Positions 1 to 64,000 of a stretch of DNA of 64,000 nt are shown in pieces. Each line of letters opens with the position of its first letter. Positions within the stretch are counted from its first letter, which is position 1. The translations under genes were made by a program, and so were the position numbers. A model generated the notes under the pieces. That model did no database searches. It saw nothing but the letters and a program-made list of their open reading frames with translations, and was not told the origin of the DNA. The stretch comes from an uncultured Gammaproteobacteria bacterium (GTDB taxonomy: Bacteria > Pseudomonadota > Gammaproteobacteria > Arenicellales > JAANXG01), in the NCBI GenBank assembly GCA_947259175.1, contig CAMYKW010000002.1, positions 31,254-95,253 on the forward strand. Reading direction: 5' to 3'.

Positions 1-3
1 CTC

Positions 4-25
4 GACCCATAGCTCGCTATGGGTC
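4..25. repeat. perfect hairpin at left edge of window
   Basis: GACCCATAGC (4-13) is followed after 2 bases by its exact reverse complement GCTATGGGTC (16-25). No T-run follows, so a plain Rho-independent terminator is not supported. It lies beyond the 3' end of the minus-strand pirin gene, in 138 bases that hold no gene. It may belong to a feature cut by the window edge. Confidence 0.5.
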
Positions 26-138
26 TCGCTCCAGGCACAGCACGCAGCCGCACGAGTCCTGCGCCAGCATCCGGGATCCTGGTGAGAAATGCGGGCTAGT
101 TTGATTCAAGAAGGTTTCAGTTCGGCAAAACGCCGTTT

Positions 139-849
139 TCAGCGCGCAGGTGTCGCTGGCGGCAGATCGAACACCAGGGCCTCCACCGGCGCTTTCAAAG
201 CCGCGAACGTGTTGTGCGTGGCTGCACTGATCGTTGCCCCGTCACCCGCGGACAGGATCTCCCCGGCCAAGGACAAATTACCTGTGATCACGTGTACGTA
301 GACCGTGCGCCCCGGCGCCGTGGACAGCTCGGCATCTTCATCCGGGCGCATTTGCAGTCGATACAGCGCAGCGTCCTGATGCAATTGCAGCGACCCGTCG
401 CGGGCATCGCGCGAAGCGATCAATTGCAGTCCTGAGGCCGGCTGAAAACGCTTCTGCTGGTAGCCCGGCGGCAATCCGGTCTGATCGGGGTGTATCCAGA
501 TCTGTAGGAACTCCAGCGGCTCGGAACGGGACGGGTTGTACTCGCTGTGGGTCACACCGGTCCCGGCGGTCATCAACTGAAACTCCCCGGCCGACAGAGT
601 GTCGACGTTGCCCAGGCTGTCCTTGTGTTCGATGCGCCCGCGCTTGACGTAGCTGATAATTTCCATGTCACGATGGGAGTGGGTAGCGAATCCCGCGCCG
701 GGAACCACCCGGTCGTCGTTGATGACCCGCAGCGCCGACACGCCCATGTGCTGCGGATCGTAATATTCGCCGAATGAAAAGCTGTGGCGGCTGTGCAGCC
801 AACCGAGTCGCGTGAGGCCGCGATTCTCACTGTGTCTGATGTCAACCAT
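139..849 (-). CDS. pirin family protein (YhaK/quercetinase-like bicupin)
   Basis: A 236-residue protein of normal pirin length. The N-terminal cupin carries the expected metal ligands: H57 and H59 in ATHSHRDMEI, then H101 and E103 in TGVTHSEYN. Pirins are cytosolic iron-binding bicupins; some have quercetin 2,3-dioxygenase activity and others act as redox-sensitive cofactors, so the substrate here is unknown. A strong AAGGAGG lies just upstream of the ATG. The gene is divergent from a LysR regulator with about 118 bases between start codons, an arrangement often seen for pirin genes, so that regulator is the likely controller. The family call is secure; the reaction is not. Confidence 0.92.
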   Translation of the reverse strand: MVDIRHSENRGLTRLGWLHSRHSFSFGEYYDPQHMGVSALRVINDDRVVPGAGFATHSHRDMEIISYVKRGRIEHKDSLGNVDTLSAGEFQLMTAGTGVTHSEYNPSRSEPLEFLQIWIHPDQTGLPPGYQQKRFQPASGLQLIASRDARDGSLQLHQDAALYRLQMRPDEDAELSTAPGRTVYVHVITGNLSLAGEILSAGDGATISAATHNTFAALKAPVEALVFDLPPATPAR

Positions 850-967
850 GTGGCGCCTCCTTATCGTTCAAGTTCGATGGCTGGTGCTACACTCTACTGT
901 TTCATTTTTGTAGGGTAAATAAGCTTTTTATTGCTATTATGTTTCGAATTAGTTGACAATATGCCCC

Positions 968-1888
968 ATGGACCGTCTGAAAGGCATGGAAATGTTTGTC
1001 CAGGTGGTGGAAGAGGGCAGCTTCACCGCAGCCGCCGACCGCAACGCCGTGTCCCGGGCCGCGGTCAGCAAGCACATCTCGCAGCTGGAGGACCGCCTGG
1101 GCGCGCGGTTGCTCAACCGCACCACGCGGCGCCTCAGTCTCACCGACATCGGGCGGGTGTACTACGAGCGTATCAAGGCGACACTCGCCGACATCGAGGA
1201 GGCCGAGTCTTGTGCCAGCATCGCCTCCGAAAAAGCGGCCGGCCTGCTGCGGGTTAATGCGCCGATGTCGTTCGGTACGCGGCACCTCGGGCCGGCGATT
1301 GCCGCATACTGCAACCACTATCCGCGGGTTCAGATCGAACTCGAACTGAGCGACCGGTTTATCGACGTGGTTGCGGAAGGCTTCGACGTCGTGATTCGTA
1401 TCGCCGCGCTGGAGGACTCGACACTGATCGCGCGGCGGATCGCACCGTGCCGGCGCGTGGTGTGCGCATCTCCGGACTACCTGCAGCGATATGGCACACC
1501 GCAAGTGCCGCAGGACCTGGCGCTGCACCGGTGCCTATTCTATAACAATCTCCCGGTTGCCAACGGCTGGGTGCTCAGCGGGCCGGACGGCATCGAGACT
1601 GTGCGTGTCAGTGGGCCGGTGCGGGCCAACAACGGCGACATCCTGCGCGCCGCGGCGGTCGAGGGATTGGGGGTGGCCTTGGAACCCACGTTCATCGTCG
1701 GTCCGGATATTGACGCCGGACGACTCAACATTGTGCTTCCGCAGTACCGGCCTCCCGACATCGATGTCTACGCGGTTTATCCGTCGCGGCGGCATCTGTC
1801 CGCCAAGGTTCGCACCTTCGTCGAATTCCTCAACCGGCATTTCGGCGAAGAGCCGGCCTGGGATCGAGCGGTCGACGTTATGCGTTAG
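968..1888 (+). CDS. LysR family transcriptional regulator
   Basis: This 306-residue LysR regulator has an N-terminal winged helix-turn-helix (about residues 5-60, around RAAVSKHISQLEDRLGARLL) and a C-terminal periplasmic-binding-like effector domain. An in-frame TTG exists at 953, but ATG 968 gives the canonical opening MDRLKGMEMFVQVVEEGSF. It is divergent from the pirin gene, and LysR proteins commonly control the divergent neighbour and themselves. The subgroup (short N-terminus, AaeR/DsdC-like layout) is common in proteobacteria; the effector cannot be inferred. Confidence 0.93.
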   Translation: MDRLKGMEMFVQVVEEGSFTAAADRNAVSRAAVSKHISQLEDRLGARLLNRTTRRLSLTDIGRVYYERIKATLADIEEAESCASIASEKAAGLLRVNAPMSFGTRHLGPAIAAYCNHYPRVQIELELSDRFIDVVAEGFDVVIRIAALEDSTLIARRIAPCRRVVCASPDYLQRYGTPQVPQDLALHRCLFYNNLPVANGWVLSGPDGIETVRVSGPVRANNGDILRAAAVEGLGVALEPTFIVGPDIDAGRLNIVLPQYRPPDIDVYAVYPSRRHLSAKVRTFVEFLNRHFGEEPAWDRAVDVMR

Positions 1889-1931
1889 CGGCGCACCACG
1901 GCATCTTAAACTCGGATAATTGCGCCCGTGC

Positions 1932-2081
1932 GTGAACCTAAGTGGTCACGTGACCACGCTCGAATCGGTGACCATTCGTGAGCACAATGTCGACATCACC
2001 GATAAGTATCCAACCAGGCGCTACTACTTCGTTACCGATGCCGAACGAATCGAGTGCCGTGACGCTCTGGAGAGCATTTAA
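1932..2081 (+). CDS. possible 49-residue ORF or gene relic
   Basis: From GTG 1932 to TAA 2081 the frame reads as a plausible protein: VNLSGHVTTLESVTIREHNV, followed by a segment rich in charged and aromatic residues ending DALESI. Third positions are mostly G or C, as in neighbouring genes. There is no clear ribosome binding site, and I recognise no family. The 16-base palindrome at 1942-1957 lies inside its first codons, which argues for either an operator or a decayed gene rather than a normal start. Confidence 0.25.
   Translation: MNLSGHVTTLESVTIREHNVDITDKYPTRRYYFVTDAERIECRDALESI
1942..1957. promoter_or_regulatory. 16-bp perfect palindrome, candidate operator
   Basis: GTGGTCACGTGACCAC is exactly self-complementary. 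A further copy of the half-site, GTGACCA, occurs at 1968-1974. The site lies about 55 bases after the LysR stop and 160 bases from the 3' end of the next minus-strand gene, so it is not in an obvious promoter position. It could bind a dimeric regulator or form a 3' hairpin on the LysR transcript. Confidence 0.4.
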
Positions 2082-2117
2082 ACAGATTTCAACGATTCCG
2101 CGATACTCTGCCCACTG

Positions 2118-2435
2118 TTACAAAGAACCGGTGCTGGTCAGCAATGCGCCGCGTTTAGTGGCGACCACTTCTCCTGCAATGACCTGTGGGGGATTGGGAA
2201 GCAGTGCGGAAATATTGTCTTTGACCCAACCGGCCGCCCTTCGATTGGATTCCTCGGCCTTCAGTTTGTCTTTGAAGATACTCACCGAGACAAATTCTCC
2301 GCCACCCGCGTCTATGACGTAGTAGGCAACCAGTCCGGGGACCTTGCTGATCAAAGGGACGAAGTTTCTCCTTACCAGTTTCGCAGCTTCGTCCGCATCG
2401 GTTACGCCTTCATAACGCCGTATCATTGCATACAT
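2118..2435 (-). CDS. antibiotic biosynthesis monooxygenase-like (dimeric alpha-beta barrel) protein
   Basis: This small 105-residue protein opens MYAMIRRYEGV and later has LISKVPGLVAYYVIDAGGG and FVSVSIFKDK. This beta-alpha-beta pattern matches ferredoxin-like dimeric barrel proteins of the ABM/YgiN type. ATG 2435 is chosen over a longer upstream frame because GGAGGT precedes it at good spacing and the domain begins there. It is probably cytosolic. Such proteins may be monooxygenases, heme-binding proteins or ligand sensors; no catalytic assignment is possible. It is convergent with the LysR gene and divergent from the following lipoprotein gene. Confidence 0.7.
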   Translation of the reverse strand: MYAMIRRYEGVTDADEAAKLVRRNFVPLISKVPGLVAYYVIDAGGGEFVSVSIFKDKLKAEESNRRAAGWVKDNISALLPNPPQVIAGEVVATKRGALLTSTGSL

Positions 2436-2651
2436 GGCTGACCTCCGCCCCGCGATTGATATGTAGGTGACCGCGCACCCGCCGACACTGTACGCCATCC
2501 CGGTGTCAATGGAAATTGCGGCCTTGTCCCAGATAGAGTCCTTGTTCAATGAACCGCGATGCTCGATGCCTCGCGGCGCAGCGGATAGCTTTACGATTTA
2601 TAACCGAGTAGCATAATTGGTGATTACCAACTATCCACGGCGGCCGATACC

Positions 2652-3245
2652 GTGACGACAAGAACAAAATCCGCGTGTCGAACAGTTTGGGTGCTTATGG
2701 TCGTAGGCGGTCTAATCTCGGCATGTGCATCCACGCAATCGGAAAAGCCCACCGTGGGTGCGGAGCAGGACGTCGAGCGGCCGGACTTTTTCTCCTACGC
2801 GGACGCTGAGAACGATGAGGTATCCATCAAGGTCGCTCTATCACGGGTCGATGGTGAGGTACGGGGCTCGGGCAGACTGCTGAAAGACGGCCGCCGCACC
2901 TTTCTCAGCGTACGCAGTGCGACGCTGTGTACGGATCCCCCCGTGGAGCAAAATGCCATACTGCAGACCGACGCGGAACAGCCGCTGGGGGTGTGGACCC
3001 CGACGTGTGTGGAGTTGAACGTGCGTGTGTGGCGGTTTCCATTTACCACCAGGACATTGGTGCTAAGCGAGTGTGAGCCGGACAACACCAAGGTGTGCGA
3101 CCTGGGGGGCGTCGACACCAGTCCGCGCGGTGCCTGCGTGGCCTTCGACCGGGACACGGTGAAGTGGGAGGACGAGTTCGTGGTCGCGGGAGAAACCGTA
3201 ATTTTTGTGCCCAAGTTCCAGAAAGACTGCCGCGACGAGCGCTGA
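2652..3245 (+). CDS. hypothetical lipoprotein
   Basis: A 197-residue protein starting at GTG 2652. Residues 1-24 form a signal sequence ending in a lipobox (LISAC, C25), so the mature protein should be lipid-anchored. The mature part is acidic, predicted to be beta-rich, and has several cysteines (in LCTDPP, TCVELN, SECEPD, VCDLGG, GACVAF, KDCRDE) that could form disulfides in the periplasm. No family is recognised. The start is somewhat uncertain because the ribosome binding site is weak. It is convergent with the cyclic-nucleotide-binding gene. Confidence 0.7.
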   Translation: MTTRTKSACRTVWVLMVVGGLISACASTQSEKPTVGAEQDVERPDFFSYADAENDEVSIKVALSRVDGEVRGSGRLLKDGRRTFLSVRSATLCTDPPVEQNAILQTDAEQPLGVWTPTCVELNVRVWRFPFTTRTLVLSECEPDNTKVCDLGGVDTSPRGACVAFDRDTVKWEDEFVVAGETVIFVPKFQKDCRDER

Positions 3246-3319
3246 GAAAAAGTGGCCGGACTTGGATTCACAATCGGATCGTGAGTCGGCATTCGAGGAT
3301 AATCGTCTACGCGCGAAGG

Positions 3320-3733
3320 CTACAGCTCGGCGGCGTCACCCGGATCGGCGCCACCCACGGACTCCTGTTCCGCCCCGAGCGCCGCGGTCAAGCGCACCAC
3401 TCGCTCGTTCGCCAGGCGCAGCCTTTCGCTCAGGCGCTCGATTAAACGGTGCGCGGCGGTTGGTTGTTCGCTAATCAACTGCACAAACTCCCAACGATCG
3501 AGTTGCTCGGCAGTCACGGCACCTTTTGCACGCGCTGAGGCGCTGGGCGGGCGGCGTTCGATGATGCTCATTTCACCCAGAAACTCAACCGGCTTGACGC
3601 TGCCCAGCACGATGTGCTCGCCGTTGCGCTCGGTAAATACCTCCACTTCGCCGGTGAGTATGCGGTACACGATATCACTGGATGTCCCCTCGCTCACGAT
3701 GATGTCGCCATCTTGGAATTCGCGCCACTTCAT
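3320..3733 (-). CDS. single-domain cyclic-nucleotide-binding (CNB) protein
   Basis: This 137-residue protein is essentially one CNB (Crp-like) beta-roll: FQDGDIIVSEG, YRILTGEVEVF, and the phosphate-binding-cassette region FLGEMSIIERRPPSASARA (G-E and R-S-A core). A C-terminal helix, about residues 100-125 (SERLRLANERVVRLTAALG), may be a coiled coil. There is no DNA-binding domain, so it probably relays cAMP or cGMP binding to a partner. GGGAGGC precedes the ATG. A class III cyclase gene begins about 1 kb away, giving a possible local second-messenger pair. Confidence 0.88.
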   Translation of the reverse strand: MKWREFQDGDIIVSEGTSSDIVYRILTGEVEVFTERNGEHIVLGSVKPVEFLGEMSIIERRPPSASARAKGAVTAEQLDRWEFVQLISEQPTAAHRLIERLSERLRLANERVVRLTAALGAEQESVGGADPGDAAEL

Positions 3734-3999
3734 GGTTCAGTTGCCTCCCTGTTTCCGGGTCAATCGAGAAAACCAAAAAATACTGCAAATCGACGAGAGA
3801 GTATATTCGTGGCCTTGATTGATAATCTAATTTCGTACATGGCGGACCGTGCGTGCGTGGCCTGTTGCCGTTCAACGCACGTTGAATCTCGCTCGGGCAC
3901 GACGGATGAATTTGCGCTAAAACGCGATATTGAGCTGGGCGGGCGGCGCAGTCTGGTGTGCTGCCCAGCGTGGCGCTGCCGACTGTCCGTCGATGGGCT

Positions 4000-4482
4000 T
4001 CAGTTTTTCTCCACCAATTCCGCCCAAGCCTTGTTTGCCTGTTGAATATTCCCAGAGGCGTTTTGCCGCCATTCATCGCGAGCGGTCTTGTTCACTTTCA
4101 TGTAGAGCTTGCCGTCCACAATGGTCCAGGCCTCTGGATCGGCCTTGACCACCACGCCGCGCCTAACCGCGCCGGCGCAAAGCCCGCCGAATTGCGGCAA
4201 GTACCGCTCGGGGTCGGCGGCAAAAAGTTCGCGATGTTTAATATTCGAAAAGTGCCAACGCGCACCGTGCCACTCGAACGCATACGCCTGGTCGCCTTTC
4301 ACTGCTCTATCCTCGGTGAAATAGGCGACGGTATCGTAGCCGTCGATAGCGATATCGTCAGCCGACTTGTTGACTAAGGATTCGTTGCCTCCCGCACGCG
4401 CCAGCGACACCAGGGCCAATGCCGTACAGGTTGCCAACACCATCCATCGCACGAGCACCGCGGGCGGACCAAAGTACCTCAT
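4000..4482 (-). CDS. exported YHS-domain protein
   Basis: A 160-residue protein with an N-terminal signal or anchor helix (residues about 8-28, VRWMVLATCTALALVSLARA). The core is typical of periplasmic YHS-domain proteins: IAIDGYDTVAYFTEDRAVKG, FEWHGARWHFSNIKHRELF, and PQFGGLCAGAVRRG with its conserved cysteine. The family is widespread in proteobacteria and is suspected to bind metal; no enzyme activity is established. ATG 4482 is chosen because GGGAGGG precedes it and the signal sequence begins there. It is divergent from the cyclase gene, with 298 bases between starts. Confidence 0.85.
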   Translation of the reverse strand: MRYFGPPAVLVRWMVLATCTALALVSLARAGGNESLVNKSADDIAIDGYDTVAYFTEDRAVKGDQAYAFEWHGARWHFSNIKHRELFAADPERYLPQFGGLCAGAVRRGVVVKADPEAWTIVDGKLYMKVNKTARDEWRQNASGNIQQANKAWAELVEKN

Positions 4483-4780
4483 TATCGCTACCCTCCCGAT
4501 CGACGAAAGCGGCCGCCGAATTTGTTTGCTGGGTTTAAGGTTCCTGTTAGACCGCAACTGAGGCAGTTGATTCCCCGCCACGCAATCCTTGCGGCCAGCC
4601 CGGCCCGGCGAGCGTGGGACTATGGCTACACCCACGGTATCGATCTTGGGAATGAGCCATCCGGTGCGTCGGGTTAGAATAGGGTCTGAAATCAGGGCGC
4701 GGGTTCCCATCGTACATGATCAGGAGTGTCTATTCCGTCGAGCAAAAGCAACAATGGGGTCGATCCCCGGATTCCGCGTA

Positions 4781-6661
4781 ATGAATGAGAATAAGCTCGA
4801 GCGGAAACTTACGGCAATCCTCCACGCCGACGTAGTCGGTTACAGCCGGCTGATGGGGGAAGACGAGGTGGGAACGCACCGCGTTCTCAGTGAGTCCCTG
4901 CATGCCATAACCGCGCGCGTCGAGGGCCACGGCGGCAAGGTAAGGAGCCTCGCCGGCGACGCGATTCTGGCTGATTTCCCCAGTGTTATTGAGGCGCTGG
5001 CGTGCGCGGTGGATATTCAGCGCGACTTGAAGTCTCGCAACGAGGAAAAAGCGGCGGAACGCAAGTTTGAGATGCGCGTTGGACTCAACGTGGGTGACGT
5101 GCTTGTCGACGACCACGACATCTACGGTGACGGAGTCAATGTCGCGGCCCGGCTGCAGGGCATCGCGGAACCCGGCGGTATATGCGTGTCCCACGCCGTG
5201 TACGAACAGGTCAAAGGCAAGCTGAAGCTGGGCTACGAATCCCTGGGTGAGCAAAGGGTGAAGAACATCGTCGAGCCGGTGATCGCTTACCGCGTGTTGC
5301 TGGACGACCAGCCCGGCATCAGGCGGGCCCCGAGCCCCGGCGCGAGACCCACGCGTTGGCGCTCGGCCACGTTAATGATCGGCGGTGTCGTGATTGTCGC
5401 CCTGGCCGCGGTATTCGCGTGGCAGCGTTACCATCCGTCATCCCCCTCTGCGGAAGAAAGCGTTACAGCCGGCCCGGCGGCACCCGCGCAACCTTCGATC
5501 GCTGTATTACCGTTCAAGAACTTGAGCGCCGCGGCGGAAGACGAGTATTTCGCCGACGGAATTACCGACGACATCATTACCGACCTTTCCAAATTTCGTG
5601 ATTTATTCGTCATCGCCAGCAACACCGTATTCACGTACAAGGGCAGGGCGGTGAATGTGCAGGAGGTCAGTCGAGAGCTGGGGGTACGTTACATACTGGA
5701 AGGTAGTATACAGAAGACGAGTGGCAAGGTTCGTGTAAACGTTCAGCTAATCGAAGGCGCCACCGGGCACCATCTATGGGCTGAGCGCCTGGTGCGCGGC
5801 TACAATGATCTGTTTGCGCTTCAGGACGAGATCGTGAGAACCATTGTCGCGACCATGGCGACAAAAGTCGATACCGTTGAGCGAGAGCGAATCGCGCAAA
5901 AGGGAACCGATAATCTCGAGGCGTACGATTTCGTGCTGCGTGGCCGAGAGTATCGTACGCGCGGCAGCCGTGCGGCGAACCTGGAGGCGCAAAAATTATT
6001 TACTAAGTCGATTGAACTCGATCCCCGTTATGGTGCCGCCTATGTTGAACTGGCCTGGTGTCACTTCGATTCCGCGGTCCGTGGATGGGCTCAATCTCCC
6101 AGCCAGGCCCTCGAGCAGAGCTACAATTTGACGCAAAAGGCCTTGCGTCTTAAGCCATCCGATTACGCGGCCCACGGCCTGCTTGGGTTGGTGCACACCA
6201 AATGGATGCAATACGATCTCGCGATCAAACATTTGACGTGGTCGCTCGAACTGAATCCAAACTATGCCGACAGTCATGACGCGATGGGTGCGGCCCGGCT
6301 TTACTCGGGGCAGTCACAGGTTGCAATCGAGTCGTTGGAAACTGCGCTTCGCTTTAATCCTAATGCGCGCCCCGACGTTTTCATTCATCTGGCGCTCGCA
6401 TATTACCTGGGTGGTCGTTACGACGATGCCGTCGCAACGCTTAAACAAAGCCTGGGACGAACGCCGAGCCTACCGGTGCATTACGTAATCCTTGCCGCCG
6501 CTCACGCTCAAGCCGGGCACACGGCGGATGCGAAGCAGGCCGCGTACAAAGTCCGCCGGCTCGACCCATTCTTTGAGGTTGAATCATTCGGCACCGCGTT
6601 TCGCAATGACGCGGACCGCTCCAGGATTGCCGAGGGCTTGCGTAAAGCGGGGCTCGAGTAA
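4781..6661 (+). CDS. class III adenylate/guanylate cyclase fused to a TolB-like domain and TPRs
   Basis: This 626-residue protein has an N-terminal class III cyclase domain (about 8-175). Metal-binding aspartates are visible at D17 (HADVVGYSRLM) and D60 (AGDAILADF). The transition-state pair is N120 and R124 (DGVNVAARL), so the domain looks catalytically complete. A single membrane helix spans about 197-214. After it comes a TolB/CadC-like alpha-beta domain (SIAVLPFKNLS, DEYFADGITDDI, YILEGSIQK) and then several TPR repeats to the C-terminus. This architecture is common in rhizobia and gammaproteobacteria. Start ATG 4781 matches the domain start; the upstream extension does not look coding. 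It should make cAMP (possibly cGMP) in the cytosol, with the TPR half in the periplasm. Confidence 0.92.
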   Translation: MNENKLERKLTAILHADVVGYSRLMGEDEVGTHRVLSESLHAITARVEGHGGKVRSLAGDAILADFPSVIEALACAVDIQRDLKSRNEEKAAERKFEMRVGLNVGDVLVDDHDIYGDGVNVAARLQGIAEPGGICVSHAVYEQVKGKLKLGYESLGEQRVKNIVEPVIAYRVLLDDQPGIRRAPSPGARPTRWRSATLMIGGVVIVALAAVFAWQRYHPSSPSAEESVTAGPAAPAQPSIAVLPFKNLSAAAEDEYFADGITDDIITDLSKFRDLFVIASNTVFTYKGRAVNVQEVSRELGVRYILEGSIQKTSGKVRVNVQLIEGATGHHLWAERLVRGYNDLFALQDEIVRTIVATMATKVDTVERERIAQKGTDNLEAYDFVLRGREYRTRGSRAANLEAQKLFTKSIELDPRYGAAYVELAWCHFDSAVRGWAQSPSQALEQSYNLTQKALRLKPSDYAAHGLLGLVHTKWMQYDLAIKHLTWSLELNPNYADSHDAMGAARLYSGQSQVAIESLETALRFNPNARPDVFIHLALAYYLGGRYDDAVATLKQSLGRTPSLPVHYVILAAAHAQAGHTADAKQAAYKVRRLDPFFEVESFGTAFRNDADRSRIAEGLRKAGLE

Positions 6662-7112
6662 ATAGGGCTGGCCGGACTCTGCCCGATCCAGGCGCGCCTG
6701 CACGATGAACACGATCTCAATCACGGTTGTCAGTCCGGCGGTCGCCATAGCCGCCTTGCAAGGCTGGCGCTGGATTGATCTTCTCGACTTGTCACCCAAG
6801 AACCTAACTCGGTGTGATCAACCGTCAGCAGGCCCGTCGAGGAACTCGGGCCGGAAACTATAACTCCGTGTAAGCCAACTGGTGTTGGCTTCATGCATCG
6901 TGCTAAGTTACGCGTCGGTTTTTGGCGGTTGCGCCGTCGCGCCGAAATGCTTGGCCTGTTTTCCTTACGTACTGCGGTTGAACTATTCACCGCGTTCGAA
7001 AAATAATTCGAAGTAAGTATGCCGGCACAATGTTTTAAGCGCAGTAACCGCACGCTCGACCGGATTCACCTTTATCTTAATTTTCGTTCGGTTCTACAAC
7101 ATGGGATATTCA
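6662..7112. other. 451-base gap without a supported gene
   Basis: No convincing coding frame is seen on either strand. The main structure is a perfect hairpin, AAGCCAAC-TGGT-GTTGGCTT, at 6872-6891, with an 8-bp stem and 4-base loop. It could end or stabilise the cyclase transcript, but no U-run follows. The last 60 bases before 7113 are AT-rich (around TTTATCTTAATTTTC) and probably hold the promoter of the next gene. Confidence 0.5.
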
Positions 7113-7448
7113 ATGAATAAGAAGCTGTTTTTTGCCACTGTGGCGCTGCTCGTTGCCGTGGGCACCACCGCCTGCACCAGCACGTACCTCATTCGCGGCG
7201 CCGGCGGCACGACGTGTGCGACGGTGGTCCGCAATTTGAACGAGAGCGGCCAGTATCGAAATGTGTATAACGCCTGGCTGTCCGGATATCTGACGCGTTA
7301 CAACTACGATCGCGAAAGGAAACTGGGCAGCGGTTTTGAGGACCAGGCGCTGATTGACACCGCGCTGATATACTGCCGTCAGAACCCCTTGGCCAATTTC
7401 GATAAAGCGGCGGAATACGTCATCCAACAACTCGAGACAAAGAGTTAG
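7113..7448 (+). CDS. small lipoprotein with HdeA/Rap1a-like C-terminal pattern
   Basis: This 111-residue protein begins MNKKLFF, with a hydrophobic signal sequence and a probable lipobox (TTAC, C21). The mature part has WLSGYLTRYNYD and later IYCRQNPLANFDKAAEYVIQQL. That W-GY ... C-NP ... A-L pattern resembles Rap1a/Tai immunity and HdeA-like periplasmic proteins; two cysteines (CATVV and YCRQN) could form the disulfide typical of that fold. A start at 7101 is possible, but 7113 puts the signal sequence at the N-terminus. No adjacent T6SS effector is seen, so an immunity role is not supported. Confidence 0.6.
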   Translation: MNKKLFFATVALLVAVGTTACTSTYLIRGAGGTTCATVVRNLNESGQYRNVYNAWLSGYLTRYNYDRERKLGSGFEDQALIDTALIYCRQNPLANFDKAAEYVIQQLETKS

Positions 7449-7660
7449 CCTGCCGTCAGCGACCGGCCACCAGGCCGGTCGCCGCGCCAGTAGTAGACCC
7501 GTCTTCACGACCAGGTGGCCCATTTGCGCTCTTGTACGTGGCCCGAATAATGCCCCAAGGCGCCCTGCTACTATTTCCGTTTTGCAATGAAATGACCCGC
7601 AACGTCAATACTACGAACAGACGGCGTAAAACCGTCATATGCTCTACCCAGAAATTGTAG

Positions 7661-7840
7661 CTGGACTATCACGTGCGTGAGCGGCGCTATGGATCGTTTC
7701 GACGCTCGTTTGCGGTTCCCGCCGACGTCGATAAAGACAAGATCAGCGCCCACTTCGACAAAGGGGTGTTGATAGTGAGTATGCCAAAGGTGGAGAAACC
7801 GCGCGGCAAGCGGCGCCAGATCACCATAAAATCGCGGTAG
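7661..7840 (+). pseudogene. relic: C-terminal part of an Hsp20/alpha-crystallin small heat-shock protein
   Basis: After an in-frame TAG (7658-7660) the frame reads YHVRERRYGSFRRSF, then AVPADVDKDKISAHFDKGVL and IVSMPK, ending at TAG 7840. This is the classic second half of an alpha-crystallin domain (VRERRYGSF ... A-F-GVL-V-PK). No N-terminal half or start codon is present upstream in any frame I could read. A complete Hsp20 gene from a different subgroup lies at 10.7-11.2 kb, so this is a separate decayed copy. Confidence 0.8.
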
Positions 7841-7850
7841 AGATCATCGG

Positions 7851-7864
7851 TAACAGATCTGTTA
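7851..7864. promoter_or_regulatory. palindrome pair upstream of the nuclease-like gene
   Basis: TAACAGATCTGTTA (7851-7864) is a perfect 14-bp palindrome. A second near-palindrome, GCCATGCC-GT-GGCATGGC, lies at 7919-7936. Both are in the 156 bases between the Hsp20 relic and the start at 7997, so they may be operator or mRNA hairpin sites. No known regulator motif is matched. Confidence 0.3.
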
Positions 7865-7996
7865 AGCTAAACATGGAACTGCCCTGTTACCTCCGTCAAC
7901 TTCGCAATCGGTACGCAGGCCATGCCGTGGCATGGCAGGGCACAGTAACTGCATTCCGACATCCGGCACCGGCCGATTGTTCGTCGTCGCGCTCCG

Positions 7997-8476
7997 ATGT
8001 ATAGCAACAGGAATAAGCCGATACGCAGACACATATTGTTGTTTAGCTTCGCCTGGTGTCTGGCGGCGTTTGCTCCGGCTTCGTCCGCGGCGGATCTGTT
8101 TAGCTATACCATGGTGCAGGACGATGGAACGTTAAAGATTAAGGGGAAAATCGTCCACCTGTTTGGGGTTTATGTGCCGGACACGGGACGCACCTGCCGG
8201 ACCAATGTGCGGCCGGTGCGTTGTACGTCACGGGCGGCACACGCGCTCGAGTTCAAGATCGGCCCCCGATTCGTGCGGTGTGAACCCACGGCGCAGAATC
8301 CCGACGGCAGCCTGGTGGCGCGCTGCTACTTGGAAGAGCAGGATTTGAGTGCCTACCTCCTGGAACGTGGTTGGGCGGTGGCGACCCCCGACGCCCCATT
8401 TGCATACACCGCCATGGAGCGGATCGCGCGGTCACGCGGCGTGGGTGTTTGGGGGATTGCACTCGGCGAGCCGTGA
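7997..8476 (+). CDS. exported thermonuclease-like (SNase fold) protein with degenerate active site
   Basis: A 159-residue protein with a signal sequence (about residues 9-32, ending ASSAADL). The rest follows the SNase beta-barrel pattern: IVHLFGVYVPD, RAAHALEF, VRCEPTAQNPDGSLVARCYL, DLSAYLLERGWA, and ERIARSRGVGVWG. Against staphylococcal nuclease the catalytic residues look changed: R35 to His (VHLFG), E43 to Asp (VPD), and R87 lost (DGS where DxYGR is usual). Several cysteines suggest disulfides. It is probably a periplasmic binding or structural protein rather than an active nuclease. ATG 7997 fits the signal peptide. Confidence 0.75.
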   Translation: MYSNRNKPIRRHILLFSFAWCLAAFAPASSAADLFSYTMVQDDGTLKIKGKIVHLFGVYVPDTGRTCRTNVRPVRCTSRAAHALEFKIGPRFVRCEPTAQNPDGSLVARCYLEEQDLSAYLLERGWAVATPDAPFAYTAMERIARSRGVGVWGIALGEP

Positions 8477-8542
8477 CCCGGATACGGGCGGCGATGGCCG
8501 GTCCGTTGCGCCGGTGTGGCTACGGTTGCCGCGGTACGCCGT

Positions 8543-8790
8543 TCATGCCGGTTCAGTTCGCGCGTGCATAGCCGCCGGCAGCAACTGCTCGGCGCCGGTG
8601 GTTTCGCCCCGCTCCGCCGCCGGTATTCCGGATTTGCGGCGATGCAGGAGTCGATACGCGGCGGGCGTGAACAGTAACGCCAGTGTTACACTGAGCCCGA
8701 CGCCACCTGCGATCACCACCGCCGGCGGCGGCCAGAAACTCCCACCCGTGAACAAGAGCAACGGCACAAACCCGGTGAGGTAAACTAGGG
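8543..8790 (-). pseudogene. relic: C-terminus of an RND efflux permease (AcrB/MexB family)
   Basis: Read on the minus strand, the frame gives YLTGFVPLLLFTGGSFWPP, then a hydrophobic helix ending LALLFTPAAYRLLHRRK. This matches the last two membrane segments of RND permeases, where a GSFW turn and a V/T-P-A-x-Y-x-L end are typical. There is no room for the remaining ~950 residues: the same DNA becomes the start of the next plus-strand gene at 8818. It is a truncated leftover, not an expressed transporter. Confidence 0.75.
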
Positions 8791-8817
8791 CACGACCTGA
8801 TTGGAGGTACGGCAGCC

Positions 8818-9891
8818 ATGCGACACGCGATACTCTTATTAACGGCTTTTTTACCCGTGACGGCGGCGTTGTCCGAAATACCGGACCGAGTACGGCCGAT
8901 CACCAATGTGCACCACGCCACGCGCCCGGCCGAGTTACACATGCTTGCGCAGCAGGATTCGGCCGCTCCCGCGGCGTCGGAAACCGCGTCCCGGGAGGCG
9001 TTCTACAACAGTGACAAGGCGCCGGACTCGATGTTGTACGATAAGCCGCAAAAAGTTATCGACGGCGTGTGGTCGGCGATCGGCGCGACCGCGCCGCGCA
9101 CCTATGCGAATTCAGGGCACAACAATAATCTGTCGCTCGTGATCACGTCCGACGGCGTGTTGGTGGTCAACGCGGGCGACAGCTATCTGCTGGCCCAGGC
9201 ACTGCACGATGAGATCAAGAAGATCACCGACCAACCGGTCAGGTATGTGGTGCTGGAGAACGGTCAGGGACACGCCATGCTCGGGTCGGGATATTGGCAG
9301 CAGCAGGGGGTGCCGGTGATCGCACATGAAGATGCGGCGCACGAGATCGAAGAGAACGCATTCGCCATACTCGAAAACATGAAACGACAGGCCAAGGAAA
9401 AGGCCAAAGGCACAGTCGTGGCCATGCCGGACAAGACCTTCAAGGATACGATGGTGATAGAGCTTGGCGGTGAAAGGATTGAACTGCTGCACCTCGGTCC
9501 GACCCACAGCCCGGGGGATATCGTGGTGTGGCTGCCGCAAAAACAGTTGGTGATCGCCGGGGACATGGCGTTTCATCAGCGGCTATTGCCGGTGTTCGAA
9601 CACACGGATACCGCCGGTTGGCTGGAGACCTGGGACAAGTTCGCCGCGTTGGATGCCAAGTTCGTCATTCCAGGCCACGGTGATCCCACCGACATGGCGA
9701 CGGTCACGCGCTGGACTAAAGACTACCTGGTCGATCTGCGCGAAAAAGTGGGCGCGGTGATCGACAACGGTGGCTCGCTCAACGAGGCCTACGAGGTTGA
9801 TCAATCCGCGTATGCGCACCTGCCGACCTTCGAGTTCCTGGCCAAACGCAATGCCGGGCGCGTGTTCCAGAAGATGGAATTCGAGTTTTAG
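8818..9891 (+). CDS. exported metallo-beta-lactamase-fold protein with altered first metal site
   Basis: A 357-residue protein with a signal sequence (about 1-18). The MBL fold is clear: VLVVNAGDSYLL, GPTHSPGDIVVWLP with H230, VIAGDMAF with D249, and FVIPGHGDP with H287. The hallmark HxHxDH motif, however, is replaced by 148-NGQGHA-153 after VRYVVLE. Only the second-site ligands remain in their usual context. It may bind one metal or none, or belong to a divergent subfamily with its own chemistry. It stands alone on the plus strand; the promoter overlaps the RND relic. Confidence 0.85.
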   Translation: MRHAILLLTAFLPVTAALSEIPDRVRPITNVHHATRPAELHMLAQQDSAAPAASETASREAFYNSDKAPDSMLYDKPQKVIDGVWSAIGATAPRTYANSGHNNNLSLVITSDGVLVVNAGDSYLLAQALHDEIKKITDQPVRYVVLENGQGHAMLGSGYWQQQGVPVIAHEDAAHEIEENAFAILENMKRQAKEKAKGTVVAMPDKTFKDTMVIELGGERIELLHLGPTHSPGDIVVWLPQKQLVIAGDMAFHQRLLPVFEHTDTAGWLETWDKFAALDAKFVIPGHGDPTDMATVTRWTKDYLVDLREKVGAVIDNGGSLNEAYEVDQSAYAHLPTFEFLAKRNAGRVFQKMEFEF

Positions 9892-10034
9892 CGCGGTGGG
9901 TTTGTCGCAAGGATGTCGTCAGAAAATACATCTTGAATCAATCTAATTGGTCGAAACGTGCCTGACGTGGTGCAGAGTCGGTCTGTGTTCTAAGCTTGAA
10001 TTACCAGGTCATAGATCAAGCAGGGGGTCAAGTC

Positions 10035-10373
10035 GTGACGGCGCGGATTTTTGTCATACTACTCGGAATGCTCGTGTGGGGCTGTTCGAATTCATTGTCC
10101 TACCGGGAGGGCCAGGATGTTGCCGATAGAATTTACGGATCGATGTCCATGGAGCAGATGCAGGCCCAGGTGGGCAACATTACACGTACCATCGAATCAG
10201 AGATCAGTCAGGTTAATGATCAGCAAGACTGGTGGGATGGGTTTTGCGACAGGGGCGAAGAGATCTGGCTCGCGCGAGCTGAGCAAGTCAATACTGCCAT
10301 GGGTGTGACGATCTACCATCCAGGCACGATCAAGTCGATGTTCAATCAGATGCGGTCTTCATTCAGGGAGTAG
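10035..10373 (+). CDS. small hypothetical lipoprotein
   Basis: GTG 10035 has AGGGGG at proper spacing and yields a 112-residue protein opening VTARIFVILLGMLVWGCSN, a clean signal with a lipobox (VWGC). The mature part is polar and partly helical (EQMQAQVGNITRTIESEISQ) with a tryptophan pair in QQDWWDGFCDRG. An in-frame ATG at 9996 would bury the signal sequence and is not preferred. No family is recognised. It follows the MBL gene by about 140 bases. Confidence 0.6.
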   Translation: MTARIFVILLGMLVWGCSNSLSYREGQDVADRIYGSMSMEQMQAQVGNITRTIESEISQVNDQQDWWDGFCDRGEEIWLARAEQVNTAMGVTIYHPGTIKSMFNQMRSSFRE

Positions 10374-10404
10374 ATTGCAAACACCATGTGCCATGCGTTA
10401 GTTG

Positions 10405-10709
10405 GACTTCCGGTACAAAATTGCGATTATTACCGGAGCCTCGACAGGCATTGGGCGGGAGTTGGCTTATCGGCTTGTCGAACAGGAAGCATCGTGGCGC
10501 AGGCCGCCCGTACGACGTCGCTCCTCGAGGAGGTCGCCGGTGAGTGTGAACGGCGGGGTGCGCGGATAATTGCCGTGCGCACCGACGTCGGCGATCCCGA
10601 TCAATGCCGGCACCTGATCAAACGGACCGCCAACACGTTCGCACGCATCGATACTCTGGTCAACAGCGCGGGCGTCGGTATGACGGTCCGATTCGATGAG
10701 GATTTTTAA
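10405..10709 (+). pseudogene. frameshifted and truncated short-chain dehydrogenase (SDR)
   Basis: One frame encodes the Rossmann start: YKIAIITGASTGIGRELAYR, with the TGxxxGIG cofactor motif (codons from 10414). Near 10480-10495 the reading continues in another frame as SIVAQAARTTSLLEEVAGE, then IIAVRTDVGDPDQ and RIDTLVNSAGVGMTVRFDE, ending at TAA 10709. This is about the first 105 residues of an SDR of about 250; the catalytic Ser-Tyr-Lys half is absent. Its stop codon overlaps the stop codon of the minus-strand Hsp20 gene, marking a rearrangement point. Non-functional. Confidence 0.85.
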
Positions 10710-11155
10710 CTGACCGTGACCTCGATATGTCGAGGTTTTGCCGCTTCCGCCTTGGGAATGGTCAGCTTCAATACGCCGTCTTCGTAGACGGCCTTAACCT
10801 TATCCTCCTTTACATCTCCACCCAGGCGCAGGCTCCTGACGTATTTACCGTAACGCCGTTCCTGGCGCACGAGCCGGCCGTCCTTTTTCTCCTGCTCCTC
10901 GAACTTGCTCTCGGCATTGATGGTCAACACGCCGTCCTGAATTGAGACGTGTATGTCTTCCTTGGAAACGCCAGGTAACTCGGCGGACACGGTATAGGCT
11001 TCATCGGTCTCGCTGACGTCGATGGCCGGCAGTAACGAGCCATTACCAAACCCGCGCCACCGTCCCACCGACGGCCAGTCGTCACGAAAGTCAAAATCCT
11101 TGACGATGTCCCACACACTGGGGGTATGTTGCTGCGATCGTGTTAAATCGTTCAT
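10706..11155 (-). CDS. Hsp20/alpha-crystallin small heat-shock protein
   Basis: A complete 149-residue small heat-shock protein. The alpha-crystallin domain runs from about residue 43 (PAIDVSETDEAYTVSAELPG) to the end, with VRQERRYGKYVRSLRL and the hallmark AVYEDGVLKLTIPKAEAAK. It lacks the terminal IxI beyond IEVTVS but is otherwise normal. ATG 11155 has GGAGG upstream. It is a cytosolic ATP-independent holdase. The 3' end overlaps the stop of the SDR relic by two bases. Confidence 0.95.
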   Translation of the reverse strand: MNDLTRSQQHTPSVWDIVKDFDFRDDWPSVGRWRGFGNGSLLPAIDVSETDEAYTVSAELPGVSKEDIHVSIQDGVLTINAESKFEEQEKKDGRLVRQERRYGKYVRSLRLGGDVKEDKVKAVYEDGVLKLTIPKAEAAKPRHIEVTVS

Positions 11156-11431
11156 AGAATCCTCCAACCAAGAAAAGGAGTTGCGCCAACCAAGCCGGCG
11201 TGGGCCATTTCTTGGGCGCGCACCGGCGAGACTGGTGATTAGATGGAGATACGGACCGTCGGTTTCAATTTCTCGACGATGAAATTTTGTATTCGCGAAG
11301 ATCACCGTAATTAATTGAAGTACGATCGGTTGTGACTTTGCGTGTACACAAGGAGATAAAGCGCTAAATGGGTTAGGGCCTCCGACCAGAGGTGTTAGAA
11401 TAAAAGTTTCTATTAACGCCACGTACGGAAT

Positions 11432-11872
11432 TTGGACATATTAGGTTGGCGGGAGTGGGCCGCGTTACCGGGCCTGTCGATTGCCAAGATCAAGGTTAAA
11501 GTGGATACCGGCGCGCGGACTTCGGCGCTGCACACGTTCAAACTGGAGCCTTACCAGGGCGCCACCGGCCGGCGCATTAGATTCTGGGTCCATCCGCTGC
11601 AGAACGATACCGAATACGTGGTTGAGTGCGATACTGAAATCCTGGACCAACGCGTGGTTACCGATTCAGGGGGTCACGCGGAACAGCGCTACGTCATCGA
11701 GACACCGATTGTCATTGGCAATCAGCAATGGCCCATCGAGGTCACCCTGACCGACCGCGACACCATGAAGTTTCGCATGTTGCTGGGTCGAAACGCGATC
11801 CGCAAAAACTATGTGGTCGATGCATCCGCCTCGTTCATCGCCGGCAAACCAAAGCTTCGAAAAGTCTCATAA
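11432..11872 (+). CDS. RimB-like ATP-dependent zinc protease family protein (RimK-associated)
   Basis: A 146-residue protein of the family called ATP-dependent zinc protease (RimB-like, retropepsin-like fold). It has VKVDTGARTSALH, with the DTGA aspartate at residue 25, FWVHPLQ, and the C-terminal GRNAIRKNYVVDASAS. In Pseudomonas, RimB removes glutamates added by RimK. The start is TTG 11432, with only a weak ACGGA upstream. It lies 9 bases before rimK, so the two are almost certainly co-transcribed and work on the same substrate. Confidence 0.88.
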   Translation: MDILGWREWAALPGLSIAKIKVKVDTGARTSALHTFKLEPYQGATGRRIRFWVHPLQNDTEYVVECDTEILDQRVVTDSGGHAEQRYVIETPIVIGNQQWPIEVTLTDRDTMKFRMLLGRNAIRKNYVVDASASFIAGKPKLRKVS

Positions 11873-11881
11873 GGAGGAAAT

Positions 11882-12787
11882 ATGAAAATCGCCGTATTGT
11901 CCCGGGGGCCGAAGCTGTACTCGACCCGGCGCCTGGTAGAAGCCGGGGAGCAGCGCGGACACGAAATGAGGGTGGTCAACCCGTTGCGTTGTTACATGAA
12001 CATCAGCTCCCACAGACCGGAAATTCACTACAAAGGCGCGAAATTAGAGTCGGTTGATGCCGTTATCCCGAGGATTGGCGCGTCGATTACCTTCTATGGT
12101 ACCGCGGTGCTCAGGCAATTCGAGATGATGGGTGTGTATCCACTGAACGAGTCGGTGGCCATCACCCGGGCGCGGGACAAATTGCGCTCCCTGCAGCTAT
12201 TGTCGCGCAAGGGGCTGGGATTACCCATCACCGGTTTCGCCCACCACGCAGACGACATCGACGACATGATCTCTCTGGTCGGCGGCGCACCGCTGGTGAT
12301 CAAGCTGCTGGAAGGCACGCAGGGTAAAGGCGTGGTGCTCACGGAAACCAAACAAGCCGCCGAGAGTGTGATCGATGCGTTCAACGGATTGCGGGCGAAC
12401 ATATTGATTCAGGAGTTCATCAAGGAGGCCGGCGGCAGCGATCTGAGGTGTTTCGTGATCGGCGACAAGGTGGTTGCTACCATGAAGCGCACCGCAAAAG
12501 AAGGCGAATTCCGGTCGAATCTGCATCGCGGGGGTTCGGCCGAACTCAGCAAACTGACCCCCGAGGAACGCTCCACGGCGGTGCGCTCCGCCCGGGTCAT
12601 GGGACTGAACGTGGCCGGCGTTGACATCCTGCGTTCCAACCACGGACCGGTGGTGTTGGAGGTCAACTCATCCCCCGGCCTGGAAGGTATCGAAACCGCC
12701 ACCGGAAAAGATGTTGCCGCCATGACCATTGCGTTTATAGAGAAAAACGCCAGACCCGGGCGCACCCGCACCAAGGGCAAGGGATAA
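11882..12787 (+). CDS. rimK: RimK, ATP-grasp alpha-L-glutamate ligase (ribosomal protein S6 modification)
   Basis: A 301-residue protein matching RimK along its length: [20 protein letters not shown], the ATP-grasp core [39 protein letters not shown], and [20 protein letters not shown], which holds metal ligands E and N. RimK adds glutamates to the C-terminus of ribosomal protein S6 (and makes poly-glutamate in vitro). AAGGAGG lies 5 bases before the ATG. It sits between a RimB-like gene and an aspartoacylase-like gene. Confidence 0.95.
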
Positions 12788-12792
12788 TACGG

Positions 12793-13842
12793 TTGGTGCG
12801 TAACTTTACGATTGCCAAGACGGTTGTCGCGCCCGGTTCGCGGATGACACTGGATGTTCCGGTGACGCATCTTCACACGCATACCCCCATCACCATGCCG
12901 GTGCACGTGGTGCACGGTAAGCGGGATGGCCCGCGCCTGTTCGTTTCCGCCGCGGTGCACGGCGACGAGATCAACGGTGTGGAAATTATCCGCCGTTTGT
13001 TGCGACGGCCCGATCTCACGAAGATCCGTGGCACGCTGGTCGCGGTGCCGATTGTCAACGTGTTTGGGTTTTTGCAGCATATGCGCTACCTGCCTGACCG
13101 GCGTGACCTCAATCGCAGTTTTCCCGGCTCACAACGCGGATCGCTGGCGGCGCGGCTGGCGCACCTGTTCATGTCCGAGATCGTCACCCACTGCACCCAT
13201 GGCATAGACCTGCACACGGCGGCGGTGCATCGCACCAATCTTCCTCAGATCCGCATCAACATCGACGACCCGGAGTCGAAACGGCTGGCGCGGGCATTCG
13301 GCACGCCGGTGATTATCAACGCCGATGTGCGCGAGGGATCGCTGCGTGAGGTGGCGTCGGCAAAGGGTATACCGACCCTGTTGTATGAGGCCGGCGAGGC
13401 ATTGCGTTTTGACGAGGTGGCGATACGGGCGGGTTTGCGCGGGATCGTCAACGTGATGCGTGAACTGGAGATGCTGCCGCGGAGAAAGACCGGTAAAAAA
13501 ACGCGCGTGCCGGCGCGCAGCGTCGTGGCTCGGTCCACCTATTGGCTGCGCGCGCCGGAGGCGGGCATACTCCGTGCACTCACCAAGCTGGGTGCGCGGG
13601 TCAAGGCCAAAGATGTGCTCGGTGTGGTATCGGATCCATTCGGCGAAAAGGATACCGAGCTTCGCTCCCCGGTGAGCGGTATTGTCATCGGACGATCTAT
13701 GATCCCCTTGGTCAATGAAGGCGAGGCCTTGTTTCACATCGCCCGTTTCGAGGACATCGATCGCGCCGTGGGACGGGTGGAAAGGTTCCAGTCCGAGCAA
13801 CAACAGGCCATCGAGTCAGACTCCGATCCCAGTATCGTTTGA
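12793..13842 (+). CDS. succinylglutamate desuccinylase/aspartoacylase family zinc hydrolase
   Basis: A 349-residue M14-like zinc hydrolase. Ligands H56 and E59 lie in AAVHGDEINGVE, H141 in GIDLHTAAVH, and the substrate motif in DLNRSFPGS; a catalytic Glu candidate lies in TLLYEAGEALRF. Residues about 255-335 form a beta-rich C-terminal domain (YWLRAPEAGILRALTKLG, LRSPVSGIVIGRS) like the barrel of aspartoacylases. The start is TTG 12793 or GTG 12796. It begins 5 bases after rimK, giving a rimB-rimK-hydrolase operon. It probably acts on an N-acyl amino acid or a glutamate-tailed product; the substrate is inference. Confidence 0.88.
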   Translation: MVRNFTIAKTVVAPGSRMTLDVPVTHLHTHTPITMPVHVVHGKRDGPRLFVSAAVHGDEINGVEIIRRLLRRPDLTKIRGTLVAVPIVNVFGFLQHMRYLPDRRDLNRSFPGSQRGSLAARLAHLFMSEIVTHCTHGIDLHTAAVHRTNLPQIRINIDDPESKRLARAFGTPVIINADVREGSLREVASAKGIPTLLYEAGEALRFDEVAIRAGLRGIVNVMRELEMLPRRKTGKKTRVPARSVVARSTYWLRAPEAGILRALTKLGARVKAKDVLGVVSDPFGEKDTELRSPVSGIVIGRSMIPLVNEGEALFHIARFEDIDRAVGRVERFQSEQQQAIESDSDPSIV

Positions 13843-13954
13843 CGCCCACAGGCTGCCGGCGGGAGCGTGCCTGGCGGGCGGAAACGTAGTCACCGCTGGA
13901 ATCCTACGTTCGCTACCATCCGTGCGGTCCTTGGGGCAAACTACGCGCTGAGGC

Positions 13955-14812
13955 ATGGATACAGAACTGTTAAGAACATTTCTCGAGGTATCGAGAACGC
14001 GGCATTTCGGAAGGGCTGCGGATAACCTGTTCGTCACCCAGTCCGCCGTCAGTGCGCGCATCAAACTGCTCGAGGAGACAGTAGGCGCGCCGCTGTTTCA
14101 CCGAGCGCGCAACAATATTCAGCTTACCCCGGCGGGACAGAAGTTGGTCCGGCACGCGGAGGGCATCGTCAATCTGTGGAATCGCGCCCGGCAGCAGGTC
14201 ATAGTCAGCGACGATATCGATGTCTCGCTCAGCGTGAGCGGTGTATCGAGCCTGTGGGATATTTTTCTCCAGGACTGGCTGGAGCGGATTTTGGCGAGCG
14301 AACAGCAGATCATGCTGCATGTCGACGTGCAAGGCACCGAACTGCAGCTGCGCATGTTGCGCGACGGCACCCTGGACCTCGGCTTCATGTTCGAGATGCC
14401 GAACGAAGTGTCGCTGGCGGTCCGTCAGGTTGCCTGCATTCCGTTGGTGATGGTGGCGGCGCGACCTGGTATCAGTGCACAAGCGGCGCTGGAAGACGGT
14501 TACATACTGGTTGATTGGGGCACTTCGTTTGCCAACGCCCATGCACAATACTTCCCGGACATGACGCCGCCGATTCTGCGTGCGGGTCTTGGGCGCATCG
14601 CGCATTCGTTGTTAATCAAGCGCGGCGGCGCCGCCTATCTGGCCGAGCCGATGGTGCGTCACAGCGTGGACCGGCAGGAGCTGTTCGCGGTCGAAGATGC
14701 CCCGGTGATAGAGCGCGCGGCCTATGCCGTATACGCGGAGCACAACGACCGCAAACCCATCATCGAATCGCTGTTGTCAGCCGAGAACTTGCACTCCTTG
14801 CAGGCCGATTGA
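13955..14812 (+). CDS. LysR family regulator, HdfR-like
   Basis: This 285-residue LysR protein has the winged helix at residues 1-60 (FGRAADNLFVTQSAVSARIK) and an effector domain after it. The opening MDTELLRTFLEVSRTRHFGR resembles HdfR/YifA. The stretch LSVSGVSSLWDIFLQDWLE is typical of that subgroup. It ends four bases before a minus-strand small gene, so the two are convergent. Targets cannot be read from the sequence. Confidence 0.9.
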   Translation: MDTELLRTFLEVSRTRHFGRAADNLFVTQSAVSARIKLLEETVGAPLFHRARNNIQLTPAGQKLVRHAEGIVNLWNRARQQVIVSDDIDVSLSVSGVSSLWDIFLQDWLERILASEQQIMLHVDVQGTELQLRMLRDGTLDLGFMFEMPNEVSLAVRQVACIPLVMVAARPGISAQAALEDGYILVDWGTSFANAHAQYFPDMTPPILRAGLGRIAHSLLIKRGGAAYLAEPMVRHSVDRQELFAVEDAPVIERAAYAVYAEHNDRKPIIESLLSAENLHSLQAD

Positions 14813-14816
14813 GCGC

Positions 14817-15011
14817 CTACTCGTCGTACACCTCGCGCAGCAGGCTTCGCAGTTCGCGTTCCTCCTTCCATTGTTCGATTCGGCGCCACGCCGATATCGG
14901 TTTGTCCATGATCAGACCCAACGCGTTCTCTGCATTAATCTCGCCGTCCGCGAACAACTCGTAGTCGGGTTCATCCCAGCTGTCAGTGATTTGGTCGAAG
15001 TTCTCAACCAT
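14817..15011 (-). CDS. small conserved-looking protein of unknown function (64 residues)
   Basis: A 64-residue acidic protein: MVENFDQITDSWDEPDYELF at the start and AWRRIEQWKEERELRSLLRE near the end. The tail resembles the WRRIE...RELR helix seen in small PA3496-type proteins, but this is a weak recollection. GGAGGC precedes the ATG at good spacing, supporting expression. It has no signal or membrane helix. Confidence 0.65.
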   Translation of the reverse strand: MVENFDQITDSWDEPDYELFADGEINAENALGLIMDKPISAWRRIEQWKEERELRSLLREVYDE

Positions 15012-15112
15012 CGTCGCCTCCGTAAAAAGCCCTTGATTGAGTAATAATAAAAATCAGGGCCTTAAATAAGAAACGCATGGGTTAATGTAAAGCGAAATTA
15101 TTGGGTCATCAC

Positions 15113-15133
15113 GATCAATCCTATCGATTGATC
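15113..15133. promoter_or_regulatory. 21-bp inverted repeat, candidate operator
   Basis: GATCAATC-CTATC-GATTGATC is a perfect 8-bp inverted repeat with a 5-base spacer. It lies in the 279-base divergent gap between the 64-residue gene and the aldo/keto reductase gene, the right place to control either. The core resembles an inverted FNR/Crp-type half-site order (GATCAA...TTGATC) but is not a TTGAT-N4-ATCAA box. Confidence 0.45.
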
Positions 15134-15290
15134 TGGGACGCTCCCAGTCGCTGCGTTCCCCGTAGCCCCGGGTGGGCCCGTTGTCGTTGGAATCTTTTTG
15201 ATTTCATCGGAGAATAGGGGCAGGCGGTCCGGTAGCCTGCTAAGATAAATTTTCGCCGGAACCCGTCGAGGCCCACTTCAGGAGGATGAC

Positions 15291-16367
15291 ATGAAAAATC
15301 TTGGTCGTGCCCAAGCGATTGTCGATATATCCCGCCGCAACGCGCTCAAGGCCCTGGGCCTGAGCACCGCCGCGCTGGCGGTGCCCGGTTTGCTGCGCAG
15401 CCCGCCGGCGTCGGCGTTGCCCGCTGATCTGATTATGAAACCGGTCCCGCGAACCGGGGAGGAGGTGCCCGCCATCGGCCTCGGCACGCACATGACGTTC
15501 GATGTCAAACCGGGGCAGCCGCGCGATCACCTGCGGGAGGTGATGAAAATCTTCTTCGATGGCGGCGGACGGGTGATTGATACCTCGCCGCTGTATGGCC
15601 TGGCCGAGGTGAGCATCGGCGATTTCGCCACCGCGTTGGGAATCGCCAATCAGTTGTTTATCGCCGACAAGATCTGGGTCACCGGCGAGTGGCTCGGCGA
15701 TGACAGTCATGCGCAGCTGCAGTTGCGGCGTTCCATGGAACGGCTGTGGCGCGAGCAGATCGACCTCATGCAGGTGCACAGCCTGGTGAACGCGCGCACC
15801 GTCATCCGCACCATGCAGGATTGGAAAAACGACGGAAGAATCCGCTATCTGGGCGCATCCCACCACCTGCCATCGTACTACCACCTGATGGCCCCGTGGG
15901 TGGAGAAGGGGGCTCTGGATTTCACCCAGGTGCGCTACTCGATGGCGACCCGCGCCGCTGAGGAACGCGTCCTGCCCGCGGCGCTGGATACCGGCACCGC
16001 GGTGATGGTGAACATGCCGTTCGAGAAGGCGCGGCTGTTCCAAATCGTGAAGGGACGCCCGCTCCCAGACTTCGCCGGCGAAATCGGCTGCGAGACCTGG
16101 GGACAATTCTTTCTCAAGTGGATCATCTCCCATCCGGCGGTGACCTGCGCGATCCCCGCAACCACCAATCCCAAGCATCAAGCCGACAACATCGGCGCGC
16201 TCAAGGGTCCGCTGCCGGACAAGGCGATGCGCGACCGGATGCTGGCGCACATGCAGACGATTCCGGACTTCGACAAGGTGGCCAAGATGCCCGCATACCC
16301 GGGTAAGTCGTTTGACGGCGTCGTGAAGCGCGGCCGGCGTAAACCGGATAAGGGTAAACAGCGATAA
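15291..16367 (+). CDS. Tat-exported aldo/keto reductase family protein
   Basis: A 358-residue protein with a twin-arginine signal (SRRNALKALGLSTAALAVPG, residues 14-33), implying folded export to the periplasm. The TIM-barrel AKR tetrad is visible: D in VIDTSPLYG, Y in the same motif, K in IADKIWVTG, and H in LMQVHSL. The C-terminal NADPH-binding part contains AIPATTNPKHQADN. AGGAGG precedes the ATG. Exported AKRs are a known minor class; the substrate is unknown. A hairpin at 16395-16418 follows the stop. Confidence 0.9.
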   Translation: MKNLGRAQAIVDISRRNALKALGLSTAALAVPGLLRSPPASALPADLIMKPVPRTGEEVPAIGLGTHMTFDVKPGQPRDHLREVMKIFFDGGGRVIDTSPLYGLAEVSIGDFATALGIANQLFIADKIWVTGEWLGDDSHAQLQLRRSMERLWREQIDLMQVHSLVNARTVIRTMQDWKNDGRIRYLGASHHLPSYYHLMAPWVEKGALDFTQVRYSMATRAAEERVLPAALDTGTAVMVNMPFEKARLFQIVKGRPLPDFAGEIGCETWGQFFLKWIISHPAVTCAIPATTNPKHQADNIGALKGPLPDKAMRDRMLAHMQTIPDFDKVAKMPAYPGKSFDGVVKRGRRKPDKGKQR

Positions 16368-16394
16368 AACCGCAGCGCGACAACAAGCCAAAAA

Positions 16395-16418
16395 CCGGCC
16401 GCAATCGGTGGCGGCCGG
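16395..16418. terminator. GC-rich hairpin after the aldo/keto reductase gene
   Basis: CCGGCCGC-AATCGGTG-GCGGCCGG forms a perfect 8-bp GC stem with an 8-base loop, 27 bases after the stop of the reductase gene. No U-run follows, so termination is possible but not certain. An alternative GTG start for the next gene (16408) falls inside the loop, which favours ATG 16432 instead. Confidence 0.4.
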
Positions 16419-16431
16419 GCGCGGGCGTCAA

Positions 16432-17775
16432 ATGAGCGCAGTGGGCGGCACACCACCTGGTTCCGGCGGGCCGGACGCGATGGATGGCGCGTTGGGGCAA
16501 GTGTCCAGCGTGGTGCCGGCGCAGTCCTCAACCCTGCTGGAGGGGTTCTGCATCGACAATCCGGTGACCGGCGAAGCGCTGACCGGCTACGAAACTCGGA
16601 TTCGTGGCTGGGTGGTGGGCAGCCGGTCGCGGGTGTCCACCGTGCAGGTGATCGACCCCAGTCTGCGCCGGGTGGTGAGAGAGTCGCCGGCAAACGAACC
16701 CCGGCCCGATGTCGCCGCCCATTATCCCCATGCCGGGCACGCCGGGGACAGCGGATTCCATATTCCCTTCAGCCTGCTGAACCTGCAACCGCAAAGCGAA
16801 GTTGAGTTGGTCGCCGTGTTGGACGATGGTTCACGTGCCTCATTGGGCATCGTGTCGTTCCGCCGCCGCGCGCTGGTGACCGGTTACACGCCGCGTTTTC
16901 AGCCGCTGATGGTGAGTTGCCTGGGCCGATCCGGCTCCACCTATTTGATGCGGCTGCTCAAACATCATCCGCAGGTCGTGGTTCACGGTGATGCGCCCTA
17001 CGAGTCACGACTGTGCAAATACTACGTTTATAATCTACTCAAGACGCTCTCGGAGCCCCCTGGTTACCTGACCACCGTATCCGCGGATGAAACCTACGTA
17101 GTGAATAGCCATTGGCTCGGCGCGGAACTGCCGCTGGATGTCCCGCAACACCGCCGCTTTCGGCGCGAACATGTCGAGCAGCTGGCGAAATTCTGTCAAC
17201 ATGAAATCGACGCCGTGTACACGAGCGTGTGCGCGGCGCAGCGGCGGGAGCAGCCGGTACCGAGCTTTTACGCGGAAAAGCACGGCGCGGGCCACACACC
17301 GCGATTGCTTTGGGAGCTCTATCCCGAGGCCAGGGAGATCGTACTTATCCGGGATTTTCGTGATATGTTCTGTTCCGCGCTCGCGTTCAACCGGCGGCGG
17401 GGCGCAGCGGATTTTGGCATGAACGGTGCGCGTTCGGACGAGGAGTTTCTGAACGTTACTCGGGAGCGGGTGATGGGATTGCTCACCAGCGTGCGCAGCC
17501 GCGACCAGAAGATATTCATAATGAAGTATGAAGACTTGGTGCAAGATCCGGCGGCAACCGTGGCGTCGGCATTGGCGTACACCGGACTTGACGGGGATGT
17601 TGTGCTAGTGGAGAAGCTCCTCAAGGAGGCCCGGGCGGTGGATGATGACACGCATCGAACCAGCGCCTCGGTAAAAAGTTCAATCGGCCGCTGGCGGCAG
17701 GACCTGTCGAAGACGTTGGGCAGGAGCTGCGATCGCGCATTCGCGGAGGCGCTCGACGCATTCGGTTACCGGTGA
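16432..17775 (+). CDS. sulfotransferase with N-terminal beta-sandwich domain
   Basis: A 447-residue protein. Residues about 40-145 form a beta-rich accessory domain (GYETRIRGWVVGSRSRVSTV ... ELVAVLDDGSRASLG), found with bacterial sulfotransferases and glycosyltransferases. The PAPS-binding 5' loop is LGRSGSTYLMRLL (G165 onward). A 3'-phosphate region is suggested by EIVLIRDFRDMFCSALAFNR. The C-terminal DDDTHRTSASVKSSIGRWRQ is typical of the family end. It would move sulfate from PAPS to a glycan or lipid. ATG 16432 is preferred over GTG 16408. It precedes a YfhO-type gene. Confidence 0.88.
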   Translation: MSAVGGTPPGSGGPDAMDGALGQVSSVVPAQSSTLLEGFCIDNPVTGEALTGYETRIRGWVVGSRSRVSTVQVIDPSLRRVVRESPANEPRPDVAAHYPHAGHAGDSGFHIPFSLLNLQPQSEVELVAVLDDGSRASLGIVSFRRRALVTGYTPRFQPLMVSCLGRSGSTYLMRLLKHHPQVVVHGDAPYESRLCKYYVYNLLKTLSEPPGYLTTVSADETYVVNSHWLGAELPLDVPQHRRFRREHVEQLAKFCQHEIDAVYTSVCAAQRREQPVPSFYAEKHGAGHTPRLLWELYPEAREIVLIRDFRDMFCSALAFNRRRGAADFGMNGARSDEEFLNVTRERVMGLLTSVRSRDQKIFIMKYEDLVQDPAATVASALAYTGLDGDVVLVEKLLKEARAVDDDTHRTSASVKSSIGRWRQDLSKTLGRSCDRAFAEALDAFGYR

Positions 17776-17993
17776 ACGGTCAAGTTACGCAACGGTGTTA
17801 CCGGCCACGTTCACTGACGCGAATCGATCACCCCCGGAAACCCGGTGTGACACCAGGACCTGCGAACGAATTCAATCACAGACTCAATGAGATCAATTGA
17901 ATTAGCTGCCAATCCTCGTGGCATGATGTTTTTTTCCGTGCCTGAGCGAACTGGCAATGGTCCGGTGATTAACGCCCATATCATCGCTGCCAC

Positions 17994-20507
17994 ATGCCGC
18001 GGAAATGCGCCGGCCGCCCCACAGTGCCGGTGCTAGATCGACTCGTCACTGCTGTCCGGCGCCACCAATGGGCGCTAATATTGTTTCCGCTGTTGTCGTT
18101 TGCCTGGTTGGCCGACGTACTGGTGACCGACAAGGATCTGTCGGCGTTCGATATCATTATGCGGCTGGGAAACTGGACCTCGGAGTTCCAATACCGGGGC
18201 GTGCAGCAGATGATCTTGTCGGACTCGCCCCAGGCGCATTACCCGGAGCGGCGTCTTAAATGGGGCGCCGCGCAGCAAGGCCACCGCATCAATTACAACC
18301 CCTACGTATTTTCCGGTGTTCCGGATCAGGCGCAAGGCGTCGGCGGAGTGGTCACCAGCCCGTTTCAGTTTTTTATGCCCCTTGATGAGGCGCTGGATTG
18401 GACCGCCTGGTTGCGGCTGACTTTGGCTGGATTCTTCATGTACCTGTTGCTGGCCCGGGTGGGTCTGGGGGTCATTCCGGCCTGCCTCGGCGGGGTCCTG
18501 TGGGCGTTTAATTTGCATCAGATCGTGTGGCTGCAGTTCCCCCAGCACCTCGCCACACAGCTTTGGATGCCGCTGCTTTTTTACCTGAATTACGCGATCC
18601 TGCGCCACGGTTTGTCCCGCGAACGGGTGCTGGGGTTGATCGTCGTCAACATATTTTTCTATACCAGCGGCTATACCCAGATCGTCCTGTACACCTACAT
18701 CGCGGTGGGACTGTTCAATACCCTGTACCTGGCCTTTGACACCGAGCAGGGCTGGCGGCAAAGAGTTTATACGTGGACGCTGGTGCACCTGTGCTTTGTT
18801 GCGGCGGCATTGGTGCTCGTACCCAAGGTGATCGTCGATGCGAACATGATCGCCGACGGAATGCGTTCGGTGCAGACCGAGCGGGCCGGCCTCAAACCCG
18901 TCGGCTTTGATCTTGCGACGCTGGCCGAGACTTTGAAGAACGTCCTGCCGAGCATCGGTGATTTCAAGCGGCTTTATGCGCCCAACTATCTGGGTGGGCT
19001 GTGGGGCGAAGAGTACTGGGGCCGCCAGGCGTTCGGTAACATCGTCGGCGGCAGCGCGTACTTCGGGGTGCTGCCCCTGGTGCTGTTGCCGCTGTCGGTG
19101 TTGGCTCTCGCGGACCGGCGCCGCCGGCCGCTGGTGCTGGGCCTTGGGAGCATCCTGTTGTTTGCGTTCGGCATGGCCCATGGCGATCCCCTGCTGGTGC
19201 GCGCGCTCAACATAATTCCCTTCGCCGGGCTCGGGTCCTACGGCCGATTCGTTACCCTTATCCTGATAGCAGCGTGCGCCCTCGCGGCGATTGGTTTGCA
19301 GTTTATTGCCGACTCGGTCGCCCGCGGCAAGTCAGTGTGGTTGTGGGCATCGATTGGGCTATTTGCATGCGCGCCGTTCGTCGTCAAATTCATCGATCCC
19401 GGCCTGCACTTAAACCGCCTGATCTACCCATGGTCGGTGATTGCCGCAGTTGCCGTGTCAGTCGCGGTATTGTGGCGCACCGGTTTGCGCCGGCACATCG
19501 CGCTGTTGTTTCTCGTGGTCGCGACCGTGGATCTTTATGCCGCAACCGCCGGGTTTAATTCCCGTCTGCCGGATGCACGCAATTTCCCTATGACGAAGAC
19601 CTTGACGAGGTTGGTCGATGATCCCGCACCGTTCCGCGTGGCGGTGCTTGCTCAGCAACAGTTCTATCCACCCAACGTACTGCAGTACTACGGCGTTCCC
19701 GAGGTGGGGGGATACTCGACGGTTGCTCCATTGCGTTATTTGAAATTCATCAGGTTTGCGTATGGAGACCACTACATCACCGCGAACGGCATGCTGTTCC
19801 TGTTTCACGGCAACCTGGATGTGTTGCGCAGCATGAATGTGAAGTACGTGATCAGCGATCGTGAGCTCGACCACGCCGGAATCACCCAGTTGGATGCGGG
19901 ACCGGTGCACCGCCTCTATCAATTCAAGGACCCCCTGCCCAGGGCCTATTGCGCCAGCGACGAAATCACATTCATGACTGAGGAGGACGTGCTCCACGGC
20001 TTCGCGGCGGCGGCAAGCCGCCACGACCGGCCGGTGGCCAGATTCGGGAACGAGCCCGGGCACCGGGTGCTCACCCCCCAGTGTCGGACAACGGACATAG
20101 TGGCGAACCTCAATAATCTTTCGTTCACGGTCACAACGGACAGCGAGACCCGGGTGGTTCTTCCGTACAACCACGCCCCCGGCTGGAGCGCGTACAGCGA
20201 CACCGGTGAACGGCTCGAACTGGAACCCGCCAACTTTACGTTCATGAGTATTGCCGCGCCCATGGGCACCACCCGCATCACGCTGCAATACGATCAGTCG
20301 GACATGCTGTGGTTCTCAGCCGCGCAGATCGCGCTGGGACTGCTGATAATCGTGGTGCTTGGTGTCGGCGGTGTTCGCCGGTCTGAGCACGGGTTGCTGC
20401 TTTGCGCGGCGGCGTTGCTGATTCTGGTGAGCCTGTTCGAGATTCCCGGAATTCGCAACGACGCGGTGCCCGAGCGCCCGCCGGCGGAGCGCCATGTAAA
20501 CCAGTGA
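17994..20507 (+). CDS. YfhO-like multi-pass membrane protein (GT-C-type)
   Basis: An 837-residue integral membrane protein with about a dozen hydrophobic helices up to residue ~515, a large extracytoplasmic C-terminal domain (about 520-755), and a final helix near 760-800. Family features include an early acidic motif (VTDKDLSAFDIIMRLGNW) and the WLQFPQHLATQLWMPLLFY segment. YfhO proteins are GT-C-like and help glycosylate teichoic acids or surface polymers in Gram-positives; in this Gram-negative setting they probably modify a lipid-linked glycan. The start is ATG 17994. It is convergent with the epimerase-GMC fusion (26-base gap). Confidence 0.8.
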   Translation: MPRKCAGRPTVPVLDRLVTAVRRHQWALILFPLLSFAWLADVLVTDKDLSAFDIIMRLGNWTSEFQYRGVQQMILSDSPQAHYPERRLKWGAAQQGHRINYNPYVFSGVPDQAQGVGGVVTSPFQFFMPLDEALDWTAWLRLTLAGFFMYLLLARVGLGVIPACLGGVLWAFNLHQIVWLQFPQHLATQLWMPLLFYLNYAILRHGLSRERVLGLIVVNIFFYTSGYTQIVLYTYIAVGLFNTLYLAFDTEQGWRQRVYTWTLVHLCFVAAALVLVPKVIVDANMIADGMRSVQTERAGLKPVGFDLATLAETLKNVLPSIGDFKRLYAPNYLGGLWGEEYWGRQAFGNIVGGSAYFGVLPLVLLPLSVLALADRRRRPLVLGLGSILLFAFGMAHGDPLLVRALNIIPFAGLGSYGRFVTLILIAACALAAIGLQFIADSVARGKSVWLWASIGLFACAPFVVKFIDPGLHLNRLIYPWSVIAAVAVSVAVLWRTGLRRHIALLFLVVATVDLYAATAGFNSRLPDARNFPMTKTLTRLVDDPAPFRVAVLAQQQFYPPNVLQYYGVPEVGGYSTVAPLRYLKFIRFAYGDHYITANGMLFLFHGNLDVLRSMNVKYVISDRELDHAGITQLDAGPVHRLYQFKDPLPRAYCASDEITFMTEEDVLHGFAAAASRHDRPVARFGNEPGHRVLTPQCRTTDIVANLNNLSFTVTTDSETRVVLPYNHAPGWSAYSDTGERLELEPANFTFMSIAAPMGTTRITLQYDQSDMLWFSAAQIALGLLIIVVLGVGGVRRSEHGLLLCAAALLILVSLFEIPGIRNDAVPERPPAERHVNQ

Positions 20508-20533
20508 CGCTGGTGGGGGTGTCGGGCGGGGAA

Positions 20534-23227
20534 TCAGCGCATGTCGGAAAGATGGTCGGCGAGCCGCACTGCCAGCGCCGCGATGGTCAACGAGGGATTT
20601 GCGTTACCGGCGATAGGAATCACCGATCCGTCACAGACGTACAGGTTGGCCACGTCCCATACTTTCAGGTCGGAATCCACCACACCGCCGCTTTTCACCG
20701 CCGACATTCGCGCGGTGCCCATGAAATGTGCCGCTGCGTACAGGCTGTCGCCGATCCCCGCGTCGTCCTTACTGCCGGTCACCTCATAGGCGGAAGCCGG
20801 GAACGCGTTCAGCAGCAGCGAGTTGAAACGTGAAATCGATGCGATGTCTTCATCGCTGATGACCCAATTGACGTTGGCGACCGGGTATCCGAAACGATCT
20901 CGTTTCGATGACAGGCTCACTCGGCTGGATTGCGTCGGTGTTTGTTCGGAAATGTAATAAAGATCCGCATAGCGGTAGTAAGCATCGACAGGCAACAGGT
21001 AGGAAAGCGCCCAATGAATGGTGTTGGGATTGGTCATCAGTTTGGCGACATCGGGCAGGGAGAGTCGCTTGTTTCGGCTCAAGATCAACGACCTGCGCAG
21101 TTTTTCGTATTGATCATCCAGTCCCCGACTCAGGGATGGAAGCAGGTAAACGCAATGATTGGGCAATTGATGAGTCCGCTGCATATCGTCGGTCATGACA
21201 ACGCCTGCCTTGATGTGCTGCGACAGGGTCAGGTTTACCGATTGATACAAAGATGCGCGTCGGGGTTTGCGCAACCGGATCTGGCCGACGCTCGTCATCG
21301 GGTGATCCATCAGATAGCAGCCGACGTGGCCGTGTGCGTTGCCCAGTCCCGCGTCTCCCGCACCCCGCGAATTGAGCAGCAGTCGCGGCGTCTCCAGGGC
21401 GCCGGCGCAGACAACGAACTTCCGTGCTTGTACCGACAGGGTTTGACCCTGGTTGTTCTTCACCAGCAATGTTTCGACGGCCGTGCCGTCGCGATTCATG
21501 ATCAATTCGAGGGCGATCGCGTTATAGACCAGCACCGAATCGGATCGCCGCGGGAGCCACGTAAAAATCTCGTCGTGGAAATTCTTCGGCGGTCGGGTTT
21601 GGAGGAAGTATTTGTTGACAAACACCCCCCGATCGAACTCAAAGTCATCGGCGCGAATGCGGGCCGCGTGTGTACGCCCCGGGTCCCGGTAGTATTCGTA
21701 GTCCGGCAGATTCAACAGTTCGCTGGCGCGTTGATAGTAGGATTCCAGGTCCTGACGCGCAATCGGCCAAGCGCTGTCGGATATCCACGCCCGGCGGGTG
21801 AAGTCGATGTCATCCATGGGTGCGCAAACGCCCCGCCAAGTCTTGCTCGTTCCGCCGATTGCGATGTCCCGGTATGCCGCCAGGCCGAAGTCGCGCCCGG
21901 TGGATTGCACGCCCACGTTTTCGCCGTCTCGTTTGTTGCCCGCCTCGATGATCACCAGGCCTCCCGCCGATTTCAGGTAGCTCGAAACGAAACTCCCCCC
22001 GCCGATCCCGGTGCCAATGACGCACACATCGCCAACCAGAGTATCCATGACGCTGTGACGATCGAGGTCGATCACCGTCTCGTCGTAGCGGCGCGTCGTC
22101 GTGGCCGCATCCGCTTCCAGCAGTGAATGCCACTGCTTTCCCACGTCGCGGATCCCCCGGACGAGATCGAACTCGGGACGGTAATCCAGCTCGGCCATGG
22201 CGCGCGCCGCCGTCGCCGTGTAGTCGCTGTTTATATACAGGCGCGGCATACCGTTGAACGCCTGAACACCGCTGGACTCGCCGCGCAACCGTGATAAAAG
22301 GCCGGCCTCGTCCAAGGCCCGGCGGTGTGCCCCGCCTTTCGGCCGCAGCCGCCGCAGCATCCCCAGGATCGCAGTGACGCCGGCCGCCACGGGCATCCGC
22401 AACAGGCCGCCGAAGATAAAATTTTTCAGCGCATTGTCGTCGAAACCGCGCTTTGATGGCGAGGCGGCCAGATCGACACCGCGGGACGCATCGACCAAAC
22501 TGCAGTGCGCCTGAAAAAATTCCCGCCACGACACGGTGTCCGGGCCGGATATGATGTAGCGCCGCGTCTGTGGTCCGCCGGCGGCCGTATCCGGCGCCAC
22601 AGCGAGCGCCTTGAACACCGCCTGGCACACGTCATCGACGTAGACGTAATTGCACACGCCGCTGCCCCCCCGCGGCAGCACCACGCGTTCGCTCTTGCAT
22701 CCCTCCAGCGCCGTGCGCGTCCAGCTCCCTCCCCAGCCGAATACGATGGTGGGTTGTAACATTACCAGCTCCACCCCGGCCGGTCCCGCACCGCTCGAAA
22801 GCACTTTTTCGATCTGCAGTTTGGTATGCGTGTACGGATCGCGATATTTCGCCGTCGGCGAAGCTTCGGTCATCTTGCCCGTCCCGGTTTGGTCGTAAAC
22901 AGCGATGGTGCTCAGATGCACCAACCGCCGCGCCCCGGTGTTGCGGCACACCGTCAATAGATGTCGTGCTGCATCGAGGTTTCGCAATGGATTGGCGAAG
23001 TCGTACGCGAAATGGACTATCGCATCGCAGTGTTCGACCGAGGATGACAGCGATGACAAGTCCGCGATGTCGCACATCCGGTAATCTACGTCAGGCAATG
23101 CGCGGGTTGGATGCGGGCGCGACCGAACCAGCGCGGTTACGCGCTGATATTCGCGGCCGTAGCGCTCAATGAAACGGCGGCCTATGAATCCGTCCGCACC
23201 GGTGATGACTAAGTTACGTACCTTCAT
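20534..23227 (-). CDS. fusion: NAD-dependent epimerase/dehydratase plus GMC oxidoreductase
   Basis: One 897-residue frame holds two enzymes. Residues 1-370 are an extended SDR: VITGADGFIGRRF, then Y132 and K136 in DPYTHTKLQIEK, and NYVYVDDVCQAVFKAL. Residues about 398-897 are a GMC flavoenzyme: FAD motif VCVIGTGIGGG (405-411), IAIGGTSKTWRG, AGALETPRLLLNSRGAGD, active His in AAHFMGTARMS, and the C-terminal GNANPSLTIAALAVRLADHL. No stop or frameshift separates them. Together they could oxidise and reshape a sugar or polyol. It probably belongs with the flippase upstream of it (162-base gap). Confidence 0.9.
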   Translation of the reverse strand: MKVRNLVITGADGFIGRRFIERYGREYQRVTALVRSRPHPTRALPDVDYRMCDIADLSSLSSSVEHCDAIVHFAYDFANPLRNLDAARHLLTVCRNTGARRLVHLSTIAVYDQTGTGKMTEASPTAKYRDPYTHTKLQIEKVLSSGAGPAGVELVMLQPTIVFGWGGSWTRTALEGCKSERVVLPRGGSGVCNYVYVDDVCQAVFKALAVAPDTAAGGPQTRRYIISGPDTVSWREFFQAHCSLVDASRGVDLAASPSKRGFDDNALKNFIFGGLLRMPVAAGVTAILGMLRRLRPKGGAHRRALDEAGLLSRLRGESSGVQAFNGMPRLYINSDYTATAARAMAELDYRPEFDLVRGIRDVGKQWHSLLEADAATTTRRYDETVIDLDRHSVMDTLVGDVCVIGTGIGGGSFVSSYLKSAGGLVIIEAGNKRDGENVGVQSTGRDFGLAAYRDIAIGGTSKTWRGVCAPMDDIDFTRRAWISDSAWPIARQDLESYYQRASELLNLPDYEYYRDPGRTHAARIRADDFEFDRGVFVNKYFLQTRPPKNFHDEIFTWLPRRSDSVLVYNAIALELIMNRDGTAVETLLVKNNQGQTLSVQARKFVVCAGALETPRLLLNSRGAGDAGLGNAHGHVGCYLMDHPMTSVGQIRLRKPRRASLYQSVNLTLSQHIKAGVVMTDDMQRTHQLPNHCVYLLPSLSRGLDDQYEKLRRSLILSRNKRLSLPDVAKLMTNPNTIHWALSYLLPVDAYYRYADLYYISEQTPTQSSRVSLSSKRDRFGYPVANVNWVISDEDIASISRFNSLLLNAFPASAYEVTGSKDDAGIGDSLYAAAHFMGTARMSAVKSGGVVDSDLKVWDVANLYVCDGSVIPIAGNANPSLTIAALAVRLADHLSDMR

Positions 23228-23389
23228 AACGGGTTATCGTGATGTTTATACGTTCCGCGCGTGCTTGGTCTGCTCGTGGCAATCGGCGGTGGTTTCCTTG
23301 TGTGTGCCACGGGGAGGGCATCGGAACCGGTATTGATGCACAGGGTATCGTGAACCGCTTGCCGGCGCGTCGGGTTGTGTTTTTGGTTG

Positions 23390-24358
23390 TTAATCGCTGG
23401 TGGACTCCAGTTCTTCTTTTCGCGGTAAGAACAAGTATCCGAAACCCCCGAACAGCGATATTACTGTAGACAAAACCGAGCTCGTGAATGCCAAGACAAA
23501 CCCATCGGTGCTCGACAGGCCTACGAGCGCAAATATGGCGACCGTAGAACCCTCGCGCAGTCCGATACCGCCAATGGACGTGGGAATCATGATGATGATC
23601 ATCAACAGCGGGACAAAAAGAAACAAGAAAACAATCGGAACGTCTATCGCCGCCGCGTGGGCGATGGCAATAAACGACACCACACGGACGATCTGGAGTA
23701 CGAATGACAAGCCCAGGCACGCCGCCAACGCGGGTTTGAAGTGGCGGTAGTCCAGATATGAGCGATGCACGGAAACCAGAATTCGGCCGCCTTTGGTCGT
23801 ACTCATCGATGGAAATCGCGCAACCAGCAATGTCCACAGCCGGTCCGAAGCGAGTGCGTAGGATCCGGCCAAGGCCAGCAGCGATAAAGTGACAATGGTG
23901 ATCGTCAGCGTGCTGTCGGGGAGATGCTCCCTGTAGAAAAACAAGGCTATGCTGCCGATCGCCAACAGGGCGAAAAGCCCCAGGACACGGTCCAGGACCA
24001 CGGAAGACACCGAGTGGGGGCCACTTTTGATCGAGTGATAGAGGTAGTAGCCGCGCACCACGTCGGTCCCTACGCTCGACGGCAGCACCAGGCCCCAGAA
24101 AATGCCCACGATGTAGATCGTGAACAGTCGCGGAAAGGAAATATCGAATCGCTTCGCACGGAGTAACACATACCACTTGTACGCCGCCACGACTCGTTCG
24201 ACCAGCATCAGCAAGAGTGCAACGACAATCCAGAAAATGCTGATGTTGGGGATAATCGCGGCAATTCTTTCCCAATCGACGATAAAAAACAGCGCTGTCA
24301 GCAATCCAATGCTGAACACTAATCTGCCGATATAAGTAAGCGTACTTCGGGAGATCAC
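23390..24358 (-). CDS. lysylphosphatidylglycerol synthase-like flippase (UPF0104/YbhN type)
   Basis: A 322-residue membrane protein with about eight hydrophobic helices. It shows the family pattern GIFWGLVLPSSVGTDVVRGY, VVLDRVLGLFALL and, near the end, IPTSIGGIGLREGS. These proteins resemble the membrane half of MprF and are thought to flip lipids or lipid-linked sugars. It starts at GTG 24358 with a weak ribosome binding site. It sits in the surface-glycan cluster with the fused epimerase-GMC enzyme and a GT-C glycosyltransferase. Confidence 0.88.
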   Translation of the reverse strand: MISRSTLTYIGRLVFSIGLLTALFFIVDWERIAAIIPNISIFWIVVALLLMLVERVVAAYKWYVLLRAKRFDISFPRLFTIYIVGIFWGLVLPSSVGTDVVRGYYLYHSIKSGPHSVSSVVLDRVLGLFALLAIGSIALFFYREHLPDSTLTITIVTLSLLALAGSYALASDRLWTLLVARFPSMSTTKGGRILVSVHRSYLDYRHFKPALAACLGLSFVLQIVRVVSFIAIAHAAAIDVPIVFLFLFVPLLMIIIMIPTSIGGIGLREGSTVAIFALVGLSSTDGFVLAFTSSVLSTVISLFGGFGYLFLPRKEELESTSD

Positions 24359-24502
24359 GTTAATCTTCAGGCCGCGTCTTGCACGCGGGATCCCGCCCTT
24401 TTATTCGCCGGGCGAATTGGCGCCTTGCGTACCGTTATTCCCGGGTCACACGCCGCGTATCCGTATTGTGCGGCGAGTCGTGATTCCGTCGACGTCGCGG
24501 GT

Positions 24503-24784
24503 TCACTTTCTGTGTCTGAAATAACCGAAACTCTCCGATCTCTGTCTTTTTATGATGTCCCTGTTGTCCCGCCAGCGCCGATAATTGAGGTTGCTTTTTC
24601 TTTCTCTTTTCACGATATCCCCACTACCCCGCCACCTTTTGTAATCGGTCAGGATTTCGTTGTTATCCAGACAGTAAACGAGACCGGCTGGGGTAGTTCG
24701 GCAGCGCGTATCGGCGAGTGTATCGCCTGGATAGGATACGCACATCGCGACGCTTAAGGTCACGGCCCATTTGTGAAGTCTCAT
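24503..24784 (-). CDS. small exported basic repeat protein
   Basis: A 93-residue protein with a signal sequence (about residues 1-24). C28 and C38 in the mature start could pair. Residues 47-66 and 67-86 are a 20-residue tandem repeat with the pattern Y-K/R-R-W-R-x3-D-I-V/I-K-R-E/Q-R; a third partial copy is GYFRHRK at the end. It is strongly basic and rich in Arg and Trp. No family is recognised. It lies between the flippase and glycosyltransferase genes on the same strand, so it may bind an acidic surface polymer. Confidence 0.6.
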   Translation of the reverse strand: MRLHKWAVTLSVAMCVSYPGDTLADTRCRTTPAGLVYCLDNNEILTDYKRWRGSGDIVKRERKSNLNYRRWRDNRDIIKRQRSESFGYFRHRK

Positions 24785-25063
24785 GATGTCTCGCAGTCAC
24801 CGGCTCGATCAAATTCGCGTGGAACGTGTGCGATCGGCAGTTCCGCTATCGTCGTCAACGGGCCGGCCATTGTGTTGTACACACGGGGTATGATGCGCCT
24901 TTCGGCGACCGATAATCAAGTGTGCAATAGTTGAGCACGGCGTGCATTTCCGTTACGCAGGTTGATACGGCGCATGCAAACGGGGTTGCTGCACACCGAA
25001 GCCGAATCGTGGGTTGACATACACTCGATGCGCCGGTTCACGGTGACGGGACGAGCGCGCCGT

Positions 25064-26638
25064 TCACGGGCACTTTATTTCATACAGAAACAGGTCCTCG
25101 TCCCCGCTCAGTGAGCCGACAAACTTTGCGATTGATTTGACTGAATACCTGGCGGTCGTCTCTTCGTCGACCCACAGATAACCATGTCCCCATTCACCGT
25201 AGGGGTCCATGTGACTGATCAGAATCCGCTGGCGCTCGTCCGGCGACGCACAGCCTCGCTCTACGGCGGCCAGGATGATATGGCGTTGTGACATCAGCCC
25301 GTAATCGCGCTCCTTGCCCCAACGGACGTAACCACCGGGCAGGCCGGAGTTCAGGTAGATGAATGGATATTGGGGGGCGAACGCATGCACGACGCTGACC
25401 CTGGAATCCTCGTATCCGAGCAGCAGTGTATTGTTGGGATCGTAGCGGCCACGGATATATCGCGCCACTACCGATCCGTAGGAGAAGGTGTGTTTGACTT
25501 CGGCGACAACGGCGGGAATGGTCCCCAGGAGATTGGATATCAGGAAAACGGTGACGATTGCGGCTACCGCCGTGGATCGTATTTTCCGGGGGGAGGCCGT
25601 CGGCCGCAGGTAGCAATCCATCGCATACCAGACCGTGAACGCTACTGTGGCCTGCCCGATGTGACGCCATTCGTCGAAGCGGTCACTTATCAGTCCTACT
25701 GCCACGAGCCCCCCGGCGACCATCAGCCAATAGGCAAGCAGCACCACGCTGTGCCGGGCCAGAATTGCCACCCCGGCAATAAATGCCAGGGCCAACCACC
25801 CTTGAAGCGCCGAGTCGATCGCCAGTGAGTCGAGCAGATGCGGCCCGCTCCAGTGCCAGGCGCCGACCTCGGGTGTAAGGAATACGCCTTTTAGAAACAT
25901 CGCCGCCATCTTCCCGGCGCCGTCCGCGGTGATACGCGTATTGGGTTGCAGGATGCTATCGGCGGGCGGCAACGCGACCAGCCCGCTGATGATTATGGTG
26001 ATGCTCAGCAAAGCCATCAGCCCATACCGCCCGCCCAGGGCGTCGCGCAGCGAGACATCACGGGTTTGTTGCCGCGCGCCACCGATGTCGAATAGCAACC
26101 AACTCGCCCCGATAGCCCCGGCGATGGCGGCGGAGTAGACGCTGGTCAGGGAGGCCAGTGCCAGGCACAGATAGGCCGCCGCCGCTCGGCGTTTCTCAAA
26201 CGCGAAGAAAAGTGCGAGCGTTAAACAGGCGATGCCGATTGCGTAGTTTCGAGCTATTGTTCCATACTCGTAGAAGATGACGTAAGTGAAAGGCCATAAA
26301 AAGCGGAACATGCGCGGAACGCACTCGAGACGCAACAGGTACCATACGGCCGCCGCGGCGAACGCGATGTTCGCAATCTGGAGCACATGGATGCTCGAGA
26401 TCAGCGATTCAAACAACCAGATCACTACATACCACAGAGGTGGATGACCCTCGTAGTCCATATTGCGGAGCAGGCTCAGCAGGGATTCCGATTCGCGGGC
26501 AATCAACCATGCCTGAATCTCATCGCGCCATATTTCGTGATGGCTGATGCTGACGACCAGTGCGAGGATAAAGACTATGGTATAAGCGGATCGCATCGAC
26601 AGAGCGATCGCGCCGGCTTTACAGGGACGGTCGATCAA
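25064..26638 (-). CDS. GT-C-type integral membrane glycosyltransferase
   Basis: A 524-residue protein with about eleven membrane helices in the first 400 residues. The early loop HHEIWRDEIQAWLIARESES holds the DE-type acidic motif of GT-C enzymes that use polyprenyl-phosphate sugars, and GHPPLWYVVIWLF follows, as in ArnT/PMT relatives. The C-terminal part (from ~400) is a small extracytoplasmic domain. Start TTG 26638 has a GGGGGG-type site upstream; ATG 26596 is an alternative. It likely adds a sugar to a lipid or surface acceptor outside the membrane. Confidence 0.8.
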   Translation of the reverse strand: MIDRPCKAGAIALSMRSAYTIVFILALVVSISHHEIWRDEIQAWLIARESESLLSLLRNMDYEGHPPLWYVVIWLFESLISSIHVLQIANIAFAAAAVWYLLRLECVPRMFRFLWPFTYVIFYEYGTIARNYAIGIACLTLALFFAFEKRRAAAAYLCLALASLTSVYSAAIAGAIGASWLLFDIGGARQQTRDVSLRDALGGRYGLMALLSITIIISGLVALPPADSILQPNTRITADGAGKMAAMFLKGVFLTPEVGAWHWSGPHLLDSLAIDSALQGWLALAFIAGVAILARHSVVLLAYWLMVAGGLVAVGLISDRFDEWRHIGQATVAFTVWYAMDCYLRPTASPRKIRSTAVAAIVTVFLISNLLGTIPAVVAEVKHTFSYGSVVARYIRGRYDPNNTLLLGYEDSRVSVVHAFAPQYPFIYLNSGLPGGYVRWGKERDYGLMSQRHIILAAVERGCASPDERQRILISHMDPYGEWGHGYLWVDEETTARYSVKSIAKFVGSLSGDEDLFLYEIKCP

Positions 26639-26739
26639 AAGCCCCCCACCATGTGTTCAAAAAATTCACTAAAACTGTTCCGGTAATATAGATCCCTGGT
26701 CCCCACCCAAATGACTGTGGGAAAGTATACTTCATTGTT

Positions 26740-26756
26740 GAGACCGAACCGGTCTC
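26740..26756. promoter_or_regulatory. 17-bp palindrome in a divergent intergenic region
   Basis: GAGACCG-AAC-CGGTCTC is a perfect 7-bp inverted repeat with a 3-base centre. It lies in the 290-base gap between the minus-strand glycosyltransferase gene and the plus-strand GFA gene, about 100 bases from the former, where an operator would be expected. No known motif is matched. Confidence 0.4.
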
Positions 26757-26928
26757 GTGGCGCCAAGTCAGATCCGGGGTGCGTGTCGCTCCGGGGTTTG
26801 ACGGTTTCGACGATCACGCTCGGGCACAAAGCGCCAGGTTCATCAAGATTTTCGTTGACGGGATTCGCCGATATAATAGTCGACGGCGCACCTGTCGCGA
26901 TAATTAAAACCGTTTAGCAGCGCATTCA

Positions 26929-27357
26929 ATGATGAAATCTTACGTTCACGAAGGGGGTTGCCAATGCGGCGCAGTGCGCTACAGGACTACCCAGCTGCCC
27001 AAAAGGGTTCTTGCGTGTCATTGTGCGACCTGTAAAAGAAGGACCGGGTCGGCTTACGGAATCGGTGTGTATTTCGAAGACAACGCCGTGGAGTTCACAG
27101 GCGAAATCCTGCAGGGCTATGAATTCCTCTCGGATGAAAGCGGGCGCTGGATTCGCAATGAATTTTGTCCGGCATGCGGGACCACGGTGAGCTGGACCCT
27201 GGAGCTACGCCCGGGATTGCGCGCGATCGCCGGAGGCACTTACGACGATCCCAATTGGTTTGAAGTTCAGGCGCACATCTGGACACGTTCGGCGCGGGAC
27301 GACATGCATTATCCGGATCACATCGAAGTATTCGAAAAAGCACTGCCGCCGATGTAG
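26929..27357 (+). CDS. GFA (CENP-V) domain zinc protein
   Basis: A 142-residue protein with the GFA zinc cysteines: GGCQCGAVRY, ACHCATCKRRTG and EFCPACGTTVSW. The family is named for glutathione-dependent formaldehyde-activating enzyme; most members have unproven chemistry, often glutathione-adduct handling. Full length. The ribosome binding site is weak; ATG 26929 or the next ATG are both possible. Likely monocistronic. Confidence 0.93.
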   Translation: MMKSYVHEGGCQCGAVRYRTTQLPKRVLACHCATCKRRTGSAYGIGVYFEDNAVEFTGEILQGYEFLSDESGRWIRNEFCPACGTTVSWTLELRPGLRAIAGGTYDDPNWFEVQAHIWTRSARDDMHYPDHIEVFEKALPPM

Positions 27358-27445
27358 AAAATTCGCTCCGTCGCGGCAGTTAGTCCGCCGCCGAACACGC
27401 GAATCCGCCATCCGCCTCATGTCGGACCGGGCAGACCATTCCCCG

Positions 27446-27613
27446 TCAGCCGCATTTTTGGTTTCTGCAATTCTTGGCGATCCACTCTTTGGCCTGTTGC
27501 GCGGTGTCAAACGGCCCCTTCAAATGGAAGCCGGGCCGGCAAACGCCCCCGATTTGTAGATGGCAGATCCTGGTGCGGCTGTTCCAGCTGACGTAATGTT
27601 TTTCTTTGGCCAT
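27446..27613 (-). CDS. small hypothetical protein (55 residues)
   Basis: From ATG 27613 the frame reads MAKEKHYVSWNSRTRICHLQ, then GPFDTAQQAKEWIAKNCRNQ. The pattern of an aromatic strand followed by an amphipathic helix looks like a real small domain, and two C-terminal cysteines are present. There is no clear ribosome binding site and no recognised family. It is convergent with the GFA gene. Confidence 0.5.
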   Translation of the reverse strand: MAKEKHYVSWNSRTRICHLQIGGVCRPGFHLKGPFDTAQQAKEWIAKNCRNQKCG

Positions 27614-27693
27614 GGTCGAGTCGTGCGCGTTTTCAATCGGTCTCAAAACGAAGAAACCAGGGTGCCCCTGTTTCTACGGGCGGTTTGGTCTAT

Positions 27694-28443
27694 TTATCGC
27701 AGCTTTTCTTTCAAGAATTCGCCGAACAGCATCCAGGACTTACGATCTGCGTCTTCGCGGTAACGTGGGCTGCCGATTACCGTGAACGCGTGGGGGGCGC
27801 CGCTGTAGGTCACCATTTGATGTTTGACCCCCGCCTGTTCCAATGTATTGGTCAACGCGGCGAATTGGTCCATGGTGATGGCGGTGTCGGCGCTGCCGTG
27901 CATCACCAGGATTTCGCCCCGGGTCTTTGAATAGTCCTGTCCGTCCGGTGTCTTGAGTCCTCCGTGGAAGGTGGCGAAGCCCTTCAAGTCGAGGCCGGAG
28001 CGGGCCAGTTCGAGGACCGCGGCGCCACCGAAGCAGTAGCCCATGGCGACGGCGTTGCCGGTATCGGCGCCCCTCGCGGCGGCGGTGTCTAGCGCGCCGT
28101 TCATGAGCGCGCGCATTTTCGCGCGGTCTTTGTACAACTCGCCGGTGTGCTGACGCTTGTCCTTAACCTCGGTCGGCCGCACGCCGGCGCCGAACAGGTC
28201 TGCGGCAAACACCGCGTAGCCCATGTCGGCGAGCATATGGGCGCGCTTCACCTCGTAATCGGTGAGCCCGTCCCAATCGTGAATCAGCAGCACCAGCGGC
28301 GCGTTGTCAGCGGGCGATACGTAATAGCCCTCGTAGGCTTGTCCATCGATGTCATAGGTGACGGTCTCGCCGGTCGCCGCCGCAAGTGCAGCCGGGGACT
28401 GCAAAAAGAGTGTGATGAGGGCGGCAAAAATCATACGGTGCAT
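27694..28443 (-). CDS. exported dienelactone hydrolase family protein
   Basis: A 249-residue alpha/beta hydrolase with a signal sequence (residues 1-21, ending AALAAA). Triad candidates are Cys in AMGYCFGGAAV, Asp in MHGSADTAI and His in YSGAPHAFTV, as in dienelactone hydrolases. LVLLIHDWDGLTDYEVKR carries the oxyanion region. ATG 28443 is chosen because GGGAGGA and the signal peptide both fit. Periplasmic location implies a role other than cytosolic chloroaromatic breakdown. Confidence 0.9.
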   Translation of the reverse strand: MHRMIFAALITLFLQSPAALAAATGETVTYDIDGQAYEGYYVSPADNAPLVLLIHDWDGLTDYEVKRAHMLADMGYAVFAADLFGAGVRPTEVKDKRQHTGELYKDRAKMRALMNGALDTAAARGADTGNAVAMGYCFGGAAVLELARSGLDLKGFATFHGGLKTPDGQDYSKTRGEILVMHGSADTAITMDQFAALTNTLEQAGVKHQMVTYSGAPHAFTVIGSPRYREDADRKSWMLFGEFLKEKLR

Positions 28444-28559
28444 AGGTTTATTCCTCCCAGGTGAACTGCGGCACATTCTACCGCTTAACAACGCGAGTGT
28501 CCCGATAGCGGGAAAATGTACAGTACCCAATTCGGGGACACATAGACGAGAGCCACGGT

Positions 28560-28811
28560 GAGCAACATCAGCACCAGGAATGGCCATGCGCCGGCTACAT
28601 TCATTGCGAAGGCACACTCGGACGCGGCGGAGCGGGCATCATCGAAACCCACCGTGGAACCATGGAATTCCCGGCAAACGAACCCTACGAGGGCGAGATT
28701 GGAAATTTTGTGGATGCCATCACTACCCACCGGGCGCCGGAAGTCGATGGCCGTGAGGGCCTGCGCAAGGTTGAATTGCTTACCGAAGCGGTGGCGCGCG
28801 CGGGGTCGTAG
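28560..28811 (+). pseudogene. relic: C-terminus of a Gfo/Idh/MocA family oxidoreductase
   Basis: An uninterrupted plus-strand frame reads IIETHRGTMEFPANEPYEGE, then IGNFVDAITTHRAPEVDGRE and GLRKVELLTEAVARAGS, with a TAG stop at 28809-28811. The F-DAI-T-R-P-V-G-GL---EL ending is characteristic of Gfo/Idh/MocA oxidoreductases. The remaining ~270 residues, including the Rossmann domain, are absent upstream, where the dienelactone hydrolase gene begins. Decayed. Confidence 0.75.
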
Positions 28812-29018
28812 CGAGGATCGCCGCGCCGTCGGCCTGTGGCTCCAGATGCGCAGGCCTCGATAGTTCCGTAAATATTTCACAGATCCCGGATGCCACGTTT
28901 CACTGTCAACCGGCAGCGCCGCTGGCAAACTACTCACCACTGAACGAAATTCGCGTAATGATCGCCCGACGGCGTTCAATCCGCGGCCAAACAATCAAGA
29001 TCAATAAAGGAGAGCGCA

Positions 29019-29234
29019 ATGTTTGACACCCTGATACGCATCTACGTGGTTATTGGTCTCGCGGTGATAGGCCTGCGGGGGGTTTTGTACGAGCTGGGCA
29101 TGGCTCCTTGGGTCGTGATGCTCAGTCTGGTGCTGGCCATCACCGTATTGTACGGCGTCAATCACATGCGCGACGCCGCAGAGTGGCTGCACGGTCGGCT
29201 TGGGGCGTACCTGGCAACGCGGCGCACCGCATGA
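29019..29234 (+). CDS. small two-helix membrane protein
   Basis: A 71-residue protein with two hydrophobic segments (about 5-24 and 29-45) and an amphipathic tail NHMRDAAEWLHGRLGAYLAT. AAAGGAGA precedes the ATG at good spacing. It is an inner-membrane protein of unknown role with no recognised family. Confidence 0.65.
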   Translation: MFDTLIRIYVVIGLAVIGLRGVLYELGMAPWVVMLSLVLAITVLYGVNHMRDAAEWLHGRLGAYLATRRTA

Positions 29235-29357
29235 TGTGACTTTGGTGTATTGCTCCTTGGTACATTGAGGGTCGATGGCGGTTAGGAAACACCGTCACCG
29301 GCCCGCTTTTTCTTGGCGCCACGCGTCGGTGCATTGTTCGCGCCGGCGTCACCCGGT

Positions 29358-29999
29358 TCACAGGAACATGATGTACGGAAGCAGGGCGCGGCTGATGGCG
29401 AACACGTTGTGAAATATCGGCAAGCCCGCGATGCTGAGTACCACCAACGCCATGAGCACCATATTGCCATAACGGTCGTTGAAATAGCGGTATTGCCTGG
29501 CGATGCGCCGCGGCAGGAAGTACGGCAGTATGTAATGACCGTCGAGGGCGCCGAGGGGAATCAAGTTGAATAACATTAACAATAGGTTGATCTGGGCGAG
29601 AAACACGAAAAAGAATCGCGGCCCGGGGTCCGCAAGTCCGGTGTACCCCATGTGCAGGCCGAGTACGTAGACGTTAATCACGACCACCGCCACTACCAGG
29701 TTCATCCCCGGTCCGGCTGCAGACACCAGCAAATCCGCCCAGCGGGAGGTGAAATTTACAGGGTTCGTGGGCACCGGCTTTGCGTATCCGAAGCCGATCA
29801 GCATGACCATCAACAGGCCCATGGGATCGATGTGCGCCATCGGGTTAATGGTCAGCCTTCCCGCGCGCTCGGCGGTGTCGTCGCCGAATCTCTTGGCAAC
29901 ATACGCATGCCCGAATTCATGAAAAGACAGGGAGATCACGAGCGCGATCAGGATGAGTAGAAACAAGCCATATTGGCCCTGATTGAGGAGTTGGATCAT
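29358..29999 (-). CDS. site-2 protease family (M50) membrane metalloprotease
   Basis: A 213-residue protein with the zinc motif HEFGH in SLSFHEFGHAYVAK and the second motif FNLIPLGALDGHYIL (N-P-x-LDG). About five to six membrane helices are present. It resembles the short YwhC-like M50 proteases that lack a PDZ domain and may cleave membrane-embedded substrates. Full length. It is divergent from the NHL propeller gene. The substrate is unknown. Confidence 0.92.
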   Translation of the reverse strand: MIQLLNQGQYGLFLLILIALVISLSFHEFGHAYVAKRFGDDTAERAGRLTINPMAHIDPMGLLMVMLIGFGYAKPVPTNPVNFTSRWADLLVSAAGPGMNLVVAVVVINVYVLGLHMGYTGLADPGPRFFFVFLAQINLLLMLFNLIPLGALDGHYILPYFLPRRIARQYRYFNDRYGNMVLMALVVLSIAGLPIFHNVFAISRALLPYIMFL

Positions 30000-30161
30000 T
30001 CCGTGTCGTTGCCTGGTAAGCAGCGGTTATTATCGGTGAATTGCCCAAATTCTTGAAACCCCGCGCGTGACGAGCGGCGATGGGGCGAGAGTGGAAATTC
30101 GGCTAATATAACGCATGCAACCGCGCTTCCTGCGGCCTACTGCACAACACAGGTATACATC

Positions 30162-31037
30162 ATGCACCACTCTATGAAGCTCTGGTTACTCTTCTGCCTG
30201 GTACCAGCGGGTTTGTCCGCCGTGCCACAAGCCGCAGCGTTCGGGTTTGAATTCGCCGCCGCCAGCGCGGAGACCTATGGCCTGCCCCACGATATCGTGC
30301 TGTCTCCCGATGGCAGTTTGCTTTACGTCGCCGACAACGCAAATGACCGCATCGTGATACTGGAGCCCAGCAGCCTGCGCGAGCTCGGTGTGTTTGGTGT
30401 GGACGAAGTCTCCGAGCCGCACGATGTTGCGTTCGACCCCGCCGGGCGATTACTGGTCGCGGACACCGGAAACAGCCGGATCGCCATCTACGCGGTCGAT
30501 AGTGTGGGTGCGCGGCTGGTGGATTCCCTGTCGGGACGCATACGTCGGCCGGAGGGTGTCGCCGCGCATGCAGACGGCAGGGTGTTCGCAACCGGGGCTG
30601 CGTCGGGGAATCTCGTGGTTTACCGGGACGGCCGGGTGGTTGGTGAAGTGGGTGGTTTTTCGTCTCCCCATGACGTGGAGCTTGATTCGTCCGGTGGCGT
30701 CTGGGTCGCGGATGCCGCCAATAATCGACTGGTTCGTTTGGATGATGCGCTCAAGATAACGAAGGTCTTGTCCGGTCCCGAATACGGCTTCAGCGGACCC
30801 CGTTATCTCGATTTCGACTCCGCGGGACGTCTGTACGTCGCTGACAAGTACAGCCACAGGATCAAAGTCGTGGCCGCCGAGGGTGGATTGATACAGGTGC
30901 TTGGCGGTCCGGAGGCGGGAAAAGGGGAGGGCGTCTTTGATCGGCCGGAAGGTGTGGAGATACGCGGTGACGAGATCTGGTTATCCGACACCTATAACAA
31001 CCGCATCGTGCGCTACAAAATCACGGGTATGCAGTAG
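30162..31037 (+). CDS. secreted NHL-repeat beta-propeller protein
   Basis: A 291-residue protein with a signal sequence (about 1-26) and six NHL-type blades, for example PHDIVLSPDGSLLYVADNAN, PHDVAFDPAGRLLVADTGNS, and PEGVEIRGDEIWLSDTYNNR at the end. Such six-bladed propellers bind ligands or partners, and some are lactonase-like. No catalytic set is clear. ATG 30162 has AGG upstream; ATG 30174 is an alternative. It is divergent from the M50 protease gene. Confidence 0.88.
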   Translation: MHHSMKLWLLFCLVPAGLSAVPQAAAFGFEFAAASAETYGLPHDIVLSPDGSLLYVADNANDRIVILEPSSLRELGVFGVDEVSEPHDVAFDPAGRLLVADTGNSRIAIYAVDSVGARLVDSLSGRIRRPEGVAAHADGRVFATGAASGNLVVYRDGRVVGEVGGFSSPHDVELDSSGGVWVADAANNRLVRLDDALKITKVLSGPEYGFSGPRYLDFDSAGRLYVADKYSHRIKVVAAEGGLIQVLGGPEAGKGEGVFDRPEGVEIRGDEIWLSDTYNNRIVRYKITGMQ

Positions 31038-31223
31038 CTGATTCAACCGCGAATCACGGGCTAACCGCGCGCGGCGAAACGGTAGCGGGTGTAGGGTGAA
31101 AAATCATCGCTGCGTTAGCGAAGACACGGCCAATGTTCAGTGCGATGTTTTCATCGGAGATCAGGGGCCGCCGCGAGTTGGGGGTCAAGCGAGGTCCTGC
31201 GGTTTCGGGTTCCCGGCTGTCGA

Positions 31224-31616
31224 TCACACCACTTGCGAGGCCCGGGTGGTTCGCCATCCGCAAGGCTGGTCAAAATTGATCAGATGATCACGAAACGATG
31301 CGGCCAAATTTTTCGCTATCCTGGCATCGTCCTGCGGCGCGCCGCTGCGATAGCGAAACATCGCGGTTGTGATCTCGTCCAGCAGGCGCTGGTGGTCCGC
31401 CTGGTGCGCCTCATAACCTTCATTGCACTGTGTCCTCATGACCGCCTCTTCGTAGGCGAAGTGCTTCGCATAGCTCGCGTAGAGATTGCCGAGTAGCTCA
31501 AGCATTCCCGACTCGCGCTCACCGAGCTGCCGGAGAAGCTCAACTTGCCTGCGATGCTCGGCGTTCAATTTCACGGTCCGTCCGTGAACCGTCTGTTTAG
31601 CGTCCCATGTCGTCAT
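31224..31616 (-). CDS. hemerythrin-like oxygen- or iron-binding protein
   Basis: A 130-residue four-helix-bundle protein with the hemerythrin ligands in order: H in LNAEHRRQ, H and E in YAKHFAYEEAVM, two H in HQADHQRLLDE, and H-x4-D in RDHLINFDQ. Bacteriohemerythrins bind O2 at a di-iron centre and may store, deliver or sense oxygen. A GGAG lies before paired ATGs at 31619 and 31616. It stands alone between two noncoding stretches. Confidence 0.85.
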   Translation of the reverse strand: MTTWDAKQTVHGRTVKLNAEHRRQVELLRQLGERESGMLELLGNLYASYAKHFAYEEAVMRTQCNEGYEAHQADHQRLLDEITTAMFRYRSGAPQDDARIAKNLAASFRDHLINFDQPCGWRTTRASQVV

Positions 31617-32027
31617 CATCAACTCCACTTAAGTTCGAATGTGTCCCGAGAATTCGGCCGGCGGCATCCGTCGGCGCCGGTGGTGTCAAGCACCAGAATC
31701 TCTGCACCCGCGTCGTCCCGCGGTCTCGCTCCAAACCCCTTTTCAAGTGGAATTGCTTTATTGGTCCTGGTTCTTATTTGAAGTTAGACGCCATTTCTTA
31801 TCTTGTCCAGTAGATTTGCCCGCTAAGTTGCTGTGTTTCAGTGGAAAATGTCGCAAGTTCGTTGTAGTTTTGCTGATCTACGCGCTTCGCGGCGCCCCGC
31901 TGGCGGCACCCGGTGTGGCGCCAATGCGGCCTTTGGATTTAGTCAGCGGGGCGCCGGATCGGCGCGTCGCGGGTTGGTGTCCATGCCCGTAACACCGGCA
32001 AACGGAGCACCGGCCATGGCCGGAATG
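31617..32027. other. 411-base gap with a long-stem inverted repeat
   Basis: No supported gene is seen. GGCGCCCCGCTG (31891-31902) and its exact complement CAGCGGGGCGCC (31944-31955) form a 12-bp GC stem with 41 bases between. It lies 73-137 bases past the sfsA stop, in the 3' direction of the four-gene minus-strand operon. It could end or protect that transcript. Confidence 0.5.
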
Positions 32028-32738
32028 TCAAACGTTTTCCAGAACGGCGCATCCCGCGGTCTCGATGCCGGACTGGGTGTGGCGTAAACGCACGGCCATT
32101 ACCTCCACGCCTTGCCGCGCCACCGCCGTGAGGGTTTCGGCGTAGTCCGGATCGATATCCCAGGCGGGTTCGAAGGCGCGACCTTCGGACCGGTTGACCG
32201 CGAACACGATCACCCCGCGAAAACCCCGCCTGACCGCTTCGCGCAACAACTCGAGATGCTTGCGTCCGCGTAGGGTAATCGCATCGGGAAAGCGGATGCT
32301 GTCACCTTCCAGCAAGGTGGCGTTTTTTACCTCGACATAAGTGTCCCGCGCCCGGCCGCGGGTCAGATGCAGGTCGAACCGGGATCGGGGGAATCCATCG
32401 GCAACGAATTGAGGTTCAGTAGCGATGCACTGGTAGCCTGCGAGCGGTGCGATGCGCCCTGCGCCGATCGCCTCGGCAATTACGCCGTTGACACGGCCGG
32501 TGTGCACCCCGATCCAACCCTGCCCCATGTCCACGCGTTCCAGCGTCCAGGCGAGCTTGCGTCTGGGGTTGTCGCTGTGGCTGACTTGCGCCTTGGCCCC
32601 CGGCGCCCAGCAGCTGGCCATCGAGCCGGTGTTGGGGCAGTGAGCGATGATGCGGCGCCCGTCGTCAAGATCCACGTCGGCGAGAAAGCGTTTATAGCGA
32701 GTGAGGATGCGGCCGTCGTACAGTGGAGGGAGGTCCAT
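32028..32738 (-). CDS. sfsA: SfsA (sugar fermentation stimulation) family protein
   Basis: A 236-residue protein matching SfsA: RYKRFLADVDLDDGRRIIAH, CPNTGSMASCWAPG, YVEVKNATLLEGDSIRFPDA and GVIVFAVNRSEGRAF. The VEVKN motif is that of a nuclease-like PD-(D/E)XK fold with an OB domain. In E. coli, SfsA affects maltose metabolism and was described as DNA-binding; its true role is unsettled. It is the last gene of an apparent operon with a NodIJ-type exporter and a glucan-phosphatase-like gene (18-base gap to the permease). Confidence 0.93.
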   Translation of the reverse strand: MDLPPLYDGRILTRYKRFLADVDLDDGRRIIAHCPNTGSMASCWAPGAKAQVSHSDNPRRKLAWTLERVDMGQGWIGVHTGRVNGVIAEAIGAGRIAPLAGYQCIATEPQFVADGFPRSRFDLHLTRGRARDTYVEVKNATLLEGDSIRFPDAITLRGRKHLELLREAVRRGFRGVIVFAVNRSEGRAFEPAWDIDPDYAETLTAVARQGVEVMAVRLRHTQSGIETAGCAVLENV

Positions 32739-32756
32739 CTGTTGCTGGTCTGAGTG

Positions 32757-33533
32757 TTAAACGATCAACCGGCGGCGTACGAGGATAACCGCCAGGTAAT
32801 AGCTGACGGCCGCATAGATCAGCAACACCCCGAGGTGGAGGCCGGTGTCGACCAGGACTTGATCGGCGACCAACGGCCGCACCAGGGCGACGGCGTGGGT
32901 CAAGGGCAGAACCTGAACGAAAGACTGCAGGGCGGCGGGCAGGCTGTCGATGGGATAGAAGACGCCGCATAGTATGAACATTGGGGTGATGAACAGGGTG
33001 AAATAATAATTAAAGAAATCATAACTTTTTGAGAATGCGCTCATGACGATGGCGGGGCCGGCAAAACACAGGCCGATTACGAAGGCGATCGGTACTACCA
33101 GCACCGCAGCGTAGCTCAACACCGCGCCAAGCAGCGATGCCACCAGCAGGATCGCGGCGGCGCTGATGGTGCTTTTGGTGGCGCACCACAGCATCTCACC
33201 AGCGATGATATCGTCTACATCCAGGGGCGTCGCCAGCATCGATCCATAGGTGCGCTGCGGCACCATGCGGGTGTAGACCGAGTACATCCCCTCGAAACTG
33301 GCGGTGTTCATGGCCGAAGACGCCACGATTCCGGAAGCCAGAAAGGTGAGATACGGCAGGCCGGCCATATCGCCGATGAACACGCCCAGGCCGAATCCCA
33401 GCCCGAGCAGATATAGAAACGGTTCACCGAAGTTGATCAGCAGGCTCGGCGTGATGAGCTTGCGCCACACCAGGATATTGCGGCGCCACACCTTGAGCGC
33501 CCTGGGGCGGATACGGGGCACGCGAAGATCCAT
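32757..33533 (-). CDS. ABC-2 type export permease, NodJ-like
   Basis: A 258-residue permease with six membrane helices. It follows NodJ: LLGLGFGLGVFIGD, YLTFLASGIVASSAMNTASF, LATPLDVDDIIAGEMLWCAT and FFNYYFTLFITPMF. NodIJ relatives export lipo-oligosaccharides in rhizobia; in other bacteria the substrate is usually unknown. It ends 18 bases before sfsA and starts 2 bases after the ATPase stop. The nodJ symbol is not used because no Nod factor genes are present. Confidence 0.9.
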   Translation of the reverse strand: MDLRVPRIRPRALKVWRRNILVWRKLITPSLLINFGEPFLYLLGLGFGLGVFIGDMAGLPYLTFLASGIVASSAMNTASFEGMYSVYTRMVPQRTYGSMLATPLDVDDIIAGEMLWCATKSTISAAAILLVASLLGAVLSYAAVLVVPIAFVIGLCFAGPAIVMSAFSKSYDFFNYYFTLFITPMFILCGVFYPIDSLPAALQSFVQVLPLTHAVALVRPLVADQVLVDTGLHLGVLLIYAAVSYYLAVILVRRRLIV

Positions 33534-33535
33534 GA

Positions 33536-34465
33536 TTACTCGCGCAGATCGCGACCGGTGATATTGAGAAACACGTCTTCCAGGTTCGCCGGCCGGTGCA
33601 GAAAACTCAGCTCCGGCATGCCTTGCAGCAGCTCGGTCAATGGCCTGGAGTCATGGGTGTAGCAATAGACAGTGTCACCAACGGTTTCCATGCGGCAGTC
33701 GGCGTCTTTGCGCAACAAAACCTCGAAGTTGCGATCTGCGCCGCGCAATTCCAACACCTCGGGCTCGACGTGCTCGCGGATCAACGCGGCGGGCGAACCC
33801 TGGGCGATGATGGCGCCGTGGTCGATGATGAGCAGGTCGTCGCACAGGCGTTCCGCTTCTTCCATATAGTGCGTGGTCAACAGCAACGTTTTTCCAGACT
33901 GCTTCAGGTCGCGCAACCGCGCCCAGATCATGTGGCGCACCTGGGGGTCGAGGCCGGTCGTGGGTTCGTCGAGGACTACGAGATCCGGATCGTTGATGAG
34001 CGCCCGGGCGATCGTCAGGCGACGCTTCATGCCGCCGGAGAGTTCATCCACACGCGCGCCGGCGCGGTCGGCGAGGCTTGCGAACGCAAGCAGATCGGTG
34101 ATGCGCGCGTCCAACCTACGGCCTTCCAGTCCGAAGTAACTGCCGTAGACGCGCAGGTTTTCGGCAATGGTGAAATCCGGATCGAGGTCGTCCTCCTGGG
34201 GCACCACGCCGATGCGGGCGCGTACCGCGCTGGCGTGCTGCGGCAAGCGTCTGCCGAATACGTTTAACTCGCCGGCGGTGAGCGGAGATTGTCCGAGGAT
34301 CATTTTGATGGTTGTCGTCTTGCCGGCCCCGTTGGGACCGAGCAGGCCGAAGCACTGCCCCCTCGGCACGGTGAAGCTGACATGCCGCACCACCTGCTGT
34401 TCGCCGAACTGTTTGGTTACTCCGACGGCCTCAATGACGGTCCTCGCGGCCTGGGTATCGATCAT
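33536..34465 (-). CDS. ABC transporter ATP-binding protein, NodI-like
   Basis: A 309-residue ATPase with Walker A LLGPNGAGKTTTIKM, signature LSGGMKRRLTIARALI, Walker B LVVLDEPTTGLDP and the switch His in LLLTTHYMEEAERLC. The NodI-like linker QVRHMIWARLRDLKQSGKT is present. It energises the NodJ-like permease downstream. Its ATG overlaps the phosphatase stop by 4 bases (ATGA type), implying translational coupling. Confidence 0.94.
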   Translation of the reverse strand: MIDTQAARTVIEAVGVTKQFGEQQVVRHVSFTVPRGQCFGLLGPNGAGKTTTIKMILGQSPLTAGELNVFGRRLPQHASAVRARIGVVPQEDDLDPDFTIAENLRVYGSYFGLEGRRLDARITDLLAFASLADRAGARVDELSGGMKRRLTIARALINDPDLVVLDEPTTGLDPQVRHMIWARLRDLKQSGKTLLLTTHYMEEAERLCDDLLIIDHGAIIAQGSPAALIREHVEPEVLELRGADRNFEVLLRKDADCRMETVGDTVYCYTHDSRPLTELLQGMPELSFLHRPANLEDVFLNITGRDLRE

Positions 34466-34974
34466 GTGCCGGCGACGCTGCGCACTGCTTCCCGGTCTAC
34501 GCTGGCCTGTTTAATGGCGTCGATGTATGGGGAGCAGGCGCGCTGGTCGCTGACGAATCGATGCGCCTGTTCCAGATCCCATCCCTGGACCCAGCTTAGA
34601 TAGGCGATTGTTACACCAGGAGCGCGGCCAATCCCGGCGGTGCAATGCACGTACACCCGGTGCCCGGCACCGAGCAGGGCATGCAATTGATCCACCGCGC
34701 CACCGAGGCGCCTGCGCAGATCCTGGGGATCAAAGTCCCGGATCGGCCAGCGCACCAGCACCAGGTCCCGGGCTTGATATCGTTTGTACACTGCGTCCCA
34801 GTTCAGTCCATGCTGAACGAAATCCTCGTCAGTCTGCAGGTTCAGCACTCCAGTTATGCGCGGTCCGGTGGTTAGCCGGTCGACATCCACCGGGGTGCGT
34901 GGACAGGTGCCGATAAACAGCTCGGGTTGAATGCGTGACAGGTTGATCACATTAACGGTGACGGTGAAAACCAA
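34462..34974 (-). CDS. dual-specificity phosphatase resembling plant glucan phosphatases (SEX4/LSF2 type)
   Basis: A 170-residue single-domain phosphatase. The catalytic P-loop is 109-VHCTAGIGRAPG-120 (C111, R117), and the general acid is D80 in PIRDFDPQDLR. Recalled similarity to Arabidopsis LSF2 and SEX4 runs through the domain: a RIxPxLxIG start, VLNLQTDEDF, the DFDP-LR motif, HC-AG-GRAP with AY--WVQG, and a C-terminal R-C-P---AI--A--D. It has no carbohydrate-binding module. It may dephosphorylate a glucan, a phospho-oligosaccharide or a protein. It is first in the operon with a NodIJ-type exporter and sfsA. Confidence 0.85.
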   Translation of the reverse strand: MVFTVTVNVINLSRIQPELFIGTCPRTPVDVDRLTTGPRITGVLNLQTDEDFVQHGLNWDAVYKRYQARDLVLVRWPIRDFDPQDLRRRLGGAVDQLHALLGAGHRVYVHCTAGIGRAPGVTIAYLSWVQGWDLEQAHRFVSDQRACSPYIDAIKQASVDREAVRSVAGT

Positions 34975-35036
34975 AGCGAGTTAGCATACCAGGGTTCGCT
35001 GTGGCGGCACTAGAGCGCCCCGGGGACACCCGTCGG

Positions 35037-35050
35037 TTGATCACGATCAA
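35037..35050. promoter_or_regulatory. perfect FNR/ANR-type box
   Basis: TTGAT-CACG-ATCAA matches the FNR consensus TTGAT-N4-ATCAA exactly. It lies in the 137-base divergent gap: its centre is about 68 bases before the plus-strand 73-residue gene and about 69 bases before the minus-strand phosphatase operon. If centred at -41.5 it would place a start site near 35085 for the plus-strand gene. Confidence 0.65.
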
Positions 35051-35111
35051 GGATTCCCGGTTCGCGGTCGTGGAAAAATCAACTTAATCGAGTAAAGGAG
35101 GGATAGTTGCC

Positions 35112-35333
35112 ATGTTCGTTAAACAGCGGAACAGTGATCACCTGGTGGAAGTATTGGAACTTGCGGATCTGTTCAACCCTAACCACAGTGAGGTACTGGG
35201 TCGATACCATTACGGCGAGGAGGCCCAAGATCCAGAAAAATTCCCTAAGGCCGATTTGGTCTTTCTGTCCGGCGAGGAGTTGCCGCGGTGTTGGACCGAC
35301 TCGCACTATCGCGACATCGAGTGGAAACGGTAG
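35112..35333 (+). CDS. small soluble protein, possibly oxygen-regulated
   Basis: A 73-residue acidic protein: MFVKQRNSDHLVEVLELADL, then NPNHSEVLGRYHYGEE and LVFLSGEELPRCWTDSHYRD. It looks like a conserved small gammaproteobacterial family of unknown function. AAGGAGG precedes the ATG, and a perfect FNR-type box lies 61 bases upstream. No signal or membrane segment. Confidence 0.7.
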   Translation: MFVKQRNSDHLVEVLELADLFNPNHSEVLGRYHYGEEAQDPEKFPKADLVFLSGEELPRCWTDSHYRDIEWKR

Positions 35334-35349
35334 ATATGCCCGGAACCAA

Positions 35350-36333
35350 CTATCCGCCCCCGGCTTCGTAGACTTCAGTATCCGGGTGAAATGCGACCCA
35401 CGCGAACCAGTATGCGATAGTCGACGGAATTTCTTTCCCGTGTTCATCAACGATGCGGCCGCTGCGGTTTCGGGCGTCGAATTCAATGGTCAGCAGACGC
35501 CCCGCGAAACGGTCATTGACTACCGCCGGTCCCTTGGAAAGTTCGGCAAACGGGTAGACTTTCGCCTGCTCACCGATTTTTAAACCCATCACCATTTCCT
35601 TGGGATGGTATTTCGGGTTTTTGTTATTGACTGGGAAGAACACCCTGGACGTTTTCTCGTAACCCACGTACGGGCTGCGGCTGTAATCTCGACGGTGACC
35701 GGTGTCGGTTGACAGCACCAGAGTCTTGGGATGTCGCTCGCGCCAGTCGCGCCAACTGGTATGGGTAAGCGCGACCTGACGCAGGCGTGTTCCCCTCATC
35801 TTTCCGCTGATGGCCTTGCCCATAATCTGCGACCACAGGGATTCGGTCTCCCGGTCGTAGAGAAGTACATCGCTGTTGTAGAGCAAGCCGGATACGCCAA
35901 AACTGTGAATCGTCCCTCCGACCTTAGCCGAAAAAGCCATCCCGGTCCCGCAAAGCGGGCAGAAGCTTACCACTATGGCCTCTTCGCCGAATTTATCATT
36001 GACGATTTCATGGTAGTCTAGGATGCGGACCGGATACGCCTTGGCGATACCGTTGCGGTACATGCCCAGTACGCGATCAGCTTCGGCCATGAACGCTGCG
36101 CCGTCAACGCGGACAAAATTGGGATTGTCGATGGCCGGGATACCGTCCCGCGGCGGCCCGCCATGATGAATCTGTCCTCGAGGAACCAGGGTGCCGGACA
36201 GGTCAAACCCGTTGGTGCGTGCCGCGGCCAGGCCCAATGAGACAGTCACTGCATATAACACCGTCGCGGTGAGTAGATAGGCGGCCGAGCGGCGCCAAAT
36301 AATTGCCATCGCTTGCGTCTCGGTTGCTTGCAT
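35350..36333 (-). CDS. DUF3179 domain-containing exported protein
   Basis: A 327-residue protein with an N-terminal membrane or signal helix (around SAAYLLTATVLYAVTVSLGL). The DUF3179 core follows: YPVRILDYHEIVNDKFG, VVSFCPLCGTGMAFSAKVGG, with its CPLCGT cysteines, and LYDRETESLWSQIMGKA. The family is common in marine and soil bacteria; its function is unknown. ATG 36333 is used; ATG 36309 is also possible. It is divergent from lon. Confidence 0.9.
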   Translation of the reverse strand: MQATETQAMAIIWRRSAAYLLTATVLYAVTVSLGLAAARTNGFDLSGTLVPRGQIHHGGPPRDGIPAIDNPNFVRVDGAAFMAEADRVLGMYRNGIAKAYPVRILDYHEIVNDKFGEEAIVVSFCPLCGTGMAFSAKVGGTIHSFGVSGLLYNSDVLLYDRETESLWSQIMGKAISGKMRGTRLRQVALTHTSWRDWRERHPKTLVLSTDTGHRRDYSRSPYVGYEKTSRVFFPVNNKNPKYHPKEMVMGLKIGEQAKVYPFAELSKGPAVVNDRFAGRLLTIEFDARNRSGRIVDEHGKEIPSTIAYWFAWVAFHPDTEVYEAGGG

Positions 36334-36497
36334 AGTCAATCATGACCCGGGAAGTCGAATGATGCTTACATGGACAGCGATACGTCGCCGGGATTCCCTT
36401 GAAGCGGGTGGTCGGGGGCATGCCCCGGGCTCGTGCCGGTCTTGAATTCCCCGCTGTGGGCCGCATAACTAACTAAATAGTATAAGGATTCTCAATA

Positions 36498-38891
36498 ATG
36501 GCCGACGATATCCCCAACCCGGAGGCGGTGGAAACCGCAGCCACGGAAACAGGCACCAGTTTAGCGCGTCCATCGGATGTGTTGCCGCGCGTCATTCATC
36601 TGCTACCCAACGCCACGCGTCCCTTTTTTCCAGGGCAGGTCATGCCGCTGCTACTCTCGCGGGACCATTGGTCCGAAACCCTCAAGGCGGTTCATGATTC
36701 ACAGCAGGGCGTTATCGGTGTGGTGCTGAGCAAGGAGGCGGATGGAGACAAGGTGGAGCGTGAAGATTTTTACGCCATGGGTACGGCGTGCCGCTTGCAC
36801 CAGGTGCAAGTCCGCGATGATAAAATTCACGCAGTGCTGGTCGGTGAACAGCGGTTTGCGATTCAGGATTGGGTCTCGACAGACCGTCCATTTCAAGTGC
36901 GCGTACGTTATTTCCCGGAAACGGATTATAAGGATCTTCCGGAGATCAGGGCGTACGTCACCGCTATTATCAATACCATCAAGGAGCTGCTGCCTCTCAA
37001 TCCGTTGTATGGTGAGGAACTGAAAATATTTCTTCAGAACTACCGCCCCGACGACCCGTCGCACCTCGCGGATTTTGCCGCCAGTCTAACAACTGCATCC
37101 GCGCATGAACTACAGGATGTGCTGGAGTCCCTCCACGTTCGACCGCGCTTGGAAAAAGCGCTGGTGTTGCTGAACAAAGAGCTGGAAGTCGCCAAGGCGC
37201 AGATGGAGATACGCCAGCATGTGGAGAGCGAATTCCAGTCGCGCCAGCGCGAAATTTTCCTGCGCGAACAACTGAAATTTATTCAAGGGGAGCTGGGCAT
37301 CTCCAAAGACGATCGCACCGCGGAGCTGGAGAAGTTCAAGCAGCGGATCGAAGAACTTAACGTCCCGGATCACGCCCAAAAGCGCATCGATGAGGAGATG
37401 GAAAAACTCGCGGTTCTGGAGATGGGATCGCCGGAATACACGGTGACCCGTAATTATCTTGACTGGTTGACGATCCTGCCTTGGAGCAGCTACACCGATG
37501 ACCAGCTGGATCTGGATCGCGCCGCGGAGATTCTCGACCGTGACCACGACGGACTGGACGACGTCAAGCAGCGTATCCTGGAGTTTCTCGGTGTCGGGGC
37601 GATGAAAGGTGAAGTTGCCGGGTCGATTTTATTGTTTGTGGGCCCGCCGGGGGTCGGCAAGACTTCGTTAGGCCGATCCATCGCCCACGCCCTGGGGCGC
37701 AAGTTCTATCGTTTCTCCCTGGGGGGAATGCGGGATGAGGCGGAGATCAAGGGTCATCGGCGTACCTATATCGGCGCCATGCCCGGTAAGTTTGTTCAGG
37801 CGCTCAAAGACACCGAGTCCGCCAATCCGGTCATCATGCTGGATGAGATTGACAAGATCGGCGCCTCATTTCGCGGAGATCCCGCATCGGCGTTGCTCGA
37901 AGTGTTGGATCCGGAGCAAAACGAAAATTTCCTCGATCACTACCTGGACGTAAGATTCGACCTGTCCAAGGTGTTGTTTATCTGCACCGCCAATCAACTC
38001 GACACCATCCCCGGCCCGCTGTTGGACCGGATGGAGACGATTCCGCTGTCTGGTTACCTCGCAGACGAGAAACTGCTCATCGCCAGGAACCACCTGCTCC
38101 CGAGGCTGTTGCAGAAGGCCGGTCTCAAGAAGCGGGGACACCTGCGCCTCGATCGGCCCGCCCTCAAGGTGATCATTGATCAGTATGCCCGCGAAGCCGG
38201 TGTCCGGCGGCTGGAAAAATTGCTGGGTAAGATCGTGCGGAAGGTGGTAATGAAGATCGTCAAGGGTGAGACGAAATCGGTGCGCATTCGGGCACGCGAT
38301 GTCGAGGAGTATCTGGGGCTACCGATATTCAGAAAAGACAAACGCATCACCGGTGTCGGTATCGTTACCGGATTGGCATGGACGCCCCTGGGTGGGGCAA
38401 CTTTGAACATTGAGGCGAGTAAGACTCACACATTTAATCGCGGATTCAAACTCACCGGTCAGCTGGGAGATGTGATGCGGGAGTCGGCTGAAATCGCTTA
38501 CAGTTTTATCGTCTCGAACGCGGAAAAATTCAGCGCCGACAGTAGATTTTTCGAACACGCATTTATTCACTTGCACGTGCCCGCGGGGGCGACGAGAAAA
38601 GACGGTCCCAGCGCTGGAATTACCATGGCCAGTGCCCTGTTGTCCCTGGCGCGAAAACGGGGCGTCAAAAAGAATATTGCGATGACCGGAGAGTTAACCC
38701 TTACCGGGCAAGTGTTGCCGGTGGGCGGAATCAAGGAAAAGATTCTCGCAGCCAAACGCGCGGGCATCAGAGAGGTGATTATCCCAGAGGCGAACCGCGG
38801 CGACTTCGCGGAGCTGCCCGCAGCCGTCCGCGAAGGTGTGGCCGAGCACTTCGTCGAGAACTACACGGATGTCGCGTTGTTGATATTCTGA
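36498..38891 (+). CDS. lon: Lon ATP-dependent protease (endopeptidase La)
   Basis: A 797-residue Lon. It has a LON substrate-binding domain (about 30-225), a helical linker, an AAA+ module with Walker A GPPGVGKTSLGRS (~381) and Walker B VIMLDEIDKIG, and a proteolytic domain with the Ser in RKDGPSAGITMAS (~705) and Lys in GGIKEKILAAKRAG (~747). The N-terminal LON domain opens HLLPNATRPFFPGQ, slightly unlike E. coli Lon, so it may be the second Lon paralogue seen in some gammaproteobacteria. AAGGA precedes the ATG. Confidence 0.95.
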   Translation: MADDIPNPEAVETAATETGTSLARPSDVLPRVIHLLPNATRPFFPGQVMPLLLSRDHWSETLKAVHDSQQGVIGVVLSKEADGDKVEREDFYAMGTACRLHQVQVRDDKIHAVLVGEQRFAIQDWVSTDRPFQVRVRYFPETDYKDLPEIRAYVTAIINTIKELLPLNPLYGEELKIFLQNYRPDDPSHLADFAASLTTASAHELQDVLESLHVRPRLEKALVLLNKELEVAKAQMEIRQHVESEFQSRQREIFLREQLKFIQGELGISKDDRTAELEKFKQRIEELNVPDHAQKRIDEEMEKLAVLEMGSPEYTVTRNYLDWLTILPWSSYTDDQLDLDRAAEILDRDHDGLDDVKQRILEFLGVGAMKGEVAGSILLFVGPPGVGKTSLGRSIAHALGRKFYRFSLGGMRDEAEIKGHRRTYIGAMPGKFVQALKDTESANPVIMLDEIDKIGASFRGDPASALLEVLDPEQNENFLDHYLDVRFDLSKVLFICTANQLDTIPGPLLDRMETIPLSGYLADEKLLIARNHLLPRLLQKAGLKKRGHLRLDRPALKVIIDQYAREAGVRRLEKLLGKIVRKVVMKIVKGETKSVRIRARDVEEYLGLPIFRKDKRITGVGIVTGLAWTPLGGATLNIEASKTHTFNRGFKLTGQLGDVMRESAEIAYSFIVSNAEKFSADSRFFEHAFIHLHVPAGATRKDGPSAGITMASALLSLARKRGVKKNIAMTGELTLTGQVLPVGGIKEKILAAKRAGIREVIIPEANRGDFAELPAAVREGVAEHFVENYTDVALLIF

Positions 38892-39008
38892 CATCGGGGC
38901 GCACGCTCCGTGGTTTCACGTTTTTTGCATTGGGCGTATGGAAGGCATGTCCATTTGCACAATGAAACGTTACTATTCGCATAAACCGGTTTCACGAAGT
39001 TTGCAGCC

Positions 39009-39191
39009 ATGTCTCAATTATTCTTGATTCTCTTTCTTGTTGGTCTGGTTCTGACCCAAATTGTGGATCGCGTCGGTATCTATTATCTCGATACAGTGGG
39101 GTTCATTATGATGGGTGTGGCGGCGGTCGCGTATTTCATCACCCTTATCGTCAAAGCACTCAGGAAACGGCCCGATGAGGGTCAGGGGTAA
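39009..39191 (+). CDS. small two-helix membrane protein (60 residues)
   Basis: Two hydrophobic segments (about 3-17 and 30-50) are separated by QIVDRVGIYYLDTVGF, with a basic tail VKALRKRPDEGQG. It is probably an inner-membrane protein. The ribosome binding site is weak and no family is recognised, so it could be spurious; membrane-like composition and position between genes favour it being real. Confidence 0.45.
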   Translation: MSQLFLILFLVGLVLTQIVDRVGIYYLDTVGFIMMGVAAVAYFITLIVKALRKRPDEGQG

Positions 39192-39357
39192 AACTGTGGA
39201 TCCCATCGACGAAGCCCGATTGGTCCGCGTACCCCGGGTTTTAATATAATAATCGTGGTCACGACCGGATTGTTGCCTATTTCTCGTAACTGATTTCACA
39301 AAACGTCGTCACCGCTTTGTCGGCACGGACTATGCCGCGCGACGGAGTAACATTATC

Positions 39358-39729
39358 GTGTCAAACGGCAGAACATCGATCGGAAATCTCATGCTGGTAG
39401 CGGCCATCGCCCTGGGGGCATATTTCGCCTGGACGGAGGGGATGTTCAAGTCGTTTGTCGGCGTTGACACCCAGCACGATGACGTGATCATTTATGTGTC
39501 GAACCGTTGTGGCACACCCTGCAACCGGCTGATCGACATCATTCGTCAGCAAAACGTGCGTTTTTACGTATTGAACGTCGATGATGACGAGGAAGTCGCA
39601 CAAGAACTGCGGGCGAAGCTGGATGCCGTGGGATTTCGTCAAACCATATACCGTTTGCCGGTAGTGGATCTCTACGGCGAGATCCTGCCCATTCCCTCCA
39701 TCAAAGACGTTAAGCAACGACTACGCTAG
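39358..39729 (+). CDS. membrane-anchored glutaredoxin/thioredoxin-fold protein
   Basis: A 123-residue protein starting at GTG 39358 with an N-terminal anchor (LMLVAAIALGAYFAW). The rest follows the glutaredoxin fold: DVIIYVSNRCGTPCNRLIDI, FYVLNVDDDEE and RLPVVDLYGEILP with the cis-Pro. The redox motif is CGTPC, i.e. C-x3-C rather than the usual CxxC, so activity is uncertain. It lies 6 bases before the LOG gene, so the two are probably co-transcribed. Confidence 0.75.
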   Translation: MSNGRTSIGNLMLVAAIALGAYFAWTEGMFKSFVGVDTQHDDVIIYVSNRCGTPCNRLIDIIRQQNVRFYVLNVDDDEEVAQELRAKLDAVGFRQTIYRLPVVDLYGEILPIPSIKDVKQRLR

Positions 39730-39735
39730 TACGGT

Positions 39736-40551
39736 ATGGATTATCCAAATTCGAGAAAGACCAAGGCGTACAAAGACGAACGGTTTTTGAACAGCAGCGA
39801 TGCGCGTCCGCTGCGTATACTGGCTGAGTATCTGGAGCCGAACAGCCGGTTTGAACATTACAATATCGACGACACCATTGTGTTCATGGGCTCGGCGCGC
39901 GTGGTGTCTCGGGAGCAGGCAGAGAAGGCATTGCGGGTGGCGGAAGCGGGGGCGGGCATAACAGATTCAGCCCGCAATCAGCTGCAGCTGTCCAGGTATT
40001 ACGAGGATGCCAAGGAGCTGGCATATCGTTTGACCATGTGGTCAAAGCAGCTGCCGGATGATCATCGGCGCTTCGTAGTGTGTACCGGCGGCGGTCCGGG
40101 AATCATGGAAGCCGCCAACCGGGGCGCATCGCAGGCAAAGGGGCTTAATATCGGACTCTCCATTTCTTTGCCCATGGAAGAGTCGGGTAGTACGCACATT
40201 ACCCGCGAACTGACGTTTGAGTTCCATTATTTCTTCATGCGTAAATTCTGGTTCGCATATCTCGCCAAGGCAGTGGTGTTTTTCCCCGGTGGATTTGGCA
40301 CCCTGGACGAGTTGTTCGAAATCTTGACCCTTGTGCAAACGCGTAAGATGAAAAAGCACTTGCCTTGCGTGTTGTTCGGCACCGAGTACTGGGATGAAGT
40401 CATCAATTTGGATGCATTGGTGCGGCACGGCAGTATCGATCCCCAGGATCTCGAACTGTTGTACCGCACCGATTCCGTGGACGAGGCTTACGAATTCTTA
40501 ACGCGCGAACTGGGCGAGTATGGAATTAAGGAACCCGGGGCGACGCTGTGA
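39736..40551 (+). CDS. LOG family protein (nucleotide phosphoribohydrolase-like)
   Basis: A 271-residue Rossmann-like protein with the LOG signature: VCTGGGPGIMEAANRGA and FFPGGFGTLDELFEILTLVQ. LOG proteins cleave nucleoside 5'-monophosphates (cytokinin riboside 5'-P in plants; AMP-like substrates in bacteria). It has a longer N-terminal region than the minimal family. It directly follows the anchored glutaredoxin-like gene. Confidence 0.92.
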   Translation: MDYPNSRKTKAYKDERFLNSSDARPLRILAEYLEPNSRFEHYNIDDTIVFMGSARVVSREQAEKALRVAEAGAGITDSARNQLQLSRYYEDAKELAYRLTMWSKQLPDDHRRFVVCTGGGPGIMEAANRGASQAKGLNIGLSISLPMEESGSTHITRELTFEFHYFFMRKFWFAYLAKAVVFFPGGFGTLDELFEILTLVQTRKMKKHLPCVLFGTEYWDEVINLDALVRHGSIDPQDLELLYRTDSVDEAYEFLTRELGEYGIKEPGATL

Positions 40552-40606
40552 ATCCCGCACGTGCAGATTTTCATAAGGACATCCCTCCGAAGCGCGTGTG
40601 GCGGTC

Positions 40607-40620
40607 TTGACGCAAGTCAA
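40607..40620. promoter_or_regulatory. FNR/ANR/FixK-like palindrome
   Basis: TTGAC-GCAA-GTCAA is symmetric and fits the core TTGA-N6-TCAA of the FNR/ANR/DNR/FixK group. Its centre lies about 65 bases before the first CBS gene. In pseudomonads and relatives CBS-domain proteins are often under anaerobic regulators, which fits, but the outer T/A of the FNR consensus is C/G here. Confidence 0.5.
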
Positions 40621-40678
40621 CGACCGCAATTGAAAAACTGTCCAAACTGGACCGATCGGCAACATTTGGGAGAGACCC

Positions 40679-41134
40679 ATGACAGCAGGTTCGGTTTGTA
40701 TTCGTGACGTGGTGATCGCGACGCCGGAGATGTCGATCTTGGAGGTTGCGCGGCTGATGCGGGAGTACCACGTGGGAAGTCTGGTGGTCGTGGACGACAA
40801 GGCCGGCAAAAACGTGCCGGTGGGTGTTGTCACCGACCGTGACCTGGTTATTGAAATACTGGCCCAGGAGATCGATGTACGCAGTGTGTCGGTAGGGGAC
40901 GTGATGAGCCGTGCGCCGCTGACCGTGAACGAGGATGAATCATTGTGGGATGTGATTCGCCGCATGCGTGCTCAGGGGGTGCGACGGGTTCCGGTGGTGG
41001 GTGACGACGGAGCGGTGGTCGGAATCATATCGGTGGACGATTTGGTCCAACTGCTCGGCGATGAACTCAACGGCCTTGCCGGCTTGTATGGCAACGAGCA
41101 GCGCAAAGAGGCGCATATCCGCACCCGACCATGA
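40679..41134 (+). CDS. paired CBS-domain protein
   Basis: A 151-residue protein made of two CBS motifs (about 8-65 and 75-130): VARLMREYHVGSLVVVDDKA, GVVTDRDLVIEILAQ, then VMSRAPLTVNEDESLWDVIR and GVRRVPVVGDDGAVVGIISV. Such stand-alone CBS pairs bind adenosine nucleotides and regulate partners. GGGAGAGA precedes the ATG. It is followed after 19 bases by a second CBS gene and preceded by an FNR-like site. Confidence 0.92.
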   Translation: MTAGSVCIRDVVIATPEMSILEVARLMREYHVGSLVVVDDKAGKNVPVGVVTDRDLVIEILAQEIDVRSVSVGDVMSRAPLTVNEDESLWDVIRRMRAQGVRRVPVVGDDGAVVGIISVDDLVQLLGDELNGLAGLYGNEQRKEAHIRTRP

Positions 41135-41153
41135 ACCGACTCCGGCGGAAGCG

Positions 41154-41564
41154 ATGAATACGACTGAAACGCTGCGGGTTAAATCCATCATGAGGCCGTT
41201 TCCTCACACCATCCGCCGCGACGCACGGGCGCTGGAAGCCAGTGCGCTGATGAATGAACAGAAAATCCGCCACCTTCCGGTAGTCGATGACACCGGTGTG
41301 GTGGGGGTCGTATCGGACCGCGATCTCAAGCTGTTGTTCAGTCTGGTCCGAATCGATCACCGCGTCGAGGACCTGCTGGTGGAGGACGCCTTTATTGAAG
41401 ATGCATACATTGTGGATGTAGACGCTGCGTTGCAAGACGTGCTGCTGGATATGGCCGACAGGCAACTAGGGTCGGTGCTCGTTACCAGTAACGGCAAGCT
41501 CGCCGGGCTATTCACCACGGTAGACGTATGCCGGGCCTTTGGCGAGTACTTGCAGCCGCGATAA
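41154..41564 (+). CDS. second paired CBS-domain protein
   Basis: A 136-residue protein with two CBS motifs: SIMRPFPHTIRRDARALEAS, IRHLPVVDDTGVVGVVSDRD, then LLDMADRQLGSVLVTSNGKL and GLFTTVDVCRAFGEYL. GGCGGAAG precedes ATG 41154. It is co-oriented with and close to the first CBS gene; together they probably form an energy- or redox-sensing pair. Confidence 0.9.
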   Translation: MNTTETLRVKSIMRPFPHTIRRDARALEASALMNEQKIRHLPVVDDTGVVGVVSDRDLKLLFSLVRIDHRVEDLLVEDAFIEDAYIVDVDAALQDVLLDMADRQLGSVLVTSNGKLAGLFTTVDVCRAFGEYLQPR

Positions 41565-41584
41565 TCGCTGATAGCAGGCCGCGT

Positions 41585-44500
41585 TCAGTCGTGCATCGAT
41601 AACAGGTGCGGATTGCCGCCGACCGCGGCGACATTATTGGACACGGTCCTCTCGGTGCACAATCGTTGCAGGTAGTTGGGTCCGCCGGCCTTGGGTCCGG
41701 TGCCCGACAATCCCTCGCCCCCGAAGGGTTGTACGCCCACCACGGCGCCGATGATGTTGCGATTGACGTAGATATTGCCGACCCGGGCGCGCCGGATAAT
41801 GTAGTCGACGGTCTCCTCGATGCGGCTGTGGATACCCAGGGTAAGCCCGAAACCGGTGTTGTTGATTGCCGCGATCACCTCGTCGAGCTTGTTCGCGTCG
41901 AAACGGATCACATGCAAAATGGGTCCGAATACCTCGCGTTCGAGTAATGATAAGGCATCGATTTCGAACAGTTGCGGCGCAAAATAAGTGCCGAGATCGG
42001 CCGCGGCCGGTAATTCACAGCGATACAAGAGCGTGCCGTGGTTGGACAGGAAGCTCGCGTGTTTTCGTAGCGCGGATTGCGCATCCGCGTCGATGACCGG
42101 TCCGACATCGGTGCTCAACAGCGCCGGATCACCGATCGATAATTCGGCCATCGCTCCGCGCAGCATCTCGATGACCCGCGGCGCTACGTCCTGTTGGACA
42201 AACATCACCCGCAACGCTGAACAACGCTGGCCGGCGCTGTTGAAGGCGGACTGTAGAACATCCGCAACCACCTGTTCGGTGAGCGCGGAACTGTCTACGA
42301 TCATCGCATTTTGGCCGCCGGTCTCGGCGATCAGCGGCGCGATGGGCCCTTGCTTGTCGGCCAAGGCGCGCTGGATTGCCTTTGCAGTGTCTGTCGATCC
42401 GGTAAACTCGACACCGGCGATGCCGGGATGAGCCACCAGACGCGCGCCGATACGGCCGTGTCCGGGCAACAATTGCAGCGCTTCATTGGGGATTCCCGCG
42501 CGGTGCATCAAGTCCATCGCGTAATAAGCAACCAGCGGCGTTTGTTCCGCGGGTTTGGCGATCACACTGTTGCCCGCGGCCAGGGCGGCGGTGATTTGAC
42601 CGAGATATATGGCCAATGGAAAGTTCCACGGGCTGATGCAGGCGAATACGCCGCGGCCGTGGAGAGATAGCTCATTGGACTCCCCGCTCGGCCCGGCCAG
42701 GCTCTGTGGCGCCCGCAGTTGCCGGCGGGCCATCGAGGCGTAGTAACGGCAGTAGTCCACCGCCTCGCGGACTTCGGCCAGTGCGTCGGGCAGGGACTTG
42801 CCCGCCTCGCGCACGCACAAAGTCATCAGCACCGCCCGCTCCGCTTCCAGTATGTCGGCAGCGGATTCCAGCAGCGTCGCGCGTTCGTCCGCAGCCGTTG
42901 CCTCCCACGTCGGAAAGCCGCTTACCGCCATGGCGACCGCGCGATCGACATCGGCCGTATCGGACCATGCGACGGTGCCGATACGGCGGGAGCGGTCGGC
43001 GGGTGAGTACACGGGATGAGCCGGTTCGTACCCACCGCGTCCCGCGACCAGCGGCGCCGCAATCCAGTGGTGACAATCGGCTGCTTCCATGGCGGTCTTG
43101 AGCGGCGCTAGTTCGGTCGGATCGGACAGATTGAGGCCGTGGGAATTGACCCGTGACCGGCCATAGAGCCGTGGGGGCAGCGGTATCCGCGGATGCGGCG
43201 CATAGCCACTATCTTCGGCAAGGTTGATGGGATCGGCGACTACGGCGTCCACCGCAACCTCGCGGTGGACGATGCGGTTCACGAACGAGGTGTTGGCCCC
43301 GTTTTCGAGCAGACGACGCACGAGATATGGCAGCAGTTCGGCGTGTCCGCCGACGGGAGCGTAAATCCGGCAGCGCAAATTCTCTTGCCGTCGCAACAAC
43401 AAGTCGTACAGCCCGCGGCCCATGCCGTGTAGACGTTGAAACTCAAACTCACTGCCGTCCGCGAGTGCCAACACCGCACAGATGGTATGCGCATTGTGGG
43501 TGGCGAATTGCGGGTACAGCAAAGGCGCGGACCGCAACAGGCTGCGTGCGCAGGCAAGATAGGCAATGTCGGTGTGGCACTTGCGGGTAAATACCGGGTA
43601 GCCCCGCAATCCGTCAATCTGGGCCTGTTTGATCTCGTTGTCCCAGTAGGCGCCCTTAACCAGTCGCACGGGAATGGGGCGCCGATAGCGCTGCGCCAGG
43701 TCGGCCAGCCACTCCAGGGTCGGCAGGGCGCGCTTCTGATAGGCCTGAACCGCGATTCCCAGTCCCTGCCAATCGGACAACGCCGCATCGCTGTAAAGTA
43801 CGTGGAAGATGTCCAGCGACAACTCAAGACGGTCCGCCTCCTCGGCGTCTATGGTCATTAACAGATCATGTCGTGCGGCCAGTCGGGCCAGCTCCAGCAA
43901 CGGCGGCGCCATTTCCTCCAGGACACGGGCCCGCTGGGCGTATTCATAGCGAGGATGCAGGGCCGAGAGCTTGATCGAGATCCCCGGGGCGCCCGTTCCG
44001 GCGGCGGGCCGGCGTTCACCGATGACGGTGATGGCATGGGCGTAGGCGTCGAAGAAGCGGCGCGCGTCGGGGGCGGTCATCGCCGCTTCGCCAAGCATGT
44101 CGTAGGAATACAGGTAAGTTCTTCCGTCCCGTCGCGCGCTGCGCTGTAGCGCCTGCTCGATGGTTTCACCGAGTACGAACTGACGACCGATGATTTCCAT
44201 GGCCTGGGTCACGGCCAGACGCACCACCGGCTCGCCGCCGCGCGTGACGATATCCTTCAGCATCGAACCGAGGTCGGTTCGCGTTTTCGGCGTTAGATTG
44301 ATCAGCCTGCCGGTCAACATGAGCCCCCAGGTGGAAGCGTTCACGAGTATCGATTCGCTGTTTCCGAGATGCTCATCCCAGTGCCCGCTGCTGAGTTTCT
44401 CGCGTATGAGCCGATCGGCGGTTTCCGCGTCCGGGATGCGAAGCAGTGCTTCCGCCAGACACATCAAGACTACGCCCTCCTCGCTGGATAAGTCGTACTC

Positions 44501-44725
44501 CTGGAGGAAGGCGTCGAGGCCTTTTTGTGCGCCGGGCGTCTCGCGCAGGGCGCGCACCAGCGAACACGCGTGGGTGAAGATATTGTGCCGGGTTTGCGTA
44601 TCGAGGCCGGCGTATTCCACCAGCGCTTGGACCGAGGCGGTCTCGTCGGCCAGATAGGCGTCGCGAATGGCGCGGCGTAAAGGATCCGGTGGCGCAAACG
44701 GTTGCTTGCTGATCATGGCTTGCAC
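41585..44725 (-). CDS. putA: PutA, bifunctional proline dehydrogenase / P5C dehydrogenase
   Basis: A 1046-residue bifunctional enzyme. The proline dehydrogenase barrel (about 190-480) includes ISIKLSALHPRYEYAQRARV and VRLVKGAYWDNEIKQAQ. The aldehyde dehydrogenase half (about 560-1010) has LIAETGGQNAMIVDSS with its Glu and FNSAGQRCSALRV with the catalytic Cys. No ribbon-helix-helix domain is present at the N-terminus, so this PutA should not repress its own gene. GTG 44725 has GGAGG 10 bases upstream and is preferred to ATG 44716. It converts proline to glutamate, feeding electrons to quinone. Confidence 0.96.
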   Translation of the reverse strand: MQAMISKQPFAPPDPLRRAIRDAYLADETASVQALVEYAGLDTQTRHNIFTHACSLVRALRETPGAQKGLDAFLQEYDLSSEEGVVLMCLAEALLRIPDAETADRLIREKLSSGHWDEHLGNSESILVNASTWGLMLTGRLINLTPKTRTDLGSMLKDIVTRGGEPVVRLAVTQAMEIIGRQFVLGETIEQALQRSARRDGRTYLYSYDMLGEAAMTAPDARRFFDAYAHAITVIGERRPAAGTGAPGISIKLSALHPRYEYAQRARVLEEMAPPLLELARLAARHDLLMTIDAEEADRLELSLDIFHVLYSDAALSDWQGLGIAVQAYQKRALPTLEWLADLAQRYRRPIPVRLVKGAYWDNEIKQAQIDGLRGYPVFTRKCHTDIAYLACARSLLRSAPLLYPQFATHNAHTICAVLALADGSEFEFQRLHGMGRGLYDLLLRRQENLRCRIYAPVGGHAELLPYLVRRLLENGANTSFVNRIVHREVAVDAVVADPINLAEDSGYAPHPRIPLPPRLYGRSRVNSHGLNLSDPTELAPLKTAMEAADCHHWIAAPLVAGRGGYEPAHPVYSPADRSRRIGTVAWSDTADVDRAVAMAVSGFPTWEATAADERATLLESAADILEAERAVLMTLCVREAGKSLPDALAEVREAVDYCRYYASMARRQLRAPQSLAGPSGESNELSLHGRGVFACISPWNFPLAIYLGQITAALAAGNSVIAKPAEQTPLVAYYAMDLMHRAGIPNEALQLLPGHGRIGARLVAHPGIAGVEFTGSTDTAKAIQRALADKQGPIAPLIAETGGQNAMIVDSSALTEQVVADVLQSAFNSAGQRCSALRVMFVQQDVAPRVIEMLRGAMAELSIGDPALLSTDVGPVIDADAQSALRKHASFLSNHGTLLYRCELPAAADLGTYFAPQLFEIDALSLLEREVFGPILHVIRFDANKLDEVIAAINNTGFGLTLGIHSRIEETVDYIIRRARVGNIYVNRNIIGAVVGVQPFGGEGLSGTGPKAGGPNYLQRLCTERTVSNNVAAVGGNPHLLSMHD

Positions 44726-44794
44726 ATTAAACGCGCCTCCGCCGGAAGCCGATCCGCCCGCCGCGCACGGCGATCGGACGTGTATAGGAAACTG

Positions 44795-45859
44795 TTACTG
44801 ATGGTACGGAATGCTGAGCTCGTGTACCGCATCGATCAATGACCCGACGTGATCGGGATCGATGGTCGGGGTGACGCCGTGACCGAGGTTGAACACGTGG
44901 CCGCTTCCATGACCAAAACGGTCCAGTATCGTGCCCGCCTCCTCGCGAATTCGCTCCGGCGCCGCGTGCAGCACCGACGGATCCATGTTGCCCTGCAGTG
45001 CCGCACGGTCACCCACCCGGTGACGTGCATCGCCAATGTCGACTGTCCAGTCCAACCCGATCGCGTCACAGCCGGTGTCGGCGATGCGTTCCAACCACTG
45101 GCCGCCCCCTTTGGTGAACAGCACCACCGGTATGCGGTTACCGTCGATCTCACGGACCAGGCCGTCCACGATTTGCTGCATATAGGCAAGGGAAAAATGC
45201 TCATAGGCACGGGCGGTCAGCAGCCCGCCCCAGGTGTCGAAAATCATCACCGCCTGCACGCCGGCGGAGATCTGTGCATTCAGGTAGTCAGTGACACTTC
45301 GCGTTACCGTTGCCAACAACTGACGCAGCGCCTGCGGATCATCGTAAAGCAGGGTCTTGGTAATCGCAAAGTCCCGGCTGCCGCGGCCTTCCACCATGTA
45401 GCTCGCCAAGGTCCATGGACTTCCGCTGAAGCCAATCAGCGGCACGCGGCCGTCAAGTTCACGGCGTATCAAACGCACCGCATCCATGACATAACGCAAC
45501 TCTATTTCCGGGTCCGGCAGTGGAAGCGCTTCGATCTCCACGCGTCGGCGCACCGGATGCGCGAACCTTGGTCCTTCGCCTTCGTTTATAGTGAGTCCCA
45601 GACCCATGGCGTCCGGTATAGTCAGGATGTCGGAGAACAGGATCGCCGCATCCAGGGCAAATCGTTCCAGGGGCTGCAAAGTCACTTCGCAGGCCATCTC
45701 CGGCGATTTACATAAAGTCATGAAGTCGCCGGCGCGTTTGCGCGTGGCACGATACTCGGGGAGATAGCGCCCGGCCTGGCGCATGATCCAGATTGGCGTG
45801 CGGTCCACGGGTTTGCGCAGCAGCGCGCGGATCAGGCGGTCGTTCTTGAGTGGCACCAT
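44795..45859 (-). CDS. hemE: HemE, uroporphyrinogen decarboxylase
   Basis: A 354-residue enzyme with the signatures [20 protein letters not shown] near the start and [20 protein letters not shown]. It removes four carboxyl groups from uroporphyrinogen III to give coproporphyrinogen III in heme synthesis. Full length. It starts 8 bases after the pyrF stop on the same strand, so the two are probably co-transcribed. Confidence 0.97.
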
Positions 45860-45867
45860 GTCTGTGA

Positions 45868-46572
45868 TTATGAATTTAATGCTTGCTCTATTTGTTGTTG
45901 TAACGATTCGGCGACTCCCCGGGGATCGTCGGCGTCACGAATCGGGCGACCGACGACGATGTAGTCGCTGCCGTTAGCGAACGCCTCGGATACCGTGACC
46001 ACCCGCTTTTGATCGTCGTCGTTATCGACCGGCCGTATGCCGGGGGTTACGACCAGAAAACGGTCGCCGATGGCGGCGCGTAAACTTCGCGCCTCGAGTC
46101 CCGAAGCAACCACGCCGTCGCAGCCGTATTTCACCGCACGACGCGCTCGTGAAATCACCAGTTGCTCCACGTCACACGCGAATCCCAGGTCATCCAAATC
46201 CCCCCGATCCAAGCTGGTCAACACGGTGACCGCCAATACCCGGACGTCGTCCTTGGCGTCGGCGGCGGCGCGCATGATGCCGTCGTTGCCATGTACGGTG
46301 GCGAATGTAATGCCGCGACCATTTAGGCGGCGCACCGCGCGTCCCACCGTGGCGGGCACGTCGAAAAACTTCAAATCGACGAAAATCTTCTTGTCGCGCG
46401 CCAGTAACCAGTCCACCAATTCAAAATAGCCGTCGGCCATGAACAATTCCAGCCCAAGTTTGAAGAACTGAACGCTGTCCCCCAAGGCATTAGCCAGGTT
46501 CTTGGCATCGTCAATAGTGGGAACGTCGAGCGCAAAGATCAGGCGTTCACGGTGGGGAATGCTTTTAGCCAT
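45868..46572 (-). CDS. pyrF: PyrF, orotidine 5'-phosphate decarboxylase
   Basis: A 234-residue protein with the catalytic motif [18 protein letters not shown] (D-K-D charge array), the start [20 protein letters not shown], and the phosphate-binding end [17 protein letters not shown] with [13 protein letters not shown]. It makes UMP from OMP. Length is typical. It is followed by hemE. A 12-bp inverted repeat lies in the gap upstream of it. Confidence 0.97.
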
Positions 46573-46613
46573 GGAAGAAGTAATACTATCGTCAGCTGTC
46601 GAAGAGATGGAAT

Positions 46614-46712
46614 CCCGCCCCTGTTAGTACCAGACTATCTAACGTATTGTTTCCGTTCTTGCCAGGAATATACACCGTGGGCCTCGCAATTTTAGCTAAA
46701 AACAGGGGCGGG
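46614..46712. repeat. 12-bp perfect inverted repeat flanking 75 bases
   Basis: CCCGCCCCTGTT (46614-46625) and AACAGGGGCGGG (46701-46712) are exact complements. The enclosed 75 bases are AT-richer and end in the perfect palindrome TTTTAGCTAAAA (46690-46701). The element fills most of the gltD-pyrF gap. It could be a 3' structure of gltD, a leader structure of pyrF, or a small mobile-element relic. Confidence 0.55.
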
Positions 46713-46734
46713 GCGCTTTGGTGCAACAACCAGG

Positions 46735-48165
<1,431 letters not shown>

Positions 48166-51100
48166 TTACGCCGCTTGTAGCAATGTGTCGAGCAGGGTCT
48201 CGAGATCGGTTGCTTTGGGTTTCACCAGCCAGAAATATCGGATCAGATCGACGAAGTTGTCCAACACCTCCATTCCCCAGGCGCTATCAGTCTCCCTGAC
48301 GAAGTCCTCAATGCGGTCTTGCAGGTAGTTGAGGTGCGCTTCCATGCGTTCCGGTGTAAGCCGGTGCGTGTCGATCAGCTCACGGTTGTAACGATCCGAA
48401 AAGACACTGCCGCGATCCAAGACGAAGGCGATGCCGCCGGTCATCCCGGCGCCAAAGTTGAGCCCGGTGCCGCCCAAAACGCAAACGACACCGCCGGTCA
48501 TATATTCGCAACCATGGTCCCCAACGCCCTCGACCACGGCGCACGCTCCGGAGTTGCGCACTGCGAAGCGTTCCCCGGCGCGTCCAGCGGCAAACAGGCG
48601 GCCTCCGGTGGCGCCGTAGAGACAAGTATTGCCGATGATCGTGGTGTCCTGGCTGCTGAACGTGCTGGCCGGCGATGGGTAGATCACCAGTTTGCCGCCG
48701 GCCATGCCTTTGCCGACGTAGTCGTTGGCGTCACCTTCCAGATACATGTGCAGTCCGCCGGCGTTCCATACCCCGAAACTCTGTCCCGCCGTGCCGGTGA
48801 GCCGCACGGTGATCGGAGTGTCTTCCATGTCGCAGTTGCCATGTCGTTTCGCGATCTCACCGGAGAGTCGTGCGCCAATGGAGCGGTGCGTGTTTCGGAT
48901 CTTGTAGTGGAACTCGCCGCCGGTTCGATTCTCAATGGAGGCTATTGCGTCTTTAACCATTTGCTCGGCGAATTCGCCTTTGTCAAAGGGCGCGTTTTTG
49001 TCCTGTAAACAGAACCGAGGCTTGTCCTTTGATACTCCGCCGTCGGACAGAATGGGCGTCAAGTCGAGCCGTTTTTGTTTGTCCGTGGTTCCGGGTTGAA
49101 TCTCCAGCAAATCGGTGTGGCCAATGACGTCCTCCAGGCGGCGCATTCCCAGGGCCGCCAGGCATTCACGGACCTCCTGGGCAACGAACGTAAAATAGCG
49201 GATAACGCGTTCGGCATCGCCGACGAAGTGTTTTCTGCGTAATCGTTCGTGCTGCGTGGCGATGCCGGTGGCACAATTGTTCAGGTGGCAGATGCGCAGG
49301 TATTTGCAGCCCAGCGCAATCATTGGTGCGGTGCCAAAGCCGAAGCTTTCGGCGCCGAGCAGTGCGGCCTTGATGACGTCCAGTCCGGTCTTGAGACCGC
49401 CGTCGGCTTGTAATCGCACCTTGTCGCGTAAATCATTGGCGCGCAAGGTCTGATGGGTTTCAGTGATTCCCAGCTCCCACGGACCACCGGCATACTTGAC
49501 GCTGGTCAACGGGCTGGCGCCCGTGCCCCCATCATATCCGGCAATGGTTATGAGATCCGCGTAGGCCTTGGTGACCCCGGCCGCGATGGTGCCGACGCCG
49601 GCTTCCGCGACCAGTTTCACCGACACCAGGGCATCCGGATTGACCTGTTTGAGGTCGAATATCAATTGCGCCAGGTCTTCAATGGAATAAATATCGTGGT
49701 GAGGTGGCGGAGATATCAGCGCCACACCGGGGCTGGAAAAGCGAAGCCGCGCGATCATTTCGTTGACCTTGTGACCCGGTAACTGCCCCCCTTCGCCGGG
49801 TTTGGCGCCCTGGGCGATCTTGATCTGCAGCACCTCCGCGCTCACCAGGTACGCCGGGGTGACGCCAAATCGGCCCGAAGCCACCTGTTTGATCTTCGAG
49901 GTCTTGTTGGTGCCATAGCGCTTCGGATCCTCACCGCCCTCCCCGGAGTTGGACCGGCCGCCGATGGTGTTCATCGCTTCGGCCAGTGCCTCGTGGGCCT
50001 CGGGTGACAATGCCCCCAATGACATTCCTGCACTGTCGAAGCGGCGCAGGATCGCTTCCACCGGTTCCACCTCGTCGACTGGAATTGACGTGGTATTCGT
50101 GCGCAGCGTCAGCAAATCACGGAGCACGGTTACCGGTCTATCATTCACAATGCGTGCGTATTCCCGGTATTTTTCGTAGTCCCCGGTGGTCACTGCCTGA
50201 TGCAAGGTGGTGATCACGTCAGGGTGATAGGCGTGATACTCGCCGCCATGCACGTATTTCAACAATCCGCCCTGATCGCGGTTGTGCCGCGGGTTCCAGG
50301 CATCTGCCGCCAGAGAGCGTTGATCTTTCTCCAGGTCCGCGAAGTTTGCACCCTGGATACGGCAGGTGGTGCCGGTAAAACAGCTATCCACGACTTCATC
50401 GTGCAGCCCCACCGCCTCGAACAATTGTGCGCCGCGATAACTCGCGATTGTCGAAATGCCCATCTTGGACGTGATCTTATACAGGCCTTTATTGATGCCC
50501 TGACGGTACTTGCGCAACAGCTTGGCAAGCCGCTTGTCGGTCAGCTCGCCGGTTCGTACCATGTCGTGGAGGCATTCATAGGCCAGGTAGGGGTGAATCG
50601 CGGTCGCCCCATAGCCGATCAATACCGCAAAGTGGTGTGGATCTCGGGTAGTGGCGGTGTCCACCACGATGTTGGCATCGCAACGCAGGCCCTCCCTGAT
50701 CAGTCGGTGATGAACGGCGCCGGTGGCGAGCAACGCATGGATGGGGAGGCGATCTTTGGCGATGTCGCGATCGGACAATACGACGATCACCTTGCCGTCG
50801 CGCACCGCCACGACCGCCTGGTCGCACACATTGTTCAACGCCGTCAGTAAGTCGCTGCCGGCATCGTAATTCAGGTCGATGCGAACGGGCGTGAAATCCG
50901 CGTCATCCAGACTCAGCAGTCGTTGGAATTTTCCGGTGGACAAGACTGGCGAATCCACTGAAACCCGTTTCGCATGATGCGCGGATTCCTCGAAAAGATT
51001 TTTTTCGCTGCCGAACTCGGTTTCCAGCGACATCACGATCTGCTCGCGCAACGGGTCGATAGGGGGATTCGTGACCTGGGCGAACTGCTGCCGGAATGAC

Positions 51101-52635
51101 TCGTACAGCGAGCGCGCCCGGTTAGACAACACCGGCAGCGGCGTGTCGTCCCCCATCGAGCCCACCGCCTCCTGAGCCGCTTCGGCAAGAATCCGAATGA
51201 CCTGATCGCGCTCTTCCGAGGTTACCTGGAACATTTTCTCGTACACCTGCAACGAGGCGGGATTCAGCCAAACGATAAGCGGCGCCTCGTCTTCCAGGCT
51301 GGACTCCAGAACTCTCTTGTTTTGTCTCAGCCACTTCTTGTACGGCGCCCTGCTTTTTAGTTGTGTTTGTATGTCCCCCGGTAGCAGCAGCTGGCCGGTT
51401 TCGGTATCCGCGGCAATCATCTGGCCCGGTTTGAGCCGCCCTTTAATCTCGACGTTCTCGGGTGCGTAATCATAGACTCCGATTTCCGACGCGAGGGTGA
51501 TGACGCGATCCTTGGTGACCACATACCTTGCCGGGCGCAGCCCGTTGCGGTCCAGCGAACATGCCGCATAGCGACCGTCGGTCATCACGATGCCCGCGGG
51601 CCCATCCCAGGGTTCCATGTGCATCGAGTAGTATTCGTAAAATGCACGTAAATCCGGTTCGATGATATCCAGGTTCTGCCACGCCGGCGGAATCATCATC
51701 CGGGTGGCGAGGAACAGGTCCATGCCCCCCATCAGCAGGACCTCCAACATGTTGTCGACGCTGGCGGAATCCGATACGTCGCTGGTCAGCAACGGGCGCA
51801 CGTCTTCCATGTTGGGTATCAGAGGCGTGGAGAGCTTGTAGCTCCGGGCGTGGGCCCAGTTGCGGTTTCCTTGAATGGTATTTATTTCGCCGTTGTGGGC
51901 CAGATAGCGAAACGGTTGCGCCAGTCGCCACTGGGGGAGGGTGTTGGTGGAAAAACGCTGATGAAAGACGCACAGCGCGGATTCCAGGCGATCGTCATTG
52001 AGGTCCGGGTAGAACACCGGCAGATACGCCGGCATCATCAATCCCTTGTACAGAATCACGCGGCTCGACAGGCTGAGGACGTAGAACGTGTCGTCCGAGG
52101 GATTGATGGTCTTCTCCGCGCGGCGGCGGCCGATGTACAGCCGGCGCTCGAAAACGGCCTCGTCCATGCCCGCGGGGGCGTTGACGAAGATCTGTCGGAT
52201 GTCGGGAAGCGATTCCCGCGCCTGATTGCCGAGCGCGGCTTTGTCGGTGGGGACCGTTCGCCATCCGGCGATCTCGAGGCCCTGGCGCTGTAATTCATTT
52301 TCCAGCTGTTCGCGGGCGTACGCAGCCTGCTGCTGGTCGCGGTTGAGAAATACCATGCCCACCGCATAGATCGGTCCGAGCGCTATGCCGTGCTGTTCCG
52401 CGAGTTGGCGCAGGAACGAGTCAGGGGACTTCAGTAATAATCCGCAGCCGTCGCCGGTTTTGCCGTCCGCGGCAATCGCCCCACGATGGGTCATGCGCGC
52501 CAGCGATTGGATCGCGGTTTGCACCAACCAGTGGCTGGCTCGACCGTCCATCTGGGCGATCAGGCCGAATCCACAATTGTCTTTTTCGAACTCCGGACGG
52601 TACAAGCCGTGCGGACGGTGGAATTCGTGAGTCAC
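48166..52635 (-). CDS. gltB: GltB, glutamate synthase large subunit
   Basis: A 1489-residue enzyme. The N-terminal class II glutaminase begins at Cys21 ([15 protein letters not shown]) after a short propeptide. The central and FMN-binding synthase domains follow, with [20 protein letters not shown] and [20 protein letters not shown]. The C-terminal beta-helix (GXGXG domain) ends the protein. It converts 2-oxoglutarate and glutamine to two glutamates. Length matches the family. Confidence 0.98.
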
Positions 52636-52753
52636 GATGCTTCCTTTAACGGTTAGGTGGTCACATCAATGCCGGCCCTGGCGTGGACTTCGTGCAGAAA
52701 GTACGGGGCAGAAGCGTAGGCAGTATACTTTCTTGAGCGCAAGGCGGTCCAAT

Positions 52754-52778
52754 AATACCATATAAATAATATGGTATT
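52754..52778. promoter_or_regulatory. 25-bp AT-rich inverted repeat upstream of gltB
   Basis: AATACCATAT-AAATA-ATATGGTATT is a perfect 10-bp inverted repeat with a 5-base spacer, about 120 bases upstream of the gltB start and just past the aroB stop. It is a candidate operator or a 3' hairpin for aroB. A possible -10 sequence for gltB, TATACT (minus strand), lies closer to the gene. Confidence 0.45.
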
Positions 52779-52793
52779 TGTCCGGGAACCGCG

Positions 52794-53885
52794 CTAGTCG
52801 GCGATATGAAAGTGGCGCAAGGTTTCGTCCAGGGCGCTGGTCGGGTAGCCGTCGCTGAGGTAGGCGCGACCCAGCGTTTTTAGCAGCACCAGGCGTATTT
52901 TCCCGGCGGACACCTTCTTGTCCGATTGCATCAACGACAGGAGTTGCGCCCGGGTCACCTCTGCCGGGGGCGCCACCGGCAGGCCGGCGTGGGACACCAG
53001 GTTCAGCACGCGATCGTAGTCCGCCGGGGACAAGTCTTTGAGGCGCCGGGACATGAATGCAGCCATGACCATGCCGGCCGCGACCGCTTCGCCATGCAGC
53101 CATTGTCCGTAGCCGACCGCGGTCTCGATCGCATGTCCAAATGTGTGTCCCAGGTTCAACAGCGCGCGCTCGCCCCGTTCGCGCTCGTCAGCGGCCACCA
53201 CTGCGGCCTTGGCCTGACAGGACTGATGGATGGCGTAGGTGAGCGCCTCGTGATCCCGGGCGAGCAGCCGCGGGACGTTTTGTTCCAGCCATTCCAGAAA
53301 CTCGATATCGCGGATCAAACCGTACTTAATGACCTCCGCGACGCCCGCGCGCAATTCGCGATCCGCGAGGGTCGCCAGGGTGTCTATATCTGCGATCACC
53401 GCCCGGGGTTGGTAAAACGCGCCAATCATGTTTTTGCCGCGCGGATGATTGACCGCCGTTTTGCCGCCCACGGAGGAGTCCACTTGCGCGAGCAAAGTTG
53501 TGGGAATCTGGATATAGGGAACACCGCGTTGATAACAGGCGGCCGCGAAGCCGGCGATGTCTCCCACCACGCCGCCCCCCAGGGCCACCACGGTGGTTTC
53601 GCGGTCGCAAGGCGCCGCCATCAGATTGTCAAAAATCGTCTCCAGGGTTGCCAGGTCTTTGTACTGTTCACCATCGGGTATCACGGTGACATGGACCTCA
53701 AAGCCGGTCAGCGCGTTTCTCACGATCTCCAGGTACAGGGGCGCCACCGTGTCGTTGGTCACCACCATGACCTGGCGGCCGGCAATGTAAGGGCGCAGCA
53801 CGTCCTCGTGCTGCAGCAAGCGGGGTCCGATATGAATCGGGTAACTGCGTGCCCCCAGTTCAACGAGCAGGGTGAGGGGCGTCAT
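52794..53885 (-). CDS. aroB: AroB, 3-dehydroquinate synthase
   Basis: A 363-residue enzyme with NAD and metal motifs: [40 protein letters not shown], and zinc ligands including H in [16 protein letters not shown]. It catalyses the second step of the shikimate pathway. Its ATG overlaps the aroK stop by 4 bases, indicating coupling. Confidence 0.97.
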
Positions 53886-54394
53886 TGCTGGTTTAGACGC
53901 CGGAGGATTTCCCGCGCCACGGTAGCCGGCGGGCGATCTTCCGCGTTTACAATCAAATCGGCCTCCTGTCGATACAACGGCTCGCGAACTTCCATTAATG
54001 TCTCAAGTTTCTCACGCGGATTGTCGGTATCGAGCAGCGGCCGGTTTTTCGCATCGCGGGTGCGGGCGAGTTGAGTGTCGACACCGGCATGCAGATAAAT
54101 CACCGTCCCGCTCTTGCGTAGATTTTTGCGATTCGACTCGCTCAAGATGGCGCCGCCGCCCGTGGCCAGAACCAGGTTCTGGCGCTTTAACAGTTCTTGC
54201 AGCATGGCGGTTTCACGTTTACGAAAGCCTTCCTCTCCCTCGATTTCGAAGATGACACTGATGGCGACTCCGGTGCGCTCCTCGATCTCGTGATCCGAAT
54301 CCACGAACTCCATTTTCAATTGTTTGGCCAACTGCCGTCCGATGGTAGTTTTACCCACGCCCATCGGCCCGATCAATATGAGATTGCGGATCAC
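53882..54394 (-). CDS. aroK: AroK, shikimate kinase
   Basis: A 170-residue kinase with Walker [16 protein letters not shown] (residues 9-17), shikimate ligands D32/D34 in [15 protein letters not shown]58 in GFRKRE, and GGGA at 79-82. It phosphorylates shikimate. The aroK-aroB pair downstream of pilQ is a familiar gammaproteobacterial order. Confidence 0.97.
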
Positions 54395-54481
54395 AGTTGC
54401 CCGTTCAGATCAAATGCTGTTCTTCATGATGTTGGGCGGCACGTATCCGGTGGAGCACCGAGCGCAACCATCCTGACACAA

Positions 54482-54503
54482 CCGTGCACGCCCGGGTGCA
54501 CGG
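54482..54503. terminator. hairpin between pilQ and aroK
   Basis: CCGTGCAC-GCCCGG-GTGCACGG is a perfect 8-bp stem with a 6-base loop in the 142-base gap after the pilQ stop. No U-run follows on the minus strand, so it may attenuate or process the pil-aro transcript rather than end it. Confidence 0.4.
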
Positions 54504-54536
54504 CGACGCGCGGCTGAAATGCAGCCCCGTGCTGTT

Positions 54537-57179
54537 TTAGCCGATATTCAGAGCCGGGCTGATGATGCGCGGCGTCAAGAAGATCAGCAGCTCGAGTCGG
54601 TTGTCGCGGACCGTCTTTCTCCTGAACAGGACGCCGAGTACCGGAATGTCGCCGAGGATCGGCACCTTGGTGACGCCGCGAGCCTCGTCCTGCTGATAGA
54701 TGCCGCCGATCACCGCGGTTTCGCCGTTCTCCAGCAATACCTGGGTGCGGACCTGCTTGGTATTGATGGTGTCGGTGCCGTCACCGACGAACGAGTCCTG
54801 GGTGACGAAGACATCGAGGATGATATTGTCGTCCGGCGTAATCTGGGGCGTGACCGTGAGTCCCAGCACGGCCTTTTTGGTCACTACACTGCCGACTCCG
54901 AGCACGTTGGTGGTGAATACTCGCTCCTGACCCTGCTCAATATGCGCCTCTTTCTGATTCGCCGTGATCAGACGCGGATTGGCGATCAGCTTACCCTGAC
55001 CTTCTGCTTCCAAAGCCGACAGCTCGAGGCTGATCAGATGTGCGAATCCGGTGCCGGCCTTGAAGATTTCGAACACATAAGAAGCCGCCGGGTCGTTGCC
55101 GATACCCGCTGCCGGGAGATTCACCGCCAATCCGTCGGGCAGCGTCTCGAAGATGAGCCCCGGTTCGTCGTCGTTCAAGGAATCGGCGATCGTTTCCGTG
55201 CCGGCGAAGGTTCCGCTTGTTATCACATCGCCGATATTCGAATCCTTGATGCCGGGGAACCGCGCTTGCTGGGTGAGCCGTTGAAAGCCAAACCTGGCGC
55301 CGAGCTCCCGGCTGAAATTGTCGTTGGCTTCCACGATGCGGGTTTCGATCAGCACCTGGCGCACGGGTTTGTCGAGTTTCGCGATCAGTTTGCGCACTTC
55401 CGAGATCTTGCGTGCGGTATCCTGGATCAGAATCGAATTGGTGCGCGCGTCTACGGTGACATTGCCTCGCGGTGACAACAGTGAGTTACTTACGGTTTCG
55501 ACCTGGGCAATACTGACGCTGCCGAACAGCGACTGCTGCACCCCGGTATCAACCGCCTTGATCGACCTCAACAGTCTCGCGATGTCATCCGCCTTGGCAT
55601 AGTTGATTTGGAGTAATTCCGACACCAAAGGCTCCAATTCAACCACTTGTTGATTGGCCTCGAGTTCCGCCCGCTCGCGGGCGGCGATTTCGTTGGCGGG
55701 CGCGACCCAAACCACGTTTCCTTTCTGGCGCATACCCAGGCCCCGGGTCTGCAGGATGATGTCCAGGGCCTGATCCCATGGGACATCCTTCAAGCGAAGC
55801 GTGAGTTCGCCCTTGACGGAATCGCTGGTCACGAAGTTCAGCCCGGTAAAGTCGGCGATCACCTGCAACGCGGCGCGCACACTGATTTTTTGGAAATTCA
55901 GTGACAACCGCTCGCCGGAGTAGCCGAACTCGTCTTGTTTGACCTCTTTCTCTTCCTCGATGACGGGATTGACGTTGATCGTGAATACGTTGCCGGCCTG
56001 ATATGCCAAGTGTTCATAGTTCCCCGTGGGCAGAACCACCATACGCACATGCTTGCCTTGTTGGAACGTATCCACCGACTGCACCGGAGTCGCAAAGTCG
56101 ACGACGTCGAGTCGGCGCTCGAGTTCAGCCCGTATTTTGGAATCCAGGAAGTCGACGATAATCTCGCCTGCTTCTTCGCGAATATCGATGCCCACGGCCG
56201 GGTCTGACAATTCGACGATGATCTTGCCACCGCCTTCCTTGTTGCGCCGGAAATCCACGCGATCGATTGCGTGAGTCGCGGCATCGCTTACTTTGGCAAA
56301 ACGTGTTGTTTTCGGCGTTACTGTTCGCGCGATTCCCGTGGTCACGCTTTCGACGACGAGCACCATTCCTTCGTCGGTGATCTGGGTGTCGTAGGACACG
56401 GGGCGCACCAGATTGAGCACAATGCGTGTGCGGTCGTCGGTTTCCACCGCGGCGATGCTCTCCACCGCCCCGCTTTTAACCGATATGACCTTACGCGGCA
56501 GGGAGCTGCGTGCGCCGAAAAAGTCGAACGCCAATCGCGCCGGTTTATTCGTGCTGAAGCTGCCGGGGGTGTCTGGACGCGATGCGGTGCGTATATTGAT
56601 CTGTACGCGTCCACCGGGCAACGGGGAGAACTTGATTTCTTCGATGACGTTCGCGGTAGACGGCGCGTTTGATGGCATTGACGCGGCGCCTTGTTTGGAT
56701 GCCTGGGCCACCATGACGGGTTTCGGTTTTGCTGTTGCCGGGGATGGCTGCGCGCCGCTGACGCCGGTCGCGGCGGTTGCCGGTTTGCCACCGATCATCG
56801 GAGTGACCATAAATCCGTATTTAGTGGGTTGTACCACCAGTGTTCCGGGTTGCCTCAATAACAGGTCCACGTAGACCGCGCCGCCATTGTCGGCCAGATA
56901 CGGGAACACGCCCTTAACTGCTCCCTGGCCGGTGATGTCCACCGCGCTGTTGCTCAAGGTGGTGCCGTCGAAGCTCACCCGCAAGCGGCGGCCACGGTCG
57001 AGAATTTCGGTACGGTGTGACGCCTGACCGTCCATGTCGATACGGAGAAAGGCATTGTCGCTGCCCTTGTCCCAGCTCAAGGACTTGAGTTCCGCGGCGC
57101 TGGTTAGTACCGGGTTCCCTGCCAGTAACAAAATCAATAGTGCGGCAATTCGCAGCGAGGCAGATCGAACCGTGTTCAT
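54537..57179 (-). CDS. pilQ: PilQ, type IV pilus secretin
   Basis: An 880-residue outer-membrane secretin with a signal sequence (about 1-23). N-terminal AMIN-type domains (about 30-260) bind peptidoglycan; an STN/N0 domain (LNFQKISVRAALQVIADFTG) and an N1 domain follow. The secretin core is at the C-terminus, including QVLIETRIVEANDNFSRELG, ITPDDNIILDVFV and VPILGDIPVLGVLFRRK. It forms the pilus exit pore. ATG 57179 is chosen because the signal peptide begins there. Confidence 0.96.
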   Translation of the reverse strand: MNTVRSASLRIAALLILLLAGNPVLTSAAELKSLSWDKGSDNAFLRIDMDGQASHRTEILDRGRRLRVSFDGTTLSNSAVDITGQGAVKGVFPYLADNGGAVYVDLLLRQPGTLVVQPTKYGFMVTPMIGGKPATAATGVSGAQPSPATAKPKPVMVAQASKQGAASMPSNAPSTANVIEEIKFSPLPGGRVQINIRTASRPDTPGSFSTNKPARLAFDFFGARSSLPRKVISVKSGAVESIAAVETDDRTRIVLNLVRPVSYDTQITDEGMVLVVESVTTGIARTVTPKTTRFAKVSDAATHAIDRVDFRRNKEGGGKIIVELSDPAVGIDIREEAGEIIVDFLDSKIRAELERRLDVVDFATPVQSVDTFQQGKHVRMVVLPTGNYEHLAYQAGNVFTINVNPVIEEEKEVKQDEFGYSGERLSLNFQKISVRAALQVIADFTGLNFVTSDSVKGELTLRLKDVPWDQALDIILQTRGLGMRQKGNVVWVAPANEIAARERAELEANQQVVELEPLVSELLQINYAKADDIARLLRSIKAVDTGVQQSLFGSVSIAQVETVSNSLLSPRGNVTVDARTNSILIQDTARKISEVRKLIAKLDKPVRQVLIETRIVEANDNFSRELGARFGFQRLTQQARFPGIKDSNIGDVITSGTFAGTETIADSLNDDEPGLIFETLPDGLAVNLPAAGIGNDPAASYVFEIFKAGTGFAHLISLELSALEAEGQGKLIANPRLITANQKEAHIEQGQERVFTTNVLGVGSVVTKKAVLGLTVTPQITPDDNIILDVFVTQDSFVGDGTDTINTKQVRTQVLLENGETAVIGGIYQQDEARGVTKVPILGDIPVLGVLFRRKTVRDNRLELLIFLTPRIISPALNIG

Positions 57180-57217
57180 AGTGTTTGGTCCCAGTGTTAG
57201 AGTCTTATTTATTTGAC

Positions 57218-57730
57218 TTATTTTACGATCGCAAGTGTGGTGTCCCGCTCTACCCAATTTCCTCCCGGGCCTTGAACGATTTCCTTTATAGCAAGTTTTT
57301 CATCGGCAACGGTCATAATCTTTCCGAAGTTTTGGCCGAGATAATTCCCAGCGCCGGCTCTATGGATGGTTCCATCGGGTGCGTGGATTACCGCCCATGA
57401 AGCCTCACCTCGGCTCAATGTGCCCACCATGCGCAATGAATCCAGCGGATACTGTTCCAGGGGCTCTTTGCGCCGATCCAAATCCGGGCTCAAGCCGGTG
57501 CCGACCGCCGACGGTTGTCGTGTCACCAAGTTGCCGCGGGAGAATGGATCCGTTAATTGGGTCGCCGTGTATGAATAGGTTTCATAGGGGCGGATTCGCG
57601 GCAGCGGTTCGACGCGTGGTTTTCGATCCTTGTACGCCTCGCTTACGAATTTATGCAAATCGCGCATGTCACCTTCGGTGCATCCTATGAGCAACAGGGG
57701 GATAACCAAAGATATGAACAATCGAGCCAT
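57218..57730 (-). CDS. pilP: PilP, type IV pilus inner-membrane lipoprotein
   Basis: A 170-residue lipoprotein with lipobox LLIGC (C17) and the PilP pattern: DPFSRGNLVTRQ, LDSLRMVGTLSRGEASWAVI and VHAPDGTIHRAGAGNYLGQN. PilP links the PilNO platform to the PilQ secretin. It is in the pilMNOPQ operon: 6 bases after pilO, 38 before pilQ. Confidence 0.96.
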   Translation of the reverse strand: MARLFISLVIPLLLIGCTEGDMRDLHKFVSEAYKDRKPRVEPLPRIRPYETYSYTATQLTDPFSRGNLVTRQPSAVGTGLSPDLDRRKEPLEQYPLDSLRMVGTLSRGEASWAVIHAPDGTIHRAGAGNYLGQNFGKIMTVADEKLAIKEIVQGPGGNWVERDTTLAIVK

Positions 57731-57736
57731 ATGCGA

Positions 57737-58375
57737 TTACCTTCTCCGACGTCGTTTCTTGCTCTGGTTCGCCGCCTGCTTGCGTTGTTGTATCTGGTCT
57801 TCGTCGAGGTAGTGATAGGTCTTGGTTGTCGCTGACATCATCAGGTGGTCGGTGCCGTCGATGGGTGTCAGATCCAGGTCGCCGATAGTCACGATGCGCG
57901 GCAACGAGGCCAGATCACTGACAAATTCTCCGAGTTGGTGGTAGCTGCCGCTGACCGCGATGCTGATCGGCATTTCGGCGTAAAAATCCTCCTGCCGGGT
58001 TCTTTGCGGTTTGAATGTCTGAAATTGCAGACCCCGCCCCAGACCCGCCTGGGTGATATCAATCAACAGCTCCGGCACCTCGGTTTTGTCGGGCAACTGT
58101 TTGAGCATCACGCCGAATGTGCCTTCGATCTCCTTCATCTGCTGCCGGTAGGCACTAAGGTTGATCGCCAAAGCTTTTTTCTTGAGATAGGCGTCCTTCA
58201 GCTGCGCCTCCTGGCGCTGCAATTTCTGCAGGTCCTCATACTGTGCTTTAATAATGAAATAATATCCCGCCGCCAGAATCCCCAGGCACACCAATCCGGC
58301 GCCGGTTATCTTCAGCCACAGCGGCCAAGACCCGATGTCATTAAGGTCTATGTCTTGTATGTCGCTGAGTGCCAT
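57737..58375 (-). CDS. pilO: PilO, type IV pilus assembly protein
   Basis: A 212-residue protein with one membrane helix (about 22-45, ITGAGLVCLGILAAGYYFII), a coiled coil (DLQKLQRQEAQLKDAYLKKK) and a ferredoxin-like periplasmic domain with ISIAVSGSYHQLGEFVSDLA. It forms the alignment complex with PilN and PilM. The C-terminus is unusually basic (QSKKRRRRR). It starts 4 bases after the pilN stop. Confidence 0.96.
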   Translation of the reverse strand: MALSDIQDIDLNDIGSWPLWLKITGAGLVCLGILAAGYYFIIKAQYEDLQKLQRQEAQLKDAYLKKKALAINLSAYRQQMKEIEGTFGVMLKQLPDKTEVPELLIDITQAGLGRGLQFQTFKPQRTRQEDFYAEMPISIAVSGSYHQLGEFVSDLASLPRIVTIGDLDLTPIDGTDHLMMSATTKTYHYLDEDQIQQRKQAANQSKKRRRRR

Positions 58376-58379
58376 TTTC

Positions 58380-58970
58380 TTACCCCGTCGTCTTGGTGCC
58401 GGTTTGCTGGTCTAGTGAATCCTGTTTCTTCTTCTTTTCTTCCTTCACCTGAAGCGTGAATTTGCTCACCCGGGATTCTCCGCTGGGTGTGACATTGATT
58501 ACGTTTAGGTTCGGATTCGCGAACCAGTCCGACGCTTCCAGGTTTCGCATGAGGCTTGAGACCCGGGCATTCGATTGCGCGAAACCTGCGAGGGTGATGT
58601 TCTTGCCTTTTTTCTTGAGACCGGTGAGATAAACTCCTTTGGGCAGCTTGCGCACCAGGTCGTCGAACACGTGCACGATCTGGGTGCGATTGGACTGCAG
58701 CTGTTGGATTACCTCCATGCGCGCCAACAATGACTCCTTGCGACGTTTGATTTCTCGAATTTCCTTAATTTGTTTGTCGATTTTGGCGGTCTCTTTCTTC
58801 AAGTATCCGTTTCTGCCGTTCTGAAAATCGATCAGCCCGTTCATATGCCACCAGCCGTAGAAAACAACCACGCCCATCAGCATCCACGCCAGACCGCTCC
58901 CGGTTAGGAGTTGTCGATCCCTTTCCCGGCGGCGCATTTCACGCCATGGCAGAAGATTAATTCTGGTCAT
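58380..58970 (-). CDS. pilN: PilN, type IV pilus assembly protein
   Basis: A 196-residue protein. The N-terminal INLLPWREMRR motif binds PilM. One membrane helix (about 22-42), a coiled coil (LKKETAKIDKQIKEIREIKR) and a periplasmic domain (LTGLKKKGKNITLAGFAQSN) follow. Its start overlaps the pilM stop by 4 bases. Confidence 0.96.
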   Translation of the reverse strand: MTRINLLPWREMRRRERDRQLLTGSGLAWMLMGVVVFYGWWHMNGLIDFQNGRNGYLKKETAKIDKQIKEIREIKRRKESLLARMEVIQQLQSNRTQIVHVFDDLVRKLPKGVYLTGLKKKGKNITLAGFAQSNARVSSLMRNLEASDWFANPNLNVINVTPSGESRVSKFTLQVKEEKKKKQDSLDQQTGTKTTG

Positions 58971-60028
58971 ACATCAAAACTCCGTAACGCCAATCCGCAC
59001 GCGACCATAAGTGACGACGCGTCACTGCTCAAGATCTGCGGCTTGATTCGTGACGACAGTGACATGCTCGAAAACGGATTTGCAACAGTTGTTGGTACGT
59101 TCAGTCGATCGGATATGAGCTCATCGATGCCTGAGATCTGCGCGCATCCACCGGCAAGCAGTATCTGATCGACGCTGTTAAATGGTGTCGAAGAATAAAA
59201 GAATTGCAACGCCCGCATGGTTTCCTGGCACATCGCCTCCATGAAGGGTTGCAGAATGTCCGGTTGATAGTTGTCGGGCAATCCACCCACCTTTTTCGCC
59301 AGTCCGGCCTCCTCGTACGATAATCCATATCGTCTCTGGATTTCTTCGGTAAGCTGCCGTCCACCGAAGGTATGATCTCGGGTGTACACTGAACGATTAT
59401 TGTACATTACGTTCATGTGAGCCGTCGTCGCGCCAAAGTCCAGTACCGCGACCGTCTTTTCCATGCCTCCGCCCGGCATCTGTTTGGCGATCAGCGAATA
59501 AGCATTCTCCATCGCAAACGCGTCGACATCAATGATGTCCGGTTTCAATCCGGAACGTTCTATGACCGCGATGTAGTCATCGACGATCTCCTTGCGGCAC
59601 GCGGCGAGGATGACCTCGTCTTCGTTGGCGTTGGTCTCGGACGGTCCCACGACCTCAAAATCAAGATTCACCTCTTCCAGGGGGTAGGGGATGTAGTGAT
59701 CCGCCTCGGTTTCGATCTGTGTCTCCATCTCCTGTTCCTTCAGGCCGCTGGGCATGGTGATGGTCTTGGTGATGACGTGGGATGCGGACACCGCCACCGC
59801 CACGTCCCTGGTTTTGGTCCCCGAGCGCTTGACCACGCGGTCCACCGAACGGCCCACCTGCTCGACGTCGGTAATGGCATTTTCCATCATGGCATTCTGG
59901 GGCAGGGGCTCGACCGCATAGCGTTCTACTCGGTGATGGCCGCCGCTTTTGGCTAGTTCCAGCAGCTTTACCGCGGAAGAACTGATGTCTATACCTATCA
60001 GATTTGGCCGCTTTTTTTGGAACAGCAC
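58967..60028 (-). CDS. pilM: PilM, cytoplasmic actin-like ATPase of type IV pili
   Basis: A 353-residue FtsA/actin-like protein: LIGIDISSSAVKLLEL at the start, VAVLDFGATTAHMNVMY in the nucleotide site, and QILLAGGCAQISGIDELISD. It binds PilN at the inner face of the membrane. GTG 60028 gives the usual family length and has AAAGGGG upstream; a longer upstream frame is not needed. First gene of pilMNOPQ, divergent from ponA. Confidence 0.95.
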   Translation of the reverse strand: MLFQKKRPNLIGIDISSSAVKLLELAKSGGHHRVERYAVEPLPQNAMMENAITDVEQVGRSVDRVVKRSGTKTRDVAVAVSASHVITKTITMPSGLKEQEMETQIETEADHYIPYPLEEVNLDFEVVGPSETNANEDEVILAACRKEIVDDYIAVIERSGLKPDIIDVDAFAMENAYSLIAKQMPGGGMEKTVAVLDFGATTAHMNVMYNNRSVYTRDHTFGGRQLTEEIQRRYGLSYEEAGLAKKVGGLPDNYQPDILQPFMEAMCQETMRALQFFYSSTPFNSVDQILLAGGCAQISGIDELISDRLNVPTTVANPFSSMSLSSRIKPQILSSDASSLMVACGLALRSFDV

Positions 60029-60184
60029 TTGGATTACCCCTTTATATCCGTTAGTTATGGGTGCAATATGCCAAATTACGTTAGCATGTCTATGCAAATA
60101 TAGACGATCGGAGTAGCACTGACAAATGCTATCGGTCGTTTTTTCGCAACCTGTAGTAAGCTTAGCCCCGTTCTCAACATTGTC

Positions 60185-62611
60185 ATGTCAGCTGTGATTC
60201 GGACCCTGCTCCGCCTATTCCTCGGACTGATCATCGGCGTCGCTGGAGTGGTGCTGGCGGCGGGGATCGCCATTGCCTTATTTACCGTGTCGCTGTTACC
60301 CGAGCTTCCGGCGGTGGACTCGTTGCAGGACATTCAACTCAAGGTGCCGCTGCGCGTGTTTGCCGCCGATGGCGGATTGATGGCGGAGTATGGCGAGGAG
60401 CGCCGTGAGCCGGTGAGCACAGATTCGGTGCCGCCGCAACTGATCAATGCGGTGCTCGCCGCGGAAGACGACTCGTTTTATCGCCACCCAGGGGTCGACA
60501 TGACCGGGGTGGTGCGTGCCGCGTTGGCCAACCTGCGCTCCCGGGGGCACGAACAGGGCGCCAGCACCATCACCATGCAGGTAGCGCGGAATTATTTTCT
60601 ATCGCCGGAGAAAACGTACGTCAGAAAGCTGAAAGAGGTGTTGTTGGCTTTTCGCATCGAGCGTGCGCTGACCAAGGATCAGATTCTGGATCTTTACATT
60701 AATAAGATATTTCTCGGTAATCGAGCTTATGGTTTCGGCGCCGCGGCCCGCGTGTACTACGGCAAGTCCCTTGACGAATTGACATTGGCGCAGATTGCCA
60801 TGCTCGCCGGTTTACCCAAGGCGCCTTCACGCGATAACCCGCTCGCCAATCCCGACAACGCATTAAAAAGACGGGACTACGTATTGCGGCGTATGCGTCA
60901 GCTGGGTCATGTCACCAACGAGGAGTATCAGGAAGCCAGCGGCGCCGAAATCACAGCGAGCAAGCACATTGCGACGGTGGATGTGAACGCACCCTACGTT
61001 GCGGAGATGGTGCGTGGGCATATGGTGAGTCGGTACGGGGAAGAGGCGTACTGGCGGGGATTTAAGGTGTACACAACGATTCGTTCGGAACTGCAGCGAG
61101 TTGCCGACGACGCGCTGCGTAAGGGTCTGAAGAGATACGACCGGCGACACGGTTACCGCGGACCCATAGGCCAAATTCTGTTGAGCGATTCGACGACCGT
61201 GGAGTATATGGACCGCGAGCTTGAAAAGCACCGGCGGATCGTCGATATGCAGCCGGCGATAGTAATTGAGGTGAAGGCGAAGAACGCAAAACTGTATACC
61301 CATAATCGCGAAGTGATCGATTTGGATTGGTCTGGCATGTCCTGGGCCAAGCCTCATGTTGACCACAATACCGTCGGATCGAAGCCCGAAACTGCGAAAG
61401 AGATATTTCAGGTGGGTGATATCGTCTACGTTGAGGAGGGTGAAGAAAAGAAATGGCGTCTGGTCCAGTTGCCGAAAGTGGCAGGGGCCCTGGTTTCCGT
61501 GCGGCCTGAAGACGGCGCGATATTGGCGCTCAACGGTGGATTCGATTTTTATTCGAGTAAGTTCAATCGCGCTGTTCAAGCGCGTCGTCAACCCGGGTCC
61601 AACATTAAACCATTTATTTATTCCGCGGCCCTGGAGCACGGTTTTACGCCGGCAACGCTGGTCAGCGGCGCGCCAATTGTCGTGCCCGACAGCCGGGACA
61701 GCACGGTTTGGCGGCCGGAGAACTATAGCGGTAAGTTTTTCGGACCCACGCGTATACGCAAGGCGTTGAGTCTGTCCCTCAACCTGGTCTCTGTGCGGAT
61801 TGTGCGAGCGATCGGTATTGAACCGGTGCTCAATCACTTGACCGGATTCGGTTTTGAACGGAGCCGTTTACCCAATGGTCTATCGTTGGCTTTGGGTGCT
61901 GGTGCGATTACTCCGCTGGAAGTGGTCCGGGCGTACGCCGTGTTCGCCAACGGTGGATTTCGAGTTGAGCCTTATTTTATCGACTGGGTCGAAGACCGCC
62001 ATGGAAACGTAGTGGAACAGGCCAATCCGGCGACCATATGTCGCGCCTGTACCCGGCCTGCAGCCGCGCAAGACAATGCCGAAGATGCATTGCGGCCACA
62101 CCGGGCGGCGCGCGTCCTGCGCGCGGACAATCAGTATCTGATGACGAGCATGATGCGTGATGTAATACGGGTCGGCACCGGCAGGCGTGCGTTGACTCTG
62201 GGAAGGACCGACCTCGCCGGTAAAACCGGCACGACCAATGATTTCCGTGACGCCTGGTTTTCCGGATTCAACTCAGATGTGGTGACCACGGTGTGGGTGG
62301 GTTTCGATGATCCGGTGACCCTCGGTCGCGGTGAAGCCGGATCCCGCGCCGCGTTGCCGATATGGATAGACTATATGCGCGTCGCGCTGGACAACGTGCC
62401 GGAGCAATCGCCGCCGGTTCCCGACAACATTATCAGCCGGTTCGTATCCACAGAGACTGGTGAATCGACGCTGGAGTCGGACCCCAACGCGTACGAGGAG
62501 TTATTCATGGCCGGTACCGAACCTGGTCCGGCAATGGCGGGTCCCGTGGCCCACGGCGTTCCCGTCCAAGGCAATGCGCCGGCGACGCCGGTGCCCGAGG
62601 GATTGTTTTAG
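60185..62611 (+). CDS. mrcA: PBP1a, bifunctional penicillin-binding protein
   Basis: An 808-residue protein with an N-terminal membrane anchor, a GT51 glycosyltransferase (catalytic Glu in AAEDDSFYRHPGVD at ~95; QGASTITMQVARNYF), an OB-like insert, and a transpeptidase with RQPGSNIKPFIYSAA (Ser ~472) and AGKTGTTNDFRD (~680). It polymerises and crosslinks peptidoglycan. It is divergent from pilM, the typical gammaproteobacterial arrangement (ponA-pilM). Confidence 0.97.
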   Translation: MSAVIRTLLRLFLGLIIGVAGVVLAAGIAIALFTVSLLPELPAVDSLQDIQLKVPLRVFAADGGLMAEYGEERREPVSTDSVPPQLINAVLAAEDDSFYRHPGVDMTGVVRAALANLRSRGHEQGASTITMQVARNYFLSPEKTYVRKLKEVLLAFRIERALTKDQILDLYINKIFLGNRAYGFGAAARVYYGKSLDELTLAQIAMLAGLPKAPSRDNPLANPDNALKRRDYVLRRMRQLGHVTNEEYQEASGAEITASKHIATVDVNAPYVAEMVRGHMVSRYGEEAYWRGFKVYTTIRSELQRVADDALRKGLKRYDRRHGYRGPIGQILLSDSTTVEYMDRELEKHRRIVDMQPAIVIEVKAKNAKLYTHNREVIDLDWSGMSWAKPHVDHNTVGSKPETAKEIFQVGDIVYVEEGEEKKWRLVQLPKVAGALVSVRPEDGAILALNGGFDFYSSKFNRAVQARRQPGSNIKPFIYSAALEHGFTPATLVSGAPIVVPDSRDSTVWRPENYSGKFFGPTRIRKALSLSLNLVSVRIVRAIGIEPVLNHLTGFGFERSRLPNGLSLALGAGAITPLEVVRAYAVFANGGFRVEPYFIDWVEDRHGNVVEQANPATICRACTRPAAAQDNAEDALRPHRAARVLRADNQYLMTSMMRDVIRVGTGRRALTLGRTDLAGKTGTTNDFRDAWFSGFNSDVVTTVWVGFDDPVTLGRGEAGSRAALPIWIDYMRVALDNVPEQSPPVPDNIISRFVSTETGESTLESDPNAYEELFMAGTEPGPAMAGPVAHGVPVQGNAPATPVPEGLF

Positions 62612-62619
62612 GTGTCGCC

Positions 62620-63282
62620 GTGGACAGGCCGGTCAAAGCGGCGCGTCGCCCCGGTGGCGGTAAGCGCAATCGCCTGGATGAACATAAACGCCGTGCGGTC
62701 TGCGAGGAGGCGGCGCGAATCATGGTTGATGAGTCGGTTCGGAATTTTCAGGCGGCTAAGCACAAGGCGTGTATACGCCTCGGATACGATCAGCGGCGTA
62801 CACCGTTGCCGACCAATCGGGAGATTGAATCCGCTTTCGCCAGCCGGTTGAGACTGTTCCGCGGGAGGTCTGTTACCGAAAGCTTGTGTTGTGGCCGGCG
62901 CGCGGCGGCCGAAATCATGCGTCTGTTTGCGCCGTTCCAACCGCGGCTGGTCGGCGCCATGTTGCGGGGCAACGTGACCGCCGATACACCGATCGAACTC
63001 CATCTGTTCGCGGACAATCCTGAAGACGTGGTGGATTTTCTGCGTCAAAATCAGATTCCCTGGAAAACGTTCGACAAGCGGGTGCGATTCGCAGGTAAGC
63101 GATTCACACGGATTCCAGGGTTCCGATTCAGCGCCGATCAGTCCATGGTTGAGTTGTTGGCTTTTAATGTGAAGCAATTGCGCGAGGCGCCCATCTGCCC
63201 GGTAGATGGCAGACCCATGCAGCGCGCCAACTTACGGGCGGTTGAAGACCTGCTTCTGGAAACGCAGTCAGGCCTGAGTTGA
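62620..63282 (+). CDS. conserved hypothetical protein with nucleotidyltransferase-like segment
   Basis: A 220-residue protein starting at GTG 62620, 8 bases after mrcA. The first 40 residues are very basic (AARRPGGGKRNRLDEHKRRA). Residues ~100-150 (FAPFQPRLVGAMLRGNVTAD, then TPIELHLFADNPEDVVDFLR) resemble the nucleotidyltransferase pattern of a helix, a G-x-V turn and an acidic strand, but the usual DxD is ELH here, so activity is doubtful. The C-terminal part has CPVDGRPMQRANLRAVEDLL. The last 15 bases overlap the 3' end of topA. Confidence 0.7.
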   Translation: MDRPVKAARRPGGGKRNRLDEHKRRAVCEEAARIMVDESVRNFQAAKHKACIRLGYDQRRTPLPTNREIESAFASRLRLFRGRSVTESLCCGRRAAAEIMRLFAPFQPRLVGAMLRGNVTADTPIELHLFADNPEDVVDFLRQNQIPWKTFDKRVRFAGKRFTRIPGFRFSADQSMVELLAFNVKQLREAPICPVDGRPMQRANLRAVEDLLLETQSGLS

Positions 63283-64000
63283 GGGCTGTTTGACGGCCTT
63301 TTTCTTCTTTTTCTTTTTTTTGCGGCGCTCCGGTGCCGCGGCGATGAGTTCCGTACACTGCTCCAGTGTCAAGTCCTCCGGTTCAATGTCCTTCGGTATT
63401 CTGGCGTTCTTCTTTCCGTTGGTGATGTAGGGCCCGTACCTGCCGCGCAATACCTGGATATCGGTGCCGTCAAAGGTCTTGATGGTGCGGTTGGCGTCAG
63501 CGATCTTCTTCTCCGCCACGAGTTCCAACGCCCGCTGCAGAGTAATGGTGTATGGATCGTCGTCCTTTATGGCGACGAATTTGTTATCGTAACGTACGTA
63601 CGGACCGTAGCGGCCGATGTTGACGGAGATTTTTTCTCCCTCGGGGCTTTCCCCCAGATCGCGGGGAAGCTTGAACAATTCAAACGCCTCCTCGAGGGTG
63701 ATCGTGTCCATCTTCTGACCCGGGCGCAGCCCGGCAAACCGGGGCTTCTCATCATCGTCACGGGTGCCGATTTGTACGAACGGTCCAAACCGCCCCATAC
63801 GCACACTTACCGGTTTGCCGGTCTTCGGATCGGTGCCCAATTGCCGCGCCTGGGCAACCTCTTCCCTGGATACCTGCTCTTTTTCATCCACCTGGATCTT
63901 AAAAGGCTTCCAGAAATCCCGCATGATCTCCAGCCAGTTGTGCTCGCCGCGTGAAACTGAGTCCAGTTGGTCCTCCAGCCGTGCCGTGAAGTTGTAGTCC
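63268..64000 (-). CDS. topA: TopA, DNA topoisomerase I (C-terminal part; runs off window)
   Basis: Partial gene; the 5' part lies beyond 64000. The visible frame starts in DYNFTARLEDQLDSVSRGEH, a conserved segment just after the catalytic core, followed by three or four Topo C-terminal repeats of the GRYGPYI/GRFGPFVQ type instead of zinc fingers. It ends in a lysine-rich tail (KKKKKKKKAVKQP). It relaxes negative supercoils. Confidence 0.93.
   Translation of the reverse strand, partial: DYNFTARLEDQLDSVSRGEHNWLEIMRDFWKPFKIQVDEKEQVSREEVAQARQLGTDPKTGKPVSVRMGRFGPFVQIGTRDDDEKPRFAGLRPGQKMDTITLEEAFELFKLPRDLGESPEGEKISVNIGRYGPYVRYDNKFVAIKDDDPYTITLQRALELVAEKKIADANRTIKTFDGTDIQVLRGRYGPYITNGKKNARIPKDIEPEDLTLEQCTELIAAAPERRKKKKKKKKAVKQPSTQA

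Follow-up and report, generated by a model that had tools for sequence, protein, structure and literature searches.

An apparent bacterial branch of the glucan-phosphatase clade, encoded beside a NodIJ-family exporter in an uncultured gammaproteobacterium

A short gene of an uncultured gammaproteobacterium, encoding a dual-specificity phosphatase (DSP), raises the question of whether bacteria own members of the clade of the plant and animal glucan phosphatases, and of whether the exporter and SfsA genes packed behind it work with it. We analyzed the whole stretch of 64,000 nucleotides in which it lies (hereafter, the window). Four open reading frames, all on the minus strand, follow one another: the DSP (34462..34974), LSF2/SEX4/laforin-like by Pfam/NCBIfam, PDB search, AlphaFold2 model, and tree; the NodI-like ATP-binding subunit of an ABC-2 exporter (33536..34465), recognized by ABC_tran and the NCBIfam NodI models; the NodJ-family membrane subunit of this exporter (32757..33533); and SfsA (32028..32738). 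The first two genes overlap by 4 bases and the following gaps are of 2 and 18 bases, exactly as an earlier note on this DNA had described. Such spacing suggests a compact operon in the window's lineage, in which the DSP would be the first gene, followed by the NodIJ-family exporter and SfsA.

The phosphatase matches DSPc with 51.9 bits in the Pfam/NCBIfam scan (cut-off 33.5), and the Pfam scan found no carbohydrate-binding module (CBM) in its 170 residues; SEX4 and laforin have such a module and LSF2 has none. Numbered from the TTG at 34974, the catalytic residues C111, R117, and D80 are all present, H110-C111...R117 forming an HCX5R pattern with the catalytic aspartate upstream, in a DSP fold. 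As in the rest of the family, C111 would attack the phosphate, R117 would hold it, and D80 would protonate the leaving group, in an enzyme that would be cytoplasmic. The GTG at 34950 appears a likelier start than the TTG, because many relatives have a start codon at that position and because residues 1-7 of the structural model have a pLDDT below 50. The active-site loop (HCTAGIGR with the preceding histidine) follows the HCxAGxGR pattern of the glucan-phosphatase clade, whose residues are named for OsttaDSP and LSF2 in the available excerpt of PMC5779698. It reads CTAGIGR in the window, CTAGMGR in SEX4 (with the wild-type Cys written in), and CSAGLGR in LSF2, but a C.AG[ILVM]GR loop is kept in only 25 of 80 members of the DSP family (the best 80 of 146 relatives).

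The earlier note had likened this enzyme to SEX4 and LSF2 over its whole domain, a resemblance that our searches bear out. In the PDB sequence search, the SEX4/LSF2 match spans residues 11-160 with an E-value of about 6e-30, far beyond chance, followed by LSF1 (2e-22) and laforin (1e-19), the next match being at 2e-6. The profile search gave LSF2 (4e-39), SEX4 (2e-37), LSF1 (3e-36), and laforin (1e-22), with VHR close behind laforin (1e-18). With the AlphaFold2 model (mean pLDDT 94.5), the top Foldseek match was LSF2 (E 8e-17, rmsd 0.9 A, TM 0.87), then SEX4, laforin, and PTPMT1 (8e-10). The VIA-align Z-scores were 25.3 for LSF2, 23.1 for SEX4, and 22.0 for laforin, and the isolated laforin DSP chain (19.2) was level with Tk-PTP (19.6); KAP, Tk-PTP, PTPMT1, VHR, and MKPs come further down in the VIA-align or Foldseek rankings.

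LSF2, like SEX4 a phosphoglucan phosphatase of plants, is thus the best fold match, at 38% identity in the Foldseek alignment, and shares with the window's protein a DSP domain devoid of CBM, the HCxAGxGR loop, the catalytic aspartate, and the equivalent of F162. The window's protein differs from it in being bacterial and in lying beside an exporter. The aromatic channel of LSF2 comprises Y83, Y85, Y135, W136, and F162 according to the excerpted text of PMC5779698, and only one of these five residues is kept here (F162, as F81): Y135-W136 correspond to Q54-H55, and a start at the GTG would leave Y83 and Y85 unmatched. SEX4 is 39% identical in the Foldseek alignment and has a nearly identical loop, but it differs by its CBM and by a Y-F pair where the window has Q-H. 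Laforin, a glycogen phosphatase, differs by its CBM and by a recognition-loop insertion, and resembles the window's protein in missing the plant aromatic pair. At the three positions compared it has Q, N, and M, in a gapped part of the alignment. The loss of most of the channel counts against a glucan substrate, though not decisively, because laforin also lacks these aromatics; a glucan is a possible substrate of the enzyme. A fusion of DSP and CBM was considered for some relatives and rejected, since the long reading frames around these DSPs resemble, by eye, over-extended starts.

A grouping of the phosphatase with generic bacterial DSPs, which the earlier note had named as the observation that would count against it, is not the placement that sequence, fold, and tree favour. 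Our sample of the family, the best 80 of 146 relatives, leans to the window's kin and comes mostly from metagenome bins, labelled Pseudomonadota, Planctomycetota, Acidobacteriota, Myxococcota, and others. The first tree (77 rows) included 52 of these 80, two of six family members from outside the order, the window's protein, four eukaryotic proteins, VHR, and 17 of 20 generic DSP loci; the other three (L142, L143, and L156) did not match the HCX5R pattern and were omitted. It supported the split between family and generic DSPs at 20/95 only, and placed one generic row (GEN_L158, end branch 4.41) among the family. We removed 18 rows (six long generic, one bacterial, and 11 for thinning), and in the resulting tree of 59 rows, where laforin and one generic row remained long, 45 bacterial and four eukaryotic rows were split from 10 rows of generic DSPs and VHR with a support of 96/97. 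The window's DSP sits there on the same side as all four eukaryotic proteins, along with 44 bacterial ones from several phyla. An AU test, for groups picked after the tree was seen, did not reject (p 0.155) a tree in which the window's clade joins the generic DSPs. The eukaryotic rows are nested among bacterial ones in both trees, and AU tests rejected neither a single bacterial clade (p 0.445) nor a single eukaryotic one (p 0.443). A 2009 survey, in the excerpt available of PMC2714694, had found laforin and SEX4 absent from bacteria and archaea, and judged a bacterial glucan phosphatase unlikely. The window's DSP apparently belongs to a bacterial branch of this clade, seemingly undescribed so far, whose link to an exporter is limited to some lineages.

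We favour, with moderate confidence, a single-domain Cys-dependent phosphatase of the glucan-phosphatase clade acting on a sugar, oligosaccharide, or alpha-glucan phosphate, and encoded in an operon with NodIJ and SfsA. The substrate would most likely be a phosphate monoester on such a molecule, sitting in an LSF2-like groove without the help of a CBM. The window's genome holds GlgA, GlgB, GlgC, GH57, GH77, and phosphorylase genes. Across the order, the DSP is found in 14 of 16 genomes with GlgB and in 32 of 93 without it (p 8e-5, uncorrected for descent); when the window's family is left out, 5 of 7 GlgB genomes have it (p 0.045). In 43 further DSP genomes, picked as being outside the order (G474 and G501 are in fact members, and G494 probably too), GlgB occurs in 28, compared with 157 of the 284 genomes examined for the class, which is no clear excess. 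A glycogen locus can be set aside: homologues (E 1e-8) of the genome's own GlgA, GlgB, GlgC, phosphorylase, GH57, GH77, and the dikinase described below were absent from the 80 DSP loci (1.05 Mb), in a search accompanied by a control. Both results speak against a glucan substrate.

These data bear on a possible but less probable alternative, in which ancestry and fold are those of glucan phosphatases and the substrate is another one: a glycerol- or polyol-phosphate, a phospholipid head group, a small phosphate, or a protein. The neighbours of the DSP vary by lineage and include no alpha-glucan enzyme among those identified (a hemE-like gene is directly upstream in 14 of the 80 loci), and GlgB over the cut-off is missing from 32 of the 46 DSP genomes in the order, including 19 of the 20 from the Arenicella family. 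One locus (L097, on the same contig as G285) has a same-strand run of DSP, FGGY kinase, glycerophosphodiesterase, FAD-dependent oxidoreductase, NodI, and NodJ. Moreover, the first Foldseek match after the glucan phosphatases, PTPMT1, is a lipid phosphatase. Against this, LSF2, SEX4, and laforin head every list, with the reservations that VHR is near laforin in the profile search and that the laforin DSP scores like Tk-PTP. Elsewhere, three Acidobacteriota DSP loci have acyl-CoA genes (3HCDH by Pfam in L079, the others by eye), AnmK lies beside the DSP in L106 (by Pfam) and in L102 and L110 (by cluster), and outer-membrane-like and TesA-like genes were seen by eye near some DSPs.

The exporter had been compared by the earlier note with the Nod-factor transporter, and this stood for one subunit only. 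The window's NodJ passes the NodJ-family cut-off, as in the rhizobial NodIJ exporter (TIGR01291, 225.8 bits for a cut-off of 206.65), whereas its NodI scored 397.6, 385.2, and 362.6 bits against three NodI models with equivalog cut-offs of 521, 549, and 424. On these NodI scores, a true Nod-factor exporter was set aside. Also unlike the rhizobial system, homologues turn up in 70 of the 369 class genomes, and those examined lie in varied settings. As to SfsA, the protein passes its family cut-off (TIGR00230, 195.9 bits for 126.45), has both domains of the Escherichia coli protein, an OB domain and a nuclease-like one, and carries the nuclease-type FD...EVK in its translation; it differs from E. 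coli SfsA in adjoining a phosphatase and an exporter in the window's lineage. SfsA as a sugar gene, for which the earlier note had mentioned an unresolved link to sugar metabolism, was rejected, since the family is a predicted nuclease with a nuclease-type motif in the part of PMC1189080 available. SfsA is most likely outside the phosphatase's pathway, while the exporter may share it.

Do the four genes nevertheless act as a unit on a phosphorylated oligosaccharide or glucan, dephosphorylating and exporting it or controlling it? The linkage of DSP and exporter is consistent in the window's family, where 10 of 13 genomes have NodJ and all 10 have the NodI-NodJ pair directly after the DSP, the other DSPs being 53-78% identical to the window's. 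The same arrangement is found in one genome of another family (G017, DSP about 50% identical), the order DSP-NodI-NodJ recurs in L063 and L065, and in G169 and G285 a distance of 4.5-5 kb separates the DSP from NodJ on the same strand. In the order's family f2, a different phosphatase, of the HAD type, occupies the slot before nodI in 6/6 loci examined, of 27 NodJ genomes. Over the whole order, however, NodJ stands without a family DSP next to it in 30 of the 41 genomes that have it, and in G015 the two are on separate contigs. The complete DSP-NodI-NodJ-SfsA set occurs in 10 of 80 loci, all of the window's order, SfsA lying some 900 bases away in one of them; 57 of these 80 have neither NodIJ nor SfsA and 10 have SfsA alone (best 80 of 146 relatives; contig ends cut some loci, and NodI matches below 45% identity were omitted). 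This lends no support to a general four-gene system. A general pairing of phosphatases with nodIJ was likewise rejected: in 40 loci from the 70 NodJ genomes of the class, inspected by eye in a noisy ORF listing, the upstream genes were varied, with two PpsR-like genes and no phosphatase. As SfsA is moreover a predicted nuclease (same excerpt of PMC1189080), we consider a single functional unit unlikely. The DSP may also have moved: since it lies directly behind hemE in Arenicella-type relatives, the window's hemE (44795..45859, minus strand; URO-D, 458.9 bits) may mark its older position.

A reversible cycle in which dikinase-like proteins phosphorylate a glucan and the DSP removes the phosphate was also considered. 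The window's genome encodes two such proteins, each with a phosphohistidine-type domain followed by a C-terminal ATP-grasp. Within the order, the DSP is present in 14/14 dikinase genomes (E 1e-60) and GlgB in 11 of them, but a single family supplies 11 of these 14 genomes, leaving 3/3 without it (p 0.038). Within the class, 20 of the 25 genomes with a dikinase (E 1e-40) have GlgB, compared with 137 of the other 259 (p 0.007), yet only one of the 25, that of the window, counts as a strong DSP genome. The dikinase was found in two of the 43 further DSP genomes, both being the order members G474 and G501, re-found by identical coordinates. The phosphohistidine matches score at the Pfam cut-off or slightly below it, both proteins have, by eye, signal-like N-termini, odd for an ATP-dependent enzyme, and a PDB search with one of them matched PEP synthases only. 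The cycle is thus suggestive inside the order and not outside, and we regard it as very improbable.

The broadest proposal, that bacteria own glucan phosphatases ancestral to the plant and animal enzymes, working here with a dikinase-like protein and NodIJ in the reversible phosphorylation of glycogen or an exported oligosaccharide, seems to us quite unlikely. With a bacterial branch of this clade at hand, it becomes testable how the dephosphorylation of starch and glycogen arose, and the branch provides a small domain for working out the minimal DSP features that give glucan specificity.

We searched the PDB with the single sequence of the window's dual-specificity phosphatase (DSP) and retrieved the plant glucan phosphatases SEX4 (E 5.8e-30), LSF2 (6.5e-30), and LSF1 (1.6e-22), then animal laforin (1.1e-19), with other DSPs at 2e-6 or worse. 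A profile of 18 relatives gave LSF2 at 3.8e-39, SEX4 at 1.9e-37, LSF1 at 3.3e-36, and laforin at 1.1e-22, with VHR (1.1e-18) close behind the latter. When the laforin DSP domain was the query, the matches to LSF2 (5e-9) and SEX4 (3e-6) were weak, so the bacterial DSP takes an intermediate place between the plant enzymes and their animal counterpart. An AlphaFold2 model of the DSP (50 sequences) reached a mean pLDDT of 94.5. With this model, Foldseek ranked LSF2 first (E 8e-17, rmsd 0.9), then SEX4 and laforin, with PTPMT1 next (7.6e-10). The VIA-align Z scores were 25.3 for LSF2, 23.1 for SEX4, and 22.0 for laforin, followed by Tk-PTP (19.6) and the isolated laforin DSP chain (19.2). The likeness to SEX4 and LSF2 pointed out in the earlier note is thus borne out by the PDB and profile searches and by both structural comparisons. 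Judged from sequence and predicted fold, the homology to SEX4/LSF2/laforin-type enzymes is real and specific.

A scan of genome contigs identified 146 relatives of the DSP, of which we kept the best 80, mostly from metagenome bins. Their labels comprise Arenicellales, other Gammaproteobacteria, Competibacter/Contendobacter, Planctomycetota, Acidobacteriota, Desulfobacterales, Myxococcales, Methylomirabilota, Binataceae, Alphaproteobacteria, and one bin named Nitrospira. A first tree, of 77 rows, placed all four of the eukaryotic enzymes among the bacterial family members; the separation of this family from generic DSPs had a support of 20/95, and one long generic row was out of place. A second tree, made from the same set minus 18 rows, has 45 bacterial and 4 eukaryotic rows on one side of a 96/97 split and 10 generic DSPs/VHR on the other. 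This keeps the DSP apart from the generic enzymes, but the opposite grouping, in which the window's clade joins them, survives the AU test (p 0.155). Neither a single bacterial clade (p 0.445) nor a single eukaryotic clade (p 0.443) was rejected. Sequence, fold, and tree favor membership of the DSP in the glucan-phosphatase clade, and the AU tests are compatible with descent in either direction.

Among these best 80 of 146 members, C111, G114, and R117 are invariant, F81 is retained in 70, and the loop C.AG[ILVM]GR occurs in 25. The position of the window's G116 is occupied by G in 30 members, N in 22, C in 16 (the Arenicella type), Q in 6, E in 5, and D in 1. According to the LSF2 residue list in an excerpt of PMC5779698, LSF2 has Y135-W136 where the window has Q54-H55. 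Both positions are aromatic in 7 of the 80, labeled Planctomycetota, Acidobacteriota/Blastocatellia, or Desulfobacterales.

The DSP gene (34462-34974) is the first of four on the minus strand, followed by NodI-like (33536-34465), NodJ-like (32757-33533), and SfsA (32028-32738) genes. The previously described order and spacing (a 4-base overlap, then gaps of 2 and 18 bases) were confirmed. Pfam and NCBIfam back all four names; NodJ-like and SfsA pass curated NCBIfam cut-offs, and the NCBIfam NodI models fall below theirs. For the DSP, the GTG at 34950 is the more probable start codon, because many relatives also start at this position and model residues 1-7 have a pLDDT below 50. Upstream on the same strand lies a DUF3179 protein of unknown function (35350-36339, 301 bits), whose cluster is present in 8 of the 21 neighborhoods compared. 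A hemerythrin-domain protein (31224-31628) lies downstream of sfsA; its cluster occurs in 5 of the 21, all from the window's genus.

The earlier note had suggested that these genes form one system dephosphorylating and exporting, or controlling, a phosphorylated glucan or oligosaccharide. In the window's family, NodJ occurs in 10 of 13 genomes, and all 10 have the order DSP-NodI-NodJ followed by SfsA, about 900 bases further on in one of them (G006). Two genomes without NodJ (G009, G012) retain DSP-SfsA; the third (G008) carries two DSPs, of which one lies at the edge of a contig and the other (L062) is accompanied by neither NodIJ nor SfsA. One genome of another family (G017) carries all four genes. 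The linkage thus stood within the family, but across the best 80 of 146 DSP loci all four genes occur together in only 10. Three others have NodIJ without SfsA: L063, L065 (truncated where its contig ends), and L097 (on the same contig as G285), where DSP and NodIJ are 3.6 kb apart. Ten have SfsA without NodIJ, and in 57 neither was found. The linkage of the DSP to its neighbors is partial, and an export system made up of the four genes has not been established. In L097, the same-strand run behind the DSP (8550-12932) encodes an FGGY kinase, a glycerophosphodiester phosphodiesterase, an FAD-dependent oxidoreductase, NodI, and NodJ.

The DSP may be an old resident of the region and NodIJ a lineage-specific neighbor, since a hemE-like gene lies directly upstream of the DSP in 14 of these 80 loci (Arenicella type) and the window, some 10 kb upstream of its DSP on the same strand, has the block aroB-gltB-gltD-pyrF-hemE (hemE assigned by Pfam, the others named by eye). 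Other surroundings were also seen. In L079, L090, and L123 (labeled Acidobacteria or Blastocatellia), the DSP lies with small gaps between enoyl-CoA-hydratase-like (by eye) and 3-hydroxyacyl-CoA dehydrogenase (by Pfam in L079) genes. Three Acidobacteria loci (L102, L106, and L110) have a mutS-like gene (by eye) and a gene for anhydro-N-acetylmuramic acid kinase (by Pfam in L106) close to the DSP.

In the order, 41 of 109 genomes contain a NodJ homologue (E 1e-20); in the class, 70 of 369 do (E 1e-30). In family f2 of the order (27 NodJ genomes), each of the six loci examined (L161, L162, L163, L167, L168, L169) has a gene for a HAD-type phosphatase immediately before nodI-nodJ. This different phosphatase occupies the slot filled by the DSP in the window's family, which keeps the phosphatase-exporter link alive as a lead. 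The gene before nodI encodes an AMP-binding enzyme in one f5 locus and a prepilin-peptidase-like protein (by eye) in one f4 locus.

The earlier note had suggested looking for glycogen in the organism. In the window's genome, GlgA, GlgB, GlgC, GH57, GH77, and phosphorylase genes lie in one stretch. Strong DSP matches (E 1e-40 or better) occur in 46 of the 109 genomes of the order, and GlgB exceeds the cut-off in 16, 14 of them with the DSP (Fisher 8e-5, uncorrected for descent; 5/7, p 0.045, without the window's family). In 32 of the 46 strong-DSP genomes, GlgB over the cut-off was not found. Among 43 further DSP genomes, at least two of which (G474 and G501, one with GlgB) belong to the order, 28 have GlgB, versus 157 of 284 in the class.

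Within the order, 14 of 109 genomes encode a dikinase-like protein, and every one of these carries the DSP. In the class the count is 25 of 284, and GlgB is present in 20 of the 25. Only the window's own genome among these 25 has a strong DSP, and among the 43 further DSP genomes only G474 and G501 have the dikinase-like protein. The window's genome encodes two, of about 1000 residues each (L247:2512-5592, contig C24; L248:2559-5534, contig C9), with N-termini that look signal-like by eye. In both, a borderline phosphohistidine-domain match precedes a PPDK_N ATP-grasp at the C-terminus; PEP synthase has these domains in the opposite order. Homologues of the L248 protein go together with GlgB in the order and the class.

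An excerpt of PMC2714694 describes bacteria and archaea as lacking laforin and SEX4; its test found no bacterial or archaeal protein in which a phosphatase domain is combined with a carbohydrate-binding one. Among the matches listed, the titles and abstract beginnings of open-licence PMC papers describe no bacterial glucan phosphatase, and excerpts of PMC13011383, PMC9254107, PMC5779698, and PMC12892837 do not mention one. The DSP by itself merits an assay.
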